Shown here: in pieces, positions 1 to 64,000 of the stretch
Position numbering within the stretch: position 1 is the first letter of the stretch
Layout: every line of letters starts with the position of its first letter
NCBI GenBank assembly: GCA_947625495.1
Contig: CANQOQ010000005.1
Span: 1 to 64,000, forward strand
DNA length: 64,000 nt
Source: Candidatus Gastranaerophilales bacterium
GTDB lineage: Bacteria; Cyanobacteriota; Vampirovibrionia; Gastranaerophilales; Gastranaerophilaceae
Direction: 5' to 3'
The notes under the pieces: model-generated
Databases searched by the model: none
Seen by the model: the letters and a program-made list of their open reading frames with translations, nothing else
What the model was told of the DNA's origin: nothing
Made by a program: the position numbers and the translations under genes

Positions 1-120
1 GCTGAAGCAATGAGCGCTATAGTTATTGCGGATAATTTGTGCGAAAAATTTTCTCATGATTCAATTGAAGAAATGAAGCTTAATTATAATAACTACATTA
101 AAAGAATATCAGAGAGGTAA
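1..120 (+). CDS. aroC: Chorismate synthase, C-terminal fragment
   Basis: Only the last 39 codons are in the window; the gene starts upstream of position 1. The visible tail contains AEAMSAIVIADNLCEKF followed by a basic helix ending ISER. This matches the C-terminal AEAMVALVLAD-type helix of chorismate synthase, which converts EPSP to chorismate using reduced FMN in the cytoplasm. The stop (118-120) is 2 bases before the shikimate kinase start, and aroK and aroB follow, so the gene very probably heads a shikimate-pathway operon. The identification rests on this short tail plus context. Confidence 0.8.
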   Translation, partial: AEAMSAIVIADNLCEKFSHDSIEEMKLNYNNYIKRISER

Positions 121-122
121 AT

Positions 123-632
123 TTGAATATTTCTTTAATCGGAATGATGGGGTCAGGGAAAACCACAATTGCTCAAATATTAACAAAGAAACTCACAGGG
201 TTTGCCTTCGTTGATACTGATTTATTGATTATTTCAAAAGAAAAACGCACAATTAATGAGATTTTTGAAAAAAACGGAGAAAATTACTTCAGAAAAATCG
301 AATCTGAAATTCTTAAAAATGTACTCAAAAATGATAATCAGTTAATATCAACGGGCGGCGGTATTATAAAATCAGTTGATAATATAAAACTTTTAAAGGA
401 AAATTCCGTTGTTTTTTATTTAAAAGCTTCACCTGATACTTTATATGAAAGAGTTAAAAATAATAAAGAGCGCCCCTTACTTAATGTTGAAGGAATGAGA
501 GGAAAAATAATTACATTACTTGATGAAAGAGAAAATTTTTATCTAAAAGCCCATCATATAATAATTACGGATAATAAAACACCTGATATAATTGTTAATG
601 AAATATTAAAAGAGATTAAAAATCATGATTGA
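123..632 (+). CDS. aroK: Shikimate kinase
   Basis: A 169-aa kinase of normal family length that phosphorylates shikimate at the 3-hydroxyl with ATP, the fifth step toward chorismate. The Walker A loop GMMGSGKT is at residues 7-14. The shikimate-binding residues are visible as D33, R57, GGG 78-80 and R136, and the lid arginine R117 is in ERPLL. The start is TTG at 123, because the first in-frame ATG (144) would remove the beta strand preceding the Walker loop. It starts 2 bases after aroC stops and its last 8 bases overlap aroB, so translation is probably coupled. Confidence 0.95.
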   Translation: MNISLIGMMGSGKTTIAQILTKKLTGFAFVDTDLLIISKEKRTINEIFEKNGENYFRKIESEILKNVLKNDNQLISTGGGIIKSVDNIKLLKENSVVFYLKASPDTLYERVKNNKERPLLNVEGMRGKIITLLDERENFYLKAHHIIITDNKTPDIIVNEILKEIKNHD

Positions 633-1713
633 AGTTGACGTAAAAATTCCTGCTGAAAAAGAAACTTCTTATCCGATTTTAATCGGAGAAGGACTGTTAA
701 ATGGTGCATACGGTTATATAACTAAATTTACAAAAGCAAACAGATTTCTGGTTGTAACAAATGATGTGGTAAATGAGCTTTGGGGCGAGTATTTTATAAA
801 TGATAATACCCAATTTATAGTTTTACCCGACGGCGAAATATATAAAAATATGCATTGTCTTAACCAAATATTAGATAAAGCATTGGAGATGAAGCTTGAA
901 AGAAAAGATGCGATTATAGCTTTGGGCGGCGGTGTAATAGGAGATATGGCAGGTTTTGCAGCTTCAATTTATCAAAGAGGAATAGACTATGTTCAGGTTC
1001 CGACTACTCTTTTATCCCAAGTCGATTCATCCGTCGGCGGAAAAGTTGCCGTTAACCATGATTTAGGTAAAAATATGATTGGTGCGTTTTATCAGCCTAA
1101 ACTTGTACTCGCTGACACCAATACAATAAATACTCTGGATGAAAGACAATTAAAAACAGGTCTTGCCGAAGTTATTAAATATGCATTTATTGAAAAAAGC
1201 TGCGGGGCAGATAGAGAATATAATCTTTTTGAATTTTTAGCAAAGAACAGAGAAAATATTTATAAAAAAGACCATAAGATATTAACTGAACTTATAAAAA
1301 TATGTGTTGAACTTAAAAGCAGTGTAGTTAATCATGATGAAAAAGAAAACGGGCTTAGAGCAATACTTAATTTCGGGCATACATACGCTCATGCTATAGA
1401 AAAATTAACTGAATATAAAACATATACTCACGGAGAGGCAGTAAGTATAGGTATGTATATGATTCTAAAGCTTGCAAAAGATATTAACGCCATATCTGAT
1501 GAGTCTTATAAAAAATCCATATCTCTTTTAGATTCATACGAACTTATTTCATCAGCAAAAGAAAAATTTAATCCCGATGAATTTTATGAAACTATGAAGT
1601 CCGATAAAAAAGTTAAAGATTCAAAAATAAATTTCATAATTCCGACGGAAGAAAAAACGGTAGAAATAAGAAATAATATTGATAAAAATATAGTGTTGTC
1701 GGGTATTAAATAA
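625..1713 (+). CDS. aroB: 3-dehydroquinate synthase
   Basis: A 362-aa NAD- and metal-dependent enzyme that cyclises DAHP to 3-dehydroquinate, the second step of the shikimate pathway. The NAD-binding GGGVIGD is at residues 101-107, followed by the family signature QVDSSVGGKVAVNH. Metal ligands are in GLAEVIKYAF (Glu near residue 182), FGHTYAHAIE and YTHGEAVSIG. Length is normal for the family. The ATG lies inside the end of aroK (8-base overlap), and surE follows after 22 bases preceded by an AAGGGG Shine-Dalgarno sequence. Confidence 0.97.
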   Translation: MIEVDVKIPAEKETSYPILIGEGLLNGAYGYITKFTKANRFLVVTNDVVNELWGEYFINDNTQFIVLPDGEIYKNMHCLNQILDKALEMKLERKDAIIALGGGVIGDMAGFAASIYQRGIDYVQVPTTLLSQVDSSVGGKVAVNHDLGKNMIGAFYQPKLVLADTNTINTLDERQLKTGLAEVIKYAFIEKSCGADREYNLFEFLAKNRENIYKKDHKILTELIKICVELKSSVVNHDEKENGLRAILNFGHTYAHAIEKLTEYKTYTHGEAVSIGMYMILKLAKDINAISDESYKKSISLLDSYELISSAKEKFNPDEFYETMKSDKKVKDSKINFIIPTEEKTVEIRNNIDKNIVLSGIK

Positions 1714-1735
1714 TTGTAGTTAAAAAGGGGTTTAT

Positions 1736-2527
1736 ATGAAGATATTATTATCAAATGACGACGGAGTCACAGCTGAAGGCATGAAAGCTCTAACTATAGA
1801 GTTAAGTAAAGAACATGATGTATATGTAATAACTCCGGATAGAGAAAGAAGCGCAGCAGGTCATTCATTAACTTTGCATACTCCGATAAGAGTTGAGGAA
1901 CTGGACTCTAAATTCGGTGCAAAACGAATATGGATAACAAGCGGAACTCCGGGTGACTGCGTTAAAATAGGTATAAATGCCATATTAAGTGATGAAGAAA
2001 AACCTGATATAATTATATCAGGTATAAATCACGGACCTAATCTCGGGTCTGATATTTTATACTCCGGAACTGTAAGCTGCGCAATGGAAGGAGCTATGAT
2101 GGGATATCCGAGTATTGCCGTTTCACTTGCAAGTATGTCGTCAGAACCTGAATTATTTAAAAATGCCGCTATGTTTATGGCAAAATTTTTACATAAAATT
2201 AAAGAATATAAATTTCCGCCCAAAACGATATTAAATGTAAATATTCCCGCATTAATGCCCGATGATTTGGCAGGTGTTGCAATAACCAGACTCGGCGGTA
2301 AAATGTTTACCGATGAATATGATAAACGAATTGACCCTAGAGGGAAAGTCTATTACTGGATGGCGGGTGAACTTATTAAACAGTGCGAAAATGATGATTC
2401 TGATATTAATGCACTAAGATGGAATAAAGTTTCCGTTACTCCGATAACCTTTGAAATGACTCTTAACAGTGTAATGCCACAGCTTGAAAATGTCCTTTGT
2501 TCAGAAAAACTTTCAGACTGGTATTAA
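1736..2527 (+). CDS. surE: 5'/3'-nucleotidase SurE
   Basis: A 263-aa metal-dependent survival-protein-E phosphatase that dephosphorylates nucleoside 5'- and 3'-monophosphates in the cytoplasm. The N terminus ILLSNDDGV supplies the acidic metal ligands D8 and D9. RERSAAGHS and the long SGINHGPNLGSDILYSGTVS segment (Asn ligand and phosphate-binding serine/glycine loop) are diagnostic. An AAGGGG Shine-Dalgarno precedes the ATG. Its stop overlaps the convergent yraN stop by four bases. It is probably the last gene of the aroC-aroK-aroB-surE unit; the link to aromatic synthesis is positional only. Confidence 0.96.
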   Translation: MKILLSNDDGVTAEGMKALTIELSKEHDVYVITPDRERSAAGHSLTLHTPIRVEELDSKFGAKRIWITSGTPGDCVKIGINAILSDEEKPDIIISGINHGPNLGSDILYSGTVSCAMEGAMMGYPSIAVSLASMSSEPELFKNAAMFMAKFLHKIKEYKFPPKTILNVNIPALMPDDLAGVAITRLGGKMFTDEYDKRIDPRGKVYYWMAGELIKQCENDDSDINALRWNKVSVTPITFEMTLNSVMPQLENVLCSEKLSDWY

Positions 2528-2883
2528 TACTGCCCAAGATTCTTTAGATGTTCAATTTTAGGATTGTTTAATCCTATTATTGCTATGCCGTCAAAACGGT
2601 ATGATTTATATTTGATTTTACAATTGCTTAAATATGCCAGAATGGCTTTTTGAATCTTTTGTATTTTGATTTTGGAAACAGATTCAAAGGGATGTCCGTA
2701 GTTTAAATTTGTTCTTGTTTTTACTTCAATAAAAACAAGAGTATTATTATCAAGCGCAATAATATCAATTTCGGCATTTTTTGAATAATGCCAGTTTCTG
2801 TCTATAATTTTATATCCTAAATCTTCCAAATAAGAAGAAGCTATATCTTCTCCTTTTCTTCCGGTAATAATATTTTTGTTCAT
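2524..2883 (-). CDS. yraN: YraN family (UPF0102) endonuclease-like protein
   Basis: A 119-aa protein of the UPF0102/YraN family, which has a Holliday-junction-resolvase/restriction-endonuclease-like fold and no firmly established role. The sequence shows GRKGEDIASSYLEDLGY, the core NAEIDIIA then VFIEVKTRT (the E/D and E-x-K of the PD-(D/E)XK nuclease site), and the following GHPFESVS helix start. Length is typical. It is transcribed toward surE with overlapping stops. The 41-base gap to the divergent SDR gene must hold both starts. Nuclease activity is inferred from the motif. Confidence 0.88.
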   Translation of the reverse strand: MNKNIITGRKGEDIASSYLEDLGYKIIDRNWHYSKNAEIDIIALDNNTLVFIEVKTRTNLNYGHPFESVSKIKIQKIQKAILAYLSNCKIKYKSYRFDGIAIIGLNNPKIEHLKNLGQY

Positions 2884-2924
2884 TATTTGATTATAACAAA
2901 ATTTTATGTTAATTAATAACTGTT

Positions 2925-3761
2925 ATGAAAAAAGAAACAAAAACAATAATTATAACAGGAGCATCATCAGGAATAGGCAGAGAAACAGCGTTTAAACTCG
3001 CCAAAGAAGGACATAAAGTTTTTGCAGGTGTCAGAAAAAAAATAGATAAAGATGAGCTTGAGAAATTAAACCCGAATATAACTGCCGTATATATTGATGT
3101 TACTAATCCTTCAAGTATAGATAAAGCTTTTTGGTTTATAATTAAAAAAGCTGATAAAATAGATGTGTTAATAAATAATGCAGGTATAGCAGTTGCAGGT
3201 GCCGTTGAATTTCTTCCGATAAAGAAAATAAAAGAACAGTTTGATGTGAATACATTCGGGGCTTTACAAGTTACGCAAAAATTTATGCCCTTTTTAAAAA
3301 ACGGACTTATTATAAATATAAGTTCTATGGCATCATACGGAATATTCCCTTTTATAGCTCCATATTGCGCTTCAAAACGAGCAATGGATATTTTGTTTAA
3401 TTCTTTATTAATTGAAAATAAAGATAATATTAAAGTTGTTTCGGTAAAACCTGAGTCTGTAAAAACTCCTATTTGGAATAAATCGGTAAATTCCGCCAGA
3501 AAAACATTTGATTTATTAAATGAAGCCGCAAAAAATAAATACAAAAAAGAGTTCAATTTTCTTGAAAAAAATGCGCTTAAAAACAATAATTCCGCTAAAG
3601 AAATAGGTGAAGTTGCCGAATTAATTATAAAAATAATTAATTCAAAGAATCCTAAATGCTCATACAATTTAGGCAAAACTGCTGTTTTTACTCAAATTAT
3701 TTCTCTTCTGCCTGATTTTATCGTTAACTTTTTTATTAAATTAAAGTTATCTAAAATATAA
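2925..3761 (+). CDS. Short-chain dehydrogenase/reductase
   Basis: A 278-aa classical SDR with a Rossmann fold. TGASSGIGRE near residue 12 binds NAD(P), NNAG (about residue 86) stabilises the central strand, and the catalytic Ser (ISSMAS) and YCASK motif are present. The region after the active site and the C terminus are variable in SDRs, so the substrate cannot be named. The C terminus ends in a hydrophobic, possibly membrane-associated stretch (VFTQIISLLPDFIVNFFIKL). There is no Shine-Dalgarno before the ATG; a TTGATT (2887) and TAATTA pair lies just upstream, so a leaderless mRNA is possible. A terminator follows. Confidence 0.93.
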   Translation: MKKETKTIIITGASSGIGRETAFKLAKEGHKVFAGVRKKIDKDELEKLNPNITAVYIDVTNPSSIDKAFWFIIKKADKIDVLINNAGIAVAGAVEFLPIKKIKEQFDVNTFGALQVTQKFMPFLKNGLIINISSMASYGIFPFIAPYCASKRAMDILFNSLLIENKDNIKVVSVKPESVKTPIWNKSVNSARKTFDLLNEAAKNKYKKEFNFLEKNALKNNNSAKEIGEVAELIIKIINSKNPKCSYNLGKTAVFTQIISLLPDFIVNFFIKLKLSKI

Positions 3762-3764
3762 AAA

Positions 3765-3797
3765 GGAATATATGTTATATTCCGTTTTGGTTTTTAT
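3765..3797 (+). terminator. Intrinsic terminator after SDR gene
   Basis: A perfect 8-bp stem, GGAATATA (3765-3772) and TATATTCC (3776-3783) around a TGT loop, is followed by a T-rich tract (GTTTTGGTTTTT). It separates the SDR from the LuxR-type gene. Confidence 0.65.
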
Positions 3798-3866
3798 AAT
3801 ATTATAATTTTGTATTTTAAGTTATTAGTTTTCACATAATTATTCGGAAAGGGAGGCGTAGTAGTT

Positions 3867-4241
3867 ATGAATATTAATCGTGAAAATATTAAATTCTCTA
3901 TTGTGGACAAAGCAAGTCTGAATAAATCAAATCAAGGAAAATCTTCCGAAATGTATCATTTGGAAATAAAAATTTCAAGAGAATTGTTCAAAAATTTTTT
4001 TATATTCAAAAATAAAAGGATAATTCTGCTAAATCAAAATGCAATTAATATGACACCCAGAGAAATAGAAGTATTGAATTACATGGCAAAAGGCAGAAAT
4101 AACAAGGAAATTGCGAATGATTTGCATGTTGCAAGAAGTACGGCTAAAGCACATGTAAGCAGCATTATCTCAAAACTGAAAGAAAAGAACAGATTATCTG
4201 CCGTTATTAAAGCAATAAAAATAAAACTTATCAAAATATAA
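3867..4241 (+). CDS. Single-domain LuxR/GerE-type HTH regulator
   Basis: A 124-aa DNA-binding protein. Residues about 60-118 form a LuxR-type helix-turn-helix: MTPREIEVLNYMAKGRNNKEI, then IANDLHVARSTAKAHVSSI and a final helix KLKEKNRLSAV. The first 60 residues show no receiver aspartate and no recognisable sensory domain, so this is not a canonical two-component regulator. A strong Shine-Dalgarno (GGGAGG, about 3850) precedes the ATG. The gene lies alone between a terminator and the MCE gene; its target is unknown. Confidence 0.85.
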   Translation: MNINRENIKFSIVDKASLNKSNQGKSSEMYHLEIKISRELFKNFFIFKNKRIILLNQNAINMTPREIEVLNYMAKGRNNKEIANDLHVARSTAKAHVSSIISKLKEKNRLSAVIKAIKIKLIKI

Positions 4242-4296
4242 TATAATAAATTGGCTATAGAACATAATATAAGACTGACATTATCCATATATCTAA

Positions 4297-4325
4297 TTGT
4301 TACGATTAAAAAATAAGATTATATA
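4297..4325 (+). promoter_or_regulatory. Sigma70-type promoter of the MCE gene
   Basis: TTGTTA (4297-4302), a 17-base spacer and TATATA (4320-4325). The ATG at 4332 sits 7 bases after the -10 box with no Shine-Dalgarno, so transcription would start at or next to the start codon. Confidence 0.55.
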
Positions 4326-4331
4326 TAAAGT

Positions 4332-5174
4332 ATGAAAAAACTTTATATAATTATTCTTATAATAATACTTATTACAACGTTATTTTTGATTTATAACAAA
4401 ATGACAAACATGGATGTAATAGTAAAATTTGATGATTTAGAACCGTTTGAAAAGCAAATGAGCGTTTATTACAAAGGGTTTAAAATCGGAAAAACAACAA
4501 AGATATATCCGGATAAAGATTATCAAAATACATACTTAAGACTAAAACTAAAAGGAAATAAAATAAACTTCCCCAATAATATATTTGTAAGAATTAAGAA
4601 AAAGAATATGGGCGGTTATGTAAGTATTATTTATCCTGATAGTCCTTCTTTAACTAAATTAAAAAATGAAGATGTTATAAGAGGTGAAATTACAAAGGAC
4701 TTAAGTGCATATTTAGAGGATAAATTTACCGGTGAAGATATAGAACATGTTGTGCAGGGTGCAACAGGTTTAATTGATAGTGCAAATAAAGCTGTAAACA
4801 GTTTAAACCAAATATTTATTGATGTTGATGAAATAATTAAAGATTCCAAAAAAGACATAAAAACAGCAACAACAAACCTTGCCAAAACAACAAAAAACTT
4901 AAAAGAAATGTCCTCAAGTTTGTCTGATACGGCGCAAAGTTCAGAGGTAAGTAATTCAATAAAAAATATTGAAGAAATCACATCTAATTTAGGTGAAATA
5001 ACTAATCAACTTGAAACATCAACAGTTCCGGTTATTAATGCGGCAGTTTGCGAGACCTACGGAATTACAAAAAATGTAAACGAGATAACCTCAGGTGTAA
5101 AAAATACATTAAAAAAGCATTTTGGTTTCGGCAGATTTATTTTTGGCCGCCCAATTAGTAAAGATTGTGATTAA
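4332..5174 (+). CDS. MCE/MlaD domain protein
   Basis: A 280-aa protein anchored by an N-terminal membrane helix (residues 4-22, nearly all Ile/Leu). A single MCE domain follows at about residues 27-110, with the family pattern VKFDDLEPFE, VYYKGFKIGKT and GGYVSIIYP. MCE proteins form hexameric rings that carry lipids between membranes of diderms. The rest is predominantly helical and polar (repeated T/S/N/K-rich heptads, about 130-255), like the needle of longer MCE proteins. No MlaE permease or MlaF ATPase gene is adjacent. No Shine-Dalgarno is visible. Confidence 0.82.
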   Translation: MKKLYIIILIIILITTLFLIYNKMTNMDVIVKFDDLEPFEKQMSVYYKGFKIGKTTKIYPDKDYQNTYLRLKLKGNKINFPNNIFVRIKKKNMGGYVSIIYPDSPSLTKLKNEDVIRGEITKDLSAYLEDKFTGEDIEHVVQGATGLIDSANKAVNSLNQIFIDVDEIIKDSKKDIKTATTNLAKTTKNLKEMSSSLSDTAQSSEVSNSIKNIEEITSNLGEITNQLETSTVPVINAAVCETYGITKNVNEITSGVKNTLKKHFGFGRFIFGRPISKDCD

Positions 5175-5177
5175 TAC

Positions 5178-5206
5178 TTTAAAATTTTTATATAAATTGC
5201 TACAAT
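5178..5206 (+). promoter_or_regulatory. Promoter with extended -10 before glycosyltransferase gene
   Basis: TTGCTACAAT contains an extended -10 (TG-C-TACAAT, -10 at 5201-5206); a weak TTTAAA lies 17 bases upstream (5178-5183). The ATG at 5213 is 7 bases after the -10 and lacks a Shine-Dalgarno. Confidence 0.5.
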
Positions 5207-5212
5207 AATTAA

Positions 5213-6160
5213 ATGGAAAAAGTTTTAATTATTATACCTGATACTAATAAGGGTAAATTTATATCAAAAGGTTATGCTTCGGCATTCAGAGAAGAATCTT
5301 ATTTTGTTATTGAAAAAAAAATATATGACTTAAATATAGATGAAGTGAAAAAAATATCTCCGAATCTTATTTTTTATTTTTGGGCTGATAATACGCAAAG
5401 TAAAGAGTTAATTGAATTAATAAACAATTATAAAAATGAAAATACTATATTTATACATTATGCGGAAGTATTTCAGAATATACCTTCAGAGTACGGTTCT
5501 TTAAAGAATCATTATTGTTTTTCTTCAGATAATGAAAATAAAAAATACAGGCTATTACCTGCAGTAAATTCAGATGATTATAAAAGGAAGTTTAAAGGAT
5601 ATAAATATTTAATTACTTTTGCGGGCAATCCTGTTTTAAATAACAGAGAAATTTTATTGAGCAGATTAATATATAATTTTGGAATTATCAATATATTTTG
5701 CCGATCTTATGATTTTTATAAAAGCGTTGATGATATATATAAAAATAAGTATTTAAATGACAGGTATATAGACTTATATAGAGAATCATACAGAGGTTAT
5801 GTAGAAAATCAAGAGGAGATGTCATATATATATTCCTCATCAAAAATAAATGTTGATATAAGAAGTGAGAAAGAAAAACCCATAAATTACAGATGTATGG
5901 AAATTATGGCATCGGGCGGATTTCTTATTACGGAATATAATGATGTTATTATTGAAAATTTTGAAACGGGACGTGAAATTGAAACATATAAAACAGGTTA
6001 TGAATTAACGGATAAAATAAGATTTTATTTGAAGAATTTAAATTTAGCGCAGCTAATTACGACAAACGGAAAAAGAAATGTAGTGAGCAATCATTCTTTT
6101 CGTGATAGAGTAAAAATAATATTGAAGGTAGTAAATGACAAAAATACTTGTAATAGATGA
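5213..6160 (+). CDS. CgeB-like glycosyltransferase
   Basis: A 315-aa protein resembling the CgeB/DUF3880-type GT-B glycosyltransferases. The C-terminal half carries the recognisable part: SKINVDIRSEKEKPINYRCM leading into EIMASGGFLITEYNDV and a helix RFYLKN, the usual nucleotide-sugar-binding end of this group (polypeptide with R/E and GG..L pattern). The N-terminal half is a degenerate Rossmann-like domain. Donor and acceptor are unknown. It has no signal peptide. Its last 26 bases overlap the response-regulator gene, suggesting co-transcription. Family assignment is moderate. Confidence 0.7.
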   Translation: MEKVLIIIPDTNKGKFISKGYASAFREESYFVIEKKIYDLNIDEVKKISPNLIFYFWADNTQSKELIELINNYKNENTIFIHYAEVFQNIPSEYGSLKNHYCFSSDNENKKYRLLPAVNSDDYKRKFKGYKYLITFAGNPVLNNREILLSRLIYNFGIINIFCRSYDFYKSVDDIYKNKYLNDRYIDLYRESYRGYVENQEEMSYIYSSSKINVDIRSEKEKPINYRCMEIMASGGFLITEYNDVIIENFETGREIETYKTGYELTDKIRFYLKNLNLAQLITTNGKRNVVSNHSFRDRVKIILKVVNDKNTCNR

Positions 6161-6839
6161 TGATGAAGCAATAAACGAGCTGGTGAAAATAAATCTTGAA
6201 ATATCGGGATTTAAAGTCATATCAGCATTAGACGGAAATAAAGGATTTGCACTTGCAAAACAAGAGCTGCCTGATTTGATTGTTTTGGATGTTATGATGC
6301 CTGAAGTTGACGGATATACTGTTGCTAAGCGCATTAGAGAAAACGATACAACAAAAGATATTCCGATAATTATGCTTACTGCACTTAATATGCTTCAAAA
6401 TAAAGTACAGGGGTTTAATATAGGTGTAGACGATTATTTGGTTAAACCGTTTGAGGTTGAAGAGTTGATTGTAAGAGTAAAAGCATTATTAAAACGCTCA
6501 AATAACATACCTAAAACTTTTGCGTTAAAAGAAGTATTAACTCAAGGCGATATAACTTTAATACCTGAAACGTATTCTGTTGAAATTAAAGGCAGAAGTA
6601 CTAAAGTTACTCCTATAGAGTTTGATATTATAAATTTATTAATGCAAAATTACGGGAATATGGTTTCAAGTGCCAAAATACTAAGTGATGTATGGGGATA
6701 TGAGGCTGACGATGCTGTTGAAACAATTCGTGTACACATGAGACATATAAGAACAAAACTTGATAAGATTTCAAACGGTAAAAAATATATAGAAACTATA
6801 TATGGCGGCGGATATAGATTATTACCCGACGGTAAATAA
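6135..6839 (+). CDS. OmpR/PhoB-family response regulator (orphan)
   Basis: A 234-aa two-domain regulator. The receiver domain (1-120) has the acidic pocket DDD at 8-10, the phosphoacceptor Asp in VLDVMMPEVDGY (about 54), the Thr of MLTAL and the Lys of VKPFE. Residues about 135-232 are a winged-helix DNA-binding domain, with VTPIEFDIINLL and ETIRVHMRHIRTKLD recognition helices and the YGGGYRL wing. No histidine kinase is encoded nearby. The ATG lies within the end of the glycosyltransferase gene, behind an AAGGTAG Shine-Dalgarno. In cyanobacterial relatives such regulators include RpaA/RpaB; equivalence is not shown. Confidence 0.93.
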   Translation: MTKILVIDDDEAINELVKINLEISGFKVISALDGNKGFALAKQELPDLIVLDVMMPEVDGYTVAKRIRENDTTKDIPIIMLTALNMLQNKVQGFNIGVDDYLVKPFEVEELIVRVKALLKRSNNIPKTFALKEVLTQGDITLIPETYSVEIKGRSTKVTPIEFDIINLLMQNYGNMVSSAKILSDVWGYEADDAVETIRVHMRHIRTKLDKISNGKKYIETIYGGGYRLLPDGK

Positions 6840-6869
6840 ATCTAATTTATTAAAAATCAATATAGTATT

Positions 6870-6894
6870 GGCAAAAAAAATTTTTTCATATTTT
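6870..6894 (+). promoter_or_regulatory. Shared GGCAA...TATTTT promoter-like element (copy a)
   Basis: GGCAAAAAAAATT at 6870-6882 and TATTTT at 6889-6894, followed by AAAACTATTGAG. The copy at 23734 has the identical 13-mer, TATTTT 20 bases from its first G, and CAAACAGTTGAG. It lies 44 bases before the ATG of the HNH-like gene. See findings. Confidence 0.55.
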
Positions 6895-6913
6895 AAAACT
6901 ATTGAGGTATATT

Positions 6914-7279
6914 ATGAAAATTTTGCCAACATCATTTTGTATATCATTTTCTTCAAAAAAGTCATTTAAAAAGAAATTTCAAAGATGTTCATATTCGGGT
7001 GAATTGTTTGAAAAACATAATTCAAGAACTATAGAGCATATTATACCTTTATCAAAGGGTGGTAAGAATGAATATTCAAATTATTTGGTTGTTAAAAAGA
7101 GCTGGAATGAAAAAAGAAGTTCTATACCGCTTGATGAATTTATAAAGGAAAATCCCGAAGTCGCAGAGAATATTGTCAGAACCGTTAACGCTATGGAAGG
7201 TAAGACAATAGAGGGGATTAACTGGTCGGATGAAGTTAAAAAAACGCTTTTTAAAGCTATCGGCTATAATATTTTTTAG
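6914..7279 (+). CDS. HNH-like small protein with N-terminal ISF tag
   Basis: A 121-aa protein of unknown role. Residues about 24-80 resemble the HNH nuclease core: CSYSGE, then RTIEHIIPLSKGG (the H of the beta-hairpin and a second His), a spaced Asn (NEYSNYLVV) and NEKRSS (final Asn). The zinc-ribbon cysteine pairs of many HNH enzymes are absent. The first residues MKILPTSFCISFSS resemble the short hydrophobic-F-x-S/G tag of other proteins here. ATG 6914 is chosen over TTG 6902 because GAGGT (6904-6908) is correctly spaced only for the ATG. Nuclease activity is not proven. Confidence 0.65.
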   Translation: MKILPTSFCISFSSKKSFKKKFQRCSYSGELFEKHNSRTIEHIIPLSKGGKNEYSNYLVVKKSWNEKRSSIPLDEFIKENPEVAENIVRTVNAMEGKTIEGINWSDEVKKTLFKAIGYNIF

Positions 7280-7324
7280 TAAAAAATAATAAACTGTTTC
7301 CTTAGATTACAATATATTTATTTC

Positions 7325-7354
7325 TTGGTTAAATACAAAATAATATTATATAAT
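7325..7354 (+). promoter_or_regulatory. Sigma70-type promoter of pyrophosphatase gene
   Basis: TTGGTT (7325-7330), an 18-base spacer and TATAAT (7349-7354). The gene's AAGGAG Shine-Dalgarno and ATG lie about 35 bases downstream. Confidence 0.5.
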
Positions 7355-7389
7355 TACTGAGTTGTAACATTATATAAAAGGAGAAAATA

Positions 7390-9807
7390 ATGCCGTTTTT
7401 TGGTAAGATAACAAACTCCGTTAAATATTTTGCAGTGTTAATTATGCTGTTTTTAACGGCAGTACCTTCATTTGCCGGAGAGGCTAATTTGGTTGTTCCG
7501 AAAATATCAGGCGACAACTTTAATCTGCTTGTAACAGGTTTGGTTGTTTCTGTTTTGGGAATAATTTGGGGATTAATTGCCTATTGTCAGATAAAAGGAA
7601 TTAAAGCTCATAAATGTATGGTTGAAATAGGAAATACAATATTTGAAACTTGTAAAACCTATCTTGTTCAGCAAGGAAAGTTTTTGATTATTTTAGAAAT
7701 ATTAATTGCCGTGTGTATAGGTTTTTATTTTGGCTTTTTACAAGAAATGAGTGTAAAAAATGTTCTTATAATCCTTTTGGCATCTGTAGTAGGAATATTA
7801 GGCTCTTATGGAGTTGCATGGTTCGGAATAAGAATGAATACTTTAGCTAATGCAAGAACTTCATTTACGGCATTAAAAAATAAACCTCTGGATATTTTGA
7901 ATATTCCTTTAAAGGCAGGCATGAGTATAGGAGTTCTGCTTGTAAGCGTTGAATTAATAGTAATGCTTGCTATATTGCTTTTTGTCCCCGGACATTTGGC
8001 AGGAGCATGCTTTATTGGATTTGCAATAGGTGAGTCATTAGGTGCATCGGCACTTCGTGTGGCAGGCGGTATTTTTACAAAAATTGCTGATATCGGTTCC
8101 GATTTAATGAAAATTCAATTTGGTATAAAAGAAGATGATCCTCGTAACCCTGGTGTTATAGCTGATTGTACAGGTGACAATGCCGGTGATTCGATTGGGC
8201 CTACCGCAGACGGATTTGAAACATACGGTGTAACAGGTGTTGCTCTTGTAAGTTTTATTCTTTTAGGTGTCTTCCCCGAATATCAAATACAACTTTTAAC
8301 CTGGATTTTTGTAATGAGATATCTGATGATTATTACATCGGTTGTTTCGTATGGTATAAACGGTATCTTAAATAAAATATTATATTCAAATAAAGAAGAA
8401 TTAGACTTTGAAGCACCATTAACAAATCTTGTTTGGCTGACTTCAATACTATCAATAGGAATGACATTTAGTGTAAGCCGTTATTTGCTTGGTAATATGC
8501 CGAATAAATTATGGCTGACTCTTTCAATAATAATAAGCTGCGGAACATTAGGTGCCGCTTTAATACCTGAATTTACAAAAGTATTTACAAGCCCGAAAGC
8601 AAAACATACATCAGAAGTAGTTACTGCTTCAAAAGAAGGCGGGGCTTCTCTTACTATACTTTCAGGTATTGTATCGGGTAATTTCTCAGGCTTCTGGATA
8701 GGACTTGTTATTGTTGCTTTAATGACTATGGCTTATTTTGCAAGTATATATATACCTGCTGATATTATGATATATTCATCCGTATTTGCATTTGGCTTGG
8801 TAGCATTTGGATTTTTAGGTATGGGACCAGTTACTATAGCTGTTGACAGTTATGGTCCCGTTACAGATAATGCTCAATCGGTATATGAATTGTCTTTAAT
8901 AGAAGAAATACCGAATGTTGCAAATGAAATAAAAGATGAATTTGGCTTTGAGCCTAATTTTGATACTGCTAAAAAGTTTTTGGAACAAAATGACGGCGCA
9001 GGAAACACATTTAAAGCAACATCAAAACCTGTTCTTATTGGTACAGCCGTTGTAGGTGCTACTACAATGATATTTTCTTTAATACTTGTAATAAAAGAAA
9101 CATTAAATATAGAACCTGAAGCTATATTAAACCTTTTAAACCCTTATACGATATTAGGATTGTTAATGGGCGGCGCCGTAATATATTGGTTCTCGGGTGC
9201 ATCTATGCAGGCTGTTACTACAGGGGCTTATAGAGCCGTTGAATATATAGCTAAAAATATTAAACTTGGTGAAGGTGATGATAAAAAAGCTAATGTAAAC
9301 AATTCAAAAGAAGTTGTTAAAATTTGTACCGAATATGCGCAGAAAGGTATGTTTAATATTTTTATAGCGTTGTTTGCATTTGCTCTTGCTTTTGCATGTC
9401 TTTCCGCACCGATGTTAGAGAATGTAAATCCTGTTTCGTTTTTCGTCAGCTACTTAATAGGTATTGCGATATTCGGTTTATTTCAGGCTGTATTTATGGC
9501 AAATGCAGGCGGATGCTGGGATAATGCAAAAAAGATTGTAGAAGTTGATTTGAATGAAAAAGGAACTCCGCTCCATGATGCGACAGTTGTCGGCGATACT
9601 GTAGGAGATCCCTTTAAAGATACATCTTCTGTTGCTATGAATCCTATTATTAAATTTACAACTTTGTTCGGACTGCTTGCAATGGAAATTGCAATTGCAC
9701 CTGCATTTAAACAAATAGCTCCAATTTCAGGTATAGTATTGTTTATTATTGCGGTTATATTTGTAATTCGTTCATTCTATGCAATGAGAATTCCGACTAA
9801 TAAGTAA
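7390..9807 (+). CDS. hppA: Membrane-bound proton-translocating pyrophosphatase, divergent type
   Basis: An 805-aa integral membrane enzyme that couples pyrophosphate hydrolysis to ion pumping; about 16 hydrophobic helices are visible. The catalytic segments are present: EDDPRNPGVIADCTGDNAGD, later DNAQSVYE, and NAGGCWDNAKK with VVGDTVGDPFKDTS. The canonical DVGADLVGKVE is replaced by DIGSDLMKIQF, and the usual DNVGDCAGMAADLFE by DNAGDSIGPTADGFE. GNTFKATSK has Lys at the position that makes the family potassium-independent. The N terminus has an unusual signal-peptide-like extension ending SFAGEA. It is preceded by AAGGAG and followed by a strong terminator. Confidence 0.93.
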   Translation: MPFFGKITNSVKYFAVLIMLFLTAVPSFAGEANLVVPKISGDNFNLLVTGLVVSVLGIIWGLIAYCQIKGIKAHKCMVEIGNTIFETCKTYLVQQGKFLIILEILIAVCIGFYFGFLQEMSVKNVLIILLASVVGILGSYGVAWFGIRMNTLANARTSFTALKNKPLDILNIPLKAGMSIGVLLVSVELIVMLAILLFVPGHLAGACFIGFAIGESLGASALRVAGGIFTKIADIGSDLMKIQFGIKEDDPRNPGVIADCTGDNAGDSIGPTADGFETYGVTGVALVSFILLGVFPEYQIQLLTWIFVMRYLMIITSVVSYGINGILNKILYSNKEELDFEAPLTNLVWLTSILSIGMTFSVSRYLLGNMPNKLWLTLSIIISCGTLGAALIPEFTKVFTSPKAKHTSEVVTASKEGGASLTILSGIVSGNFSGFWIGLVIVALMTMAYFASIYIPADIMIYSSVFAFGLVAFGFLGMGPVTIAVDSYGPVTDNAQSVYELSLIEEIPNVANEIKDEFGFEPNFDTAKKFLEQNDGAGNTFKATSKPVLIGTAVVGATTMIFSLILVIKETLNIEPEAILNLLNPYTILGLLMGGAVIYWFSGASMQAVTTGAYRAVEYIAKNIKLGEGDDKKANVNNSKEVVKICTEYAQKGMFNIFIALFAFALAFACLSAPMLENVNPVSFFVSYLIGIAIFGLFQAVFMANAGGCWDNAKKIVEVDLNEKGTPLHDATVVGDTVGDPFKDTSSVAMNPIIKFTTLFGLLAMEIAIAPAFKQIAPISGIVLFIIAVIFVIRSFYAMRIPTNK

Positions 9808-9821
9808 TAAAGGCACAAAAA

Positions 9822-9852
9822 AAAAGACCGCTTTTATCAAGCGGTCTTTTTT
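9822..9852. terminator. Bidirectional intrinsic terminator
   Basis: A 12-bp perfect stem, AAAAGACCGCTT (9822-9833) and AAGCGGTCTTTT (9839-9850) around TTATC, has T runs on both strands. It serves the convergent hppA and pentapeptide-repeat genes. Confidence 0.92.
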
Positions 9853-9865
9853 ATAATTTAAACTT

Positions 9866-10387
9866 TTAATAATCAGATTCAACCGTTTCTTCTTCATCTT
9901 CATCATTATCTTTAGAATAGTTAGTATCAAAATCATCAGGTAATAAATCATTATCAGGCCAAATGGTTGTATCATCCGCTCTTGTTGCAGATAAATTCAA
10001 ACAAGCCGAAAAATCAGAGTCTGACAATTCAGCTTCTTTCACAATGCAGCCGGCCATATCTGCATCGGTAAAATTGCAGTAGCTGACAGTTGCATAATTA
10101 AAATCTGCACCATTTAAGATACTTTCTGAAAAATCACATTCAACAACATTTGCTCTTGTAAAATCAGCTGCATTTAAATTACTTCCGGTAAAATTTAAGT
10201 TTGATAAATGTGAATCGGTAAATGAAGTTCCTGACAGATCCGTATTAGATAAGTTAATTTCTTCAAGTGTAATATTGGAAAAATCTAATTCCGTTAAATC
10301 AATTTCATCATCAATAGTTTTTCTGTAACTGTTAAATTCTTCCGGATTTTTTATAATTAGTTCTGCCAGTTCTTCTTTTGAATACAT
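9866..10387 (-). CDS. Pentapeptide-repeat protein
   Basis: A 173-aa cytoplasmic protein. Residues about 30-130 are tandem pentapeptide repeats of the A(D/N)LXX type, such as LSNTDLSGTSF, LNFTGSNLNAADF and LNGADFNYATVSYCNF, which fold into a right-handed quadrilateral beta helix. The tail is very acidic (DNDEDEEETVESDY). Members range from gyrase-protecting DNA mimics to proteins with no known role, so no function is assigned. It has an excellent Shine-Dalgarno (TAAGGAGG) and a consensus -35 promoter upstream. Confidence 0.88.
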   Translation of the reverse strand: MYSKEELAELIIKNPEEFNSYRKTIDDEIDLTELDFSNITLEEINLSNTDLSGTSFTDSHLSNLNFTGSNLNAADFTRANVVECDFSESILNGADFNYATVSYCNFTDADMAGCIVKEAELSDSDFSACLNLSATRADDTTIWPDNDLLPDDFDTNYSKDNDEDEEETVESDY

Positions 10388-10448
10388 TTATTTCCTCCTT
10401 AATAATATAATTAACCTTATTGTAATTCCACACTTTTATATATTTATA

Positions 10449-10478
10449 ACATTATTTTATTTTTCTTTATTTTGTCAA
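10449..10478 (-). promoter_or_regulatory. Sigma70-type promoter of pentapeptide-repeat gene
   Basis: Read on the minus strand: consensus TTGACA (10478-10473), an 18-base spacer and TAATGT (10454-10449), about 60 bases before the ATG. Confidence 0.6.
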
Positions 10479-10491
10479 TAGTTTTTTAGAA

Positions 10492-10517
10492 GGCAATTTT
10501 TTCTGAAAATGTGTTTT
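10492..10517 (+). promoter_or_regulatory. Weak GGCAA...TGTTTT element (copy e)
   Basis: GGCAA (10492-10496) followed by a T-rich stretch and TGTTTT (10512-10517), with the same 20-base G-to-T distance as the other copies but without the A tract. It overlaps the first possible ATG (10509) of the HD-domain gene, which argues for a start further downstream. Confidence 0.3.
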
Positions 10518-10550
10518 TATAAAAATATAAGAATTTTCATAGGTCTTGTT

Positions 10551-11243
10551 TTGGTGGAAAATAGTTTAATAATTAACTCAAATAATAATTTAAATGAAGC
10601 GGAATCATCAAATCTTTTTACTTGTCCGTTTCAATTATTAAATTATTTTTGTAAACAATCCGTAGTTGATTATATGATAAAAAATAATCCGAATATAAAA
10701 AAAATACTTTTAAAAAACGGGTTAGATTATAGTGTATATTCAAAAAATATAAAAGACATTATAAATACACATTTAAAATTCACTACCAAAACGGCTCTTA
10801 AAATTGCAAGCAAGATGCAGATGCCATACTTTGACAGAAAACAACTGGAAATTGCTTGTGTTTTTCATGACTTTGGTAAGATACTAATTCCGTATGAAAT
10901 TATAAATAAAGACTGTGAATTAAATTCATCTGAAAAACAAATAATTAATTTACATGCCAGACTGGGGTTTGAACTATTAATTACAACAAAAATGGATTTA
11001 AGAATATTAAATTTAATAAAGAATCATCATGTTAATTCAGAAATCAACCACGATGTATTAGGTAAGATACTGTCTGTTGCTGATATATACTCGGCACTAA
11101 GAGAAGAAAGGGCATATAAAAATCCTTTAAATGCGGCAAGAGCCGTAGAAATCTTAGACCAAAAAGCAAAAAAAGGTGAAGTAAGTGCAGAAGTAGTGTA
11201 TGTATTAAATCAAATTGTAAATACGTCAAGCATCGCGGCATAA
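10551..11243 (+). CDS. Degenerate HD-domain (HD-GYP-like) protein
   Basis: About 230 aa. An HD phosphohydrolase core is visible: ACVFHDFGK (HD metal pair), NLHARLG, the KNHH pair, and ILSVADIYSALREERAYK, which matches the late Asp motif of HD-GYP cyclic-di-GMP phosphodiesterases. The GYP loop itself is missing: after KNHH comes VNSEINHDVL. It may therefore be inactive on c-di-GMP or act on something else. The open frame extends to ATG 10509. A start at TTG 10551, 7 bases after an AGG, is preferred because of a promoter-like element at 10492-10517. N-terminal residues are uncertain. A terminator follows. Confidence 0.72.
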   Translation: MVENSLIINSNNNLNEAESSNLFTCPFQLLNYFCKQSVVDYMIKNNPNIKKILLKNGLDYSVYSKNIKDIINTHLKFTTKTALKIASKMQMPYFDRKQLEIACVFHDFGKILIPYEIINKDCELNSSEKQIINLHARLGFELLITTKMDLRILNLIKNHHVNSEINHDVLGKILSVADIYSALREERAYKNPLNAARAVEILDQKAKKGEVSAEVVYVLNQIVNTSSIAA

Positions 11244-11244
11244 A

Positions 11245-11269
11245 AAAAGAACCCTTTTCGGGTTCTTTT
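11245..11269. terminator. Bidirectional intrinsic terminator
   Basis: A 10-bp stem, AAAAGAACCC (11245-11254) and GGGTTCTTTT (11260-11269) around TTTTC. The minus-strand copy also ends in a T run, so it serves both the HD-domain gene and rpmB. Confidence 0.88.
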
Positions 11270-11284
11270 CTGAATTAATTTATA

Positions 11285-11476
11285 TTAAACAGCTCTTTGA
11301 ACTTTACCTGCTCTTAAACAGGAAGTGCATACTTTAATCCTTTTAATAGTACCGTTATCATTAATTTTAACTGATTGTAAATTAGGATTTTGTCTGTATA
11401 CATTGTGTTTATGAGAGAATGAAAGCTTAGAAGCTTTTAATTGTTTTTTACCGCATATTGCACATTCTATTGACAT
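11285..11476 (-). CDS. rpmB: 50S ribosomal protein L28
   Basis: A 63-aa ribosomal protein of the large subunit. The N terminus has ECAICGKK and the C terminus VCTSCLRAGKV, giving the four cysteines of the zinc-binding form of L28. LSFSHKHNVYRQNPNLQSV between them is the conserved RNA-binding part. An AAAGGAAAT Shine-Dalgarno precedes the ATG. It is monocistronic, with its own promoter region and terminator. Confidence 0.96.
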   Translation of the reverse strand: MSIECAICGKKQLKASKLSFSHKHNVYRQNPNLQSVKINDNGTIKRIKVCTSCLRAGKVQRAV

Positions 11477-11495
11477 TTCTATTTCCTTTCAAATA

Positions 11496-11537
11496 ATTAT
11501 AGCTTGATAATAAATGAAAAAAAACAATTAATCAAGC
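11496..11537 (-). promoter_or_regulatory. rpmB promoter with flanking inverted repeat
   Basis: TATAAT on the minus strand (11501-11496) is directly preceded by the second arm of an inverted repeat, GCTTGAT (11502-11508 on the plus strand) and ATCAAGC (11531-11537), separated by 22 bases. The arms cover the -10/-35 spacer, so this could be an operator. No good -35 hexamer is visible. Confidence 0.4.
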
Positions 11538-11634
11538 CTTATAAAACCATTATATTAAATAATTTAAAGAAATCAATAAATAAATTAGTAAACACTGATA
11601 TTTTAATATAAAATATAATTGGATTGGGATAAAG

Positions 11635-12678
11635 ATGGAAATAGTAAGTAATACAATAAGAGAGAAAATTGAAGAACGGGAAAATTATATATTATCAAAA
11701 AGAGCGGTAAAGAGTTCACAAACACGAGGCAGAAAAAGACAGGAAGATAAATGTCCTCTGAGAACTGAATTTCAAAGAGACAGAGATAGAATACTGCATT
11801 CAAAAGCATTCAGACGTCTTAAACACAAAACACAAGTTTTCTTCTCTCCTTATGATGATCATTTCAGAACCAGAATGACTCATACTCTGGAGGTATCTCA
11901 AATTGCAAGAACCATATCAAGAGCATTGCAATTAAATGAGGATTTAACAGAGGCAATAGCTTTAGGACATGATTTAGGTCATACTCCTTTCGGCCACAGC
12001 GGAGAAAGAGTTCTTAATGAACTTATGCCAAACGGGTACAGACACAATGAACAAAGTGTCAGAGTTGTTGAATTTATTGAAAACTTAAACTTGACTTTAG
12101 AAACAATAGATGGAATCTTAAATCATTCATATCAGTGTATGCCATCTACTTTAGAAGGTCAGGTCGTCAGAATATCGGATAAGATTGCATATATTAATCA
12201 TGATATTCAAGATGCAATTCGAGCAGGTATTATAAATACTGAAGATATACCAAAAGAAAGTGTTAATTATTTTTCAACAACAAACAGAATAAGATTAACT
12301 AAAATTGTTGCTGATATTATTGATAACAGCTGGGATAAAGATACGGTAGAAATGTCAGATGAGTGTTTTGAACAATTTATTAATCTTCGAAAATGGATGT
12401 TTGAACACGTATATAACAATTCGCCTGCAAAACTTGCTGAAGATAAAGCTCAAAATGTAATCAGGCTTTTATTTCAACATTATTGTGAGATTCTTTCAAA
12501 AACATATAAAAATTCTTCAAAGGAAGAAATTATGCAGACGGCTTGTGACTATGTGTCAGGGATGACAGACAGATATGTACTCATCAAGTATGAAGAAAAT
12601 TTCCTGCCTTCCCCGTTAGTTCAAAAAAATAATGATGATTTTTTATATAAACTTGCCGGAATGAACGGATTAAAATAA
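11635..12678 (+). CDS. dgt: Deoxyguanosinetriphosphate triphosphohydrolase-like protein
   Basis: A 347-aa HD-superfamily dNTPase that removes triphosphate from dNTPs. RTEFQRDRDRILHSKAFRRL and HKTQVF form the conserved N-terminal signature. TRMTHTLEVSQIAR supplies the first metal His, ALGHDLGHTPFGH the HD pair and catalytic His, and the distal Asp lies in VRISDKIAYINHDI. It overlaps dnaG by one base (TAATG), and rpoD follows, giving a dgt-dnaG-rpoD order also known from Gram-positive bacteria. It probably tunes dNTP pools next to the replication primase gene. Confidence 0.94.
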   Translation: MEIVSNTIREKIEERENYILSKRAVKSSQTRGRKRQEDKCPLRTEFQRDRDRILHSKAFRRLKHKTQVFFSPYDDHFRTRMTHTLEVSQIARTISRALQLNEDLTEAIALGHDLGHTPFGHSGERVLNELMPNGYRHNEQSVRVVEFIENLNLTLETIDGILNHSYQCMPSTLEGQVVRISDKIAYINHDIQDAIRAGIINTEDIPKESVNYFSTTNRIRLTKIVADIIDNSWDKDTVEMSDECFEQFINLRKWMFEHVYNNSPAKLAEDKAQNVIRLLFQHYCEILSKTYKNSSKEEIMQTACDYVSGMTDRYVLIKYEENFLPSPLVQKNNDDFLYKLAGMNGLK

Positions 12679-14558
12679 TGACAAAAAAAACATATACGGA
12701 AGCAATAGATGAAATAAGAAACCGTCTTGATATATTAGATGTTGTACAATCAAGAGTTGTACTAAAAAAACGAGGTACTAATTATTGGGGTTGTTGTCCT
12801 TTTCATAATGAAAAAACTCCATCTTTTTGTGTAAGTCCTCAAAAAGGTATATTTAAGTGCTTCGGCTGCGGCGAAGGCGGTGATGCAATCAGTTTTTTGA
12901 TGAAAATAAATAACCAGTCATTTAATGAGGTTATAAAAGATTTGGCTCAGCAATTCGGAATTGAGCTTCCAGCTTATAATGCAGATTCAAAAAAATATGG
13001 GGATGAAAAACGAAAAATTAAAGATATTCTTGAGAAAGCATGTAAATACTACCACAACAATCTTTTGACATTGGATGAAGCTAAACCTGCTCTTGAATAT
13101 CTTGAAAAAAGAGGTATAACAAAAGAAATTATAGATGAATATAAACTCGGATATTCAAAAAAAGGATACACGGAACTTATTTCTCATTTTAAATCCGATT
13201 ATACACCTGATATATTAGAAAAAGCAGGACTCACGGTTAAAACAGAAAAATCAGAAAATATAGACAGGTTCAGACACCGTATTATGATACCGATAAGAGA
13301 TGAATCTTCAAATGTTATAGCATTTGGTGCAAGAGCAATTGAGGCTAATCAAAATCCAAAATATTTAAATTCACCGGATACTGTTTTATACAATAAAAGC
13401 AGAATATTATACGGAATCGATACGGCAAAAAAGCAAATAATGGCTGATGATTATGTAGTCATAATGGAAGGATACTTTGATGTAATATCATCTCAGGCGG
13501 CAGGACTGAAAAATGCAGTTGCATCTTGTGGAACAGCGCTTACCGTTGACCATATAAAATTAATTGCAAAGTATTCCAGAAACAGAAAAATATACCTTGC
13601 TTTTGATACGGATTCTGCAGGATTAAAAGCTACGCAAAGAAGCAGTGATGTAATAAAAGAAGCCTTTAGAGGGCTTGGCAATATTAAAATATTTGATCAA
13701 ACATATTCTTCTTTAAACGATGACAAGTATACATGCGAAATAAGAGTAATTGCCCCTTTTGACAGCAAAGACCCCGATGAATATATTCGTGAATACGGTA
13801 TTGAACAGTATAAAAATTACATAAAAAAAGCTCCTCTTTTATTGGATTTTGAGCTAAATCAGGCTTTAAAAGATTATAATCCCGATTTTTCTCCTACGGA
13901 TAAGCTAAAACTGGTGAAAAAAATCATGCCTTTAATTGAGGAAATTCCCAATAATATAGTTCAAAATGAATATATAAAGCTGGTTTCTGATAAAATTAAC
14001 ATTGATGAAAGTGCTTTGATTAGGGAGGTTAACAGAAGTAAAATGTTTCAAACAATTGAAAATAAACCAATTGAGCGAATTGTAACAAAATCTTCAAATA
14101 ACTCAGAAAAAGCACAAAAAAATTTATTAAGCTTGTTTTTTACTTCCGTAACTGAAATTGACTTAAATTATCTTAAAGAAGTTATAAAAAATGTTAAATT
14201 TACAAATAAAAATTTAATTATTATCAAAGAAGCAATTGACAAATTGTTATATCGGATAAATAATAATGTGGATGAATTAATACAAGCCCTGTATACACAA
14301 TTTGCTGAGGATAACGAATTAAAGGATATAATAACGGATTTAATATATATAGCTGACAGCTTTAAGAACTTGTCGGAACGTGATTTTAAGGCTGCTATAA
14401 GAGATAATGTCAATAGTATTCAAAAATATCATTTTAATTGTGAAAGGCATGAAATTGCCGAAAAATATAAACAATTAAATGATGATGACATCGAATCAAT
14501 GCAATACCAAATGCAGTTGCGTGAAAAAATAAAAAATAAACATAAAGTCGGAGAATAA
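12678..14558 (+). CDS. dnaG: DNA primase
   Basis: A 626-aa replication primase that makes RNA primers at the fork. The CHC2 zinc-binding domain at about 36-64 has the motif [12 protein letters not shown] followed by [10 protein letters not shown]. The DnaG core and TOPRIM domain follow, with [14 protein letters not shown] (catalytic Glu) and [11 protein letters not shown] (the metal-binding D-x-D). The helicase-binding C terminus is poorly conserved, as usual. Its ATG overlaps the dgt stop, and rpoD begins 4 bases after its stop, so all three are one transcription unit. Confidence 0.97.
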
Positions 14559-14562
14559 ATTG

Positions 14563-15678
14563 ATGAGTAAAAAGAAAATTTCAGAATTGTCTGTTGTAGG
14601 AATTTTAGATGAAGATGATAATTTAGAAGAAGAAACAACAAATGAAACATCAGGGATTATTCTTATGAATGAGTCTGAGTCAATTAGTCGTGACAGTATG
14701 GATGTTATTATGAATTCCGAAAGAAATAAAATTATCGATACTATGGAAAATGAAGATTTATTTTCTGCGGATATGGTTGAAGAAGACGACGATGATGATG
14801 AAGTTTCATTGTCTGATGCTCTTTTAACCAAAGGTGTTTCTTTTGATGATCCCGTCAGAATGTATTTAAGAGAAATCGGAAGAATTAAATTATTAACCGC
14901 CGATCAGGAAATTGACCTTGCAAAAAAGATTATTCAAGGCGGTAATGCAGGTGTCATTGCTAAAAGAAAACTTGTTCAGGCAAATTTAAGACTTGTTGTA
15001 TCAATTGCAAAAAAATATGTCGGTCGCGGTATGTTATTTTTAGATTTGATTCAAGAGGGTAATCTCGGTTTAATTAGAGCTGCCGAAAAATTTGACCATG
15101 AAAGAGGTTATAAGTTTTCTACTTACGCAACTTGGTGGATTCGTCAGGCTATAACAAGAGCTATTGCCGATCAGGCAAGAACAATCAGAATTCCTGTTCA
15201 CATGGTTGAAACTATTAATAAACTTAAAAAAGTTACAAGAAAATTAGCTCAGGAACTTTCCCGTAAACCTACGGAAGAAGAACTTGCAGTTGAAATGAAT
15301 ATTTCGGTTCCTAAATTAAGAGAAATAATAAAAGTTGCTCAAGAACCTTTATCACTGGAAACTCCTATCGGTAAAGAAGAAGATTCAAGACTTGGTGACT
15401 TTATTGAAGATAAAGATGCTGATGCTCCGGTTAAAACCGTTGCTCAGGAACTTTTAAGAGAAGATTTAGCTGAAGTATTAAGCGGATTATCTCCTCGTGA
15501 AAGAGATGTCCTTCGTTTAAGATTCGGTATGGATGACGGAAGACAGAGAACACTTGAAGAAGTCGGTCAGCTCTTTGGTGTTACTCGTGAACGTATCAGA
15601 CAAATTGAAGCTAAAGCATTAAGAAAATTAAGACATCCGAACAGAAGCAAGCGTTTAAAAGAATATATTGAAGTTTAA
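14563..15678 (+). CDS. rpoD: RNA polymerase primary sigma factor (RpoD/SigA)
   Basis: A 371-aa housekeeping sigma factor. After an acidic, variable N terminus (about 1-85) come sigma 1.2 ([17 protein letters not shown]), sigma 2 ([26 protein letters not shown] and the -10-reading [14 protein letters not shown]), sigma 3, and sigma 4 ([13 protein letters not shown] and the -35 helix [17 protein letters not shown]). ATG 14563 is chosen over the adjacent TTG 14560; GGAG at 14550-14553 suits either. It is the last gene of dgt-dnaG-rpoD and is followed by a strong terminator. Confidence 0.97.
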
Positions 15679-15686
15679 AAATATAA

Positions 15687-15713
15687 AAAAGAAGCCTTAT
15701 GGCTTCTTTTTTT
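15687..15713 (+). terminator. Intrinsic terminator after rpoD
   Basis: A 10-bp stem, AAAAGAAGCC (15687-15696) and GGCTTCTTTT (15701-15710) with a TTAT loop, followed by TTT. The next promoter-like element starts immediately after it. Confidence 0.9.
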
Positions 15714-15739
15714 AGCAAAAAAAATTATTTTTTAATTTT
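15714..15739 (+). promoter_or_regulatory. GCAAAAAAAATT...TAATTTT element (copy b)
   Basis: AGCAAAAAAAATT (15714-15726) and TAATTTT (15733-15739), with the same spacing as the other copies. It lies directly behind the rpoD terminator and 57 bases before the start of the tagged AAA+ gene. Confidence 0.45.
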
Positions 15740-15770
15740 ATCTTAATGTAAATATTAAGAGGAATATTTT

Positions 15771-17126
15771 TTGAGAATTGTCAATGTAAATAATAAAATA
15801 TCTTTTGGATATGATAAAAATCTGAATAAAGAATTAAAAATGAGATTAAAAGAATATCCCGATAAGAAATGGGCTGATACTCTTTCCTCAATGAATTCAT
15901 ATTGTAATAAACTTGAAACAGAGGTATCACAAACTCCTTCAAAAGAAAATTCTTCAAGATATAATGATTATTTAGATATGTTTTTAAATTTAAAACAAAT
16001 GCTTGCGGGTTTTGTTACTATTACATTTGATGATTTCAGATATGCGGATCGTGAATACAAGCATTATATGGATGAATATATAAAATCCGGACAGCCGGAT
16101 GATTCATGGCAAAAAGAAGTTTGTGATTCATTATCTGCTTGGACTCAGGAAACACAGATTTCTCCAACTATCCATAAAAATGAAAAATCCGAATCTGATA
16201 ATGAAAAAGAAGTTAAAGACGCTTCTATTACTCAAAAGGCAGACGGAATAAAGAAATCATTAATAGAAATATATACACCAACAAAGTCATCGCCGAGAGG
16301 TTTTGCAGATGTTGTTGGTATGGATGATTTAAAACGTGATTTATCTGAAGATATTGTTAATTATATAAAAAATCCCGAAGCAATAAAGTCTGATTATGAT
16401 GAATATGGATTAGAAGTTTCAAAAGGACTCTTATTATACGGACCGCCCGGATGCGGAAAAACTTATATTATTCAAGCACTTTCCCTTGAGGCCGATGTTC
16501 CTTTATTAATGCTTAATTTATCTAATGCAGGTTCGCATTATATTAACATGACATCAAAAAACATATATAACGCATTTCAGGAAGCATTTAAAACTGCTGA
16601 AAAAATAGGTAAACCTTGTTTACTATTTATGGATGAAATTGATACATTGGGTTTTGACAGAACTTCACGAACTGAAAATGAAGATATAAAGCAAGTAGGA
16701 ACACTTCTCCAATCTATTGATAATGCTAAGGATAAAAACATTATTGTTATTGGTGCAACTAATAAATATAATCTTCTTGATCCCGCCGTAAAAAGAAGAT
16801 TTGAAAATATGTATTTTGTTGATTTACCTTCAAAAGATAAAATAAAATCACTTCTTATTAAACATCTTTCTTCTATAGAAAAAGGTAAAAAACTTGCGGA
16901 ATCTTCCGAAAAGCTTGATATATTGGCTGATATGTTAAATGGTTATTCTAACAGTTCGGTATGTATTATTATCAAGAATGCGGCGAAATGTGCAAAAAGA
17001 CGTAGCAGGGCTGATATTGATATTGTTGATTTCCAAGAATCCATTAAAACTTCAAATCAGGAAAAACCTAATAGGAAGGACTATACTCCGGATTATATTA
17101 AAGATTTTAAGATAGGTTTTATTTAG
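15771..17126 (+). CDS. Lineage-specific AAA+ ATPase
   Basis: A 451-aa protein. The first about 175 residues match no family I recognise, but begin MRIVNVNNKISFGY, with the ISFG tag. From about 178 there is a single AAA+ module of the FtsH/p97 class: GFADVVGMDDLK, Walker A GPPGCGKT (224-231), Walker B LLFMDEID (284-291), sensor 1 GATN (328-331) and paired arginines KRRF (341-344). No FtsH zinc-protease domain and no membrane helix follow. The start is TTG 15771 behind AGAGGA. It may be an unfoldase or remodeller with an unknown adaptor domain. Its stop overlaps ftsX's stop by 4 bases. Confidence 0.82.
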   Translation: MRIVNVNNKISFGYDKNLNKELKMRLKEYPDKKWADTLSSMNSYCNKLETEVSQTPSKENSSRYNDYLDMFLNLKQMLAGFVTITFDDFRYADREYKHYMDEYIKSGQPDDSWQKEVCDSLSAWTQETQISPTIHKNEKSESDNEKEVKDASITQKADGIKKSLIEIYTPTKSSPRGFADVVGMDDLKRDLSEDIVNYIKNPEAIKSDYDEYGLEVSKGLLLYGPPGCGKTYIIQALSLEADVPLLMLNLSNAGSHYINMTSKNIYNAFQEAFKTAEKIGKPCLLFMDEIDTLGFDRTSRTENEDIKQVGTLLQSIDNAKDKNIIVIGATNKYNLLDPAVKRRFENMYFVDLPSKDKIKSLLIKHLSSIEKGKKLAESSEKLDILADMLNGYSNSSVCIIIKNAAKCAKRRSRADIDIVDFQESIKTSNQEKPNRKDYTPDYIKDFKIGFI

Positions 17127-18028
17127 ACTTGCAGATGTTTTTTTATTGATAAAAGACTTCCGCTTGCACTGAAAAATATTGCTATTACAAATATACAAAA
17201 TACAACTATCTGTATTGCAAATTCTGTATTTGGTACATTTAAGAAATCATTTAATTTTAATAGTGCATTTTGAACGGTATTTAACGGTATCAAAGAAATA
17301 ATAGCACCTATGAATCCGTATATTGCACCTTGAAGTATTAATGGAATTTTAATGTACCAGTTGCTTACTCCCATTAACCTCATAATTTCAATTTCTTCTT
17401 TTCTAGATTGAATTACAAGCTGAATTGTACAGTTGATAATTATAATAGTTAACAAAGCTACTGCAATTAAAACAAAAATAGTAACGGTATTATAAACAGT
17501 AGTAATAGTTTGAAGCTTTTTTGCAAATTCCTGAGCATAATTCATACTTTCAATGCCTTGCAGCTTTTTGATATTATCACAAACAATTAAAATATTTTTA
17601 GGATCATCAACTGTAACATGAACGGTATCAGGAAGCGGATTTTCCATGCCGGATACATCCATATTATTATTCATTTCTTCCCAAGCCTGTTCTTTTGTTT
17701 TTATGGTAACTTTTTTTACGTGATTAAATTCCTTTATACGCTGTGAAATATAACCGGGTTCTGCATTTTGTTTCAGGTATACGGATATTTCAAAGGTATT
17801 CCCAAGGTTATCGACGTATGAACTTAAAGAAAAACTTGTTCTGAATAAAGCGCCAAAAATTGTTAATATAGCCGCAATTGCAGCAATTATAGCGATATTT
17901 ATTAATCCTGTTCTGTGTATTCCGTATATTGTTTCCATCGCAATTCTGTACATTATACGAATTGAAGATAAATGCCTTTGCGGGATATGTTTTTTAACTG
18001 TTTCTTTAATTTTTTTTCGTTTATTCAT
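17123..18028 (-). CDS. ftsX: Cell division ABC transporter permease FtsX
   Basis: A 301-aa membrane protein with the FtsX topology. A cytoplasmic basic N terminus leads to helix 1 (about 37-60), then an extracytoplasmic domain (about 65-165, containing FEISVYLKQNAEPGYI and VTIKTKEQAWEEM). Three further helices run from 180 to the end, with the coupling segment SRKEEIEIMRLMG. With FtsE it regulates peptidoglycan hydrolases at the septum. It overlaps ftsE by 8 bases and is last in the minus-strand operon from pgi. Confidence 0.94.
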   Translation of the reverse strand: MNKRKKIKETVKKHIPQRHLSSIRIMYRIAMETIYGIHRTGLINIAIIAAIAAILTIFGALFRTSFSLSSYVDNLGNTFEISVYLKQNAEPGYISQRIKEFNHVKKVTIKTKEQAWEEMNNNMDVSGMENPLPDTVHVTVDDPKNILIVCDNIKKLQGIESMNYAQEFAKKLQTITTVYNTVTIFVLIAVALLTIIIINCTIQLVIQSRKEEIEIMRLMGVSNWYIKIPLILQGAIYGFIGAIISLIPLNTVQNALLKLNDFLNVPNTEFAIQIVVFCIFVIAIFFSASGSLLSIKKHLQV

Positions 18029-18695
18029 AAGTTCCTGCCTGTACGTCTCTGATAATTTGTCCCTGTTCCATAGTGATTACTCTTTTTCTGAAATAATCAA
18101 CGATATCTCTGTCGTGAGTCGAGACAATAACAGTGATGCCTTTTTCATTAATTTGTTCAAGAATCTGCATAATTTCAAGTGAATTTTTAGGATCAAGATT
18201 ACCCGTAGGTTCATCAGCAATCAGAAGAGGCGGTCCGTTGACAATAGCTCTTGCTATACTGACTCTTTGCTGCTCGCCTCCCGATAACTCGGTCGGTTTT
18301 GCATTCATTTTATTTAATAATCCGACTATCTTTAATGCTCCGGTTACTCGTTCTTGAATTTCCTTGTTCCTCATACCCAGAGTCCTTATCACATAAGCGA
18401 TATTGTCGTATACTGATATGTTTTGCAGAAGTTTATAGTCTTGAAAAACTATCCCCATACATCTTCTTATATTAGGAACTCTGTCATTTGGCAGCTTGGA
18501 AATATTGATGTTTCCAATCATAACGGTACCTGATGTCGGAACTTCTTCTCTATATAGAAGCTTCATTAATGTTGATTTACCGGCACCTGAGGAACCCGTT
18601 AAAAATACAAATTCACTCGACATTATATCAAGATTTATATTTTGAAGAGCATAATTATCTTTATATTTTTTATAAACATTTCTAAGTTGAATCAT
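18021..18695 (-). CDS. ftsE: Cell division ATP-binding protein FtsE
   Basis: A 224-aa ABC ATPase with Walker A GSSGAGKST (about 34-42), a Q-loop in VFQDYKLL, the signature LSGGEQQRVSIARAI, Walker B LLIADEPTGNLD and the switch His in STHDRD. The opening MIQLRNVYKKY is typical of FtsE, the partner of FtsX. It overlaps the transketolase C-subunit gene by 4 bases upstream and ftsX by 8 bases downstream, so it appears to be translated as part of one mRNA with the sugar-metabolism genes. Confidence 0.95.
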   Translation of the reverse strand: MIQLRNVYKKYKDNYALQNINLDIMSSEFVFLTGSSGAGKSTLMKLLYREEVPTSGTVMIGNINISKLPNDRVPNIRRCMGIVFQDYKLLQNISVYDNIAYVIRTLGMRNKEIQERVTGALKIVGLLNKMNAKPTELSGGEQQRVSIARAIVNGPPLLIADEPTGNLDPKNSLEIMQILEQINEKGITVIVSTHDRDIVDYFRKRVITMEQGQIIRDVQAGTYE

Positions 18696-19633
18696 TTAAG
18701 TAATCCCATAATTTTTTGTGTTAATTTTTTTGCGTTAAGTCCGTAAAAATCCATTAATTCGTTAGCTTTACCGCTTTGTCCGAATTCGTCGTTAATTCCG
18801 ATTCTTAAGGTTTTAACAGGATAATTTTCACTTAAAACTTCACAAACGGCAGTCCCTAAACCGCCTATTATCGAATGATTTTCTATTGTAATGACTTTGT
18901 TTGTTTTTTTCGCCGATGCAATGATTGTTTCTTTATCAATAGGTTTAACAACCGGTACGTCAATAACTTCGGCATTTATCCCTATATCAGATAACATTTT
19001 AGCACAATCAAGCGTTTCAACCAATGTTTCACCGTTTGTTATTAAAGAAACATCACAACCGTTTTTTATAATGTTTGCTTTAAGCGAGAATTTATAATCT
19101 TTTTCATCAAATATATCAGGCAGACTTGTTCTTGCAATTCTTATATAAACAGGCCCGTTATATTGTGCCGCAAATTCGACGGCCTGTTTTGTCTGAAGGG
19201 CATCAGCAGGAACTATTACAGTCATATTAGGAATATTTCTCATTAATGCAATATCTTCAAGAGCCTGATGGCTGGCGCCGTCCTCACCAACTGTAATACC
19301 GCCATGAGTTGCAGCTATTTTAACATTTAAATTAGAATAACAAATGGTATTTCTAATTTGTTCCCATGCTCTTCCCGTGGCAAACATAGCAAAAGTAGAA
19401 ACAAATGGTATTTTTCCCGTACAGGCTAATCCTGCTGCCGTAGTCATTAAATCTTGTTCAGCAATACCTGTATTAAAAAATCTTTCGGGAAATTCTTTTG
19501 CAAACAGCTGAGTTTGTGTTGAGCAGGATAAATCTGCATCTAATACTACTATATTTTTATTCTGCTTGCCCAGTTCAACAAGAGTTTGACCGTATACACT
19601 TCTTACAGATTTACATTCTCTATTCATAAACAA
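18692..19633 (-). CDS. Transketolase, C-terminal subunit
   Basis: A 313-aa protein containing the pyrimidine-binding and C-terminal domains of a split transketolase. The thiamine-activating Glu is in FFNTGIAEQDLMTTAAGLA, the following GKIPFVSTFA and HGGITVGEDGASHQALED segments are characteristic, and the C-terminal domain starts near KANIIKNGCDVSLI. With the preceding gene it transfers two-carbon ketol units in the pentose phosphate pathway. Only three bases separate the two subunit genes. Some DXS-like enzymes share this half, but the split arrangement favours transketolase. Confidence 0.92.
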   Translation of the reverse strand: MFMNRECKSVRSVYGQTLVELGKQNKNIVVLDADLSCSTQTQLFAKEFPERFFNTGIAEQDLMTTAAGLACTGKIPFVSTFAMFATGRAWEQIRNTICYSNLNVKIAATHGGITVGEDGASHQALEDIALMRNIPNMTVIVPADALQTKQAVEFAAQYNGPVYIRIARTSLPDIFDEKDYKFSLKANIIKNGCDVSLITNGETLVETLDCAKMLSDIGINAEVIDVPVVKPIDKETIIASAKKTNKVITIENHSIIGGLGTAVCEVLSENYPVKTLRIGINDEFGQSGKANELMDFYGLNAKKLTQKIMGLLK

Positions 19634-19636
19634 TCC

Positions 19637-20473
19637 TTAAACTAATTCTTTCAATGCTTCATTAAGCTGTTCTTCATTAGGCGCTTTTCCATGCCAGCCT
19701 GCATTATTTTCCATAAAGGATACTCCCTTGCCTTTTATAGTATTAGCAATAATAGCAAAAGGTTTATCAGAAATTTTTGCATTTTCAACGGCAGAATAGA
19801 TTTGCTTAAAATCGTGACCGTCAATTTCTGTAGTATTCCAGCCGAAGGCTGAAAATTTATCTGTAATATTACCTAAAGATTTGATATTTTCTGTAGAACC
19901 GTCTATTTGAAGTCTGTTTCTGTCAACAATGGCAATTAGATTGTTGAGTTTATGGTGAGCGGCATTCATAACAGCTTCCCAGACACTGCCTTCTTCAAGT
20001 TCTCCGTCACCCATATAGACATATACTTTTGAATTTATTTTATCTAACTTTAACCCAAGAGCCATTCCGCAGCCGATAGAAAGTCCCTGTCCTAAAGAGC
20101 CTGTTGATACTTCAATTCCGTCAAGCATTTTACTGCTCGGATGACCCTGAAGCCTTGAACCTAAGGCTCTAAAAGTCATTAATTCTTCTTCCTTAAAGTA
20201 TCCGCAGTGCGCCATTATTGCATATAATGCTGCTGAAGCATGTCCTTTAGACAGAATAAATCTGTCTCTTAAATCATATTGCGGATTATTTTTGCCGTCA
20301 GGACAGATTTTCATACATTTGTTAAATAATACATTTAATATGTCAACAGAGGATAAAGAGCCTCCGGGGTGGCCTGATTTTGCTTTATGTATCATAAGAA
20401 GAATTTCTCTTCTTATTTTTGTTGATACTTGCTTTAATTCCCCAATCTCTGTTTCTGATATTTGATTAAGCAT
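19637..20473 (-). CDS. Transketolase, N-terminal (thiamine diphosphate-binding) subunit
   Basis: A 278-aa protein with the TPP-binding domain: KAKSGHPGGSLSSVDIL, the His-containing SKGHASAALYA, GSLGQGLSIGCGMALG and the Mg-TPP motif GDGELEEGSVWEA ending in NRLQIDG. It forms the active enzyme with the C-terminal subunit encoded next. Split transketolases are common in anaerobes and archaea. It is downstream of the WecG-like gene in the pgi-to-ftsX operon, placing two central-carbon enzymes together. Confidence 0.93.
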   Translation of the reverse strand: MLNQISETEIGELKQVSTKIRREILLMIHKAKSGHPGGSLSSVDILNVLFNKCMKICPDGKNNPQYDLRDRFILSKGHASAALYAIMAHCGYFKEEELMTFRALGSRLQGHPSSKMLDGIEVSTGSLGQGLSIGCGMALGLKLDKINSKVYVYMGDGELEEGSVWEAVMNAAHHKLNNLIAIVDRNRLQIDGSTENIKSLGNITDKFSAFGWNTTEIDGHDFKQIYSAVENAKISDKPFAIIANTIKGKGVSFMENNAGWHGKAPNEEQLNEALKELV

Positions 20474-20498
20474 TTTTACCCTTTTTAATTGACTAATC

Positions 20499-21233
20499 TC
20501 AATTATTAATATACTCCATTATAACTTTAAACAGAAAAACAGGCAAAGTTTTATAAATTCTTTTTATTCTTTGCGGTTGTTTAATTGTTCTGTATAACCA
20601 TTCAAATCCGGTTTTTCTGAAAAGTTCGGGTGCTCTTTCAACCTCTCCCGCCCAAACGTCAAAACTGCCTCCTATTCCTATAAAAGTGCTATTTGGAAGC
20701 TTTTTTCTGCATTCATTAATAAATAATTCTTGTTTGGGTGCGCCTAATGCCGCAAACACGATTTGCGGCGTATTTTGCGACAAATTGTTAATTATTTCAT
20801 CTTCTTCATCTTTATTAAAATAGCCGTTTCGTGTGTAAACAATATTTAAATTCGGAAATTCGTTTTTTAATTTTTGTTCCGTTTTTACTATAACGTGTTC
20901 TTTAGCTCCGATTAGTGCAATGGGGTAATTGTTTTTTTCGCTTAATTTAATTAATTCTAAGGCTAAATCAACCCCCGGAATTCTATCTTGTTTAATACCG
21001 TTAATTTTTAAAGCGATTTGAATACCTACACCGTCTGCTATAACAAGTTCCGATTCTTTAATTATTTTGTTTAAATCTTGATTTTTATCAGCCTGTTCAA
21101 TAATTTCAGGGTTAATAGTTATTATATGAGTTCCAAGTTTATTGTCTATTCTGCTTTTTAAGTATTCTATCGCACCTTGAAAGCTTATTAAGTCAATATC
21201 ATATCCTAAAATTTTTTTTCTGTTTTTATTCAT
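20499..21233 (-). CDS. WecG/TagA/CpsF family glycosyltransferase
   Basis: A 244-aa member of GT family 26. The conserved parts are ILGYDIDLISFQGA, the catalytic VIADGVGIQIA region (Asp), FAALGAPKQELFI and the long C-terminal signature IGIGGSFDVWAGEVERAPE followed by RKTGFEWLYR. These enzymes add N-acetylmannosaminuronate, N-acetylmannosamine or glucose to lipid-linked sugars in surface polysaccharides. The actual sugar cannot be read from the sequence. It sits 8 bases after pgi. Confidence 0.92.
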   Translation of the reverse strand: MNKNRKKILGYDIDLISFQGAIEYLKSRIDNKLGTHIITINPEIIEQADKNQDLNKIIKESELVIADGVGIQIALKINGIKQDRIPGVDLALELIKLSEKNNYPIALIGAKEHVIVKTEQKLKNEFPNLNIVYTRNGYFNKDEEDEIINNLSQNTPQIVFAALGAPKQELFINECRKKLPNSTFIGIGGSFDVWAGEVERAPELFRKTGFEWLYRTIKQPQRIKRIYKTLPVFLFKVIMEYINN

Positions 21234-21241
21234 AATTTTGT

Positions 21242-22639
21242 CTATATTTTAATCGGATTGGAAAGTTTTGCTTTAAGTTCATTAGCACTGTCTTCATAAC
21301 CGACTCTGCCCATAAGTGCATAAGTATAATTCTTTGATTGTTCAACACCCGGCTGGTCAAAAGCGTCGATATTATAGAGAGCCCCGGTTATTGCCGTTTG
21401 AACTTCTATCATATAAAGAAGCTGGCCTAAATAGTATGGTGTAAGCTTTGGAACCGTTATTGTTACATTCGGTCTTTTATAGTCAATTAAAGAAGCCATT
21501 GTGGAATCTGCTTCCGCATTAAACAATTTGTTTATTGTTTTACCGCCTAAATAACTTATTCCCGTATATTCAAATATATTGGGAATTTCAAGATTAGTGT
21601 CAAATTCACCTACTCTAAGGAAGTTGATAATTTTATCATTCGGGCCTTCATTATATAGCTGAATTTGTGAGTGCTGGTCTGTAACGCCCAATGCTTTAAC
21701 AGGCGTTTGACCCGTATTTACCGTGTTATTGTTCTTATCTTTTTCTTTTCCCAAAGATTCAGCCCACAATTGACAATACCAGTCTGCTACATATCTTAAT
21801 CTGTAAGAGTATGGCATCATAACTGATATGTTTTTACCTTTCTTCGTATCCATTAAATAATGAATAAGAGCATTTTGTGCCGCAATATTAAACCTGATAT
21901 CGGTATTTTTAAGTGCAAGGTCCATATCCTTTATGCCTTGTGTAATTTCTTCTATATTAATTCCCACAAGGGCAAACGGTAAAAGTCCTACTGCAGAGAA
22001 TACCGAGAATCTGCCGCTGACGTCATCAGGTATATAAAATGTTTTATAACCTTCCTGATCGGATAGCTGCTTTAAAATTCCTATATTTTTATCTGTTGTT
22101 GCTATTATATTTTTTCTGTAATCATCACCCAGCTCTTGTTCCATTCTGTCTTTTAAAATCATAAATTGAGCCATTACTTCTGCCGTAGAACCTGATTTTG
22201 TAACTACATTAACAAGAGTCTTTTTTAAATCCAAAATGTTAAGAATAGCATTCATTTGGTCGGGGTCAATGTTATCTAAAAAGAATATTTTAGGGAAATT
22301 ATTTCTTTGTTCTTTTGTTAAGAAGTTCCAATACGGAGGTAAAAGTGCCTCACAAACAGCCATGCTGCCGAGGGATGAGCCGCCCATACCTAGTATTAAA
22401 ATATTATCGAATCTGTTTTCAACAAGAGCCGCATATTCTTTGACATACCATATAGTTTCTTCGTTATAGCCCAAATTCATCCATTGCAGCCATTGACCGG
22501 GTTTATCTTTTTTTGAATTTAAGTCTGAAATTATTCTGTGTATTGTTTCGGAATATTTATCAAATTCTTCTTCAATATTTAATCCGTTTTCACTGCCTAT
22601 AATCTCTTCTTTTATATTGCGATAGTCAAATTCTATCAT
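21242..22639 (-). CDS. pgi: Glucose-6-phosphate isomerase
   Basis: A 465-aa cytoplasmic enzyme interconverting glucose-6-P and fructose-6-P. LILGMGGSSLGSMAVCEAL and VTKSGSTAEVMAQF form the sugar-phosphate-binding SIS loops, GRFSVFSAVGLLP is the family signature, GVTDQHSQIQL holds the active-site His/Gln region and FDQPGVEQSKNYTYAL contains the catalytic Lys. A GAGGT Shine-Dalgarno precedes the ATG. It is first gene of a minus-strand operon running to ftsX. The length is that of the shorter bacterial/archaeal-type PGI. Confidence 0.95.
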   Translation of the reverse strand: MIEFDYRNIKEEIIGSENGLNIEEEFDKYSETIHRIISDLNSKKDKPGQWLQWMNLGYNEETIWYVKEYAALVENRFDNILILGMGGSSLGSMAVCEALLPPYWNFLTKEQRNNFPKIFFLDNIDPDQMNAILNILDLKKTLVNVVTKSGSTAEVMAQFMILKDRMEQELGDDYRKNIIATTDKNIGILKQLSDQEGYKTFYIPDDVSGRFSVFSAVGLLPFALVGINIEEITQGIKDMDLALKNTDIRFNIAAQNALIHYLMDTKKGKNISVMMPYSYRLRYVADWYCQLWAESLGKEKDKNNNTVNTGQTPVKALGVTDQHSQIQLYNEGPNDKIINFLRVGEFDTNLEIPNIFEYTGISYLGGKTINKLFNAEADSTMASLIDYKRPNVTITVPKLTPYYLGQLLYMIEVQTAITGALYNIDAFDQPGVEQSKNYTYALMGRVGYEDSANELKAKLSNPIKI

Positions 22640-22763
22640 CTGGACCTCACTTTTAATGTTTGGCTCTTATCATAAATCCTCTTTTTTTATTGTACATGTT
22701 TACAAAATAAATAAAAGTAAATTAAACTATTATGTAACAATATAAAATATTTCAGAGGATTAT

Positions 22764-23726
22764 ATGAAAGAATTTGAATTTTTAGATATTATATCAAATC
22801 AATTATCAGACAATTCTTATATCGGTGATGATTGTGCTTTTTTAGATGACTTAGGTATTTTTGTTACACACGATACTTTAGTAGAAAATATACATTTTAC
22901 AATGTATACAACTTCTGCGTATATGCTCGGAAGAAAATCAGTTGCGGTTAATTTGTCGGATTTGGCTGCTGCTCTTTGTGAACCTGAATATATTACTATC
23001 TCGCTTTCTCTTCCTTCTGATACGGATAATAAATTTGTTTCAGAATTTTATAGAGGAGTAAATGATATTGTATCTGAATATCGTGTTAAAGTGGTCGGAG
23101 GAGATATAACGGGAGCTGAAAAAATAACTGTTTCTGTTTGTGCAATAGGTAAAAAAAATATCCCCTGCATTTCTTCAAGAAAAAATGCAAAAAAGGGCGA
23201 TGTAATTTTAGTTACGGGTCAGCATGGAAACAGCAGTGCAGGACTTTATGCCTTGCAAAATTTCTTGCAGGCTGACGATTATTTGATAAATTCTCATTTA
23301 AATCCTAAACCGAGACTCTATGAATCTAAAATACTTTCTCAAAACATTGATAGTAATATTGCAGTGATTGATTCGTCAGACGGATTAATTGATGCACTTT
23401 ACAGAATTTCCGCTGCTAGTAAACATTCAATTGAGATAGATATTAATAAAGTTCCTGTAAGTACAGAATTAATTGAATTTTCTAAAATTAACAATATTGA
23501 TTATAAAAATTTTGTTATGTGGGGTGCTGAGGACTATGAACTTGTTATCACAGTCCCCGAAGAAACATATATTAATCTTGATAAAAACCTCTTTACTCAA
23601 ATAGGAAAAGTGCAAAATAAGGATTTCAGCCCTGTTGTATCAGTTCAGGACGGAAAAAAATCTTTTAAAATTAATCGTGAAATCTTTGAGAAAAATGCAT
23701 TTAATCATTTTGGTAACAAAATTTAA
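22764..23726 (+). CDS. thiL: Thiamine-monophosphate kinase
   Basis: A 320-aa ATP-dependent kinase making thiamine diphosphate from thiamine monophosphate. It shows the PurM-like fold markers: YIGDDCAFL (Asp metal ligands), THDTLVENIHF, GRKSVAVNLSDLAA, VVGGDITGAEKITVSV and, later, IDSSDGLIDAL and MWGAEDYELV. AGAGGA precedes the ATG. It appears monocistronic, and supplies the cofactor used by the divergently encoded transketolase. Confidence 0.94.
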   Translation: MKEFEFLDIISNQLSDNSYIGDDCAFLDDLGIFVTHDTLVENIHFTMYTTSAYMLGRKSVAVNLSDLAAALCEPEYITISLSLPSDTDNKFVSEFYRGVNDIVSEYRVKVVGGDITGAEKITVSVCAIGKKNIPCISSRKNAKKGDVILVTGQHGNSSAGLYALQNFLQADDYLINSHLNPKPRLYESKILSQNIDSNIAVIDSSDGLIDALYRISAASKHSIEIDINKVPVSTELIEFSKINNIDYKNFVMWGAEDYELVITVPEETYINLDKNLFTQIGKVQNKDFSPVVSVQDGKKSFKINREIFEKNAFNHFGNKI

Positions 23727-23733
23727 AAAATAT

Positions 23734-23759
23734 GGCAAAAAAAATTAACTTCGTATTTT
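23734..23759 (+). promoter_or_regulatory. Shared GGCAA...TATTTT promoter-like element (copy c)
   Basis: GGCAAAAAAAATT (23734-23746) and TATTTT (23754-23759), then CAAACAGTTGAG. It is nearly the same as the 6870 copy, in the 65-base gap before the 5'-nucleotidase gene. Confidence 0.55.
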
Positions 23760-23791
23760 CAAACAGTTGAGAAGTTATACGGATTATAAAA

Positions 23792-25309
23792 ATGTATATT
23801 CAACCTCAAAATATGAATATTGTTTCTTCAAACAGACCTGCAGCAACAAAAACATCTGTTTTTTATATTAATGACATACACGGTCAAATACCAAAAATGC
23901 AAAGACTTGTATCTGCCGCAAACCATGCGCAGATAATGGCCGAACAAAAAGGATATGATATTCTAAAGCTTTCATCCGGTGATACTTTTATAGGGTCTGA
24001 CGATAAAAGAAATATAGCAGCTGCAAGTTTTTTAAACCATGCACAAATAGATGCTCAAACATTAGGAAATCATGAATTTGATATTACCGCTTCAATATGC
24101 GCTGATATATTAAAAAATTCGCCTACTAATATCTTGGGAATGAACTTAAATTTCCCTGATTCAAATTCTGAATTGTCTAAAAAAGTAATGCGTTCTGTTA
24201 CCGTTAAAGGTCAGAATGGCGATATTTACGGTCTTATTGGTATTCAGCCGACTGATTTAAATGACAGAGTTAAAGATAAATCTATTCTTGAAGGAATTAC
24301 CGTTGATAATAAAGAACAAACAATTGAGGAATTAAAAGAGGAAGTAAAAAAACTAAAAGAGCAGGGTATAAATAAAATTTTTCTGTTATCGCACGGCGGT
24401 AATGCGTTTGAAAAAGAAATTGCTCAATCTGTAGACGGTATTGATGTTATATTGGGCGGACATTCTCATGATCTTATTGAAAATGTTACACCGGGTGAAA
24501 ATCTTTTTACATCACCATCAGGTGAACCTGTTGTCATTACTCAAGCAGGCAGAGACGGAACTCATTTCGGTATTTTAAATCTGGAATTTAATGATAAAGG
24601 TCAAATTATTTACGTCCAAAATAATGTTCTTGATACAAATATGTATTCACCTAACCTTGTAATAACCAAAACATTTGATTCAATACTGGGGAAAACGCCT
24701 GAAATAGGTTATCTTAATTATTGCGACCCGATTCCTAAAAATAATCTTTTAGAAGAAAATCCTTGGGCTGATTTTGTTTCTGATGCAATCAGAAAAAATC
24801 TTGAGGCGGATGTTGTTCTTATAAATTCTGCTAATTTTAGAGGCAGTGTTGACCATGGAGTAGTTACCGAACGTGATATTACCAGCATTTTCCCTTTTAA
24901 TAATAAATTATTTAAATTAAAACTTAATGAAAAAGATTTAACTGATGCAATTAAAGCTTGTGCAAAATCTCTGACTTCAAAAAATTCAAAACCGGGAATT
25001 ATGCAAGTTTCAGGTCTATCTTATAAAATTGATTCGAAAGGTAATTTACTTGAACTTATCTACACTGATAAACAAGGTAATAAAAGAAATATTGATGTTA
25101 ATCACCCTGATGAAAATAAAATCTATACCGCTGTATATGATGAATTTTTAGTCGGAGGCGGTGATAATTTAGATATGCTTAAAAAAACCGGCTCTGATAT
25201 AATTCAAAAATATGATTTTGATAAAGATAAAGTGACTATAGATTATATTAAAAATATTTCAGGTCCTTTTGATGTTCGAAAAGATAACAGAATCCAAATT
25301 GTGAAATAA
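23792..25309 (+). CDS. Bifunctional metallophosphatase/5'-nucleotidase (UshA-like), no signal peptide
   Basis: A 505-aa two-domain enzyme. The calcineurin-like metallophosphatase domain shows INDIHGQIPKM, SSGDTFIGSD, LGNHEFD and GGHSHDLIE (dinuclear metal ligands). The C-terminal nucleotidase domain shows INSANFRGSVDHGVVTERD, IFPFNNKL and the VGGGDNLDM substrate loop. Family members are normally exported, yet the first 25 residues (IQPQNMNIVSSNRPAATKTS) are polar with no signal peptide. The protein may be cytoplasmic or exported by an unknown route. Its gene shares a promoter-like element with tagged lineage-specific genes. Confidence 0.9.
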   Translation: MYIQPQNMNIVSSNRPAATKTSVFYINDIHGQIPKMQRLVSAANHAQIMAEQKGYDILKLSSGDTFIGSDDKRNIAAASFLNHAQIDAQTLGNHEFDITASICADILKNSPTNILGMNLNFPDSNSELSKKVMRSVTVKGQNGDIYGLIGIQPTDLNDRVKDKSILEGITVDNKEQTIEELKEEVKKLKEQGINKIFLLSHGGNAFEKEIAQSVDGIDVILGGHSHDLIENVTPGENLFTSPSGEPVVITQAGRDGTHFGILNLEFNDKGQIIYVQNNVLDTNMYSPNLVITKTFDSILGKTPEIGYLNYCDPIPKNNLLEENPWADFVSDAIRKNLEADVVLINSANFRGSVDHGVVTERDITSIFPFNNKLFKLKLNEKDLTDAIKACAKSLTSKNSKPGIMQVSGLSYKIDSKGNLLELIYTDKQGNKRNIDVNHPDENKIYTAVYDEFLVGGGDNLDMLKKTGSDIIQKYDFDKDKVTIDYIKNISGPFDVRKDNRIQIVK

Positions 25310-25310
25310 T

Positions 25311-25339
25311 TTGACCTTTTTTTTCTTATTTTTTACAAT
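25311..25339 (+). promoter_or_regulatory. Sigma70-type promoter of oxidoreductase operon
   Basis: TTGACC (25311-25316), a 17-base spacer and TACAAT (25334-25339), starting 1 base after the nucleotidase stop. It would drive the five-gene run from 25387 to 29252. Confidence 0.65.
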
Positions 25340-25386
25340 AAAAATGTACACTTATACATGAAAAAAGGATATTTGGAGTATATAAA

Positions 25387-26385
25387 ATGAGAACACATAA
25401 TATAGCCGTAATAGGGTGCGGGATATGGGGAAAAAATGTTGTCAGAAATTTTTATAATTTAAATGCACTTCATACAGTTTGTGATTTAGATGAAGAAAAC
25501 AGGAAAAATCTTAAAGAACAGTATCCTGATGTGAATATAATTTCAGATTCAAATGAAGTATTAAATAATCCTGAAATTGAAGCCGTCGCTGTAGTTACAC
25601 CAAGTCATACTCATTATAAAATAGTTAAGAGTGCAATTGAAGCGGGAAAACATGTTTATGTTGAAAAACCTATTTCTACTGTATCCAAAGAAGCTAAAGA
25701 CTTAGCTGATTTAGCAGCCGAAAAAAATATGGTGCTTATGGTCGGGCATCTTTTAATGTATCATCCGGCTGTTAACCGTTTAAAAATGCTTATTAAAGAA
25801 GGTGTTTTAGGTCAAATAAGATATGTTCAAAGCGACAGACTTAACATAAATCACTTTAAAAATGACAGAAGCGTAATGTGGGATTTGGCTCCGCATGATG
25901 TTTCCATGACAAGTTATGTTTTGGGTAAAGAACCTGTAAGAGTTATCAGTGCTGTTGGTGCTTCTTCTGACAACAATGATATTATGGATATTACTCATGT
26001 GACTATTGAATATGAAGATAATATTATTGCTCATATTTCAGACAGCTGGATTCATCCGCAAAAAAGAGTTAATCTTTTAGTAAGAGGTACTAAGGCAACT
26101 GCCGTTTTTGATGATACGTTAGCTGAAAATAAACTTCAAATTTTTGAAAGTTCTTCACCTAAAGTTTCTAAAACCGAGGTCCTTGATTATATTGAAATAG
26201 AACCGTTAAAACTTGAGTGTCAGCATTTTCTTAATTGTATCGAAACGGGAAGACAAGCCAGAAGTGACGGGCATAACGGTTTTAACGTTGTAAAAGTTCT
26301 TGAAGATGCCGAAAAAATAATGCTCGGTGAAAAAGTTAAGGCTTTAGATTCCGTTAACTTTGCATTATCTAGAAGTAAAAAATAA
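25387..26385 (+). CDS. Gfo/Idh/MocA family oxidoreductase
   Basis: A 332-aa NAD(P)-dependent sugar oxidoreductase. The Rossmann motif GCGIWGKN is at about 10-17, followed by VVTPSHTHYKIVKSAIEAGK and the family hallmark VEKPIS (catalytic Lys in EKP). The C-terminal alpha/beta domain includes WDLAPHDVSM. Relatives include WlbA/MviM-type UDP-sugar dehydrogenases, so a role in surface-sugar synthesis is plausible; the substrate is not determinable. GGAG lies 8 bases before the ATG. It heads a compact run of five genes. Confidence 0.92.
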   Translation: MRTHNIAVIGCGIWGKNVVRNFYNLNALHTVCDLDEENRKNLKEQYPDVNIISDSNEVLNNPEIEAVAVVTPSHTHYKIVKSAIEAGKHVYVEKPISTVSKEAKDLADLAAEKNMVLMVGHLLMYHPAVNRLKMLIKEGVLGQIRYVQSDRLNINHFKNDRSVMWDLAPHDVSMTSYVLGKEPVRVISAVGASSDNNDIMDITHVTIEYEDNIIAHISDSWIHPQKRVNLLVRGTKATAVFDDTLAENKLQIFESSSPKVSKTEVLDYIEIEPLKLECQHFLNCIETGRQARSDGHNGFNVVKVLEDAEKIMLGEKVKALDSVNFALSRSKK

Positions 26386-26399
26386 GATTGGATTTTGAT

Positions 26400-27038
26400 A
26401 TGGCTAATTTATTGACAATTCTAAGAATGATACTTGCTGTTATTGCAATAGAATTCCTTTTTACCGGACATTCGGGATTTTATATTGCTGCAGTTTTCAT
26501 AACGTTTTTTGTTATAGTGCTTGACGGTTTAGACGGTTATGTTGCAAGAAAGTTCAATGAACAATCTAAATTTGGTTCGGTTTTTGATATATTAGGTGAC
26601 AGAGTTGTAGAAAACCTCTATTGGATTGCATTTGCTCTGTTGGGATATGTTGCTGCATGGGTTCCTATGGTTGTTGTAGCAAGAGGAATTATTACTGACG
26701 GACTTAGAAGTATTGCATTATCGCAAGGTTATACTGCTTTTGGTGAATCTACAATGATGAAAAATAAATTTTGTCATTTCTTGACCGCTTCAAGATTTTC
26801 AAGAGCCGTATACGGTGTTGCTAAAACTCTCGTATTCTTAATGCTCATAATCGCTCATATACCTAATTTAGAGTATTATAATCCTGTCAACATTACTCAA
26901 TTTGTTATTTATAGAAGTATTCAACCGTATCTTATTATAACTGCGGATGTACTTGTTTATATTACTGTTGCAATGTGTATAATAAGAGGACTTCCCGTTA
27001 TTTTTGAAAGTAAAAGATATTTAAATGAAGATAAATAA
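26400..27038 (+). CDS. CDP-alcohol phosphatidyltransferase
   Basis: A 212-aa integral membrane enzyme with about five helices. Its motif LDGLDGYVARKFNEQSKFG followed by SVFDILGDRVVEN is the CDP-alcohol phosphotransferase signature D-G-x2-A-R-x8-G-x3-D-x3-D. It transfers a phosphatidyl group from CDP-diacylglycerol to an alcohol; PgsA-like glycerol-phosphate use is possible but not provable. ATG 26400 gives the family-like start MANLLTILRM; TTG 26388 is an alternative 4 codons longer. It overlaps trmL by 14 bases. Confidence 0.9.
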   Translation: MANLLTILRMILAVIAIEFLFTGHSGFYIAAVFITFFVIVLDGLDGYVARKFNEQSKFGSVFDILGDRVVENLYWIAFALLGYVAAWVPMVVVARGIITDGLRSIALSQGYTAFGESTMMKNKFCHFLTASRFSRAVYGVAKTLVFLMLIIAHIPNLEYYNPVNITQFVIYRSIQPYLIITADVLVYITVAMCIIRGLPVIFESKRYLNEDK

Positions 27039-27486
27039 TTTTTATAATATTGTTTTATTTGAACCTGAAATACCTCAAAATACGGGGAATATAGCAAGAT
27101 TATGCGCCTGCAGCGGTGCTAAGCTCTTTTTAGTTGGTAAGCTTGGATTTTCACTTTCTGATAAATATTTAAAAAGAGCCGGTTTGGATTATTGGAATAG
27201 TGTCGATATTAAAAAATATGATTCCTTAAATGACTTAAAGAATGAATATCCTGATTCTGACTTTTATTATTTAACGACAAAATCTAAGCAGAAATATACC
27301 GATCTTAAATTTAAAAACGGTGATTTTTTTGTATTTGGTCCTGAAACCAGAGGGATTCCCGAAAGTATATTAAATGAAAATTCAGATACCGCACTAACCA
27401 TACCAATGATTGACGGACAGAGAAGCTTAAATCTTTCAAATTCCGTTGCCATAGTTTTATATGAGGCTATAAGACAAAATGGGTGA
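27025..27486 (+). CDS. trmL: tRNA (cytidine/uridine-34 2'-O-)-methyltransferase TrmL
   Basis: A 153-aa SPOUT methyltransferase. The sequence has FEPEIPQNTGNIARLCACSG, GFSLSDKYLKRAGLDYW, FGPETRGIP and the trefoil-knot segment IPMIDGQRSLNLSNSVA, all diagnostic of TrmL, which methylates the wobble nucleotide of tRNA-Leu with SAM. The length is exact for the family. It overlaps both neighbours (14 bases upstream, 8 bases downstream), so it is translated within the same operon. Confidence 0.95.
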   Translation: MKINNFYNIVLFEPEIPQNTGNIARLCACSGAKLFLVGKLGFSLSDKYLKRAGLDYWNSVDIKKYDSLNDLKNEYPDSDFYYLTTKSKQKYTDLKFKNGDFFVFGPETRGIPESILNENSDTALTIPMIDGQRSLNLSNSVAIVLYEAIRQNG

Positions 27487-28333
27487 ATTAAATATTAAAT
27501 TACCAATGCGCATACAAGACTCTAATAAATCTACATACGGCAGAGTTTTAAATATTGCAGGTTCAAAACTATATACCGGAGCTGCTTATCTTTCTTCTGC
27601 ATCTGCACTAAAGACAGGCTGCGGATATTTAAATCTTGCATGTATTGATTTTATTATTCCTATTGTTTCCTCTATGCTGCCTGAAGCAGTTTATACTCCC
27701 TTATTATCAGTCAACGGGGTAATCGCTGAAAGTAATAAAATCGAAAATATTAAAAGTTTTGACGTAATTTCTATCGGCTGCGGTTTAACTGTTTGTGATT
27801 CGGTTGTTGATTTCTTTAAAAATACACTTTCCTGTATTAATAAAAATCAGGTTGTAATAATTGATGCTGACGGGATTAATATATTATCCAAAACAAAAAT
27901 TAATTTGAATTTAGATAATTTGATAATAACTCCTCATCCTAAAGAATTATCAAGACTATTGGAGGTAAATATTGAGGAAATACTCACAAACAGAGAAAAG
28001 TATGCAAGAGCTGCTTCTCAAAAATATAATTGTATAACCGTATTAAAAGGACATGAAACGATAATAACGGACGGAGAGAAATTGATTGTTAATCATACAG
28101 GCAATTCTTCTCTTTCAAAAGCAGGAACGGGAGACGTTTTAACAGGTATTATTGCAGGGCTTTGCGCTCAAAAAATGAATCCTTTTGATGCTGCTGTTTT
28201 AGGTGTTTATTTGCACGGGCTATCATCCGAAATTGCATCTAAAGATTTGACTCAATATTCTGTTATGGCTTCAGATATTATTAAATACTTACCTTGTGCT
28301 ATAAAAGAAGCAGGTGAAAATGGAAGAAATTGA
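27479..28333 (+). CDS. nnrD: ADP-dependent NAD(P)H-hydrate dehydratase
   Basis: A 284-aa ribokinase-fold repair enzyme that dehydrates damaged (S)-NAD(P)HX. The visible signatures are YGRVLNIAGSKLYTGAAYL, VIIDADGINIL, ITPHPKELSRLL, VLKGHETIITDG and KAGTGDVLTGIIAGL (the catalytic Asp region). In many bacteria it is fused to the NnrE epimerase; here the epimerase domain is absent and is not adjacent. It overlaps trmL by 8 bases and the TPR gene by 14 bases. Confidence 0.93.
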   Translation: MGELNIKLPMRIQDSNKSTYGRVLNIAGSKLYTGAAYLSSASALKTGCGYLNLACIDFIIPIVSSMLPEAVYTPLLSVNGVIAESNKIENIKSFDVISIGCGLTVCDSVVDFFKNTLSCINKNQVVIIDADGINILSKTKINLNLDNLIITPHPKELSRLLEVNIEEILTNREKYARAASQKYNCITVLKGHETIITDGEKLIVNHTGNSSLSKAGTGDVLTGIIAGLCAQKMNPFDAAVLGVYLHGLSSEIASKDLTQYSVMASDIIKYLPCAIKEAGENGRN

Positions 28334-29252
28334 AATTTTACGTGAAAAATTAAAGCAAAATCCTAACGATTATGAAACTCTTGAAGAGTATGCAATTATG
28401 CTTTCCGACATAGGAGAAAATGAAGAGGCGCTAAAAAACTTTCTTTTTTTAAAAGATAAATTTCCTGATAATCCTAAGAATTACTATAACATCGGCATTA
28501 TATTGGAAAAATTGAAATATAATGATAAAGCTGTTTTAGCTTATGAAAAGGCTATGACTTTAAGTCCCGATGATACCGATATTTTATTTAATCTTGCTTA
28601 CACTTATATTAAAACCAATCAATTAGAAAAAGCTGAACAGTTATTATTAAAAGTTATTCAAACTGATACTGATGATTATAATTCATATTTTCATTTGGGT
28701 GAAATATACTCAAAACAAAAAAAACATGATGAAGCTGTTAAATATCTTTCAAAAGCTCTTGATTTAAATGGCAATGATGCAGTTGCAAAATTTTATTTGG
28801 CTTATGAATATGATGTAATGAATGAAAAAGATAAAGCTATAGAATTATATAATCAAGTATTGGAAATAAATCCCGAATATAGCTGGGCGTATTATAATCT
28901 GGCTTCTATATATATGCAAAAGGGTGATAAGAACAGTGCAATTTCTTTTTTAGAAAAAACAATTAAAACGAATCCTTTGGATATTTCCGCAATAAAACTT
29001 TTGGTAAAATTATATACACAAAGTAAAAAATATTCTGCGGCGGAAAGAATACTAAAAAATTCAATACAGGCTATGCCTGACGAATCGGATTTATCTTATC
29101 TTCTTGCTCAAGTATATAAATATCTTAAAAGTAATATCAATTACATAAAATATTTAAAACAAACGATATTAAAAAAGGCAAATTTTACAGGTAATATAGA
29201 GTTAGTAAAAACAGAACTTGAAGAAGCTCAAAAAACAAGAAATAATAAATGA
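28320..29252 (+). CDS. Tetratricopeptide-repeat protein
   Basis: A 310-aa soluble protein made of about eight TPR units, for instance NYYNIGIILEKLKYNDKAVL, NSYFHLGEIYSKQKKHDEAV and WAYYNLASIYMQKGDKNSAI. The array is a superhelical protein-binding scaffold without an enzymatic domain, so its partner is unknown. ATG 28320 is chosen over GTG 28314 because AGGTGA lies 5 bases upstream of the ATG. It is the last gene of the oxidoreductase-led operon and ends 8 bases before the 3' end of the convergent SRP RNA. Confidence 0.88.
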   Translation: MEEIEILREKLKQNPNDYETLEEYAIMLSDIGENEEALKNFLFLKDKFPDNPKNYYNIGIILEKLKYNDKAVLAYEKAMTLSPDDTDILFNLAYTYIKTNQLEKAEQLLLKVIQTDTDDYNSYFHLGEIYSKQKKHDEAVKYLSKALDLNGNDAVAKFYLAYEYDVMNEKDKAIELYNQVLEINPEYSWAYYNLASIYMQKGDKNSAISFLEKTIKTNPLDISAIKLLVKLYTQSKKYSAAERILKNSIQAMPDESDLSYLLAQVYKYLKSNINYIKYLKQTILKKANFTGNIELVKTELEEAQKTRNNK

Positions 29253-29260
29253 AGATAAAA

Positions 29261-29521
29261 GCCGTGCCACTACCTATCGTCAAATACAAACAAGGTTTTT
29301 CATATATTTACCTCCAATAAAGAAAAATATACCCGAAGCTTACCCCTTAGTGCTGCTATGTTCCCATCCTGACACGGTTCGGAGGGCTTCGCCATACTCT
29401 TTTTTATTATCATCGATAAATGTACAATCCGCCGTATTTATATTTGCCTCACAGTAGGCTCTGCACCCCGCATTTATGGCGTTCGGGTCGAGAGATTCGC
29501 TACGTCCCCATGGAGCACGGC
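29261..29521 (-). ncRNA. ffs: Signal recognition particle RNA, large bacterial type
   Basis: On the minus strand, positions 29373-29352 read GUCAGG, AUG-GGAA-CAU and AGCAGC. This is the invariant Ffh-binding helix 8 with a GGAA tetraloop and symmetric internal loop, followed by ACUAAG. The 5' part (from 29521) reads GCCGUGCUCCAUGGGGAC then GUAGCG, closely resembling the Alu domain of Bacillus scRNA, so this is the long form (about 260 nt). The ends pair: GCCGUGC at 29521 with GCACGGC at 29261. The gene begins 14 bases after the eno stop; it may be processed from the eno transcript or use a promoter within eno. Confidence 0.9.
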
Positions 29522-29535
29522 CCTTTTATTTTAAT

Positions 29536-30786
29536 TCAAATATCTTTTTTTATCAAATATTCTTCAATTCTTATCAGTCTGTTATATTTAGCTGTTCTCT
29601 CGCTGCGTGAAACTGAGCCTGTTTTTATTTGCCCCGCATTAACTGCTACAGCTAAATCTGAAATAAATGTGTCTTCCGTATCACCTGAACGGTGTGAAAT
29701 TATTGTTTTATAATTATTTTGCTGAGCTAAAAGTATTGTATCCAGCGTCTCGGATAGTGTTCCTATTTGATTCGGTTTTATAAGTACTGCGTTTGCTATG
29801 TTATTTATTATTCCTTTTTTTAGTTTATTATAGTTCGTTACAAATAAATCATCCCCAATAAGCTGACAGCTGCTGCCTAGCCTGTCTGTTAAAATTTTCC
29901 AGCCCTCAAAATCTGTTTCGCTTAATCCGTCTTCTATTGAATGAATCGGATATTCTAGTGTTAGTGTTTCCAAATATTTAATCATCTCATTTGCTGAAAA
30001 TTCTTTATTTTCGCCGAGTAAAATATATTTCCCGTCTTTATAAAGTTCCGATGCAGCGATATCAAGGCAGATTTTCACATCATCAGTTGAATATCCCGCA
30101 TTTTTTATTGATTCAACAATTAAATCAAGTGCTTCTTTATTTGTACTAATATCAGGTGCAAATCCTCCTTCATCTCCTACTGAGGTTGAATATCCCTGAT
30201 TATTTAAAATTCTTTTTAATTCATAATAAACCTCACATCCCATTTTTATACTTTCATTTATACTGCACGCCCTTAAAGGTTGAATTAAAAATTCCTGAAA
30301 ATCCAGCTTATTATTCGCATGAGCTCCGCCATTTAATATATTCATCATTGGTAATGGCATTATGGTAGAATTAATTCCTCCAAGATATCTAAAAAGCGGC
30401 AGTCTGTAACTTTTTGCTGCTGCTCTTGCATTTGCCAGTGATACGCTTAATATTGCATTTGCTCCAAGTTTTGATTTGTTTCCAGTCCCGTCTTTTTCTA
30501 TCATTATAAGATCAAGTTCTTTTTGATTATACGGGCTTTCGCCTATTAATGCAGGTTTAATTATTTTTTCAATATTATTAATTGCTTTATAGACACTTTT
30601 TCCGAAAAATTCGTTCTTATTATTATCTCTTAATTCTTCTGCCTCATAAATACCTTTTGAAGCACCTGAAGGTACTGATGCTCTTCCTATTGTTCCGTCT
30701 GTCAAAATCACTTCTGTTTCTATTGTCGGTATTCCTCTGGAATCTATTATTTGCCTTGATTTTATATCTTTTATTAAATTATTCAT
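29536..30786 (-). CDS. eno: Enolase
   Basis: A 416-aa glycolytic enzyme converting 2-phosphoglycerate to phosphoenolpyruvate. It shows SRGIPTIETEV, the mobile loop SVPSGASKGIYEAEELRD, the metal ligands in ICLDIAASELY, SIEDGLSE and IGDDLFVTN, the catalytic Lys region VLIKPNQIGTLSE, and SHRSGDTEDTFISDLAV with GQIKTGSVSRSER. It is slightly shorter than usual (about 425-430). CGGAGGGTAAA precedes the ATG. The SRP RNA gene follows after 14 bases. Confidence 0.96.
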   Translation of the reverse strand: MNNLIKDIKSRQIIDSRGIPTIETEVILTDGTIGRASVPSGASKGIYEAEELRDNNKNEFFGKSVYKAINNIEKIIKPALIGESPYNQKELDLIMIEKDGTGNKSKLGANAILSVSLANARAAAKSYRLPLFRYLGGINSTIMPLPMMNILNGGAHANNKLDFQEFLIQPLRACSINESIKMGCEVYYELKRILNNQGYSTSVGDEGGFAPDISTNKEALDLIVESIKNAGYSTDDVKICLDIAASELYKDGKYILLGENKEFSANEMIKYLETLTLEYPIHSIEDGLSETDFEGWKILTDRLGSSCQLIGDDLFVTNYNKLKKGIINNIANAVLIKPNQIGTLSETLDTILLAQQNNYKTIISHRSGDTEDTFISDLAVAVNAGQIKTGSVSRSERTAKYNRLIRIEEYLIKKDI

Positions 30787-30833
30787 TTTACCCTCCGAAT
30801 GTTTATTTTAAAATCTCATATCTTTTGAAATTA

Positions 30834-30842
30834 TGATATAAT
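30834..30842 (+). promoter_or_regulatory. Extended -10 promoter of BI-1 family gene
   Basis: TGATATAAT provides an extended -10 (TG-A-TATAAT); no good -35 is seen. The gene's CGGAGG Shine-Dalgarno is about 35 bases downstream. Confidence 0.5.
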
Positions 30843-30887
30843 CTTAGTGTACAATTTTTATGCTATATTATTTATTCGGAGGTTTTA

Positions 30888-31631
30888 ATGAAAAGTTCAA
30901 ATCCAATACTGAATGACAGAGTTTTGGAACAGTCTTATGCTGTTACCGAAATGCCAATGACTGTTACAGGTACCATGAATAAGCTCTTATTGCTATCTTT
31001 AATAATGATTATTTCAGCAGCAGCCGTTTTTTATCAATTTACACTTCAACGTTATGATTTTGTTAATATTATAATGATTGCAAGTATTGCTGTGGGCTTT
31101 ATTTGTGCAATAGTTATTGCTTTTAAACCGGATTTAACTAAATACCTTTCTCCTGTATACGCTTTTTCTCAAGGTGCTGTATTATCCGGAATTTCATGCT
31201 TCTTGGAATCTGAGTTTCACGGCATTGTAATTCAGGCAATTTCTTTAACTCTAATGGTTGTTCTTGTTATGGCTGTTCTTTTTAGAGCAGGTATTATTAG
31301 AGCTACCGAAAAATTTAGGGCGGTTATTTTTGTTGCTACTTTATCTATATTTCTATTTTATTTGGTTTCCTTTATAATTAGCTTTTTTGGTGTTAATATT
31401 CCTTATTTTTCATTAGAATATACAAATAATATTTCTTTAGTTATAAACATTGCAATTGCAGTAATTGCTGCTTTAAATTTAATTATTGATTTTGACTTTA
31501 TAGATAGAGGTGTAAAAACTCCTTTACCGTCAAGTTTTGAATGGTATGGTGCTTTTGGACTTTTAGTTACTATAGTTTGGCTTTATATTGAAATATTAAG
31601 ATTGCTGGCTAGAATTAACAGAAACAGATAA
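30888..31631 (+). CDS. Bax inhibitor-1/YccA family membrane protein
   Basis: A 247-aa protein with seven hydrophobic helices. The N-terminal SSNPILNDRVLEQ, the PVYAFSQGAVLSGISCFLE segment with HGIVIQAI, and the late DFDFIDRGV followed by EWYGAFGLLVTIVWLYIEIL are characteristic of the bacterial BaxI_1/YccA-like group. Members are thought to act as pH-gated cation leaks, or in membrane-protein quality control. No specific role can be assigned here. A strong Shine-Dalgarno (CGGAGG) precedes the ATG, and the SGNH-like gene follows 1 base after the stop. Confidence 0.88.
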   Translation: MKSSNPILNDRVLEQSYAVTEMPMTVTGTMNKLLLLSLIMIISAAAVFYQFTLQRYDFVNIIMIASIAVGFICAIVIAFKPDLTKYLSPVYAFSQGAVLSGISCFLESEFHGIVIQAISLTLMVVLVMAVLFRAGIIRATEKFRAVIFVATLSIFLFYLVSFIISFFGVNIPYFSLEYTNNISLVINIAIAVIAALNLIIDFDFIDRGVKTPLPSSFEWYGAFGLLVTIVWLYIEILRLLARINRNR

Positions 31632-31632
31632 T

Positions 31633-32514
31633 ATGAAAATTTTTAAAGTTATATTTATAAATTTATTAGTTTTATTATTATTGTTTTCACTGTCAGAATT
31701 CTTTTTATTTAAACAGTATCAGATAACAAGACCTGATCTTAAATATAAGATTGAAAAAGTACCTTATGAAAATTTAGTAAAAACTCCGGGGCGTTTTAGA
31801 AAAACGTCGGGTTTGAATTATAAAAAACAGCCTATAATTATTTTCGGATGTTCTTATGCCTATGGCGAATTTTTAGATGACGAAGATACCATTTCGGCTA
31901 AACTTTCAAAACTTTCCGAAAGACCCGTATATAATTATGCAATTAAGGGAAAAGGGCTTCAAAATACTTTATTTATTGTTGAAAATAAATTGTATGACAC
32001 AAATATTAAAAATCCGCAGTATGCCATATATATTATGATGAGCGATCAAATCAGAAGATTGTATACAAATGCTTGTCCCGATGATTATGTTGCTCAGCCT
32101 ATTTATAAATTTAATAAGTTTGGCGAGCCTGTTATTAAATCTTCTTATTATCCTCGTTACAGGCAATTCTATAGCTTTTATTATTTAAATAACTTGGTAT
32201 ATAAGTATATATTGGAAAAACAGTTTGACCGTCATAATCGTTATGTTACTTTGTATTTTGAACAAATACAAAGGCAATTGAAACAACAATTTCCGGATAT
32301 AAAGTTCATTATTTTAATGTTTGGAGATAAAAATAATTTTGGTCTTGATATGTCAAGATTAAAAGATGACGGTTTTACGGTTATATCTACAGAAGAGCTT
32401 ACAGGTATTAATTTCTTTGATAAAAAATATCAAGTCTCTGAAAAAGATATTCATCCGAATTCAAAAGTATGGGAAATTGTTGCTTCAAAACTTGTTGAAA
32501 AATATAAATTATAA
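31633..32514 (+). CDS. Membrane-anchored SGNH-hydrolase-like protein
   Basis: A 293-aa protein with one N-terminal membrane helix (about 4-24) and a presumably extracytoplasmic domain. IIIFGCSYAYGEFLDDE resembles block I of SGNH/GDSL esterases (Ser within GCSYAYGE). YNYAIKGKG could be block II (Gly), MFGDKNN block III (Asn), and KDIHPNSKVWEIVA the terminal D-x-x-H-P block. The substrate is unknown; acyl or acetyl groups on a surface polymer are possible. It is probably co-transcribed with the BI-1 gene. Its end overlaps the convergent ldhA by 6 bases. Confidence 0.72.
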   Translation: MKIFKVIFINLLVLLLLFSLSEFFLFKQYQITRPDLKYKIEKVPYENLVKTPGRFRKTSGLNYKKQPIIIFGCSYAYGEFLDDEDTISAKLSKLSERPVYNYAIKGKGLQNTLFIVENKLYDTNIKNPQYAIYIMMSDQIRRLYTNACPDDYVAQPIYKFNKFGEPVIKSSYYPRYRQFYSFYYLNNLVYKYILEKQFDRHNRYVTLYFEQIQRQLKQQFPDIKFIILMFGDKNNFGLDMSRLKDDGFTVISTEELTGINFFDKKYQVSEKDIHPNSKVWEIVASKLVEKYKL

Positions 32515-33489
32515 CAAATTATTGCACTTTCCTGTATTATAAAATGTTATTAGATTATTCAAACTGTTAGAAATCATTTCATTAACGGCTGAATCGGTAA
32601 AAAATGCCATGTGTTGAGTCAGAATAACGTTCGGGAATTGTCTTAGATATGCCATATCTCTATTTTTTATAATATCCGTAGAAAATGCGTGGTGATATAT
32701 TTCATCTTCATTTTGAAATACATCAAGAGCAAGTGCACCTATTTTTTCTGTTTCGATTCCTTCTATTAAATCTGATATATTCATTAAGTCTGCTCTTGCC
32801 GTATTAACAAGTATTACGCCATTCTTCATTTTTGATATGGTTGATTTGTTTATAAAATATTTATTTGATTCAGTATATGGCATATGAATAGTAATAATAT
32901 CGGAATTCTGAAGCAGATTATCAAGTGAAGTGTATGTAACAATATTTTTAACAGAGTCATTTTGATATATATCATAAGCCAGAATTTGACATCCGAATCC
33001 TGAAAGATTTTTGATTACCGTAGAACCGATTCTGCCGGTACCTAAAACACCTACGGTAAGATGCCGCATTTCTTTACCCATAAGTCCGTTTAATGTATAG
33101 TCATTTACATTCTGCCTCCACATTGCAGGCTTGTAGTTTCTTATTGCCATAAGCATAAGCATTACGGTAAAATCGGCTACTCCATTCGGCGCATAAGTAA
33201 CATTACTGACATTTAGCCCAATTGATTTTGCATATTTTACATCAATATGGTTATAACCTATTGTTCTTGTTGAAATATGCTTTACGCCCACAGCTTTTAT
33301 ATTATCTAATAGATATGGTGTTAATGTACTATATCCGAGTGTTGTTATGCTGTCAGCACCTTCAAGCAATTTTAGTGTTTTATTTTCTAATATATCAGTA
33401 GTTGTTATAATTTCAATATTTTCTTTTTGTTTATATTCATTTATTACTTTATCTTCATACTGTCTTTTTTCAAATACAATTATTTTCAT
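32509..33489 (-). CDS. D-lactate dehydrogenase (VanH/LdhA-like 2-hydroxyacid dehydrogenase)
   Basis: A 326-aa NAD-dependent enzyme reducing pyruvate to D-lactate. The NAD-binding GVLGTGRIGSTV lies at about 147-158. The catalytic triad is visible as Arg in VNTARADLM, Glu in VFQNEDEIYH and His in LTQHMAFFTD. The DVFQNEDEIY-type acidic segment and FFTDSAVNEM tail are closest to VanH and Lactobacillus LdhA. No VanA-type D-Ala-D-Lac ligase is adjacent, so fermentation is likelier than resistance. The last radical SAM gene ends 1 base upstream, so it may be the last gene of that operon. Confidence 0.9.
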   Translation of the reverse strand: MKIIVFEKRQYEDKVINEYKQKENIEIITTTDILENKTLKLLEGADSITTLGYSTLTPYLLDNIKAVGVKHISTRTIGYNHIDVKYAKSIGLNVSNVTYAPNGVADFTVMLMLMAIRNYKPAMWRQNVNDYTLNGLMGKEMRHLTVGVLGTGRIGSTVIKNLSGFGCQILAYDIYQNDSVKNIVTYTSLDNLLQNSDIITIHMPYTESNKYFINKSTISKMKNGVILVNTARADLMNISDLIEGIETEKIGALALDVFQNEDEIYHHAFSTDIIKNRDMAYLRQFPNVILTQHMAFFTDSAVNEMISNSLNNLITFYNTGKCNNLL

Positions 33490-33490
33490 T

Positions 33491-34486
33491 TTAAAATCCT
33501 GCTATATTCTTTTCTCTGCTTTTTTCTACTTCACATTTTACTTGAAATATTTGTCCGTATAATTCACAATTAATGCCGTAATTATAAGCTTTTTTTTGTG
33601 TATATATCATTAAATTATAAATAGGAATCAGGTTACTGTTAACATTATTCATAATCCATCTGAAATCAAGGTTAAGCACAACACTTTTAATATTAATATC
33701 ACGGCATTTTTGAAGCCATACTCCGATTTCTTTTTCACTGTCATTTAGTCCGGGAACAATAATATATTTTGCTTTAACAAAATTGGCATCTTTGGGTTGA
33801 TTTTTAGAATACTCTTCCAAATTTTTCCATACTTTTTTATAAGAATCAACTTGTTTTACTTTTTTATGCATTTCTTTTGTTCCCGCATCAATTGATACCA
33901 GAACTCTAACAGCTCCCTTTTTTAACCCTTTTATTATTGCATTGCTTTTTTTTATTGCATTTGTGTGAATTATAATTTTAGTAAAATCATTTACTATAAA
34001 TTCATTTAAAAGACTTTCAAATTCAGGGTATATAGTAGGTTCTCCACCTGCAAAATCAATTGTTCCGTCTTTTTTTAATATGTTATTTTTTATCATATCT
34101 TTTATTAACGGTAAAACTTTATATGGTTTTGTGTTATTTAATACGTTTTTATCTCTCGGTGCATCACAGTATATACAGTTGGAATTACATTTAACCCATG
34201 GAGTAAGTAATAAATAATCAATATAATCATCATCATCCCACTCCTTAAATTCCGTATTAACACAGTCTTTACATAAATCAGGACAGGTGTGATTTCTATA
34301 TTTATTTCTTAAATTACGTTTTATTTCAAAAAACTCATTCCAATTAATTTTTTCTCCGTGATAATTTTCATAAATAACGGGTCTGCCTCCGTATCTGGGA
34401 TTAAAATTATTACAAAATCGTATTATGTTTAAATGGTCTAAGACCATTCCGTGTTCTATGTAATTACAACTTTCAAATTGATTCAA
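33491..34486 (-). CDS. Radical SAM protein with N-terminal cysteine-rich domain (paralogue 3)
   Basis: A 331-aa protein. The radical SAM motif CNSNCIYC at about residue 101 binds the [4Fe-4S] cluster, FAGGEPTIYPEF is the SAM-binding GGE motif, and a TIM-barrel remainder follows. Upstream of it residues 1-85 form a second cysteine region (ESCNYIEHG, FCNN, then CPDLCKDCV and a W-rich segment), resembling a twitch/SPASM auxiliary-cluster domain moved to the N terminus. It lacks one of the CC pair seen in its two paralogues. The TTG start lies behind AGAGGG. Substrate unknown. Confidence 0.85.
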   Translation of the reverse strand: MNQFESCNYIEHGMVLDHLNIIRFCNNFNPRYGGRPVIYENYHGEKINWNEFFEIKRNLRNKYRNHTCPDLCKDCVNTEFKEWDDDDYIDYLLLTPWVKCNSNCIYCDAPRDKNVLNNTKPYKVLPLIKDMIKNNILKKDGTIDFAGGEPTIYPEFESLLNEFIVNDFTKIIIHTNAIKKSNAIIKGLKKGAVRVLVSIDAGTKEMHKKVKQVDSYKKVWKNLEEYSKNQPKDANFVKAKYIIVPGLNDSEKEIGVWLQKCRDINIKSVVLNLDFRWIMNNVNSNLIPIYNLMIYTQKKAYNYGINCELYGQIFQVKCEVEKSREKNIAGF

Positions 34487-34498
34487 TTTTAAATCCCT

Positions 34499-35482
34499 CT
34501 ACATTAATTCATATTCACTTGTAAGATATCTGAAATTATTATAGTCAACAAGATTTAGATTTAATTCTTTTGATTTTTGTATTATATAAGCACATAAATC
34601 AATTAAATACTTTGGTTTTTGAAGATTTTTTGCTCTCAAATCACGGCAAAAGTCATTTTCAATATCAACAACAATAGATTTTATACCGGATTGAATATTT
34701 AAATCCAGCCATTTATCAATTTCGTCTTTTGTTGTATTTACTTCAGGAATTAAAATAAATTTTGTTTCGACGTTATAAATAGAGTCGTAAGTTTGAGCTT
34801 TAGCGTATTTTTTAGCATTTTCCCAAAATTTATCAAATTTATCAACTCTCTTAATACGTTTAAACATTTCTCTTGTACCTGCATCAGCAGATAAGCATAC
34901 ACTTAACTTTTTACTTCTTATTCCGTTCTCTATAGCTTTTGAATACTTTATTCCCGATGAATGAACGGTAATTCTGTCCGCACCGTGTTTAAGAAGAAAA
35001 TTGACAAGTTCTTCAAATTCTTTCAAAATAGTAGGCTCTCCTCCCGCAAATGTTATTTCGCCGCCCGGTCTAAATTGTTTCTTTTTAAATAATTCTTTTA
35101 TTATAGGCATAACATTATAATGGGGTTTCTTTTGATAATTTTTCTTGTCCCAAGATGTATAACAATATATACAATCACTGTTACAGTTTGTCCAGTGATT
35201 AAAATGAATATAATTTATAAATTGTTCATTATCATCCCAGTTCTTATTATATAAGTTAAAGCAGCCATCACAGCGTTTATCTACAATACCTTGCTTGTTT
35301 TCATCAATAAATTTTTGTTTAAGTTTAAAAATTTCATTCCAATTGACATCTTTTCCGTGGTAATTTTCTTTAATATAAAGTCTTCCGCCGCCTTTATGAC
35401 AGCATAAACAACACATTTCTATATGATCGTTTTCAAAGCTTAATCCATGTTGTATCCAGTGACAGCTGGTATATTCACTCAT
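34499..35482 (-). CDS. Radical SAM protein with N-terminal cysteine-rich domain (paralogue 2)
   Basis: A 327-aa paralogue of its neighbours. The N-terminal block has SCHWIQHG, MCCLCCHKGGG and RCDGCF, a cysteine spacing suggestive of an auxiliary iron-sulfur (twitch/SPASM-like) domain; it has the most cysteines of the three. The radical SAM motif CNSDCIYC and FAGGEPTILKEF follow. The ATG overlaps the stop of paralogue 1 (TAATG), behind AGAGGT. Family members modify peptides, proteins or small molecules by radical chemistry; no precursor peptide gene is seen nearby. Confidence 0.85.
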   Translation of the reverse strand: MSEYTSCHWIQHGLSFENDHIEMCCLCCHKGGGRLYIKENYHGKDVNWNEIFKLKQKFIDENKQGIVDKRCDGCFNLYNKNWDDNEQFINYIHFNHWTNCNSDCIYCYTSWDKKNYQKKPHYNVMPIIKELFKKKQFRPGGEITFAGGEPTILKEFEELVNFLLKHGADRITVHSSGIKYSKAIENGIRSKKLSVCLSADAGTREMFKRIKRVDKFDKFWENAKKYAKAQTYDSIYNVETKFILIPEVNTTKDEIDKWLDLNIQSGIKSIVVDIENDFCRDLRAKNLQKPKYLIDLCAYIIQKSKELNLNLVDYNNFRYLTSEYELM

Positions 35483-36456
35483 TAGCCGACCTCTTTCTTG
35501 TGTCGAAAACTCATCATGTGTTCTGCTCTTTCATATAATTCATATCTTAAACCTAAGCTCATTGCTTTTTCTTTTGCATAGTCAAAATAATCAATTATTT
35601 CATCAGGAACATTTTCTCGTCTTGCATAAAACCATTTAGATTCTATTTCATGTAAGACGCAATTTATCCCGTTATTCTTTGCATTTTTTAGCCATAAATC
35701 TATTTCTTCTTTAGAATCATTAACTCCCGGAATTAGTATATATTTAGCTTTTACGGCATTAGGATCTTTTTGATTTTGTGCATATTTTTTTAAGTTATTC
35801 CATACTCTGTTATAGGAGTCTACACCTTTTATCGTTCTGTGCAAGGATTTAGAACCGGCATCTACTGATACAATTAAATCTACACATCCGTTTTTTAAAC
35901 CTTTTTCTATTGCTTTTGAGTATAGAATACAGGATGAATGTATTCTTGTTAACGGAAATCCAAAATCCATAAATATATTGAGCAGTTTATCAAATTCTTT
36001 TAAAAGAGTAACTTCGCCTCCGCCAAAGCTGACATGTCCATTGGGTCTTAGTAAATCTCTTTTTATCATGTCTTTTAATATCGGCAGAAAATTGTAATTT
36101 TTAAAACTGTTATATTTCTTTTTATCTAACATTGTATGACAATATGAACACCTTGAGTTGCATTTTGTCCAATAATCAAGATTAATCATACTTATTTTGG
36201 AATGGTCATCATTCCAGTCTTTTTCTTCAAGGAAAATACAGCCTTCACATTTAGGGTATATTTCACCTTTTTTATGGATATCCTTCATCATCTGTTTAAA
36301 GGCAAAAACTTTATCCCAATTAACACTTTGACCTTTATAATTATCCTCGATTATAGTATTTCCGCCGCCTTTTGCACTATATAGACAACATACTTTATAT
36401 GAATCTATATCAAAATTTATGCCCGACTCTATCCAATAACAACTTTTATAGCGCAA
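35482..36456 (-). CDS. Radical SAM protein with N-terminal cysteine-rich domain (paralogue 1)
   Basis: A 324-aa protein, first of the three tandem genes. It has SCYWIESG, VCCLYSAKGGG and KCEGCI in the N-terminal domain, then CNSRCSYC and FGGGEVTLLKEF (Val where Pro is usual in GGEP). The TTG start at 36456 is fixed by AAGAGGG 7 bases upstream and by alignment of the SC-x-W/Y-I-x-x-G opening with both paralogues. An extended -10 lies just upstream. Related N-terminal-twitch radical SAM families are known by name, but their reactions are mostly unknown. Confidence 0.85.
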   Translation of the reverse strand: MRYKSCYWIESGINFDIDSYKVCCLYSAKGGGNTIIEDNYKGQSVNWDKVFAFKQMMKDIHKKGEIYPKCEGCIFLEEKDWNDDHSKISMINLDYWTKCNSRCSYCHTMLDKKKYNSFKNYNFLPILKDMIKRDLLRPNGHVSFGGGEVTLLKEFDKLLNIFMDFGFPLTRIHSSCILYSKAIEKGLKNGCVDLIVSVDAGSKSLHRTIKGVDSYNRVWNNLKKYAQNQKDPNAVKAKYILIPGVNDSKEEIDLWLKNAKNNGINCVLHEIESKWFYARRENVPDEIIDYFDYAKEKAMSLGLRYELYERAEHMMSFRHKKEVG

Positions 36457-36477
36457 AATTAATCCCTCTTTTCATAT

Positions 36478-36486
36478 ATTTTAACA
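36478..36486 (-). promoter_or_regulatory. Extended -10 promoter of radical SAM operon
   Basis: Minus strand TGTTAAAAT (36486-36478) is a TG-T-TAAAAT extended -10, about 22 bases before the TTG start and followed by the AAGAGGG ribosome binding site. Confidence 0.45.
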
Positions 36487-36509
36487 TGATTAGAGACAAA
36501 TGAATAATC

Positions 36510-37769
36510 TCATTTAATGTTATTTTTCATATTTTCTTCAACGTGGAACTTTTTTGTTCCGGTTTTATATTCTCTGTATTTATATATGCTTTTAGGTATC
36601 AAATAACCGAGGAATAAACAAGAAATGCCTATATTCGCTAAGACTGATAACACTTTTAATGCTTTTACTTTATTCAAATAACTGTTTACATTTTCTCCTG
36701 ATAGTTTAAAATTTTTGTCCAAATTTAGTAAATCATATTTTAGTTCTTCAAGTTTTTTTAAATCAATATATTTTGATGTATCAATAAAACTTTTACCTGC
36801 TTTATCTTTAGTTGTTTTGATAATACCTGCTTTTTTGGCACTTTGAACCAAAATATTATCAGGATTATTAATTAAAAAATCGAGTTTTTTGGTTTGTGTT
36901 AACTCAGCAAAATTTAATTTTGCACATTCTTCTTTTAAAGAACCTTTAATAATAGAATCTTTGAGTTTATCATCCATTAATACATCTATTTTTAAATCAA
37001 TAGGTTTTTTAAAGAACTTGTTTGAAAAATTATTAATGCCTTTTTCAATTAAATTCCCAAACCCGTATATAAAAAACAAAAAACCGCCTTCTTTTATGGC
37101 ATGTTCAAAAAATTCAGTTTTATTCCTTGAACACATCAATCTTTCTGACGTTATCCCCGCATCTATTATTTTCATGTTATGGACGGGATTAAACATGATT
37201 GCTTCCGCCAATTTTTTTCCGTTTCCTTTAAATGAAGGTATATTGTGGCTGTTAACTGAATTTAACTCTTTTCTTATATTATTTTCGGTGTTTTTTTGTT
37301 TTGCTTTTGTCATTAAAAAATATGTAATTAAAGTTAAAGCTGTTGCGGATATTACTTTTGCGCCGTAGAGTTTTTTTGCGGTTGAACCGTTATTTTTTAT
37401 ACATTTTTTTATTGCCGATTGAACACTTTGTATTTTATCGTTTTGCATAATACCTTTTGCATTTTTTAATGCCCACGATGCATATTCTTTATTATTAAGA
37501 ATTCTCGGATCAACCTCAGGGTTAATTTTGGCATATTTATAAAGAGTTAAATCTATTAATTTTTTGTAAAACGGTATTCCTCCAATCCAAATTGCTTGTG
37601 TTCCAAATTCATCAATGGCTCTGTCTTTTCCTTCAATTATTCCGCCTTCTTTAAATGATTTATAAGTCAGACTGGCACTGTCAACACCATCTTTTACCAT
37701 AACCGGTATTAATGATTCCTTATTTCCCAGTGTGGAAACAATTTTTGTAGTTATTGCATTTATATTCAT
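36510..37769 (-). CDS. Unknown lineage-specific membrane protein
   Basis: A 419-aa protein I do not recognise. A membrane helix is visible at about 136-152 (ISATALTLITYFLM), a weaker hydrophobic stretch at about 228-242 (GGFLFFIYGFGNLI), and a third near 373-392 (VLSVLANIGISCLFLGYL). Between the first two lies IPSFKGNGKKLAEAIMFNP, which contains the F-x-G pattern found near the N terminus of other lineage-specific proteins here. The rest is lysine-rich and helical. It has no Shine-Dalgarno of its own; its ATG is 6 bases after the stop of a 24-codon ORF that has a strong one, so coupled translation is likely. Confidence 0.7.
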   Translation of the reverse strand: MNINAITTKIVSTLGNKESLIPVMVKDGVDSASLTYKSFKEGGIIEGKDRAIDEFGTQAIWIGGIPFYKKLIDLTLYKYAKINPEVDPRILNNKEYASWALKNAKGIMQNDKIQSVQSAIKKCIKNNGSTAKKLYGAKVISATALTLITYFLMTKAKQKNTENNIRKELNSVNSHNIPSFKGNGKKLAEAIMFNPVHNMKIIDAGITSERLMCSRNKTEFFEHAIKEGGFLFFIYGFGNLIEKGINNFSNKFFKKPIDLKIDVLMDDKLKDSIIKGSLKEECAKLNFAELTQTKKLDFLINNPDNILVQSAKKAGIIKTTKDKAGKSFIDTSKYIDLKKLEELKYDLLNLDKNFKLSGENVNSYLNKVKALKVLSVLANIGISCLFLGYLIPKSIYKYREYKTGTKKFHVEENMKNNIK

Positions 37770-37775
37770 ATATTT

Positions 37776-37850
37776 TTATAGACCCCATATTAAATTCATT
37801 AATCTTACAAATGGTTTTTTTACCTTTTTTATTGTTAAAATACGTCGCAT
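37776..37850 (-). CDS. 24-codon basic leader ORF
   Basis: An ATG (37850-37848) preceded by AAAGGAG at ideal spacing encodes a 24-residue peptide beginning MRRILTIKKVKK and ending MNLIWGL, then TAA. It is basic in the first half and amphipathic/hydrophobic in the second. The stop is 6 bases before the ATG of the 419-aa gene, which lacks a ribosome binding site. It could be a translational-coupling leader, a regulatory peptide, or a small membrane peptide. Too short for homology-based identification. Confidence 0.5.
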   Translation of the reverse strand: MRRILTIKKVKKPFVRLMNLIWGL

Positions 37851-37872
37851 ATTTTTCTCCTTTCGCATTAAA

Positions 37873-37901
37873 AAAGCCTTCTGAAAATTACAGAAGGCTT
37901 T
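37873..37901 (-). terminator. Intrinsic terminator or attenuator downstream of rplI
   Basis: An 11-bp stem, AAAGCCTTCTG (37873-37883) and CAGAAGGCTTT (37891-37901), has a TTTTTT run only on the minus strand. It lies 14 bases before the ribosome binding site of the leader ORF, leaving little room for a separate promoter between them. Confidence 0.85.
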
Positions 37902-37914
37902 AAAATTTTGCATT

Positions 37915-37974
37915 AACAAAATCGATACGATTATATCGTAAAGCCTCCTTTATATATATAACGTCGATTTTGTT
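37915..37974 (-). promoter_or_regulatory. Structured leader RNA with possible antiterminator
   Basis: AACAAAATCGA (37915-37925) and TCGATTTTGTT (37964-37974) form an 11-bp inverted repeat enclosing a second hairpin TACGAT-TAT-ATCGTA (37926-37940). Between them the minus strand reads AGGAGGCUUU (37949-37940), which can pair over ten positions (one G-U) with AGAAGGCUUU's complement, the AAAGCCUUCU arm of the downstream terminator. An antitermination switch is therefore possible. No known riboswitch class is recognised. Confidence 0.4.
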
Positions 37975-37990
37975 TGTATAGCATATTTTC

Positions 37991-38494
37991 TTATTCTTCT
38001 TCTTTTGTTGTTTCTTCTTGTTCTTCTATTTCTTCTTTTAGAACTTCAGAAGCAGATACTTTTACATTTAATGAAACTTTTACTTTTGAAGTTAGTTTAA
38101 TTGTCATTGTAAAATTACCTAATTTATTAATAGGTGCATCAAGAGAAATAGTTTTTCTGTCAACTTCGACACCTGTTTTAGCCTTAATTTCTTCAGCAAG
38201 TTTTTTTGTTGTGATAGCACCGAATAATTTACCTGATTCACCAGCCTTAGCAGAAAATTCAAGTAAAGACAATGCTTCTATCTTTTTTGCAACTTCTAAA
38301 GCTTCTGCGTGTAATTTTTCTTGTTTTGCTTTAATTCTTGCTAAATTCTTTTCTCTGTTTTCTTTTGCACCTTTTGTTGCTATTTCTGCATAATTTTGCG
38401 GAAACAGGTAATTTCTGGCATAACCGTCTTTTACATTAACTATATCACCTGCTTCTCCTATATTTTGAACGTCTTTTTTTAGAATTACTTCCAT
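37991..38494 (-). CDS. rplI: 50S ribosomal protein L9
   Basis: A 167-aa large-subunit protein. The N-terminal domain MEVILKKDVQNIGEAGDIVN, VKDGYARNYLFP is the invariant L9 signature. A long connecting helix (about 50-80) leads to the C-terminal RNA-binding domain with GKLFGAITTKKLAE. A Glu-rich tail (EEIEEQEETTKEEE) extends beyond the normal C terminus. ATG 38494 is chosen over an upstream ATG (38521) because TAAGGAG is placed correctly and the family starts with MEVIL. Confidence 0.96.
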   Translation of the reverse strand: MEVILKKDVQNIGEAGDIVNVKDGYARNYLFPQNYAEIATKGAKENREKNLARIKAKQEKLHAEALEVAKKIEALSLLEFSAKAGESGKLFGAITTKKLAEEIKAKTGVEVDRKTISLDAPINKLGNFTMTIKLTSKVKVSLNVKVSASEVLKEEIEEQEETTKEEE

Positions 38495-38608
38495 TGTGTT
38501 TCTCCTTAAATGTATTTTCATTAGTATTTAAATCATAATAAAAACATAATTTTTTGTCACGGTAATATTAAAATATTTATACCGAGTTAATGTTTTAGCA
38601 ATTTAATA

Positions 38609-38809
38609 CTAATGAGAAATAGCTGCATTAAGGTCTTCAACCATTTTATCGGTATCAATACCGTGAACTTTTGCTCCTGCTTCAAGATTTTCAAATCTTG
38701 CTGCAGCACAGCCTATACAGCCAAGTCCGTATTTTTGGAATATTTCTATTGTTTCAGGATATTGTTGTACTATTTCTATTAATCCCATATCTTTTGTAAT
38801 TTTTCCCAT
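38609..38809 (-). CDS. DUF1858 small cysteine protein
   Basis: A 66-aa protein matching DUF1858: TKDMGLIEIVQQYPETIEIF followed by YGLGCIGCAAARFENLEAG. The C-x-x-C within GLGCIGCA is the family hallmark and could bind an iron-sulfur cluster or act in redox chemistry. Such domains are also fused to hybrid-cluster and ScdA/Ric-type proteins. No function is established. It is a stand-alone gene between rplI and the bifunctional-nuclease gene; an AAAGGTA ribosome binding site is seen. Confidence 0.85.
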   Translation of the reverse strand: MGKITKDMGLIEIVQQYPETIEIFQKYGLGCIGCAAARFENLEAGAKVHGIDTDKMVEDLNAAISH

Positions 38810-38878
38810 TTTTATACCTTTCTTTGATTTTTAAATAATTATCATTAAAATTATACAACAAGATTAATAAAGGTGTAT

Positions 38879-39061
38879 ATGTTTATGTTTTTATTTGATG
38901 TTTTTTGTAAAGATACTGCAATAGGTTTATGCCAAATAGAGGCAAAATCCTCTGATATTTTATTTAGAAATAACTATGATAACAGGCTTTTTAAAAGCAA
39001 TTATGTTAAAAATAATTTTGAAAACAGCTTTACTATTGATCAGACTCTTTATCATTTTTAA
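38879..39061 (+). CDS. Possible small ORF of unknown function
   Basis: A 60-codon frame, ATG 38879 (or GTG 38873), has AAAGG upstream. It fills an otherwise empty 220-base gap and overlaps the 3' end of the convergent gene by 29 bases. Composition is Asn/Phe/Lys-rich, as random AT-rich frames are, and no domain is recognised. It may not be a gene. Confidence 0.22.
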   Translation: MFMFLFDVFCKDTAIGLCQIEAKSSDILFRNNYDNRLFKSNYVKNNFENSFTIDQTLYHF

Positions 39062-39542
39062 GAAGCTTTTCAAAGTCGGATGGTTTAATATCTCTGATAA
39101 AATTTCTAAATTCTTCGGATTCTGCTTCATCTTTTTCGCTGTCACAAGAAACAGAACCGTCAGCTAATACTTTTGCGGAAACAAATATAGGAGCTTCGAC
39201 TCTTATTGCTATTGCTATTGCATCAGAAGGTCTGGCATCTATTGTTTTTTCTTCTCCCGTTTCTGATGTTATATATATTGTTGAATAATATGTGTCATTT
39301 TCAACATCGTTTATTTCTATTCTGTCTATTGTGTAGCCTGTTTTTTCAATTATATCTATAATCAAGTCATGAGTCATAGGCCTGATAACTTTGATATTTT
39401 CAATTTTCCTTATAATGGCACTGGCTTCCGCTGAACCTATCCATATCGGTAAGGCTTTTCTGTTTTCTTTATCATTTAGAACTATAATGGGAGAGCCTGT
39501 TGCCGTATCTATTGCTATACCCATAACTTTCATTTCAATCAT
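39033..39542 (-). CDS. Bifunctional nuclease family protein (DUF151)
   Basis: A 169-aa protein. GIAIDTATGSPIIVLNDKE, LPIWIGSAEASAI, RPMTHDLIIDIIEKTGY and the core IDARPSDAIAIAIRVEAPIFVS form the DUF151/BFN signature, known from cyanobacteria, plants and many bacteria. RNase/DNase activity has been reported for plant homologues; the bacterial role is unclear. A C-terminal acidic tail has no UVR motif. It follows map by 11 bases on the same strand, probably as part of the secY-adk-map transcript. Confidence 0.9.
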   Translation of the reverse strand: MIEMKVMGIAIDTATGSPIIVLNDKENRKALPIWIGSAEASAIIRKIENIKVIRPMTHDLIIDIIEKTGYTIDRIEINDVENDTYYSTIYITSETGEEKTIDARPSDAIAIAIRVEAPIFVSAKVLADGSVSCDSEKDEAESEEFRNFIRDIKPSDFEKLLKNDKESDQ

Positions 39543-39553
39543 TAATTTATCCT

Positions 39554-40306
39554 TTATAGTAATTTAGTAAGTATTTCAGCACCTTCATCAGTAACATGTA
39601 CAGTATGTTCAAAATGTGCAGATGGCTTTTTATCTTGTGTTACAACTGTCCACTCATCTTCAAGAACAATTACATCATCACATCCTAAATTTAACATTGG
39701 TTCTATTGCAATTGTCATTCCGTGTTGAAGTATTAATTTATTATTTGTTCGGTAATTAAATACGAACGGATCTTCATGCATTTGTCTGCCGACTCCATGT
39801 CCGCCATATTGTCTTACAATTCCCAAATTATATTTTTTTGCAACATCTTCAATCGCCCCGGCAACACTTTCAAGTCTTTCATTTGTTTTCATATATTCAA
39901 GACCTGCAAAAAGTGATTCCTCTGTAGCTTTTAAAAGCATTTTCTTTTCATCTGATATTTCTCCAACAGGATAAGTCCATGCGCTGTCCCCGACAAAACC
40001 TTTATATGTTGCTCCTATATCTATACTTATTATATCCCCGTTTTTTAACACAACATCATTTGACGGAATCCCGTGAACTACTTGTTCGTTAACCGATGTG
40101 CATATCGTTGCGGGAAATCCGTTGTAACCTAAAAATGTCGGATCTGCTTTATTATTCTTTATTATTTTATAAGCCAGTTCATCGAGTTCTTTTGTTGTAA
40201 CCCCCTCTTTAACCGCATCTTTCATTGCACAATGGACAAGAGCTACTATATTTCCTGCCTGTTTCATTAAATTTACTTCAAATTTGGATTTTCTATGAAT
40301 GGACAT
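39554..40306 (-). CDS. map: Methionine aminopeptidase, type I
   Basis: A 250-aa metalloprotease removing the N-terminal Met from nascent proteins. The metal ligands appear in order: ISIDIGATYKGFVGDSAWT (two Asp), QYGGHGVGRQMHEDP (His), IAIEPML (Glu) and EDEWTVVTQD (Glu). It lacks an N-terminal SH3-binding extension. It overlaps adk by 14 bases, in the conserved secY-adk-map order. Confidence 0.96.
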   Translation of the reverse strand: MSIHRKSKFEVNLMKQAGNIVALVHCAMKDAVKEGVTTKELDELAYKIIKNNKADPTFLGYNGFPATICTSVNEQVVHGIPSNDVVLKNGDIISIDIGATYKGFVGDSAWTYPVGEISDEKKMLLKATEESLFAGLEYMKTNERLESVAGAIEDVAKKYNLGIVRQYGGHGVGRQMHEDPFVFNYRTNNKLILQHGMTIAIEPMLNLGCDDVIVLEDEWTVVTQDKKPSAHFEHTVHVTDEGAEILTKLL

Positions 40307-40964
40307 TTTCTTTTATTGCTCCCGTAAGGTTTTTATATATTGTATTTATATCAAGACTTGCATCAATTGTAACCAGACAGCCTCTTTCTTTATAGAGATT
40401 AATCAAAGGTGCTGTTTGTTCAAAGTATGTTGCAAATCTTTTTTTTGCTACTTCTTCAGTATCATCATCACGTCTTATCAGTTTTCCGCCGCATTTTTCA
40501 CATTTTGTTTCATCTTTCAGCTTCATTGTCTTTAAATTATAAATAGCGCCGCATACACTGCAGGAACGTCTGTTGACCAATCTTTCTATAAGCTTATTTT
40601 CATCTACTTCAAAATAAAATACAGTTAAATTTACCTTTGTATTATTATCTATCTCTTTTAAAATTTCATCTAAAGCATAAGCCTGCTCAAGGCTTCTTGG
40701 ATAGCCGTCTAATATAAATCCGTTTTTGCAATCATCTTTTAACAGTCTGCTTTTTATAATTTCAGCCACAAGATTAATCGGAACTAGTTGTCCTTTGCTC
40801 ATATAGCTGTCAGCTATTTTCCCGTTTTGTGAACCTGAGGCAATTTCTTCTCGTAAAAGTGAACCTGTATCAATATGAGGCAGATGATATTCTTCAGATA
40901 ACATCTTTGTCTGTGTGCCTTTACCGCTTCCGGGCGGTCCTATAAATATAAATTCTTTTTTCAT
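40293..40964 (-). CDS. adk: Adenylate kinase (zinc-type LID)
   Basis: A 223-aa enzyme balancing AMP, ADP and ATP. The P-loop GPPGSGKGTQT is at about 8-18, and GFILDGYPRSLEQA is the family signature. The LID carries four cysteines, CSVCG and CEKCGG, forming a structural zinc site. ATG 40964 is chosen because AGGGGAT is properly spaced; the frame continues open to 40991. An extended -10 (40997-41005) gives it its own promoter behind the secY terminator. Confidence 0.95.
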   Translation of the reverse strand: MKKEFIFIGPPGSGKGTQTKMLSEEYHLPHIDTGSLLREEIASGSQNGKIADSYMSKGQLVPINLVAEIIKSRLLKDDCKNGFILDGYPRSLEQAYALDEILKEIDNNTKVNLTVFYFEVDENKLIERLVNRRSCSVCGAIYNLKTMKLKDETKCEKCGGKLIRRDDDTEEVAKKRFATYFEQTAPLINLYKERGCLVTIDASLDINTIYKNLTGAIKENVHS

Positions 40965-40996
40965 TTTTATCCCCTGTTTTATTGGCAACAACTTTA

Positions 40997-41005
40997 ATTA
41001 TACCA
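40997..41005 (-). promoter_or_regulatory. Extended -10 promoter of adk
   Basis: Minus strand TGGTATAAT (41005-40997) lies between the secY terminator and the adk ribosome binding site. No -35 is required for this class. Confidence 0.55.
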
Positions 41006-41010
41006 TATCA

Positions 41011-41037
41011 AAAAAAATGAGCCTTTTTTAGGCTCAT
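41011..41037 (-). terminator. Intrinsic terminator after secY
   Basis: A 7-bp stem, ATGAGCC (41017-41023) and GGCTCAT (41031-41037), has a TTTTTTT run on the minus strand. Partial read-through into adk-map is possible. Confidence 0.75.
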
Positions 41038-41042
41038 CTTTT

Positions 41043-42386
41043 TTATTGTTTTAAGAAGCTTTCATAATTTTTCGGAAGCAGATTTGTCCTGACCTGATTA
41101 ATAAAATCAAGAGCAACTCCGACCATAATTATTAATGATGTAGCTCCAATACCGTGAAGCGTTGTTATATGTGTAACACTACAAGCTGCTGAAGGAATTA
41201 AAGCAACAATACCAAGTCCGAAAGCACCAATAAATGTTGTTTTGCTTAATATTTTATCTAATGCTTCCGCTGTAGGTTTTCCGGGTTTTATTCCCGGAAT
41301 TGAGGAACCGTATTTCTTTAAATTCGTAGCTATTTCTTTTGGCTGTAAATTAGGAATTATTGAAGCATAAAAGAAGGTTAATGCTACTATTAACAAGAAA
41401 TATATTGCATTATACAAAAATCCTGAAGGCTGAAGTGCATTTGATATTATTACAATTAATTTCCCTATACCGATTGAACCTGCATTAGCTCTTCCGACTA
41501 AATCAATTATGGTTGTCGGGAATAACAATATTGCTATGGCAAATATAATCGGCATTACACCTCCGGGATTAAGTTTAAACGGAATAAATGTATTTGTTCC
41601 GCCGTATACTTTGTTCCCAACCTGTCTTCTGGGATTTACTATTATGACTTTCCTTGCAGCTTCCTGCATTATTACGATAAAAATCATTGTTGCAAAAAAT
41701 ATCAGCAATAACAGGAGCAATCCCGGCTGGAGTGAAGAATTTTTTGATACAAGCTCTGCTGTTTTTCCTGCATAAAACGGTATTTTTGAAATTATACCGC
41801 AGAATATTAACATTGAAGCACCGTTTCCGATTCCTCTTTCCGTCATTAATTCCGCCATCCACATTGTGAAAGCAGAACCTGCTGTCATTATTATTACAGA
41901 ACCTATTGCAAACGATATAATATTTACATCAGGCATTATTGCGCCGCGTGCAGTTTTTAACAAATATATTACGAATACTATTGCCTGCATTGCTGCAATG
42001 ACTATTGTAAATATACGTGTATATTGAGAAATTTTTCTTCTGCCTGCTTCACCTTCTTCTTTTTGTAATTGCTCTAATTGAGGAATTACAACAGCTAACA
42101 GCTGCATTATAATTGAAGATGTAATATATGGTCCTATACCAAGCGCTATTATTGATACGTTTCCTAAAGCACCGCCTGAAAACATATCAAGAAAACCTAT
42201 TAGGTTGTTTGTTGCTGCCAGATTCGCAAAATTATGCGTATCGATACCAAATAATGGCAATTGTGCGCATAATCTGAATATTAATATCATTGCAAGTGTA
42301 AAAATTATTTTATTTTTTAATCCTGCAATATTTAAATTAGCAAGCATAGCCTGTAAATTTTGCTGATTTGGCGTATATTGTTGCAT
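41043..42386 (-). CDS. secY: Preprotein translocase subunit SecY
   Basis: A 447-aa core channel of the Sec translocon with ten predicted membrane helices. The start of helix 1 (KIIFTLAMILIFRLCAQLPL), the plug region FLDMFSGGALGNVSI, the first signature GIGPYITSSIIMQLL and the cytoplasmic loop RRQVGNKVYGG with VNPRRQ are visible. FIPFKLNPGGVMPIIFA is also typical. It overlaps rplO by one base. SecY works with SecE/SecG and the ribosome, and its substrates are delivered in part by the SRP whose RNA is at 29.3 kb. Confidence 0.96.
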   Translation of the reverse strand: MQQYTPNQQNLQAMLANLNIAGLKNKIIFTLAMILIFRLCAQLPLFGIDTHNFANLAATNNLIGFLDMFSGGALGNVSIIALGIGPYITSSIIMQLLAVVIPQLEQLQKEEGEAGRRKISQYTRIFTIVIAAMQAIVFVIYLLKTARGAIMPDVNIISFAIGSVIIMTAGSAFTMWMAELMTERGIGNGASMLIFCGIISKIPFYAGKTAELVSKNSSLQPGLLLLLLIFFATMIFIVIMQEAARKVIIVNPRRQVGNKVYGGTNTFIPFKLNPGGVMPIIFAIAILLFPTTIIDLVGRANAGSIGIGKLIVIISNALQPSGFLYNAIYFLLIVALTFFYASIIPNLQPKEIATNLKKYGSSIPGIKPGKPTAEALDKILSKTTFIGAFGLGIVALIPSAACSVTHITTLHGIGATSLIIMVGVALDFINQVRTNLLPKNYESFLKQ

Positions 42387-42838
42387 TATACTAACTGAGC
42401 CTTTCCACCTGCATTTTCAATTTTTTCTTTTGCTGATTGTGTAAAGTATCTTGCACTTATTGTAACGGCTTTTGTTATTTCGCCATTACCTAATACTCTT
42501 AATGCTTGTGCTTTTTTAGATACTTTTCCTGCATTTTGAAGTAATTCTAATGTAATTACGTTTTCTTTAATATTAGCCAAGTCGCTAACATTAATTGAAG
42601 CATAAGAAATAGCATTAAAGTTTTTAAATCCTTTTAATTTTGGCATTTGTCTGTATCCGGGCATTTGACCGCCTTCAAAACCTCTTTTTGACGATCTTCC
42701 GGATCTTTGTCCTTCACCGTTATTACCTCTGCATGATGTTTTTCCCATGCCTGAAGATCTTCCTCTTCCTACTCTTTTTATTTTTCCCGTAGCGCCGTCT
42801 GCCGGTCTAAGGTCTTCTATTTTTATTCTTTCTGTCAT
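42386..42838 (-). CDS. rplO: 50S ribosomal protein L15
   Basis: A 150-aa protein. The Gly/Arg-rich N-terminal extension is visible (KRVGRGRSSGMGKTSCRG, then GQRSGRSSKRGFEGGQMP). The L15 C-terminal core has GNGEITKAVTISARYFTQSAKE. It is encoded between L30 and SecY in the usual spc order, with a one-base overlap with secY. Confidence 0.96.
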   Translation of the reverse strand: MTERIKIEDLRPADGATGKIKRVGRGRSSGMGKTSCRGNNGEGQRSGRSSKRGFEGGQMPGYRQMPKLKGFKNFNAISYASINVSDLANIKENVITLELLQNAGKVSKKAQALRVLGNGEITKAVTISARYFTQSAKEKIENAGGKAQLV

Positions 42839-42854
42839 TTTATTACCCTTCCTT

Positions 42855-43040
42855 TTATTCAGCTACTTTTAGTAAATGCGGGATTGCGTTTACCATTCCC
42901 ATAATTACTGCCGAATTTTCATGTTCAACTGTTTGGTCTTTTTTTGTTAAACCGAGAGCTTTTGCTACTCTTCTTTGTTTTTCGGTTGAACCTATTAAAC
43001 TTTTTACGAGTGTTATTTTTATTTTATTATTTTTAGCCAT
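42855..43040 (-). CDS. rpmD: 50S ribosomal protein L30
   Basis: A 61-aa protein. KIKITLVKSLIGSTEKQRRV, AKALGLTKKDQTVEHEN and NSAVIMGMVNAIPHLLKV match L30, including its conserved IG...R...LGL core. It lies between S5 and L15. AGAGGAATAT upstream provides the ribosome binding site. Confidence 0.95.
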   Translation of the reverse strand: MAKNNKIKITLVKSLIGSTEKQRRVAKALGLTKKDQTVEHENSAVIMGMVNAIPHLLKVAE

Positions 43041-43054
43041 TATCTATATTCCTC

Positions 43055-43594
43055 TTAGTTAAGCATATCTTTTAATGATAAACCGCGTCTTTTTGCTACA
43101 ACATCAAAATTCTTTAGTGATTTAAGCGCACATAATGTTGCATTAGCTGCATTTAAAGGTGATTTTGAACCTAATGATTTACTCAATATGTTTTCAATCC
43201 CTGCAAGTTCTAATACGGCACGAACTGCACCGCCGGCAATAACTCCGGTACCTTGTGAAGCAGGTTTTAGCATTACGCTGCCTGCGCCTGAAGTACCTGT
43301 TATCGGATGAGGTATTGTTGTCTTAAATATCGGTACGTTTATCAAATTTTTTCTTCCGTCTGCTACCGCTTTTTGAATTGCAACAATAACTTCCGATGCT
43401 TTTGCACATCCGACACCTACTTGTCCGTTTTTATTGCCTACTACAACTATTGCTCTAAAACTTAATTTTTTTCCGCCTTTTACAACTTTTGTTACTCTTC
43501 TTACTTGAATAACCTGTTCTTTCCATTCTGTTTGCTGCGGTTCTGCAACAGTTTCAACTTTTCTTTTCTTAGTTTTAGTTTTTGTTTCTTCCAC
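43055..43594 (-). CDS. rpsE: 30S ribosomal protein S5
   Basis: A 179-aa small-subunit protein. It has a lysine-rich N terminus, then the double-stranded-RNA-binding domain ([39 protein letters not shown]) and the C-terminal domain ([20 protein letters not shown]). The start codon is GTG 43594 behind AAAGGT. It is the first gene of its transcript here: L18, L6 and S8, which normally precede it in the spc operon, are absent, and ftsQ lies upstream. Confidence 0.96.
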
Positions 43595-43647
43595 TTTTAT
43601 TACCTTTCTTTAAGTTATTTATCCTAAAAAAAATAAAAAACATGTTA

Positions 43648-43680
43648 AAAACCTTTGCTTACCTTAGTATAAGCGGTTTT
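43648..43680 (-). promoter_or_regulatory. Leader hairpin upstream of rpsE
   Basis: AAAACC (43648-43653) pairs with GGTTTT (43675-43680) and GCTTA (43657-43661) with TAAGC (43670-43674), with a 3-base bulge and 8-base loop. On the minus strand it is followed by T-rich sequence. It could be an attenuator or ribosomal-protein binding site; no known leader class is recognised. Confidence 0.4.
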
Positions 43681-43739
43681 ATATGCATGTTTATGTTGGA
43701 TTTAATTTTCTGACATAGTTATAATATTACAAAAAAAAA

Positions 43740-44849
43740 TTAATTCAAGAGGTAGTGTTTTTCTTCTTTTGTATTTTCAGTTTTTTGTTCTTTATCAGAA
43801 TTTATTTGCTGTTCTTTTTTATTATTACTGTTTTGCTCTGCAGCCGTTTGTTCAACAGATGGCGTTTGGTTATTTGAATTTTGTTGTGCAGTTTTTTGTT
43901 CAACTGTTGTTGTATTATTCAAATTTTGTTTCTCGGTTTGCTTTTCGGCTGTCAGAGGCTTGTTATTCGGATTTTGTTCCGATTCTTTTTTTTCTGTTGA
44001 TATTTGAGGTGCTTTTTCGCCTCTGTCCAATTTTAAATATCTTGAGTCTCTCCAAGATAAATCTACATATTTGATTTTTTCTTTCATTGTTTTTAACTTA
44101 GGAAGAATATAATATATTGCTTTAATTCTTTCAAATGCACCCTGATCAAGTTCTCCAAGCCTTATTTTAACGCTTTTAAGCTGTATAAAAATGTTATTTG
44201 GCTGTCTTAAATCTATATATATAATTTTTTCGCCTGAATATTCACGCACGGTTTTTGAAAGTCTGTATAATAATTCAATTTTGTTTTTATCCCATTTCTC
44301 GTAATTGCTGCCCGCCAGTATTTTCGTTGTGTTAAATTTAGAGTCTAAAGGTAAATATTCCTTAGGTATATATTGTCCTGAAAGTGCATAAGCTGCAACT
44401 TCAGCAGAATTTTCATCATGTGCAATCGTCAATACCGGATTATATTCTTCTATCATTACAACAATTCTTGCGGGAATTGCATACCTTCTTATATAAGCAT
44501 TTCGGACAGGCTCTAATGTCTCAATGCTTTTTTGTATCTTATATGGGTTTATTCTAAAAATAGGTTTTTGTTCAAGCGGTACCTTTTTCATTTTTTCAAT
44601 AATTTGTTCGCTTTTAACTATGGAATTACCTGTTATTTTCAATGAAGCCGTATTGTTGTTTGTATATATATCTAAAGGCAGCATCCAAAATGTTGAATTA
44701 CAAAATCTGTATAAAAAATATAATATTGCAATTATTATTATAAGTTTTATGATTTTATATGTTCTTACGGCTGCAATTTCAATTCTTCTTGCTTTTCTTT
44801 GCAGTTTTTGAAGTTTTATACGCCTTTGTACAATATAATCGTGTGACAT
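43740..44849 (-). CDS. ftsQ: FtsQ/DivIB-type cell division protein
   Basis: A 369-aa protein: a basic cytoplasmic N terminus, one membrane helix (about 33-50), then an extracytoplasmic POTRA-like domain (about 66-135: SLKITGNSIVKSEQI, NPYKIQKSIETLEPVRNAYI, RRYAIPARIVVMIEEYNPVL) and the FtsQ beta domain to about 275. The remainder is a hydrophilic tail with four xQNxNN repeats. Position in murC-murB-ddl-ftsQ supports FtsQ, the divisome scaffold linking FtsB/FtsL. The stop of ddl overlaps its start by one base. Confidence 0.88.
   Translation of the reverse strand: MSHDYIVQRRIKLQKLQRKARRIEIAAVRTYKIIKLIIIIAILYFLYRFCNSTFWMLPLDIYTNNNTASLKITGNSIVKSEQIIEKMKKVPLEQKPIFRINPYKIQKSIETLEPVRNAYIRRYAIPARIVVMIEEYNPVLTIAHDENSAEVAAYALSGQYIPKEYLPLDSKFNTTKILAGSNYEKWDKNKIELLYRLSKTVREYSGEKIIYIDLRQPNNIFIQLKSVKIRLGELDQGAFERIKAIYYILPKLKTMKEKIKYVDLSWRDSRYLKLDRGEKAPQISTEKKESEQNPNNKPLTAEKQTEKQNLNNTTTVEQKTAQQNSNNQTPSVEQTAAEQNSNNKKEQQINSDKEQKTENTKEEKHYLLN
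43815..43994 (-). repeat. Asn/Gln-rich protein repeats in FtsQ tail
   Basis: Codons for residues 286-345 contain EQNPNN (291), KQNLNN (307), QQNSNN (322) and EQNSNN (338), a 15-16-residue period with TAEKQT/TVEQKT/SVEQTA-like linkers. It is a low-complexity periplasmic tail beyond the conserved domain. Confidence 0.75.
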
Positions 44850-45799
44850 TATTTATTTAATCCCGCATTATTTAATATAATAAGTACAAGTTCATCATAA
44901 GAAATTCCCATGGCTTTTGCCTGTGCCGGCAAATCGCTTATATCAGTCATACCCGGACTGGTATTTATTTCAAGCAGATACGGTATATTATCTTTTATCA
45001 TAAAGTCTATTCTGGATACTCCGTGACAACCTGCTGTCTTAAATGCTTTTACCGTTATATCTTTTACTTTCTCGGTTAAATCTTTATCTATATTTGCAGG
45101 TACAATAAAATCAGACATTCCACTTGTATATTTGGCTTCAAAATCATACCATTCGTTTTTTGGTCTTATCTCAAGTATTTCTGTGGCAAATGGTTTATTG
45201 TCTTTTTCTAAAACACCAACAGTAACAAAAAAACCATCGATAAATTCTTCTGCTAATACATCATCATTATATTTTAAAGCTGTTTTATACGCTTCTTGAA
45301 GTTCTTCGGGTTTATTTACCTTTGTCATTCCAAAGCTTGAACCTTCTGAAACAGGCTTTATAAAAAGCGGATATTTTAAATCTTTCGTTTTTTCATAAAT
45401 GTCATCGCCTTTTTGTATAAATGCGGATTTTGCCATTATTATGTCTTTATTTGTTGAAAGAATCCTTTTTGTATATTCCTTATTCATTGTAAGCGCACTG
45501 GACATGACACCGCAGCCTGTATATTCAATTTTAAGAAGTTCAAGTATCCCCTGAATACATCCGTCTTCACCATATTTACCGTGAAGTGCATTATATGCAG
45601 CCTTTATATTTTTTTCTTTTAATTTTTCAGCTATATCTTTGTCAACATCTATAATTTCAGCATTTTTATATCCGAGTCTTTTTAAAGCCTCATAAACATT
45701 TTTTCCTGAGCGAAGTGAAACTTCTCTCTCTGATGACATTCCGCCCGATAATACCGCTATTTTTGTATCTAATGAATATTTTCTGTCATTATTTTCCAT
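44849..45799 (-). CDS. ddl: D-alanine--D-alanine ligase
   Basis: A 316-aa ATP-grasp enzyme making the D-Ala-D-Ala dipeptide for peptidoglycan. AVLSGGMSSEREVSLRSG is the N-terminal signature (Glu for D-Ala binding), NALHGKYGEDGCIQGILELL follows, with FIKPVSEGSSFGM as the ATP loop and VSRIDFMIKDNIPYLLEINTSPGMT holding the metal ligands. The D-Ala rather than D-Lac type is suggested by position in the mur cluster. Its first 31 bases lie inside murB. Confidence 0.96.
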   Translation of the reverse strand: MENNDRKYSLDTKIAVLSGGMSSEREVSLRSGKNVYEALKRLGYKNAEIIDVDKDIAEKLKEKNIKAAYNALHGKYGEDGCIQGILELLKIEYTGCGVMSSALTMNKEYTKRILSTNKDIIMAKSAFIQKGDDIYEKTKDLKYPLFIKPVSEGSSFGMTKVNKPEELQEAYKTALKYNDDVLAEEFIDGFFVTVGVLEKDNKPFATEILEIRPKNEWYDFEAKYTSGMSDFIVPANIDKDLTEKVKDITVKAFKTAGCHGVSRIDFMIKDNIPYLLEINTSPGMTDISDLPAQAKAMGISYDELVLIILNNAGLNK

Positions 45800-46677
45800 A
45801 ATTTTTGCTCTCGACTCCCCTCATTTCCAATATATTTTATTTCGGGTTTTAATTCAATTCTGTATTTTTCCCTAACATTTGTATACATTTCATACATTAA
45901 TGATATGACATCAAAAGAATTTGCATTATTTTTGTTAATTATAAAATTAGCGTGCTTTTCAAATACTTGGGCGCCTCCTGATATTCTGCCTTTTAATCCG
46001 CATAAATCCAATAATCGTCCTGCTGAATCATTTTCGGGATTTTTAAATATGCTTCCCGCATTGGGATAACTGAGTGCAGGTTGTCTTTGTTTCCTAAATT
46101 CAGTATTTCTTTGCATAATTTCTTCAATTTTTTCGCAGTCGCCTTCTTTTAACATAAATTCAGCTTCAAGAAGTATATATTTTTTCTCATTTATAACAGA
46201 TTTTCTATAACCGAATTCCATTTCATCTTTATTTAGAATTAATAATTTTTTATTATTTGTATCATAAACCCTTGCTGATATAAAACAATCAGAAATGAAT
46301 TGATTATGAGCTGATGCATTCATACATATCATTCCGCCGAATGAACCCGGAAATCCTATTAAAAACTCAAATCCAGACAGCCCTTTTTTACTGCATTCTT
46401 TTGATACAATCGGTCCTTTTGTTCCGCAGCATACTTTTACTATGTTGTTTTCAATTTTATATTCATTAATTTTATCTGTAAAAATTATACTTTTATCTAT
46501 ATTTTCCGAAGAAAACAGAACATTTGAGCAATTGCCCAGAACTAAATCGTATTCATCAAGATTCAGAAGCTCTATTAATTCGCTGACAGAAGACGGAAAT
46601 GCGGCTTTTTTTACATTTCCTCCGATTTTAAAAGTTGTGTGATTTTTTACATTATAGTCATTAAATATCTCAACCAC
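45769..46677 (-). CDS. murB: UDP-N-acetylenolpyruvoylglucosamine reductase
   Basis: A 302-aa FAD enzyme reducing the enolpyruvyl ether to UDP-N-acetylmuramate. It shows NHTTFKIGGNVKKAAFP, LGNCSNVLFS (FAD loop), GFEFLIGFPGSFGGMICMNA, GYRKSVI (catalytic region), YPNAGSIFKNP with the proton-donor Ser, and KHANFIINKNNA at the end. The YP/AGSIFKNP form is the type II (shorter) MurB. It is encoded just after murC, with a long overlap into ddl. Confidence 0.95.
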   Translation of the reverse strand: MVEIFNDYNVKNHTTFKIGGNVKKAAFPSSVSELIELLNLDEYDLVLGNCSNVLFSSENIDKSIIFTDKINEYKIENNIVKVCCGTKGPIVSKECSKKGLSGFEFLIGFPGSFGGMICMNASAHNQFISDCFISARVYDTNNKKLLILNKDEMEFGYRKSVINEKKYILLEAEFMLKEGDCEKIEEIMQRNTEFRKQRQPALSYPNAGSIFKNPENDSAGRLLDLCGLKGRISGGAQVFEKHANFIINKNNANSFDVISLMYEMYTNVREKYRIELKPEIKYIGNEGSREQKLWKIMTENIH

Positions 46678-46678
46678 A

Positions 46679-48076
46679 TTACACCTTAATTTCTGAATTT
46701 AGAGCTAAATATTTTCCCATATTTGTAATATCTCCTGCCCCCAAAGTTATTACTATATCACCTTCTTTAAGAAGCGGATATATTTCATTTGCAGCTTCTT
46801 CTATACTGCCTTTTATATATTTATGATTACCGTGTTCAACTTCTTTGCTGAAATTTTCCGAAGTTATACCCTCTATCGGAGCTTCTCCGGCGGGGTAAAC
46901 ATCAGTTATTAATAATAAATCAGAATCCCTAAAGGCATATTTAAATTCATTCCAAAGACTTTTCAGACGGGTAAATCTGTGAGGCTGAAATATCGCAACA
47001 ACTCTTTTTTTACCGTTTACCGCAGTTTTTATGCCATTTAAAGTTGTTTTAATTTCACTGGGATGATGTGCATAGTCATCATATACCTTTATTGAAGAGA
47101 ATTCTGCTTTTTCTTCAAATCGTCTTCCCATTCCGGAGAAAGTTTTGATATGCTGTCTTATTTCGTTTATGTCTATACCTGCTTCAATTAATGCACTTAT
47201 TACTGCAACTGCATTATATACATTATGTCTGCCTAAAACAGACAGAGAAAATTCACCGAGGTCTTCTCCTTTTTTGTATAAGTTAAATTTTGATGTTAAT
47301 CCGTCATATTTTATATTTTGGGCATAATAATCACCTTTTTCAAGCCCGTAAGTTATATAATTATATTCGGGATATAAAGACATAAATCGCTTATTCCCGT
47401 CATTATCAATATTTATAATAACTTTTTGGTCTTTTTTGTTTGATAAATACATATTAAATGTTTCGGCAATATCATTAAACCCGTTTTTATAATGATCTAA
47501 ATGGTCTTCTTCCATGTTGTTAATAACGGCGATATCAGTAGAATATTTTTGTATTGTTCCGTCAGACTCATCTAATTCGGCTATAAAATATTTATCGCCA
47601 TCATATTTTGCATTGGTGTTAATGTCGGGAATTATACCGCCTACAACAAATGAAGGCTTGTAATTTGCTTTTTCTAATATATATGAGCATAGACCGGATG
47701 TTGTTGTTTTTCCGTGTGTGCCTGAAAATCCTATAAATGTTGAATCTTTTTTATTGGAAAATTCATCTGATATTAATTTTAATATGTCTGAGCGGTGTAA
47801 AATATCTAAATTAAGCTCTTTTGCCTTTATTATTTCCGGATTATCATTTTTTATTGCGGAACTGGCTATAATAATCATATCTTTTTCTATTAAATCGGCA
47901 TTATGACCTATGTGAACTTTAACTCCCAATGATTCCAATAAATGCGTATATTTACTTTCCTGTATATCTGAACCCGAAACACAATTTCCACGTTCTTTCA
48001 TATACTTGGCAAGTCCGCTCATTCCTACTCCGCCTATTGCTATAAAATGATATTTTTTATCTTCCAAATTAACCAT
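46679..48076 (-). CDS. murC: UDP-N-acetylmuramate--L-alanine ligase
   Basis: A 465-aa Mur ligase adding L-Ala to UDP-MurNAc. The N-terminal Rossmann motif GIGGVGMSGLAKYMKERG-type is visible (AIGGVGMSGLAKY), the ATP loop is GFSGTHGKTTTSGL (about 115-128), and central signatures ELDESDGTIQKYST and NNMEEDHLDHYKN follow. The C-terminal domain has YDDYAHHPSEI and FQPHRFTRLKSL. It is the first gene of the murC-murB-ddl-ftsQ group; MurC precedes MurB by one base. Confidence 0.96.
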   Translation of the reverse strand: MVNLEDKKYHFIAIGGVGMSGLAKYMKERGNCVSGSDIQESKYTHLLESLGVKVHIGHNADLIEKDMIIIASSAIKNDNPEIIKAKELNLDILHRSDILKLISDEFSNKKDSTFIGFSGTHGKTTTSGLCSYILEKANYKPSFVVGGIIPDINTNAKYDGDKYFIAELDESDGTIQKYSTDIAVINNMEEDHLDHYKNGFNDIAETFNMYLSNKKDQKVIINIDNDGNKRFMSLYPEYNYITYGLEKGDYYAQNIKYDGLTSKFNLYKKGEDLGEFSLSVLGRHNVYNAVAVISALIEAGIDINEIRQHIKTFSGMGRRFEEKAEFSSIKVYDDYAHHPSEIKTTLNGIKTAVNGKKRVVAIFQPHRFTRLKSLWNEFKYAFRDSDLLLITDVYPAGEAPIEGITSENFSKEVEHGNHKYIKGSIEEAANEIYPLLKEGDIVITLGAGDITNMGKYLALNSEIKV

Positions 48077-48210
48077 GTCTTATATCCCGTTTAATCTTTT
48101 TATCTTATTATAAAAATAAAATTATTATTTTCAAATTATTTAATGCTTGTAATATAATGGAAAAAAAAGTAAAATAATTACATTATTATAATTAGTATTA
48201 TGAGGTTAAT

Positions 48211-49569
48211 ATGAAATTACACGTACAAACATTATTTGTAGCGATAGGTCTTGGGATTAAGAGAAATTGGCATATATTCCTTGCAATTATTGCGGGGATT
48301 ATTTTCGGTAATTTCGTTTTTGAACACGGAGTTACCCAAGGACAGTTAGATACTACGCTTAATATTCGACTTTTTCAATTTTTGAAATTTTTAAATATAG
48401 TTGGCCAAGCATTTATCAGAATGATACAAATGATAGTTATTCCTTTGGTTTGTTCTGCTATTGTAGTCGGTATTTCAAGCATCGGTGACAGTAAACAAAT
48501 CGGTAAGTTTGGAAAGAAAATGGTATTGTATTACGGTATAATAACCGTGGTTGCTGTTAGTATAGGTGCATTATTAGTTACAGGCATAAAGCCCGGTCTT
48601 GGTGTACAAAATTACATTAGTGCATCTGATACTCTTCAAGAACAGGTTAATTCCGTGTTAGCTTCTCAAAAAGGACAGCTTGGTAATTTATTTTTGAATA
48701 TGATACCTCAAAATCCTTTGGAATCCCTTGCTAAAGGTGAAATGATTCCTATAATATTTTTTGCGCTGATATTTTCTTTGGCATTATCAAAGGTTGGTGA
48801 AATAAACAGACCAATTGTTTCTTTCTTTGAATCTGTTTTTGCGGCTACAATGAAAGTAACAGATTGGATTATGATTTTTGCAGCTCCCGGTATTTTTTCT
48901 TTAACTGCTGTTGCTGTTTCTTCTTTTGGACTTTCTATATTTTCAACTATATCAAAATTCTTTGCGGTTGTTTTTGTAGGATTTATTATTCAACTATTTA
49001 TTGTATATCCGTTAATATTAAAATTCTTCAGTAAAGTTCCTGTCGGTACTTTTTATACCGCAATAATAGAAGCTTTATTGGTTGCATTCGGTACTGCAAG
49101 CAGCAGTGCGACTTTGCCTTTAACGATTGCATGCTGTGAAAAAAGAGGTATTTCTCATAAAGTTTGCAGTTTTGTACTTCCTCTTGGCGCTACTTTGAAT
49201 ATGGACGGTACTGCTTTATTTCAGACTGTTGCCGTTATATTCCTGACACAGGCATATAATATTACTTTGGAACCTATACAGATTATTCAAATTATGCTTC
49301 TTGCAATAATAGCTTCTTCTACGAGTGCCGGAATACCCGGGGCAGGGTTAATTACTATTGCTCTTGTATTAAACGGTTTAGGTTTAACTCCTGAACAATT
49401 AGTTGTCGGCTTTGCATTCCTGTTCTCTATTGACAGAGTTGTTGATATGTTAAGAACTACGGTTAATGTTGCAAGTGATGCTGTTGTTGCTTCTGTAATT
49501 GCTGACAATGAAAATGAAATAAACTATGATTTATTAAATAATACTGACGACTATAAAGAAATTATTTAA
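48211..49569 (+). CDS. Dicarboxylate/amino acid:cation symporter (GltP/DctA family)
   Basis: A 452-aa transporter of the glutamate/dicarboxylate symporter family. The re-entrant loop HP1 contains FGTASSSATLPLTIACCEK, helix 7 has GATLNMDGTALFQT (cation site), HP2 has TSAGIPGAGLI, and helix 8 shows DRVVDMLRTTVNVASDAVVA with the substrate-binding Asp/Arg pattern. Eight membrane segments are visible. The substrate could be glutamate, aspartate or C4-dicarboxylates. TGAGG precedes the ATG, and it is followed by a terminator. Confidence 0.93.
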   Translation: MKLHVQTLFVAIGLGIKRNWHIFLAIIAGIIFGNFVFEHGVTQGQLDTTLNIRLFQFLKFLNIVGQAFIRMIQMIVIPLVCSAIVVGISSIGDSKQIGKFGKKMVLYYGIITVVAVSIGALLVTGIKPGLGVQNYISASDTLQEQVNSVLASQKGQLGNLFLNMIPQNPLESLAKGEMIPIIFFALIFSLALSKVGEINRPIVSFFESVFAATMKVTDWIMIFAAPGIFSLTAVAVSSFGLSIFSTISKFFAVVFVGFIIQLFIVYPLILKFFSKVPVGTFYTAIIEALLVAFGTASSSATLPLTIACCEKRGISHKVCSFVLPLGATLNMDGTALFQTVAVIFLTQAYNITLEPIQIIQIMLLAIIASSTSAGIPGAGLITIALVLNGLGLTPEQLVVGFAFLFSIDRVVDMLRTTVNVASDAVVASVIADNENEINYDLLNNTDDYKEII

Positions 49570-49593
49570 ATAATTTCTTTATAATAAAAAAAC

Positions 49594-49613
49594 AGCTCCC
49601 ATATTTGGGAGCT
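49594..49613. terminator. Bidirectional intrinsic terminator
   Basis: AGCTCCC (49594-49600) and GGGAGCT (49607-49613), plus an A-T pair extending into the loop, have T runs on both strands. It serves the symporter gene and the convergent small cysteine gene. Confidence 0.85.
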
Positions 49614-49633
49614 TTTTAATTATACTTACCTAG

Positions 49634-49852
49634 TTAATCTACCAAAACCTGTTGAATTTCAACATTCGGTTTACCCAAAACTCTCACTAATTCTAAAACG
49701 GAAGCTTTCATCTGGCATTTTTGTGATGTGCCGTTAAAAAAGTCCGTATAAAAACAACCTTCACAAACACAGCCTCTTTTGTAGCATTCTAAGGCCGTAT
49801 TTGTCCATCTTCTTACTGCGATGGATCTACCCATATCTCTGCTTCTAAGCAC
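49634..49852 (-). CDS. Small cysteine-rich conserved-looking protein
   Basis: A 72-aa protein starting with GTG behind an excellent AAGGAGG. The middle has ECYKRGCVCEGCFY and later KCQMK, five cysteines in C-x4-C-x-C-x2-C...C spacing that could hold a zinc or iron-sulfur site. The flanks GRSIAVRRWTNTALE and ASVLELVRVLGKP look helical. I do not recognise the family. It has its own promoter and an unusually long leader of about 70 bases, and its stop faces the symporter terminator. Confidence 0.7.
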   Translation of the reverse strand: MLRSRDMGRSIAVRRWTNTALECYKRGCVCEGCFYTDFFNGTSQKCQMKASVLELVRVLGKPNVEIQQVLVD

Positions 49853-49928
49853 TAGAAATTCCTCCTTGAATTTATCCCCATTTGTTTTATATTAAATTTT
49901 TAACATGTACATACTTTAATATATTATT

Positions 49929-49956
49929 ATTATATCGGTTCTTAAATGTATTTCAA
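49929..49956 (-). promoter_or_regulatory. Sigma70-type promoter of small cysteine protein gene
   Basis: Minus strand TTGAAA (49956-49951), a 16-base spacer and TATAAT (49934-49929). It leaves a leader of about 70 bases before the GTG start. Confidence 0.5.
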
Positions 49957-50031
49957 GAAATTTTATTCAATTATTACGTTATGATACAATTTTATTAATA
50001 TAATAATTTGTATATTATATTTATTTGTTGA

Positions 50032-52485
50032 CTACCTGAAATTAATTGATGGAAATTTCTTCATTAGTCCCGATTTAATGTTTGTTATCTCTTTTTCTAT
50101 TACTTCATCAGTTAATGTTGTTTCTTCATTTTGAAGAGTAATTCTGTATGCAAGGCTTTTATATCCTTCATTTATGTGCTCGCCTTCATATATATCAAAT
50201 AAATTAGCTGATTTAAATAATTTATTGTCTGAACTTTTCTTTATTGTAAGCATTATCTCATCATTTTTTATTTCTTTTTCAATCGCAAATGATATATCTC
50301 TTTGTACTTCGGGGAATATCGGTATATTCTTATATTTTGAAATATTTGTATTTGCCGAACTTATCAATTTCCCGATATTTATTTCAAAAACATATATGTC
50401 CTGATTGATTTTCATTTTATCTTTAATTAATGGATAAATTTCACCAAAATAACCTACTGTTTCGGGATTTTTTGAAAGTAATGTAACTTTTGCGCTTCTC
50501 CCGGGGTGCAGATATTCACATCCGTCCGCAGCTGAATGCTTAATTCTGTTTTGAATATTTAGTTCTTTGAATATTTCTTCTAAAACACCTTTTATTGTAT
50601 AGAAATCAATTTTAGTATGTTTTTTCCACAAGTTATTGTTTGTATTTCCTGTAAGTATTCCGGATAAAATCTGATTTTCTTCAACACCGCTGTCTTTTTG
50701 TGTTGCCGGTTCTTTTATAAAATATGTTTTACCTATTTCATATAGCCATATATTTTTCTGTCCGTTATCAAAATTTGATTTTACAGTATCTAATAGATTA
50801 GCTATTGTTGTTTGTCTTAACATTGTATGTTCATCTGACTGCGGATTTTGAACAAACACTGCTTTTGATTTGTCATAAGATAATCCGTATTGATTTAATA
50901 ACGGTTCTCCGATTAGAGATGATGTAACGGCTTCATTAAAACCGAATCCGAGCATGATGTTATTTATTTTTTTCAATAACTTAGTTTCTGTTGAAATCTC
51001 AGGTGAAAGTGTTTTATAAGGCAGCTTGGGCGCAATTTTGTCATAACCGTATATTCTGGCTATTTCTTCTATTAAATCAACTTCTTGCATAACATCGTTG
51101 ATTCTGAAAGAAGGAACCAAAAATCTTGCTGCCGATTCATTTTTACCTTCAGGTTTAAATCCTAATTTCTCCAGTATTTCTATACATCTGTCATTTGGTA
51201 TATCTGTACCTAAAAGTCTTTTTACCTGATTAAATCTTAAAGTAATTGAAACATCATCAAGTTTATTTTTGCCTGTTTCAACAATACCTTCAAATTTTGC
51301 ATCAGCATATTTAATAAGAAGTTCTATCGCTCTTAAAAGTGCAGGGCGTGTTTCTTCTATATCCACTCCTCTTTCAAATCTTGCACATGCTTCCGAATGA
51401 TATCCTATGCTTCTTGAATTTTTTCTGTTTGTATGCGGAGTAAAATATGCAGATTCAAGTACTATATTTTTTGTATTATCATCAATACCTGAATTTTCAG
51501 CACCAAATACACCTGCTACGCAGACTCCTTTTTCTTTTGTCGCACATAAAACAGAATCATTATTTAATTTTCTCTCTATTCCGTCAAGCGTTGTTATTGT
51601 TTCGCCTTCATTTGCTCGTCTTACACATATATATCCGTTAAGTTTATTCATATCAAAAGCATGAAGCGGTTGTCCGTATTCAAGTAAAACATAATTTGTT
51701 ATATCTACAACATTATTAATTGACCTGATTCCGGATACTTCAAGTCTGCGTTTCATCCAATCGGGCGATGGTTTTATTACTACATCTTTTATTAATCCTG
51801 CCGCATAATATTTACATACTTCAGTATCTTTTATTTCAACCGTGAATTTATTATCGGCATTTGGTTCTGAAATTTGAACTTTTGTCAGTTTAAGTTCTTT
51901 ATTAAATAAAGCTGATATTTCTCTTGCAACACCTATAACTGACATTTCATCTCCTCTGTTTGGAGTTGGTGCAACATCTATTATGGTATCCTCTTTTATA
52001 TTTAGTATTGTTTGAATATCAACACCAAGTTTTAAATCGTTATATAATCTGTTTAATATTAATATGCCGTCCTCTTCCTGCATATTTTCCAGTCCAAGTT
52101 CATCTTGTGAACACAGCATACCTTGTGATTCAATACCTCTTATTACCGCAGGTGTGAGTTCATATTGTTCTGCTGTTTTTCTCGATAATACTTTTGAACC
52201 TACGGAGGCATAAGGAATAATTTGTCCTTCTTTTATATTTTGTGCACCGCAAACTACTGTTTTTATTGTTCCTCCAAGATCTACATCAACAAGATGTAGT
52301 TTATCTGCGTTTGGATGTTGTCTTATTGCTTTTATTTGTGCAGTTATTATATTTGTAAATTTTGCACCTGTTTTTTCGGTATCTTCAACCTCAAGTCCGC
52401 TCATTGTTAGCCCATGTACTATTTCTTCAGTACTTAAATCTGTTATATCTACAAACTCATTTAACCATTCTAAAGATATTTTCAT
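50032..52485 (-). CDS. pheT: Phenylalanyl-tRNA synthetase beta subunit
   Basis: An 817-aa subunit of PheRS. The N terminus MKISLEWLNEFVDI is followed by the EMAP/OB tRNA-binding domain (about 40-150, VVCGAQNIKEGQIIPYASVG). The B3/B4 domain (SGIRSINNVVDITNYVLLEYG, QPLHAFDMNKL), B5 (IPNDRCIEILEKLGF), the catalytic-like core (EEIARIYGYDKI) and the C-terminal ferredoxin-like anticodon domain (FPEVQRDISFAI) follow. GAGAGGGA precedes the ATG. pheS is not adjacent, so the two subunit genes are split. Confidence 0.97.
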   Translation of the reverse strand: MKISLEWLNEFVDITDLSTEEIVHGLTMSGLEVEDTEKTGAKFTNIITAQIKAIRQHPNADKLHLVDVDLGGTIKTVVCGAQNIKEGQIIPYASVGSKVLSRKTAEQYELTPAVIRGIESQGMLCSQDELGLENMQEEDGILILNRLYNDLKLGVDIQTILNIKEDTIIDVAPTPNRGDEMSVIGVAREISALFNKELKLTKVQISEPNADNKFTVEIKDTEVCKYYAAGLIKDVVIKPSPDWMKRRLEVSGIRSINNVVDITNYVLLEYGQPLHAFDMNKLNGYICVRRANEGETITTLDGIERKLNNDSVLCATKEKGVCVAGVFGAENSGIDDNTKNIVLESAYFTPHTNRKNSRSIGYHSEACARFERGVDIEETRPALLRAIELLIKYADAKFEGIVETGKNKLDDVSITLRFNQVKRLLGTDIPNDRCIEILEKLGFKPEGKNESAARFLVPSFRINDVMQEVDLIEEIARIYGYDKIAPKLPYKTLSPEISTETKLLKKINNIMLGFGFNEAVTSSLIGEPLLNQYGLSYDKSKAVFVQNPQSDEHTMLRQTTIANLLDTVKSNFDNGQKNIWLYEIGKTYFIKEPATQKDSGVEENQILSGILTGNTNNNLWKKHTKIDFYTIKGVLEEIFKELNIQNRIKHSAADGCEYLHPGRSAKVTLLSKNPETVGYFGEIYPLIKDKMKINQDIYVFEINIGKLISSANTNISKYKNIPIFPEVQRDISFAIEKEIKNDEIMLTIKKSSDNKLFKSANLFDIYEGEHINEGYKSLAYRITLQNEETTLTDEVIEKEITNIKSGLMKKFPSINFR

Positions 52486-52558
52486 CTTAATATTCCCTCT
52501 CCGTAATCCTTTTTTATTTTATTATAAAAAAATCTTATTGTCATATTCATTTACATAT

Positions 52559-52587
52559 TTGATTCACAGTTTTAAATTTATTAAAAT
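52559..52587 (+). promoter_or_regulatory. Sigma70-type promoter of the cyclase gene
   Basis: TTGATT (52559-52564), a 17-base spacer and TAAAAT (52582-52587). The ATG (52594) is 7 bases after the -10 with no Shine-Dalgarno, so a leaderless transcript is predicted. Confidence 0.6.
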
Positions 52588-52593
52588 AGTCTT

Positions 52594-54558
52594 ATGAGAA
52601 AAGTTTTATCTCCAAAATATATTATTTTATATATTTTTGTTTTTATTGCATTATCTGTATATGCATTTTCTTCCGCTTTTTTAGATAACAGAGTTAACGA
52701 TTTTTTTATTAAAGCTTATACGAATATTTTTAATGTACAATCATCTGATAATGTAGTTTTGGTTGTTTTGGATGATGAATCTCTTTCAAAAATAAAATGG
52801 CCTTGGAAAAGAAATTTATTTTCTCATATATTTGATTATTTGGAATATGACTCAAAAGCGGCTGCCGTTGTTTTTCAAAATCTTATTTCTTTTACCGATA
52901 CTTACAATGAAGAAACTGACTATTATTTCTATGAAAATATTTTTTTTCATAAACGTTTAATTAACAGCTATATTCTTGTTTCCTCTAACTTATCTTCCGA
53001 TATTCTGCCCGATAACTATATAAATATTTTTAACTCAAAATCAAATATTATTATTACTGATAAAAGGAAGAAAAAACTTCAAAATTCTTATAAGGCAGTT
53101 ATGAAAATGCCGAAAGAATTTCTTGAAAATTCAAACAGACTTGCTGTTTCTTTGATACCCGAAGACAATGATGAAATTGTCAGAAATTACATTCCCGTAT
53201 TTCAAATGAATGATGTTTTATATCCCTCATTAGCTTTAAGTGCATATTCATTATATACGGGTATTACAAACTTTGTACTTACTGATGATTTCTTATGCAG
53301 CAGTGATGATTGCAAATCTTTAAAAATACCTGTTATGTCAAGAAAAGGTAAGGATTATATAGGTAATATAATTAATGCTGACTATTCCTATTATAGATGG
53401 TATAAGCCTATTTCTGAATTTTATACCCATAAATCTTATTCGGCTATAGATGTTTTGGAATCTTATGAAGCTTTAAGAAATGGTAAACAGCCAAAAATAA
53501 ATCCAAGTGAATTCAAAGACAAAATTGTCATTATAGGTCTTAATGCAGACAGAAATGTTTGGGAGCAGCTAAGTGAAACCCCGATTTTAAAAAAACAAGC
53601 CGATATTGATATTCATGCAACAATGATTGATAATATGCTTGATAATAATTTTGTTAAAGTAAAAAAGAATATTTTTTCTCTTTTTATTACATTCTTATTT
53701 TCTGTATTTGTTATTTTCGCATTTAAAAATCTTAAATTAAACCTGATATTTGCTTCGTTATTATCATTAATTTATTTTATTTATTACACGTATGAATACT
53801 TTAACGGTGTATATGTAGCACCGATATCTTCAATATTAACCATATTTTCCTGCTGCATATTAAAAGAAATATATTCTTTAATTACCACGGATAAAACGGC
53901 TGAAATGATAAAACACGCATTAGGTAAATACGTTTCAAAGGATGTTATGAAATCCGTATTACAAAATATTGACAAATTAAAACTTGGGGGAATCAGAACA
54001 AATGTTACGGTTCTTTTTGTTGATATAAGGAACTTTACACATTTTTCCGAAAATAACTCTCCTTCAGAAGTTACTAATCTTTTAAATGAATATTTTTCCA
54101 CAATAGAGCCTGTTATTGCAAAACATCACGGAATAATAAATAAATATCTTGGTGACGGTGCTTTGGCTGTATTCGGAGAACCTGTTAAGACTGAAAATCA
54201 TGCTTTAAATGCTGTTTTATGCGCCTTTGAAATCCTTGAAAAAGTTAAAATGCTTAAAGAAAAATTTATATCTGAAGGCAGACCTGGAATTGATGTCGGT
54301 ATTGGTATTAATTCAGGTGAAGTGTTTGCAGGAAATATTGGTACCGAAGAACGTTTAGAATACACTGTTATTGGAGATAATGTTAATCTCGCTTATCGTA
54401 TTGAGGCTCTAAATCAAGTTCTTAAAACTAAATTCTTAATCAGTCAATATACTTATGAACTTGTTAAAGATAATGTTGATGTTTTAAAATTAACTGATAT
54501 GGATATCAAAGGCAAATCTTTACCTATTGATATTTATGAAGTATTGAAAATAAAATAA
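52594..54558 (+). CDS. CHASE2-domain class III adenylate cyclase
   Basis: A 654-aa membrane protein. A first membrane helix (about 9-28) leads to an extracytoplasmic CHASE2 sensor domain (about 30-345: VNDFFIKAYTNIF, VVLDDESLSKIKWPWKR, later KIVIIGLNADRN). Three helices follow at about 355-425, then a cyclase domain from about 460. The cyclase has the metal Asp pair in LFVDIRNFTHFS and NKYLGDGALAVFG, GIGINSGEVFAGNIG, and VIGDNVNLAYRIEAL with transition-state Asn and Arg. The Lys in NKYLGDG fits ATP rather than GTP use. The CHASE2 ligand is unknown. recG follows after 4 bases. Confidence 0.93.
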   Translation: MRKVLSPKYIILYIFVFIALSVYAFSSAFLDNRVNDFFIKAYTNIFNVQSSDNVVLVVLDDESLSKIKWPWKRNLFSHIFDYLEYDSKAAAVVFQNLISFTDTYNEETDYYFYENIFFHKRLINSYILVSSNLSSDILPDNYINIFNSKSNIIITDKRKKKLQNSYKAVMKMPKEFLENSNRLAVSLIPEDNDEIVRNYIPVFQMNDVLYPSLALSAYSLYTGITNFVLTDDFLCSSDDCKSLKIPVMSRKGKDYIGNIINADYSYYRWYKPISEFYTHKSYSAIDVLESYEALRNGKQPKINPSEFKDKIVIIGLNADRNVWEQLSETPILKKQADIDIHATMIDNMLDNNFVKVKKNIFSLFITFLFSVFVIFAFKNLKLNLIFASLLSLIYFIYYTYEYFNGVYVAPISSILTIFSCCILKEIYSLITTDKTAEMIKHALGKYVSKDVMKSVLQNIDKLKLGGIRTNVTVLFVDIRNFTHFSENNSPSEVTNLLNEYFSTIEPVIAKHHGIINKYLGDGALAVFGEPVKTENHALNAVLCAFEILEKVKMLKEKFISEGRPGIDVGIGINSGEVFAGNIGTEERLEYTVIGDNVNLAYRIEALNQVLKTKFLISQYTYELVKDNVDVLKLTDMDIKGKSLPIDIYEVLKIK

Positions 54559-54562
54559 TATT

Positions 54563-56971
54563 ATGAGTGCTGACTATTTTAATAATATTGACTTAAATCA
54601 GATAAGAAAAGCAATTCAAGTTGAAGAAAAGTATAAATATATTGATATTATGGGAAGAGAAGTTCCTTTTTCAGCTTTTATGCTTAAAAATATTCGCATT
54701 ATTTATAAATCATCCTCCAGAAATCCCAGATGGCTTCCTATTATAGAAGCTTTTGAACATTATTCTCAGGATAATATGCTGCAAAGAAAAAAAACGGTTT
54801 CTAATTTTGTTAAACTGATTTCTTCAGAATTAAATAAGAATAAAGATAATAACAAAACCTCAAATGATAATTCATTTGACTTGTATAATATTGATATTAC
54901 AAATCTAAAAGGCGTCGGACAAAAATTCGGCTATTTACTTAATAAAGCAGGAATTTTTTCTGTTTTTGACTTAATAAGTTATTATCCGAAAAAATATATA
55001 GATTATTCTTCAAGATGTTTAATAAAAAACTTAAAAATAGGGCAAAATGTTACTATATACGGCAAAATTACTGCAATTAAAACTTTTACCACAAAAAATA
55101 ATCTTACAATATTTAAAGTAACAATAACAGATGAATCATCATCAATTGATTTGGTTTTCTTTTATTCAAAATTAAACAGATTTACACTTGAAAGGTATAA
55201 ATCTCAATTTCCGAAAGGTGCAAATATTATTGTTTCAGGTGCTGTAAAGTTTGATAATTACTCTTCGCAGCTTACTATTGATAAACCTCAATATCAAATT
55301 GCAGGTGAGTCGTATACTGACAGTGATAATTTAAATTTAGGAAGAATAGTCCCAGTATATCCGTTGGTGGATAATTTAAATATTAAATTTCTCAGAAAAG
55401 CTATATATAATGCTCTGAGTGAATATAAAAACTTTGTCGAGAATTTATTGCCAAAAGAAATAATGCAATTGAGAGATTTAATTAACAGAAGAGATGCTTT
55501 AAGAATAATACATTTCCCTGATGATATAAATGAACTTGAAAAAGCAAGATTTACTCTAGTTTATGAGGAATTTTTTCTGCTTCAATTAAAACTTTTATAT
55601 ATAAAAAATAAAACCGCAAAAGAATATAAAACAGTTTCACTGAATATAAAAGAAGGCGGACTTGTAAATAAATTTATAAAATCGCTGCCGTTTGAGTTAA
55701 CATCAGCTCAAAAGCGTGCAATTAATGAAATATTAAATGATATTAATTCAGATAAACCTATGCAAAGATTACTGCAAGGAGATGTTGGAAGCGGAAAAAC
55801 AGTTGTTGCGTGTATTATGCTTTTGGCTGCCATTGAAAACGGATTTCAAACAGCTATTATGGCACCTACAGAAATTCTTGCGCAGCAGCATTTTAATAAT
55901 TTTATTAAATGGCTTATGCCGTTTGGTTTGAATATTGCTTTGTTTACTTCATCTAATTCTAAAAAACTGAGAACAAAGCTCGAAAAAGATTTAAGAAACG
56001 GGCAAATTGATATTGCTGTCGGTACGCACTCTTTAATACAGGATAATATTGAATTTAAAAAACTCGGCGCAATTGTAATAGATGAACAGCATAGATTTGG
56101 TGTAAAACAGAGGAATATGCTGAAATCAAAAGCGGATATTCCTCAAATGCTTACAATGACTGCTACACCTATACCAAGAACTCTGGCATTAACAGTTCAC
56201 GGAGATTTGGAGCTTACGATTATAGATGAACTTCCAAAAGGCAGGAAACCTGTTAAAACAGCTCTTATTTCATCTTCACAACACAAACAGGCATATAATT
56301 TAATTAGAAGCGAAGTAGAAAAAGGACATCAGGCATACATTGTATTCCCTTTAATTGATGAATCAGAATCACTTGCTGCTAAAGCTGCAACTAAAGAAGC
56401 TGAAAGTCTTCAAAACGGCGTTTTTTCAGATTTAAAAATAGGCCTTTTACACGGTAAAATGAAAAATGATGAAAAAGATGCTGTAATGAGCGCTTTTAAA
56501 AACAAAGAATACGATATACTTGTATGTACTACAGTTGTTGAAGTGGGCGTAGATGTAGAAAATGCTACTGTTATGATTATTGAAAATGCTGAAAGATTCG
56601 GTCTATCTCAGCTTCACCAGTTAAGAGGCAGAGTCGGAAGAAGCTCGGTTCAGTCTTATTGTGTGCTTGTTTCTTCTTCTAAAAATCAAGATACTATTAC
56701 AAGGTTGAATGTTTTGGTTCAAACAAATGACGGGTTTGTTATTGCCGAAAAAGATTTGGAATTAAGAGGACCAGGCGAATTTTTAGGAACAAGACAAAGC
56801 GGAATCCTTGAACTTCATCTTGCTGATTTGACAAAAGATTTATATATTCTTGAATTAGCCAGAAATGATGTTAAAAATTATATTGATTCAAACCCTGTTT
56901 TAGAACCTGCTCTTCAAAATTATCTTAATTCTTATTCTTCGGTATTAAAAGATTTTGAACTTGCCGATTAA
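54563..56971 (+). CDS. recG: ATP-dependent DNA helicase RecG
   Basis: An 802-aa helicase that remodels stalled forks and Holliday junctions. An extended N-terminal region (about 1-110) precedes the wedge/OB domain (LKGVGQKFGYLLNKAGI, YYPKKYIDYSS, GQNVTIYGKITAI). The superfamily 2 motor has Walker A LLQGDVGSGKTVVA, DEQH in VIDEQHRFGVKQR, TATPIPRTLALTVHGDLE, motif V-VI VVEVGVDVENATVMIIENAERFGLSQLHQ (in parts) and QLRGRVGRS. The C-terminal segment ELRGPGEFLGTRQSG is specific to RecG. It is probably co-transcribed with the cyclase. Confidence 0.97.
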   Translation: MSADYFNNIDLNQIRKAIQVEEKYKYIDIMGREVPFSAFMLKNIRIIYKSSSRNPRWLPIIEAFEHYSQDNMLQRKKTVSNFVKLISSELNKNKDNNKTSNDNSFDLYNIDITNLKGVGQKFGYLLNKAGIFSVFDLISYYPKKYIDYSSRCLIKNLKIGQNVTIYGKITAIKTFTTKNNLTIFKVTITDESSSIDLVFFYSKLNRFTLERYKSQFPKGANIIVSGAVKFDNYSSQLTIDKPQYQIAGESYTDSDNLNLGRIVPVYPLVDNLNIKFLRKAIYNALSEYKNFVENLLPKEIMQLRDLINRRDALRIIHFPDDINELEKARFTLVYEEFFLLQLKLLYIKNKTAKEYKTVSLNIKEGGLVNKFIKSLPFELTSAQKRAINEILNDINSDKPMQRLLQGDVGSGKTVVACIMLLAAIENGFQTAIMAPTEILAQQHFNNFIKWLMPFGLNIALFTSSNSKKLRTKLEKDLRNGQIDIAVGTHSLIQDNIEFKKLGAIVIDEQHRFGVKQRNMLKSKADIPQMLTMTATPIPRTLALTVHGDLELTIIDELPKGRKPVKTALISSSQHKQAYNLIRSEVEKGHQAYIVFPLIDESESLAAKAATKEAESLQNGVFSDLKIGLLHGKMKNDEKDAVMSAFKNKEYDILVCTTVVEVGVDVENATVMIIENAERFGLSQLHQLRGRVGRSSVQSYCVLVSSSKNQDTITRLNVLVQTNDGFVIAEKDLELRGPGEFLGTRQSGILELHLADLTKDLYILELARNDVKNYIDSNPVLEPALQNYLNSYSSVLKDFELAD

Positions 56972-58656
56972 TGTTTTTTCTTGAAAACTATTAATGTCCA
57001 ATCTCCCGCATAAGTTATACTGTCAATTCTATAATCATCTTTTAACGAATACATAATGCTGTTTCTTATAACCGAAAATACAAGAAAAATAAACGGAGTT
57101 TTTTTATATTGTTTTTCATCTGAAAGTATTTCTTTTATATTCTCATTTGACATAAAAGATACATTATTGAGAAAAATAATACCGATTCTCTCTCCTTTTT
57201 TCATATTGTCTATAAATGTGTATTTAGAATAATCCATTAAATTTTTATTTGGAAGTTCTTTAAAATTTTCTTTGTATATATATTTTCCGTTATGAATTAC
57301 CTGACTATAGTCAGGATTATTATATAAGAAATAATTAAAATTAAACTTGTTTATTGAATAGTATTTCAACTTTTTGTTTTTATTCAAATACCTGTCAAAC
57401 TTATCTTTGTCATAGTACGTAAGAAGAACGTAATCGCCGTTTTTTAACCTTGAATTATTAATAAGCTCGGCAACAGCTCTGTGTCCTTCGGGTCTTGTCT
57501 TTCTGAATGCCGAATTCTCTGATGTAAATAAAAAAGTAAGGTTTAGTATAAAATATAATATTATTAATGTTTTTGAAAGTTTTTTGTCATCTATTTTATA
57601 AAAACCGAAACACATAAGAAGTATTAATGTCGGATATATTTCAACAGAATATTTTGTTATTAAAACCATTTTCCCCGTATATGAAATTATATTCAAATAT
57701 ATAAAAAATATTAGAGCTGAAAGTGATAAACAAACAATTTTATTATTTTTGTTTTTTACGGCGGTATATATTCCGTAAAAAGCAATAATTGTAGGAATAA
57801 ATGCAAATAATATGAATGTGTAATTAAATTTTCCTCCCGAGAAAAAATAAGAAGAAATAGTATCATAAGTATTTATTATATTTAACTGAACGGGAGAAAA
57901 ATAGTCGGTAAACGTAAGCAAAATTTTAGAAAAATTATATCCTGACCAAAATTGAGATAATGAATCAAAAGTAATAATATTATATAAAAAAGGTGAAATA
58001 ATAATTATAACTGCTGTTATAGGTATAAGAAAATACATTAAAATTTTTGTAATAATAAATTTTTTCTGTTTTTCATCTATATTGTTAAGAATGAAATAAA
58101 GAGTAAAAGTTATTATTAAAAATACGTACATTATACCTAAAGTATGGGTAAAAACGATTAAGGCAGAGGAAATAAACATTAATATTAAATCATTTTTATT
58201 CGGACATTTTAAAACTTTAATTGTATAAAGTAATAGTAATGAACTGAAGAAAAACATTAAGCTGTAAAGCCTTACTTCTTGTCCGAAATAAATTAAAAAA
58301 GAACTGACGGCTGTAGTAAATGCACAAAGAAGTCCTAATTTTTCATTTTTTAGTTCCCTGCCTGCATAATACATTATTATTACCGATAGAGCTGACGGAA
58401 CTACAGATGAATATCTTAATGAAATATCAGAATCCGAAAAGAAAAACATCCATAGTTTTAAATAAAGAAAATATAATGGAGTATGACAATTCCTCATCAT
58501 ATTGATAAAAAATAATTTTAAATCTTTTTGTGAGGCTATAAACCAGCCGGTGTATTCATCATTCCATAAGCCTTCAGGTTTATCCAAAAACAATATTCTG
58601 AGTAAAAAAGCAAATATTAATATTATAAATAATTTAAAAAAAGTATTATTTTTCAT
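56968..58656 (-). CDS. Polytopic glycosyltransferase (GT-C/ArnT-PMT-like)
   Basis: A 562-aa membrane protein with about 11 hydrophobic helices in the first 390 residues and a soluble C terminus. The first extracytoplasmic loop FLDKPEGLWNDEYTGWF has the Asp/Glu of GT-C enzymes that use polyprenyl-phosphate sugars, and ISLRYSSVVPSALSVIIMYY is the typical next segment. It probably transfers a sugar from a lipid carrier to a surface molecule. The divergent GT2 gene, DPM1-like, could make such a lipid-linked donor. Its stop overlaps the recG stop by 4 bases. Confidence 0.85.
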   Translation of the reverse strand: MKNNTFFKLFIILIFAFLLRILFLDKPEGLWNDEYTGWFIASQKDLKLFFINMMRNCHTPLYFLYLKLWMFFFSDSDISLRYSSVVPSALSVIIMYYAGRELKNEKLGLLCAFTTAVSSFLIYFGQEVRLYSLMFFFSSLLLLYTIKVLKCPNKNDLILMFISSALIVFTHTLGIMYVFLIITFTLYFILNNIDEKQKKFIITKILMYFLIPITAVIIIISPFLYNIITFDSLSQFWSGYNFSKILLTFTDYFSPVQLNIINTYDTISSYFFSGGKFNYTFILFAFIPTIIAFYGIYTAVKNKNNKIVCLSLSALIFFIYLNIISYTGKMVLITKYSVEIYPTLILLMCFGFYKIDDKKLSKTLIILYFILNLTFLFTSENSAFRKTRPEGHRAVAELINNSRLKNGDYVLLTYYDKDKFDRYLNKNKKLKYYSINKFNFNYFLYNNPDYSQVIHNGKYIYKENFKELPNKNLMDYSKYTFIDNMKKGERIGIIFLNNVSFMSNENIKEILSDEKQYKKTPFIFLVFSVIRNSIMYSLKDDYRIDSITYAGDWTLIVFKKKH

Positions 58657-58717
58657 GATGTTTGTTAAAAAAAATTTATATAATATAATAATTTTAGCAT
58701 ATATAAGTATTTTTTGT

Positions 58718-59656
58718 ATGAAATTAATAATTCAAATACCTTGTTATAATGAAGAAGTAGCGCTAGGTGTAACTTTATCAAAGCTGCCTGAGCATATAGA
58801 CGGAATAGATACGATTGAAGTATTGGTATCCGATGATTGCTCTACGGACAGGACTGTTGAAATTGCAAAGGAATACGGAGTAAAACATATAGTTACATCT
58901 ACCCACCACAGAGGTCTTGCTAAAACATTTTTATACGGACTTCAAAAGGCTTTAAATGAAGGTGCTGATATTATTGTTAATACTGATGCCGATAATCAAT
59001 ATTGTGCTGATGATATCGAAAAACTTATAAGACCTATACTCGAAAAAAGAGCTGATATTGTTATAGGTTCAAGACCAATTAAAGACATTAAATCATTTTC
59101 ACCGTTTAAAAAATTTCTTCAGTATCTTGGTTCAAAAATAGTAAGATTAATAAGTTCTACTGCAACTGATGATGCACCGAGCGGATTTCGTGCATTCTCA
59201 AAAGAGGCTGCTATTGCAATAAATGTTTTTGATAATTATACATATACAATTGAAACAGTAATTCAAGCTAAAACCAAAGGGCTTCATATTCTTTCGGTTC
59301 CTGTCAGAGTAAATGATACTTACAGAAAATCACGGCTCGTTAAAAATATTTTTCAATACATAATAAGAAATTCTTTTACAATACTTAGAATGTTTATAAT
59401 CTATAGACCATTTAGATTTTTTGCATTTATTGGTGCAATGTTATTTTTTGTTGGTATGATATTACTCGGAAGATTTATTTTCCTATATTTTCTTGATGAA
59501 GGAAATGGTCATATTCAATCTCTTATTATTTGTTCAATGCTTGTAATAACGGGATTTCAAGTTGTTTTGTTTGGAGTGTTGGCTGATTTACTTGCTATTA
59601 ACAGAAAACTTATTGAAGATATACAAATACGCACTAAAAAACTTGAAAATAAATAG
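58718..59656 (+). CDS. Polyprenyl-phosphate-sugar-synthase-like GT2
   Basis: A 312-aa family-2 glycosyltransferase. MKLIIQIPCYNEEVALG opens the GT-A domain. VSDDCSTDRT, VNTDADNQYCADDIE (the D-x-D), VIGSRPI and DDAPSGFRAFSKEAA follow, a pattern shared with dolichol/undecaprenyl-phosphate glycosyltransferases such as DPM1 and GtrB. Two C-terminal membrane helices (about 232-256 and 268-292) fit a membrane-bound donor synthase. ATG 58718 is chosen because an upstream extension would overlap the divergent gene and precede the domain start. No Shine-Dalgarno is seen. Confidence 0.9.
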   Translation: MKLIIQIPCYNEEVALGVTLSKLPEHIDGIDTIEVLVSDDCSTDRTVEIAKEYGVKHIVTSTHHRGLAKTFLYGLQKALNEGADIIVNTDADNQYCADDIEKLIRPILEKRADIVIGSRPIKDIKSFSPFKKFLQYLGSKIVRLISSTATDDAPSGFRAFSKEAAIAINVFDNYTYTIETVIQAKTKGLHILSVPVRVNDTYRKSRLVKNIFQYIIRNSFTILRMFIIYRPFRFFAFIGAMLFFVGMILLGRFIFLYFLDEGNGHIQSLIICSMLVITGFQVVLFGVLADLLAINRKLIEDIQIRTKKLENK

Positions 59657-59717
59657 TTCTGATATCTAACCCAAAAGACTAAAAGATAATATTTATAATT
59701 TATTTGATAATTTTCTT

Positions 59718-61196
59718 ATGAAAATTATATATGTAATTATAATTGTATTAATTATTATAAAACCGGCTGAAGCAGAAGTATCTGATTATATAGATGCATT
59801 TACGGGCTGCTGCGAGAGTGATTCATATAAAGTATATTCACAGGTTATTAAAGGCGGAGCGACAATTTCCGATATAGATAAACAATTTATAATAGATAGA
59901 GAAATATCAAAAGAACTCGGTTCAAATTTTATATATACGGATTTAGATGAATGTATTAAAACTGCTTTAGGCGAAAATTTTGATATAAAAATACAAAGAG
60001 AAAATAAGAATGAGGCATACTGGCTTCATAAAAATGCACAATTTCAGCTGCTTCCCGATATTTATTACAACTATGATATAAAGAATTTGGAAGGTGAGTA
60101 TTTAGTTGGCGGTATAGTTGCTACAACAACGCATGAAGTTCCCGTTCAGAGCCTTGTAGTATTAGAGTGGTCGACAATTAATCAGGGCAGATATTTCTTT
60201 CAAACGGCTATGGCAAGAAATAATTTGAAAAGAGCCAGAGCTAATTTAGAATATACAAGAGAAGAAACAATATTAAACACCGTAAATGCATATTATGATA
60301 CGCTCCAAAGTAAAATGGAAATAGAAGTACAAAAATTAAATTTATATAACAGAATTGAGCAGTTAAAATACACACAGGCAAGATATCAAGCAGGGATAGG
60401 AACGTTATATGATGTAAAAAGAGCGGAGGCTGAACTTGCGGGAGCTCGGCAGGATTATACCGAAACGCTAAACGGACTAAGGTTAAATCAATCAATACTT
60501 GCAAATGTAATAGGTGTCGATGTACTTGATGCCGTTTATCCGTTTGAAATAGTTGTGGATTCCAGAAATTTAATAGATAAGAGTTATGATATAGAGTCAT
60601 TATATAAACAGGCTCTTGAATCAAGAGAAGATATAAGAGCAAAAAAGGCTGAAGTAAATGTATATAAGGCTCAAAGAAGCATGAACTATACGGATATAAT
60701 TCCTGAAATTACACTATCATACCAAAATGGCTTGGTCGGAACTAAAAGGATGGGGCTTTCATCACATAACAGTATTACGCTTGATGTAAGAGCGCATGTC
60801 GGTAAAAATCTGCTTATGGGTACAATAACGCAGATTAAAGCTGATAGTGCCGTTGTCAAAGCAAAAAAACTTGAACTTATAAATTTAGAACGTCAGGTTA
60901 AACAAAATATTATTGACGCATATTATGACAGTGAAAATGCTTTGAAAAAAATTGAAGCTTCAAGGCGCGAAACAGATGCTGCTGATATAAGTTTAGATTT
61001 ATCACTTGCAAATATGAAATCCGGTGAAGCTACTTTTATTGATGTTATTGCTTCTCAAAATTTAAAAGTTCAGGCGAATCTCAATTTAATTTCAAATATG
61101 ATAGAATACAATAAAGCGCAGGCTCGTCTGCTTTTTGAAATCGGGCTTATAAGTCCTGAAAATGTACTTGATAAATATAAAAGAAGATTTTATTAA
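59718..61196 (+). CDS. TolC-family outer-membrane efflux protein
   Basis: A 492-aa protein with a signal peptide (residues 1-20, ending AEA). It shows the OEP duplicated helical architecture: two halves, each with long coiled-coil helices (NAYYDTLQSKMEIEVQKLNL, QARYQAGIGTLYDVKRAEAE; IDAYYDSENALKKIEASRRE, MKSGEATFIDVIASQ). The GT-YDVLRAEVE-like and G-F-DVL motifs are typical. It forms a trimeric channel that works with inner-membrane transporters for efflux or type I secretion; no partner pump is encoded here. ATG has no Shine-Dalgarno; a GATAAT lies 7 bases upstream. Confidence 0.92.
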   Translation: MKIIYVIIIVLIIIKPAEAEVSDYIDAFTGCCESDSYKVYSQVIKGGATISDIDKQFIIDREISKELGSNFIYTDLDECIKTALGENFDIKIQRENKNEAYWLHKNAQFQLLPDIYYNYDIKNLEGEYLVGGIVATTTHEVPVQSLVVLEWSTINQGRYFFQTAMARNNLKRARANLEYTREETILNTVNAYYDTLQSKMEIEVQKLNLYNRIEQLKYTQARYQAGIGTLYDVKRAEAELAGARQDYTETLNGLRLNQSILANVIGVDVLDAVYPFEIVVDSRNLIDKSYDIESLYKQALESREDIRAKKAEVNVYKAQRSMNYTDIIPEITLSYQNGLVGTKRMGLSSHNSITLDVRAHVGKNLLMGTITQIKADSAVVKAKKLELINLERQVKQNIIDAYYDSENALKKIEASRRETDAADISLDLSLANMKSGEATFIDVIASQNLKVQANLNLISNMIEYNKAQARLLFEIGLISPENVLDKYKRRFY

Positions 61197-61244
61197 TGAA
61201 TAAAATTTTTAAAATGTGGAATTATTTTATTGGGAAAGAAAATA

Positions 61245-62333
61245 ATGATTTTTATAAAGAAACTTATTAATTTAATAAAGAATGTTCATAATCCTAAAAC
61301 AGACATGGAAAGTGAGATATATGAACAACCTTTAATAATAGAGAAATTAATCAAAAAATATATAAAAAACAATGATATTAACGATATTGATATTCCTAAA
61401 AATATATCTTCCGTTGCATTAATAGCAAGCGGTTCTTCATATCATTGCGCCGCAATTATAGCTTATTACATAAGAAATAATGTAAATATAAGTGCTCAAG
61501 CGTACTATGCAAGTGAATTTTCAATAGAAGAAAATATAAAAATAACACCTGACACGTTGTATATATTCATTTCACAATCGGGAGAAACTTCCGATACACT
61601 TAAATCACTGGATAAAATTAAAGAGAGAACCGATAATACACTTGCAGTAACAAATACAAAGAATTCTACATTATATAAAAAAGCAAAATATAAATTATTA
61701 ATTTATGCAGGAGAAGAAAAATCGATTGCGTCAACAAAAGCAATGAGTGCACAGCTTTTTGTCTTATTTTTACTCTGTGCCAAATTAATGCAGCATAACG
61801 GTATTAATCATAATCAACTAATAAATGCGCTTAAATATATTCCCTCCGCATTTGAAAATTCATGCCGGTATAACGATAAAATTATGCTCATAGCAGATAA
61901 GCTTTCAAAATATGAAAATGCAGCGATACTGGCATCCGGCATGTTTTATCCCTTGGCAAAAGAAGGTGCATTAAAAATCAAGGAGACATCATATATAAAT
62001 ACAACAGCATATCCTACGGGAGAATTTTTACATGGGCATATAGCCATATTAAATAAGAAATGTGCAGTAATTTCCGTAATTAATAATAATAACATAGAAT
62101 TTACAACAAATGTGGCTGATAGAATAAGAAAAAATTATGATTCTGATATATTTATCATTTCTGCCATAAATCTGCCAAACGTGAGCGAAAATATTATTTC
62201 ACTAAAAAACGGGGATGATATTTGTTTTATGTTCTCGGCGCTGTTTTTACTTCAAAATCTCTCTTTAAGAACATCTTTAATATTAAATAGGAATTTAGAT
62301 AAACCTTTTGGACTGACAAAAGTTGTTAAATAA
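61245..62333 (+). CDS. SIS-domain aldose-ketose isomerase (GlmS C-half-like)
   Basis: A 362-aa protein homologous to the isomerase half of glucosamine-6-phosphate synthase. Residues about 25-35 read MESEIYEQP, the known start of that half. The first SIS domain has ASGSSYHCA, ISQSGETSDTLKSL and GEEKSIASTKAMSAQ. The second has ASGMFYPLAKEGALKIKE, TGEFLHGHIAIL (catalytic Glu/His) and a final NRNLDKPFGLTKVVK. The glutaminase half is absent, so it may use ammonia or run as a deaminase. ATG 61245 follows GGGAAAG; TTG 61230 is an alternative. Confidence 0.88.
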   Translation: MIFIKKLINLIKNVHNPKTDMESEIYEQPLIIEKLIKKYIKNNDINDIDIPKNISSVALIASGSSYHCAAIIAYYIRNNVNISAQAYYASEFSIEENIKITPDTLYIFISQSGETSDTLKSLDKIKERTDNTLAVTNTKNSTLYKKAKYKLLIYAGEEKSIASTKAMSAQLFVLFLLCAKLMQHNGINHNQLINALKYIPSAFENSCRYNDKIMLIADKLSKYENAAILASGMFYPLAKEGALKIKETSYINTTAYPTGEFLHGHIAILNKKCAVISVINNNNIEFTTNVADRIRKNYDSDIFIISAINLPNVSENIISLKNGDDICFMFSALFLLQNLSLRTSLILNRNLDKPFGLTKVVK

Positions 62334-62338
62334 TTAAT

Positions 62339-62363
62339 GGCAAAAAATAAATTTACGTGTTTT
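62339..62363 (+). promoter_or_regulatory. GGCAAAAAATAAATT...TGTTTT element (copy d)
   Basis: GGCAAAAAATAAATT (62339-62353) and TGTTTT (62358-62363), with the same 19-base G-to-T spacing as copy a. It starts 5 bases after the stop of the SIS gene and lies 36 bases before the tagged RelA/SpoT-like gene. Confidence 0.5.
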
Positions 62364-62374
62364 GTATTTATGTT

Positions 62375-63901
62375 ATGAAAATATTTTTAAATCCAACACA
62401 CACAAAAAATCTTATATATAATAATTATAAAAATTTTGGTATTTCAGATAAAAATCAAAAAAGTATAAATAAAAATTCAGATTTAAACTTTGCTTATGAC
62501 AAAAGAGATTTAGTAACATTTAGCGGCAGAGCACAGCTTATTTCAAAGAATATGAAATATGCTCCGTCAGGTGCTTTATGTATAAAAGTTAATAATAATG
62601 CCCAACCTGCCAAAGCATATTTGGATATTGTACTTGATAAATATATAAAGCCGTTGGAATATAATAAAACCAGAAACAAAAAAGCTCCTAAATATCCCGT
62701 ATCGAGAATACAAACCAGAATAAAGAGTCCGACATCTATCAGAGAAAAAGTTGTATCTAAGTATTCAAAATTGCATGGTGAAGAAGTTAAAAAATTTTCA
62801 GAGCAAATTTATGAAGAATTTTCTCAATACTGCAATGTTAATCCTTCTGTTGATAAAAGTGTAATTATATCTAAAATTGAAGAAATAATTGAAAAAAACA
62901 TATTAAATAAAAAATCTCCCGTGTATGAATCTTCAGCATTTTTTCTTTTAAAAATATATGATGAAATCAAAAATAAAAATTATTTTGATTTTTCATCCAA
63001 AACAGAAAAATATATAAAGACGATGATGTCAGATATAGCAGATTCTTTAGAAACATCATTTCTTGAAAATGATGCTGAGGAAAATACTTTTAATTCACCT
63101 GATTCAGTAGAAGGTATAAAATACTATGCAAATGATATAGTCGGTGCAAGAATATTACTGAAAAATACTGGGCAAGAATCGGTTGGACTGCTTATAAATG
63201 CCCTAAAACAAGCTGTATCTGATAAAAAATTAAAGATTTTATCCATAGAAAGTAACATACCTGATCCAGACAGACTGCCAAAAGGCAGACAGATTTCAGA
63301 GTATATCTATGCAACAGATGCCCAGCTTCGTTCACTTGCAAAAGCTTCGGGTGCTAAGTTAATTAAAAACAATTCAAAATCAGGTTATTTGGCTGTTCAC
63401 ATAAATGTAGATTTATCAAACAGTTTATTTGGTGATGAAAATAGTCCTTATAACGGATATAAAGGCGAAATTCAAATAATAGGTGAAGATGTCGAAAAGC
63501 TAAAAGAAGTTGAAGATATATGTTATAAACTTAAAGATAATAAAAATGCCATTAACGCTGCATATAAACCTTTTAAAGACTATTTTATGAAATATTATAA
63601 TAACTCAAATAAAGATGCATTTGATGATTATACATATATGCTATATTTATCTCAAAGAACAATTCCTGATGATGCGCCGGAGAGTCAAGCTTTTGAAACA
63701 ATTGAACAGCTTGGGTTTAAAGACAAAGTTCCTAAAGAACTTGATTTTAATATTCTAAGAAAAATTAAACTTCAATGCGATAATGAAATAAAGAAACAAG
63801 AACAATTGGAAATGTCTAAAATAACTTATAATGCTAAATCATCTAAAAATCTTGATGAAATTAAGGATATTTTATCATATATATCATATTATTTAAAATA
63901 A
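62375..63901 (+). CDS. Divergent RelA/SpoT-synthetase-like protein with helical insertion
   Basis: A 508-aa protein. Segments in order resemble the (p)ppGpp synthetase fold: RIKSPTSIREK at 115-125 (ATP-binding R-x-K...S loop), DIVGARI at 254-260 (catalytic Asp region), SGYLAVHI at 336-343 (the Tyr that stacks on the guanine, with His) and GEIQI at 364-368 (catalytic Glu). In ordinary synthetases the first two are about 20 residues apart; here about 125 helical residues intervene. No HD hydrolase, TGS or ACT domain is seen. DLVTFSGRAQ at about 45-54 carries the F-x-G tag. ATG 62375 is preferred over GTG 62357. Activity unproven. Confidence 0.6.
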   Translation: MKIFLNPTHTKNLIYNNYKNFGISDKNQKSINKNSDLNFAYDKRDLVTFSGRAQLISKNMKYAPSGALCIKVNNNAQPAKAYLDIVLDKYIKPLEYNKTRNKKAPKYPVSRIQTRIKSPTSIREKVVSKYSKLHGEEVKKFSEQIYEEFSQYCNVNPSVDKSVIISKIEEIIEKNILNKKSPVYESSAFFLLKIYDEIKNKNYFDFSSKTEKYIKTMMSDIADSLETSFLENDAEENTFNSPDSVEGIKYYANDIVGARILLKNTGQESVGLLINALKQAVSDKKLKILSIESNIPDPDRLPKGRQISEYIYATDAQLRSLAKASGAKLIKNNSKSGYLAVHINVDLSNSLFGDENSPYNGYKGEIQIIGEDVEKLKEVEDICYKLKDNKNAINAAYKPFKDYFMKYYNNSNKDAFDDYTYMLYLSQRTIPDDAPESQAFETIEQLGFKDKVPKELDFNILRKIKLQCDNEIKKQEQLEMSKITYNAKSSKNLDEIKDILSYISYYLK

Positions 63902-63902
63902 A

Positions 63903-64000
63903 CTATTTATAATTTTTCATTGCTTTTTGCATAAAATCAGTTAATACGGGGATATAAAAAATTCTGCCCAGAAATATACCGGATATTATGTATATAAGAA
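63903..64000 (-). CDS. C-terminal end of a membrane protein (partial)
   Basis: The minus-strand frame entering from the right edge is open for 31 codons and ends at TAG (63905-63903). It encodes LIYIISGIFLGRIFYIPVL followed by TDFMQKAMKNYK, a membrane helix and a basic tail. It is convergent with the RelA/SpoT-like gene, whose stop is 1 base away. Too little is visible for identification. Confidence 0.5.
   Translation of the reverse strand, partial: LIYIISGIFLGRIFYIPVLTDFMQKAMKNYK

Follow-up and report, generated by a model that had tools for sequence, protein, structure and literature searches.

A short two-box sequence stands before five genes in a stretch of DNA from a gut bacterium, and it may be asked whether it is their promoter and, if so, what reads it. 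The stretch, here called the window, comprises 64,000 nucleotides (positions 1-64000 of contig C5) of a 1.88-Mb, 51-contig MAG (G000) of Candidatus Gastranaerophilales (Vampirovibrionia). Members of this order are non-photosynthetic relatives of cyanobacteria. The nearest named relatives of the proton pyrophosphatase of the window are Candidatus Gastranaerophilales MAGs, including Candidatus Avigastranaerophilus, and a search of an open library found no paper on promoters of uncultured gut Gastranaerophilales. Comparisons were made in a panel of 58 genomes, in which G039 belongs to another family of the order and G057 is the class-level outgroup.

The two-box element in the window

An earlier note had placed five sites at 6870, 10492, 15714, 23734 and 62339, and all are present as it described them (Table 1). 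The same note gave a spacing of 19-20 bases; the sites do share one spacing, but the real register is 20 nt from the C of RRCAA to TTT, exactly so in all five, the looser figure being due to an anchor on the variable T ahead of TTT. The pattern RGCAAAAW-N10..12-TRTTTT matches three times on the forward strand of the window and never on the other, while 100 dinucleotide shuffles of the window gave a mean of 0.38 matches and a maximum of 2, and never reached three. In the re-estimated matrix, the core reads T-R-R-C-A-A-A-W (box 1; W3 in the full consensus), then about 14 T-rich bases, then G-T-N-T-T-T-R (box 2), with nearly all copies at one spacing. Box 1 was also tried as a signal by itself and rejected: GGCAAAAAAAATT had 5 matches in the genome as compared with 6 for the reversed control, and with up to two mismatches it matched 17 times in the window where 19.6 were expected, i.e. 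at chance level.

Table 1. Copies of the element in the window, the genes behind them, and the neighbouring rpoD gene
Feature	Coordinates	Strand	C / TTT	Orthologs with the element	Remarks
Element before HNH-domain gene	6869..6895	+	6872 / 6892	3/4 ortholog starts	TGGCAAAAAAAATTTTTTCATATTTTA
HNH endonuclease-like protein, 121 aa	6914..7279	+			Tag ISFSS; PF13395, PF01844
Element before HD gene	10491..10517	+	10494 / 10514	Register in L001, L006, L009	Score 8.3
HD-domain protein	10554..11243	+			Proposed start, moved from 10509; PF13487
rpoD, principal sigma factor	14560..15678	+			Upstream neighbour of AAA+ gene, outside the regulon
Element before AAA+ gene	15713..15739	+	15716 / 15736	22/24	Just past the rpoD terminator
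AAA+ ATPase, 451 aa	15771..17126	+			TTG start; tag ISFGY
Element before 5'-nucleotidase gene	23733..23759	+	23736 / 23756	27/27
5'-nucleotidase/metallophosphoesterase, 505 aa	23792..25309	+			No F-x-G tag
Element before RelA/SpoT-like gene	62338..62364	+	62341 / 62361	19/28
RelA/SpoT-like protein (label of the earlier note), 508 aa	62375..63901	+			Tag VTFSG; ATG 14 nt after TTT

The site at 10492, previously called the weaker one, does have the lowest score of the five, but it is genuine, as its register recurs before HD orthologs. The listed start of the HD open reading frame (10509) lies inside this element; therefore, the true start is probably further downstream, the GTG at 10554 being one option. 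The element at 62338..62364 likewise overlaps a listed GTG start, at 62357, and the RelA/SpoT-like protein behind it has no Pfam match. The AAA+ gene directly follows rpoD (14560-17126 for the pair), a terminator-like hairpin lying in the gap at 15685-15712, and the same gene order recurs in G023 (C24:51432 and 52247).

Conservation before orthologs

The 58 genomes were searched for orthologs of the RelA/SpoT-like, 5'-nucleotidase, and AAA+ proteins, and the upstream regions of these orthologs were scored with a matrix from 14 sites, none of which came from these ortholog sets beyond the own genome. The counts for these three sets at a score of at least 9 (Table 1) leave out the own genome, and for the 5'-nucleotidase and RelA/SpoT-like sets also the nearest relative; shuffled upstream regions gave means of 4.2 for the 5'-nucleotidase, 2.9 for the AAA+ and 3.1 for the RelA/SpoT-like set. 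The C, the AAA next to it and the TTT are invariant in the 5'-nucleotidase and AAA+ sets, while most adjoining columns drift. For the HD gene, the register was seen before at least 3 of 8 orthologs, with a partial copy in L012. A longer agreement between the sites at 6870 and 23734, AAAC-N2-TTGAG after TATTTT, had also been reported; it occurs in only one of 29 5'-nucleotidase upstream regions and is therefore attributed to chance. Two further features are conserved in the leaders of the 5'-nucleotidase genes (L171-L200), and of this gene only: one base that never varies, about 10 nt past TTT, and a GG some 22 nt past TTT that is probably the ribosome site.

Distribution in genomes

The own-genome scan covered 864 kb, i.e. 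46% of the assembly, as stretches, and used the re-estimated matrix after removal of three training genes. At a score of at least 16, eight matches were upstream in the sense orientation, as opposed to one antisense and two reversed, and 785 coding starts gave 2+1 matches on the two strands. In four unseen genomes of the same genus, 14 strong matches were sense and upstream, 3 were antisense, none was reversed, and none fell in the 867 coding starts. Those scoring at least 14 in the unseen genomes lie 33-80 nt before the start codon, mostly 44-66 nt. The earlier note would have given up the motif if it were equally frequent inside genes; this holds for box 1 alone but not for the refined matrix.

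The excess is not uniform. At a loose threshold of 12, G018 has as many antisense as sense matches; a strict pattern summed over 35 same-genus genomes gave 188 matches vs 132 for the reversed control, a modest excess (simple binomial z about 3); and an initial count of consensus matches in 400 upstream regions showed little excess and was abandoned. In G039, the top matches precede proteins that start with MLTAKINPNLNFG, MVAPISFSG and MHIQKINQTQAFSG. No element was found in a stretch of the outgroup G057, but this genome is richer in G+C (0.41 upstream). A lipoprotein-like family (MKKILLLFTILFVSV...) without the F-x-G tag has an element-like copy 51-53 nt upstream in three genomes (L300, L309, and L265).

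That AT-rich intergenic DNA produced the sites by chance is very improbable. Such a view could draw on box 1, which is not enriched by itself, and on a first held-out test of an N-terminal tag in a loose definition (p=0.31), but it is opposed by the footprints in about 80 ortholog upstream regions, measured against shuffles, and by the sense-biased enrichment in unseen genomes.

The F-x-G/S tag and the genes behind the element

As the earlier note observed, three of the four better copies in the window precede proteins with an F-x-G/S tag (ISFSS, ISFGY, and VTFSG). After the loose definition had failed, the definition was changed and then tested on unseen genomes. With this definition, fixed before those same-genus genomes were scored, an element of score 12 or more was present at 8 of 33 tagged genes vs 27 of 529 untagged genes (p=0.00045). 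In the pooled genomes of the order that were examined, 19 of 36 element genes were tagged vs 80 of 1111 genes without the element (odds ratio 14); this count belongs to the 'broad' and 'strict' definitions, which were made after the matches had been seen, and therefore their p-values are descriptive. G025, taken by itself, showed no association of the tag with the element. The correlation is also incomplete: the 5'-nucleotidase has the element and no tag, and most tagged genes have no strong element. Another protein of the window with an MNI-type start, MNINRENIKFSIVDK (3867-4241), has no convincing element (score 9.0 at 102 nt).

Pfam domains were matched in members beyond the window, among them a phosphoglucomutase-like protein, a GGDEF/HD protein and an HD protein, as well as an ADP-ribosyltransferase exoenzyme-domain protein with an adjoining ADP-ribosylglycohydrolase on the opposite strand. 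Most of the remaining members have no Pfam match, and some members have only moderate element scores. The ADP-ribosyltransferase-domain gene (L125:664-2319, +; tag VSFKG; element score 12.8) and the hydrolase gene (L125:2321-3700, -; element score 11.5) are convergent, and the pair is possibly a modifying enzyme with its antagonist.

The element links shared expression to the unexplained tag at the N-terminus and probably switches on lineage-specific proteins together. Used as a rule, it lets the tagged gene set be found in any genome of the order, so the question of the purpose of the tagged proteins becomes approachable without a cultured strain. That the tag marks a shared destination of these proteins is a guess.

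Promoter, operator, or leader RNA

Elsewhere in the genome, genes have a TA.AAT peak at 30-45 nt upstream of the start. Since the element distances are mostly 44-66 nt, box 2 lies where other genes have this peak. No sigma-A -10 peak was seen at the element genes and their ortholog sets, and the best sigma-A scores there are at shuffle level; the median sigma-A promoter score is 4.8 for element genes vs 6.4 for other genes (p=0.005), the latter being above shuffle level. A TA.AAT 45-90 nt upstream in the RelA/SpoT-like set falls in the conserved last part of the preceding gene. With no sigma-A -10 peak at its carriers, the element itself is most likely the promoter. Because box 2 takes the place of the missing peak and the motif is asymmetric and bound to one orientation, a promoter is favoured over an operator or a leader RNA.

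It is possible, if rather doubtful, that the element is a transcription-factor site activating (or repressing) a weak sigma-A promoter, with box 1 over the -35 and box 2 as a poor -10 or a second half-site. Some 5'-nucleotidase and RelA/SpoT-like orthologs do have a partial dyad, GCAAAAA...TTTTTGC, box 1 is partly like TTGACA, and T-N-T-T-T at 16-bp spacing could be a degenerate -10. However, conservation is poor in the right half (G 0.35 in the matrix vs C 0.76 on the left), the matches are strongly one-sided relative to the gene, as in the 14 to 3 bias given above, and the equal inverted half-sites without orientation bias that mark a palindromic operator were not found. In addition, RelA/SpoT-like genes have no room for a second promoter between element and start, and a possible regulator, a four-HTH GntR-like protein, has no full ortholog in G039 despite the strong elements of that genome.

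It is improbable that the element works at the RNA level, as a 5' leader or by enhancing translation of genes whose transcripts begin in an upstream neighbour. Several elements start a few nucleotides after the preceding stop codon, those at 62338 and 23733 no more than about 10 nt past the gene before, and the leader is AU-rich, all of which would suit such a role; against it, no conserved G pairs with the invariant C, the spacing is fixed to the base, the distance from element to start codon ranges from 36 to 62 nt, and the gene upstream of 15714 ends in the terminator-like hairpin.

The promoter reading can thus be put as follows. Box 1 would occupy the place of the -35 and box 2 that of the -10, at the 16-17 bp spacing of sigma-70 class promoters, and transcription would start a few bases past box 2, leaving short leaders, with nearly none in the RelA/SpoT-like genes. 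RNA polymerase with an alternative sigma factor would read the element directly, and the chances that the element is in this way the core promoter of a dedicated regulon are put at about even. Such a regulon calls for a two-box element of fixed spacing before a set of genes and for an alternative sigma factor conserved in the genomes concerned, and both were found. The earlier note had suggested a regulon driven by an alternative sigma factor or one activator: the shared promoter-like element and the regulon are supported by the footprints, the sense and positional enrichment, the tag association and the fact that these genes have no sigma-A promoter; either of the two may be its reader.

Comparison with known promoters

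Like sigma-70/sigma-A promoters (TTGACA-N17-TATAAT), the element has two boxes about 17 bp apart at the same position before start codons, and T..CA in box 1; TRRCAA may pass as a -35 TTGACA, with which it has the C and A in common. Unlike them, box 2 is G-T-N-T-T-T-R without the A2 and T6 of TATAAT, and its carriers have no normal sigma-A promoter while other genes do. As to sigma-54 promoters (GG-N10-GC), some copies contain TGGCA within box 1, but there is no GC 12 nt later, and PF04552, the sigma-54 DNA-binding domain, had no match in the genome, where the controls matched. The element is thus not of the sigma-54 kind.

In Bacteroidetes, sigma-ABfr promoters have TAnnTTTG at -7 and TTTG at -33 and are housekeeping promoters (PMC7366714). 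A core resembling TTTG around -7, in a gut bacterium, is common to both, but no -33 TTTG is present on the same strand of the element, which has RCAAA there with a C invariant in 5'-nucleotidase and AAA+ orthologs, and a minority of genes is served here. The group 3 factor SigF of cyanobacteria has stringent recognition, described as partly SigB-like at the -12 box (GGGTAT), and its own regulon (PMC2758279). It offers a precedent in a sister lineage for an alternative sigma factor with its own regulon, and a SigF-like gene is present in this genome, but the GGGTAT box is absent from the element.

Candidate readers

Eight sigma70_r2 genes are present in G000: one group-1, three group-2, one SigB/F-like, one FliA/WhiG-like, and two ECF genes, and the numbers in relatives are similar. 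No good copy of the element was found upstream of any sigma gene. Two sigma genes were traced one by one across genomes. The group-2 factor at C15:19322-20215, the most divergent of G000, occurs once per genome in 52 of the 58, including G039, G040, and G045; at E<=1e-60 it was not found in G029, G037, G048, G054, G055, or the outgroup G057. In comparison with RpoD, region 2.4 has MFKAI in place of ITRAI, and region 4.2 has KECIRQTE in place of RERIRQIE; both changes lie near residues through which E. coli sigma-70 touches the -10 and -35 boxes. Close relatives of the ECF factor on C16 also occur in the outgroup, which argues against a lineage-specific reader without excluding it.

The divergent, order-wide group-2 sigma factor is the best candidate for the reader, as a lead and not proof, and it is the one sigma factor that this work names for testing. 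Group-1 and group-2 sigma factors normally need an A at the second position of the -10. Against the promoter reading, box 2 has no A there (T 0.61, G 0.20, and A 0.18 in the matrix), though the candidate has retained WW in that region. A wider proposal, tentative and rather unlikely as a whole, is an order-specific promoter class in which this sigma factor, with an altered -10 preference, would control the F-x-G-tagged set of enzymes, the ADP-ribosyltransferase-domain protein with its hydrolase neighbour and many proteins of no known function, for which the tag may mark a common destination.

The tandem four-HTH GntR-like protein (G000:C5:81600-82709, L089) is single-copy, has about 380 aa and, by eye, contains four HTH units of the GntR type. 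Matches to it were found in 51 of the 58 genomes, none of them the class-level outgroup. As the strong elements of G039 occur without a full ortholog, the protein was rejected as a necessary regulator and is the less likely reader. Upstream of its gene in three other genomes, ATARCAAAA is followed by TATAAT 22 nt after the C.
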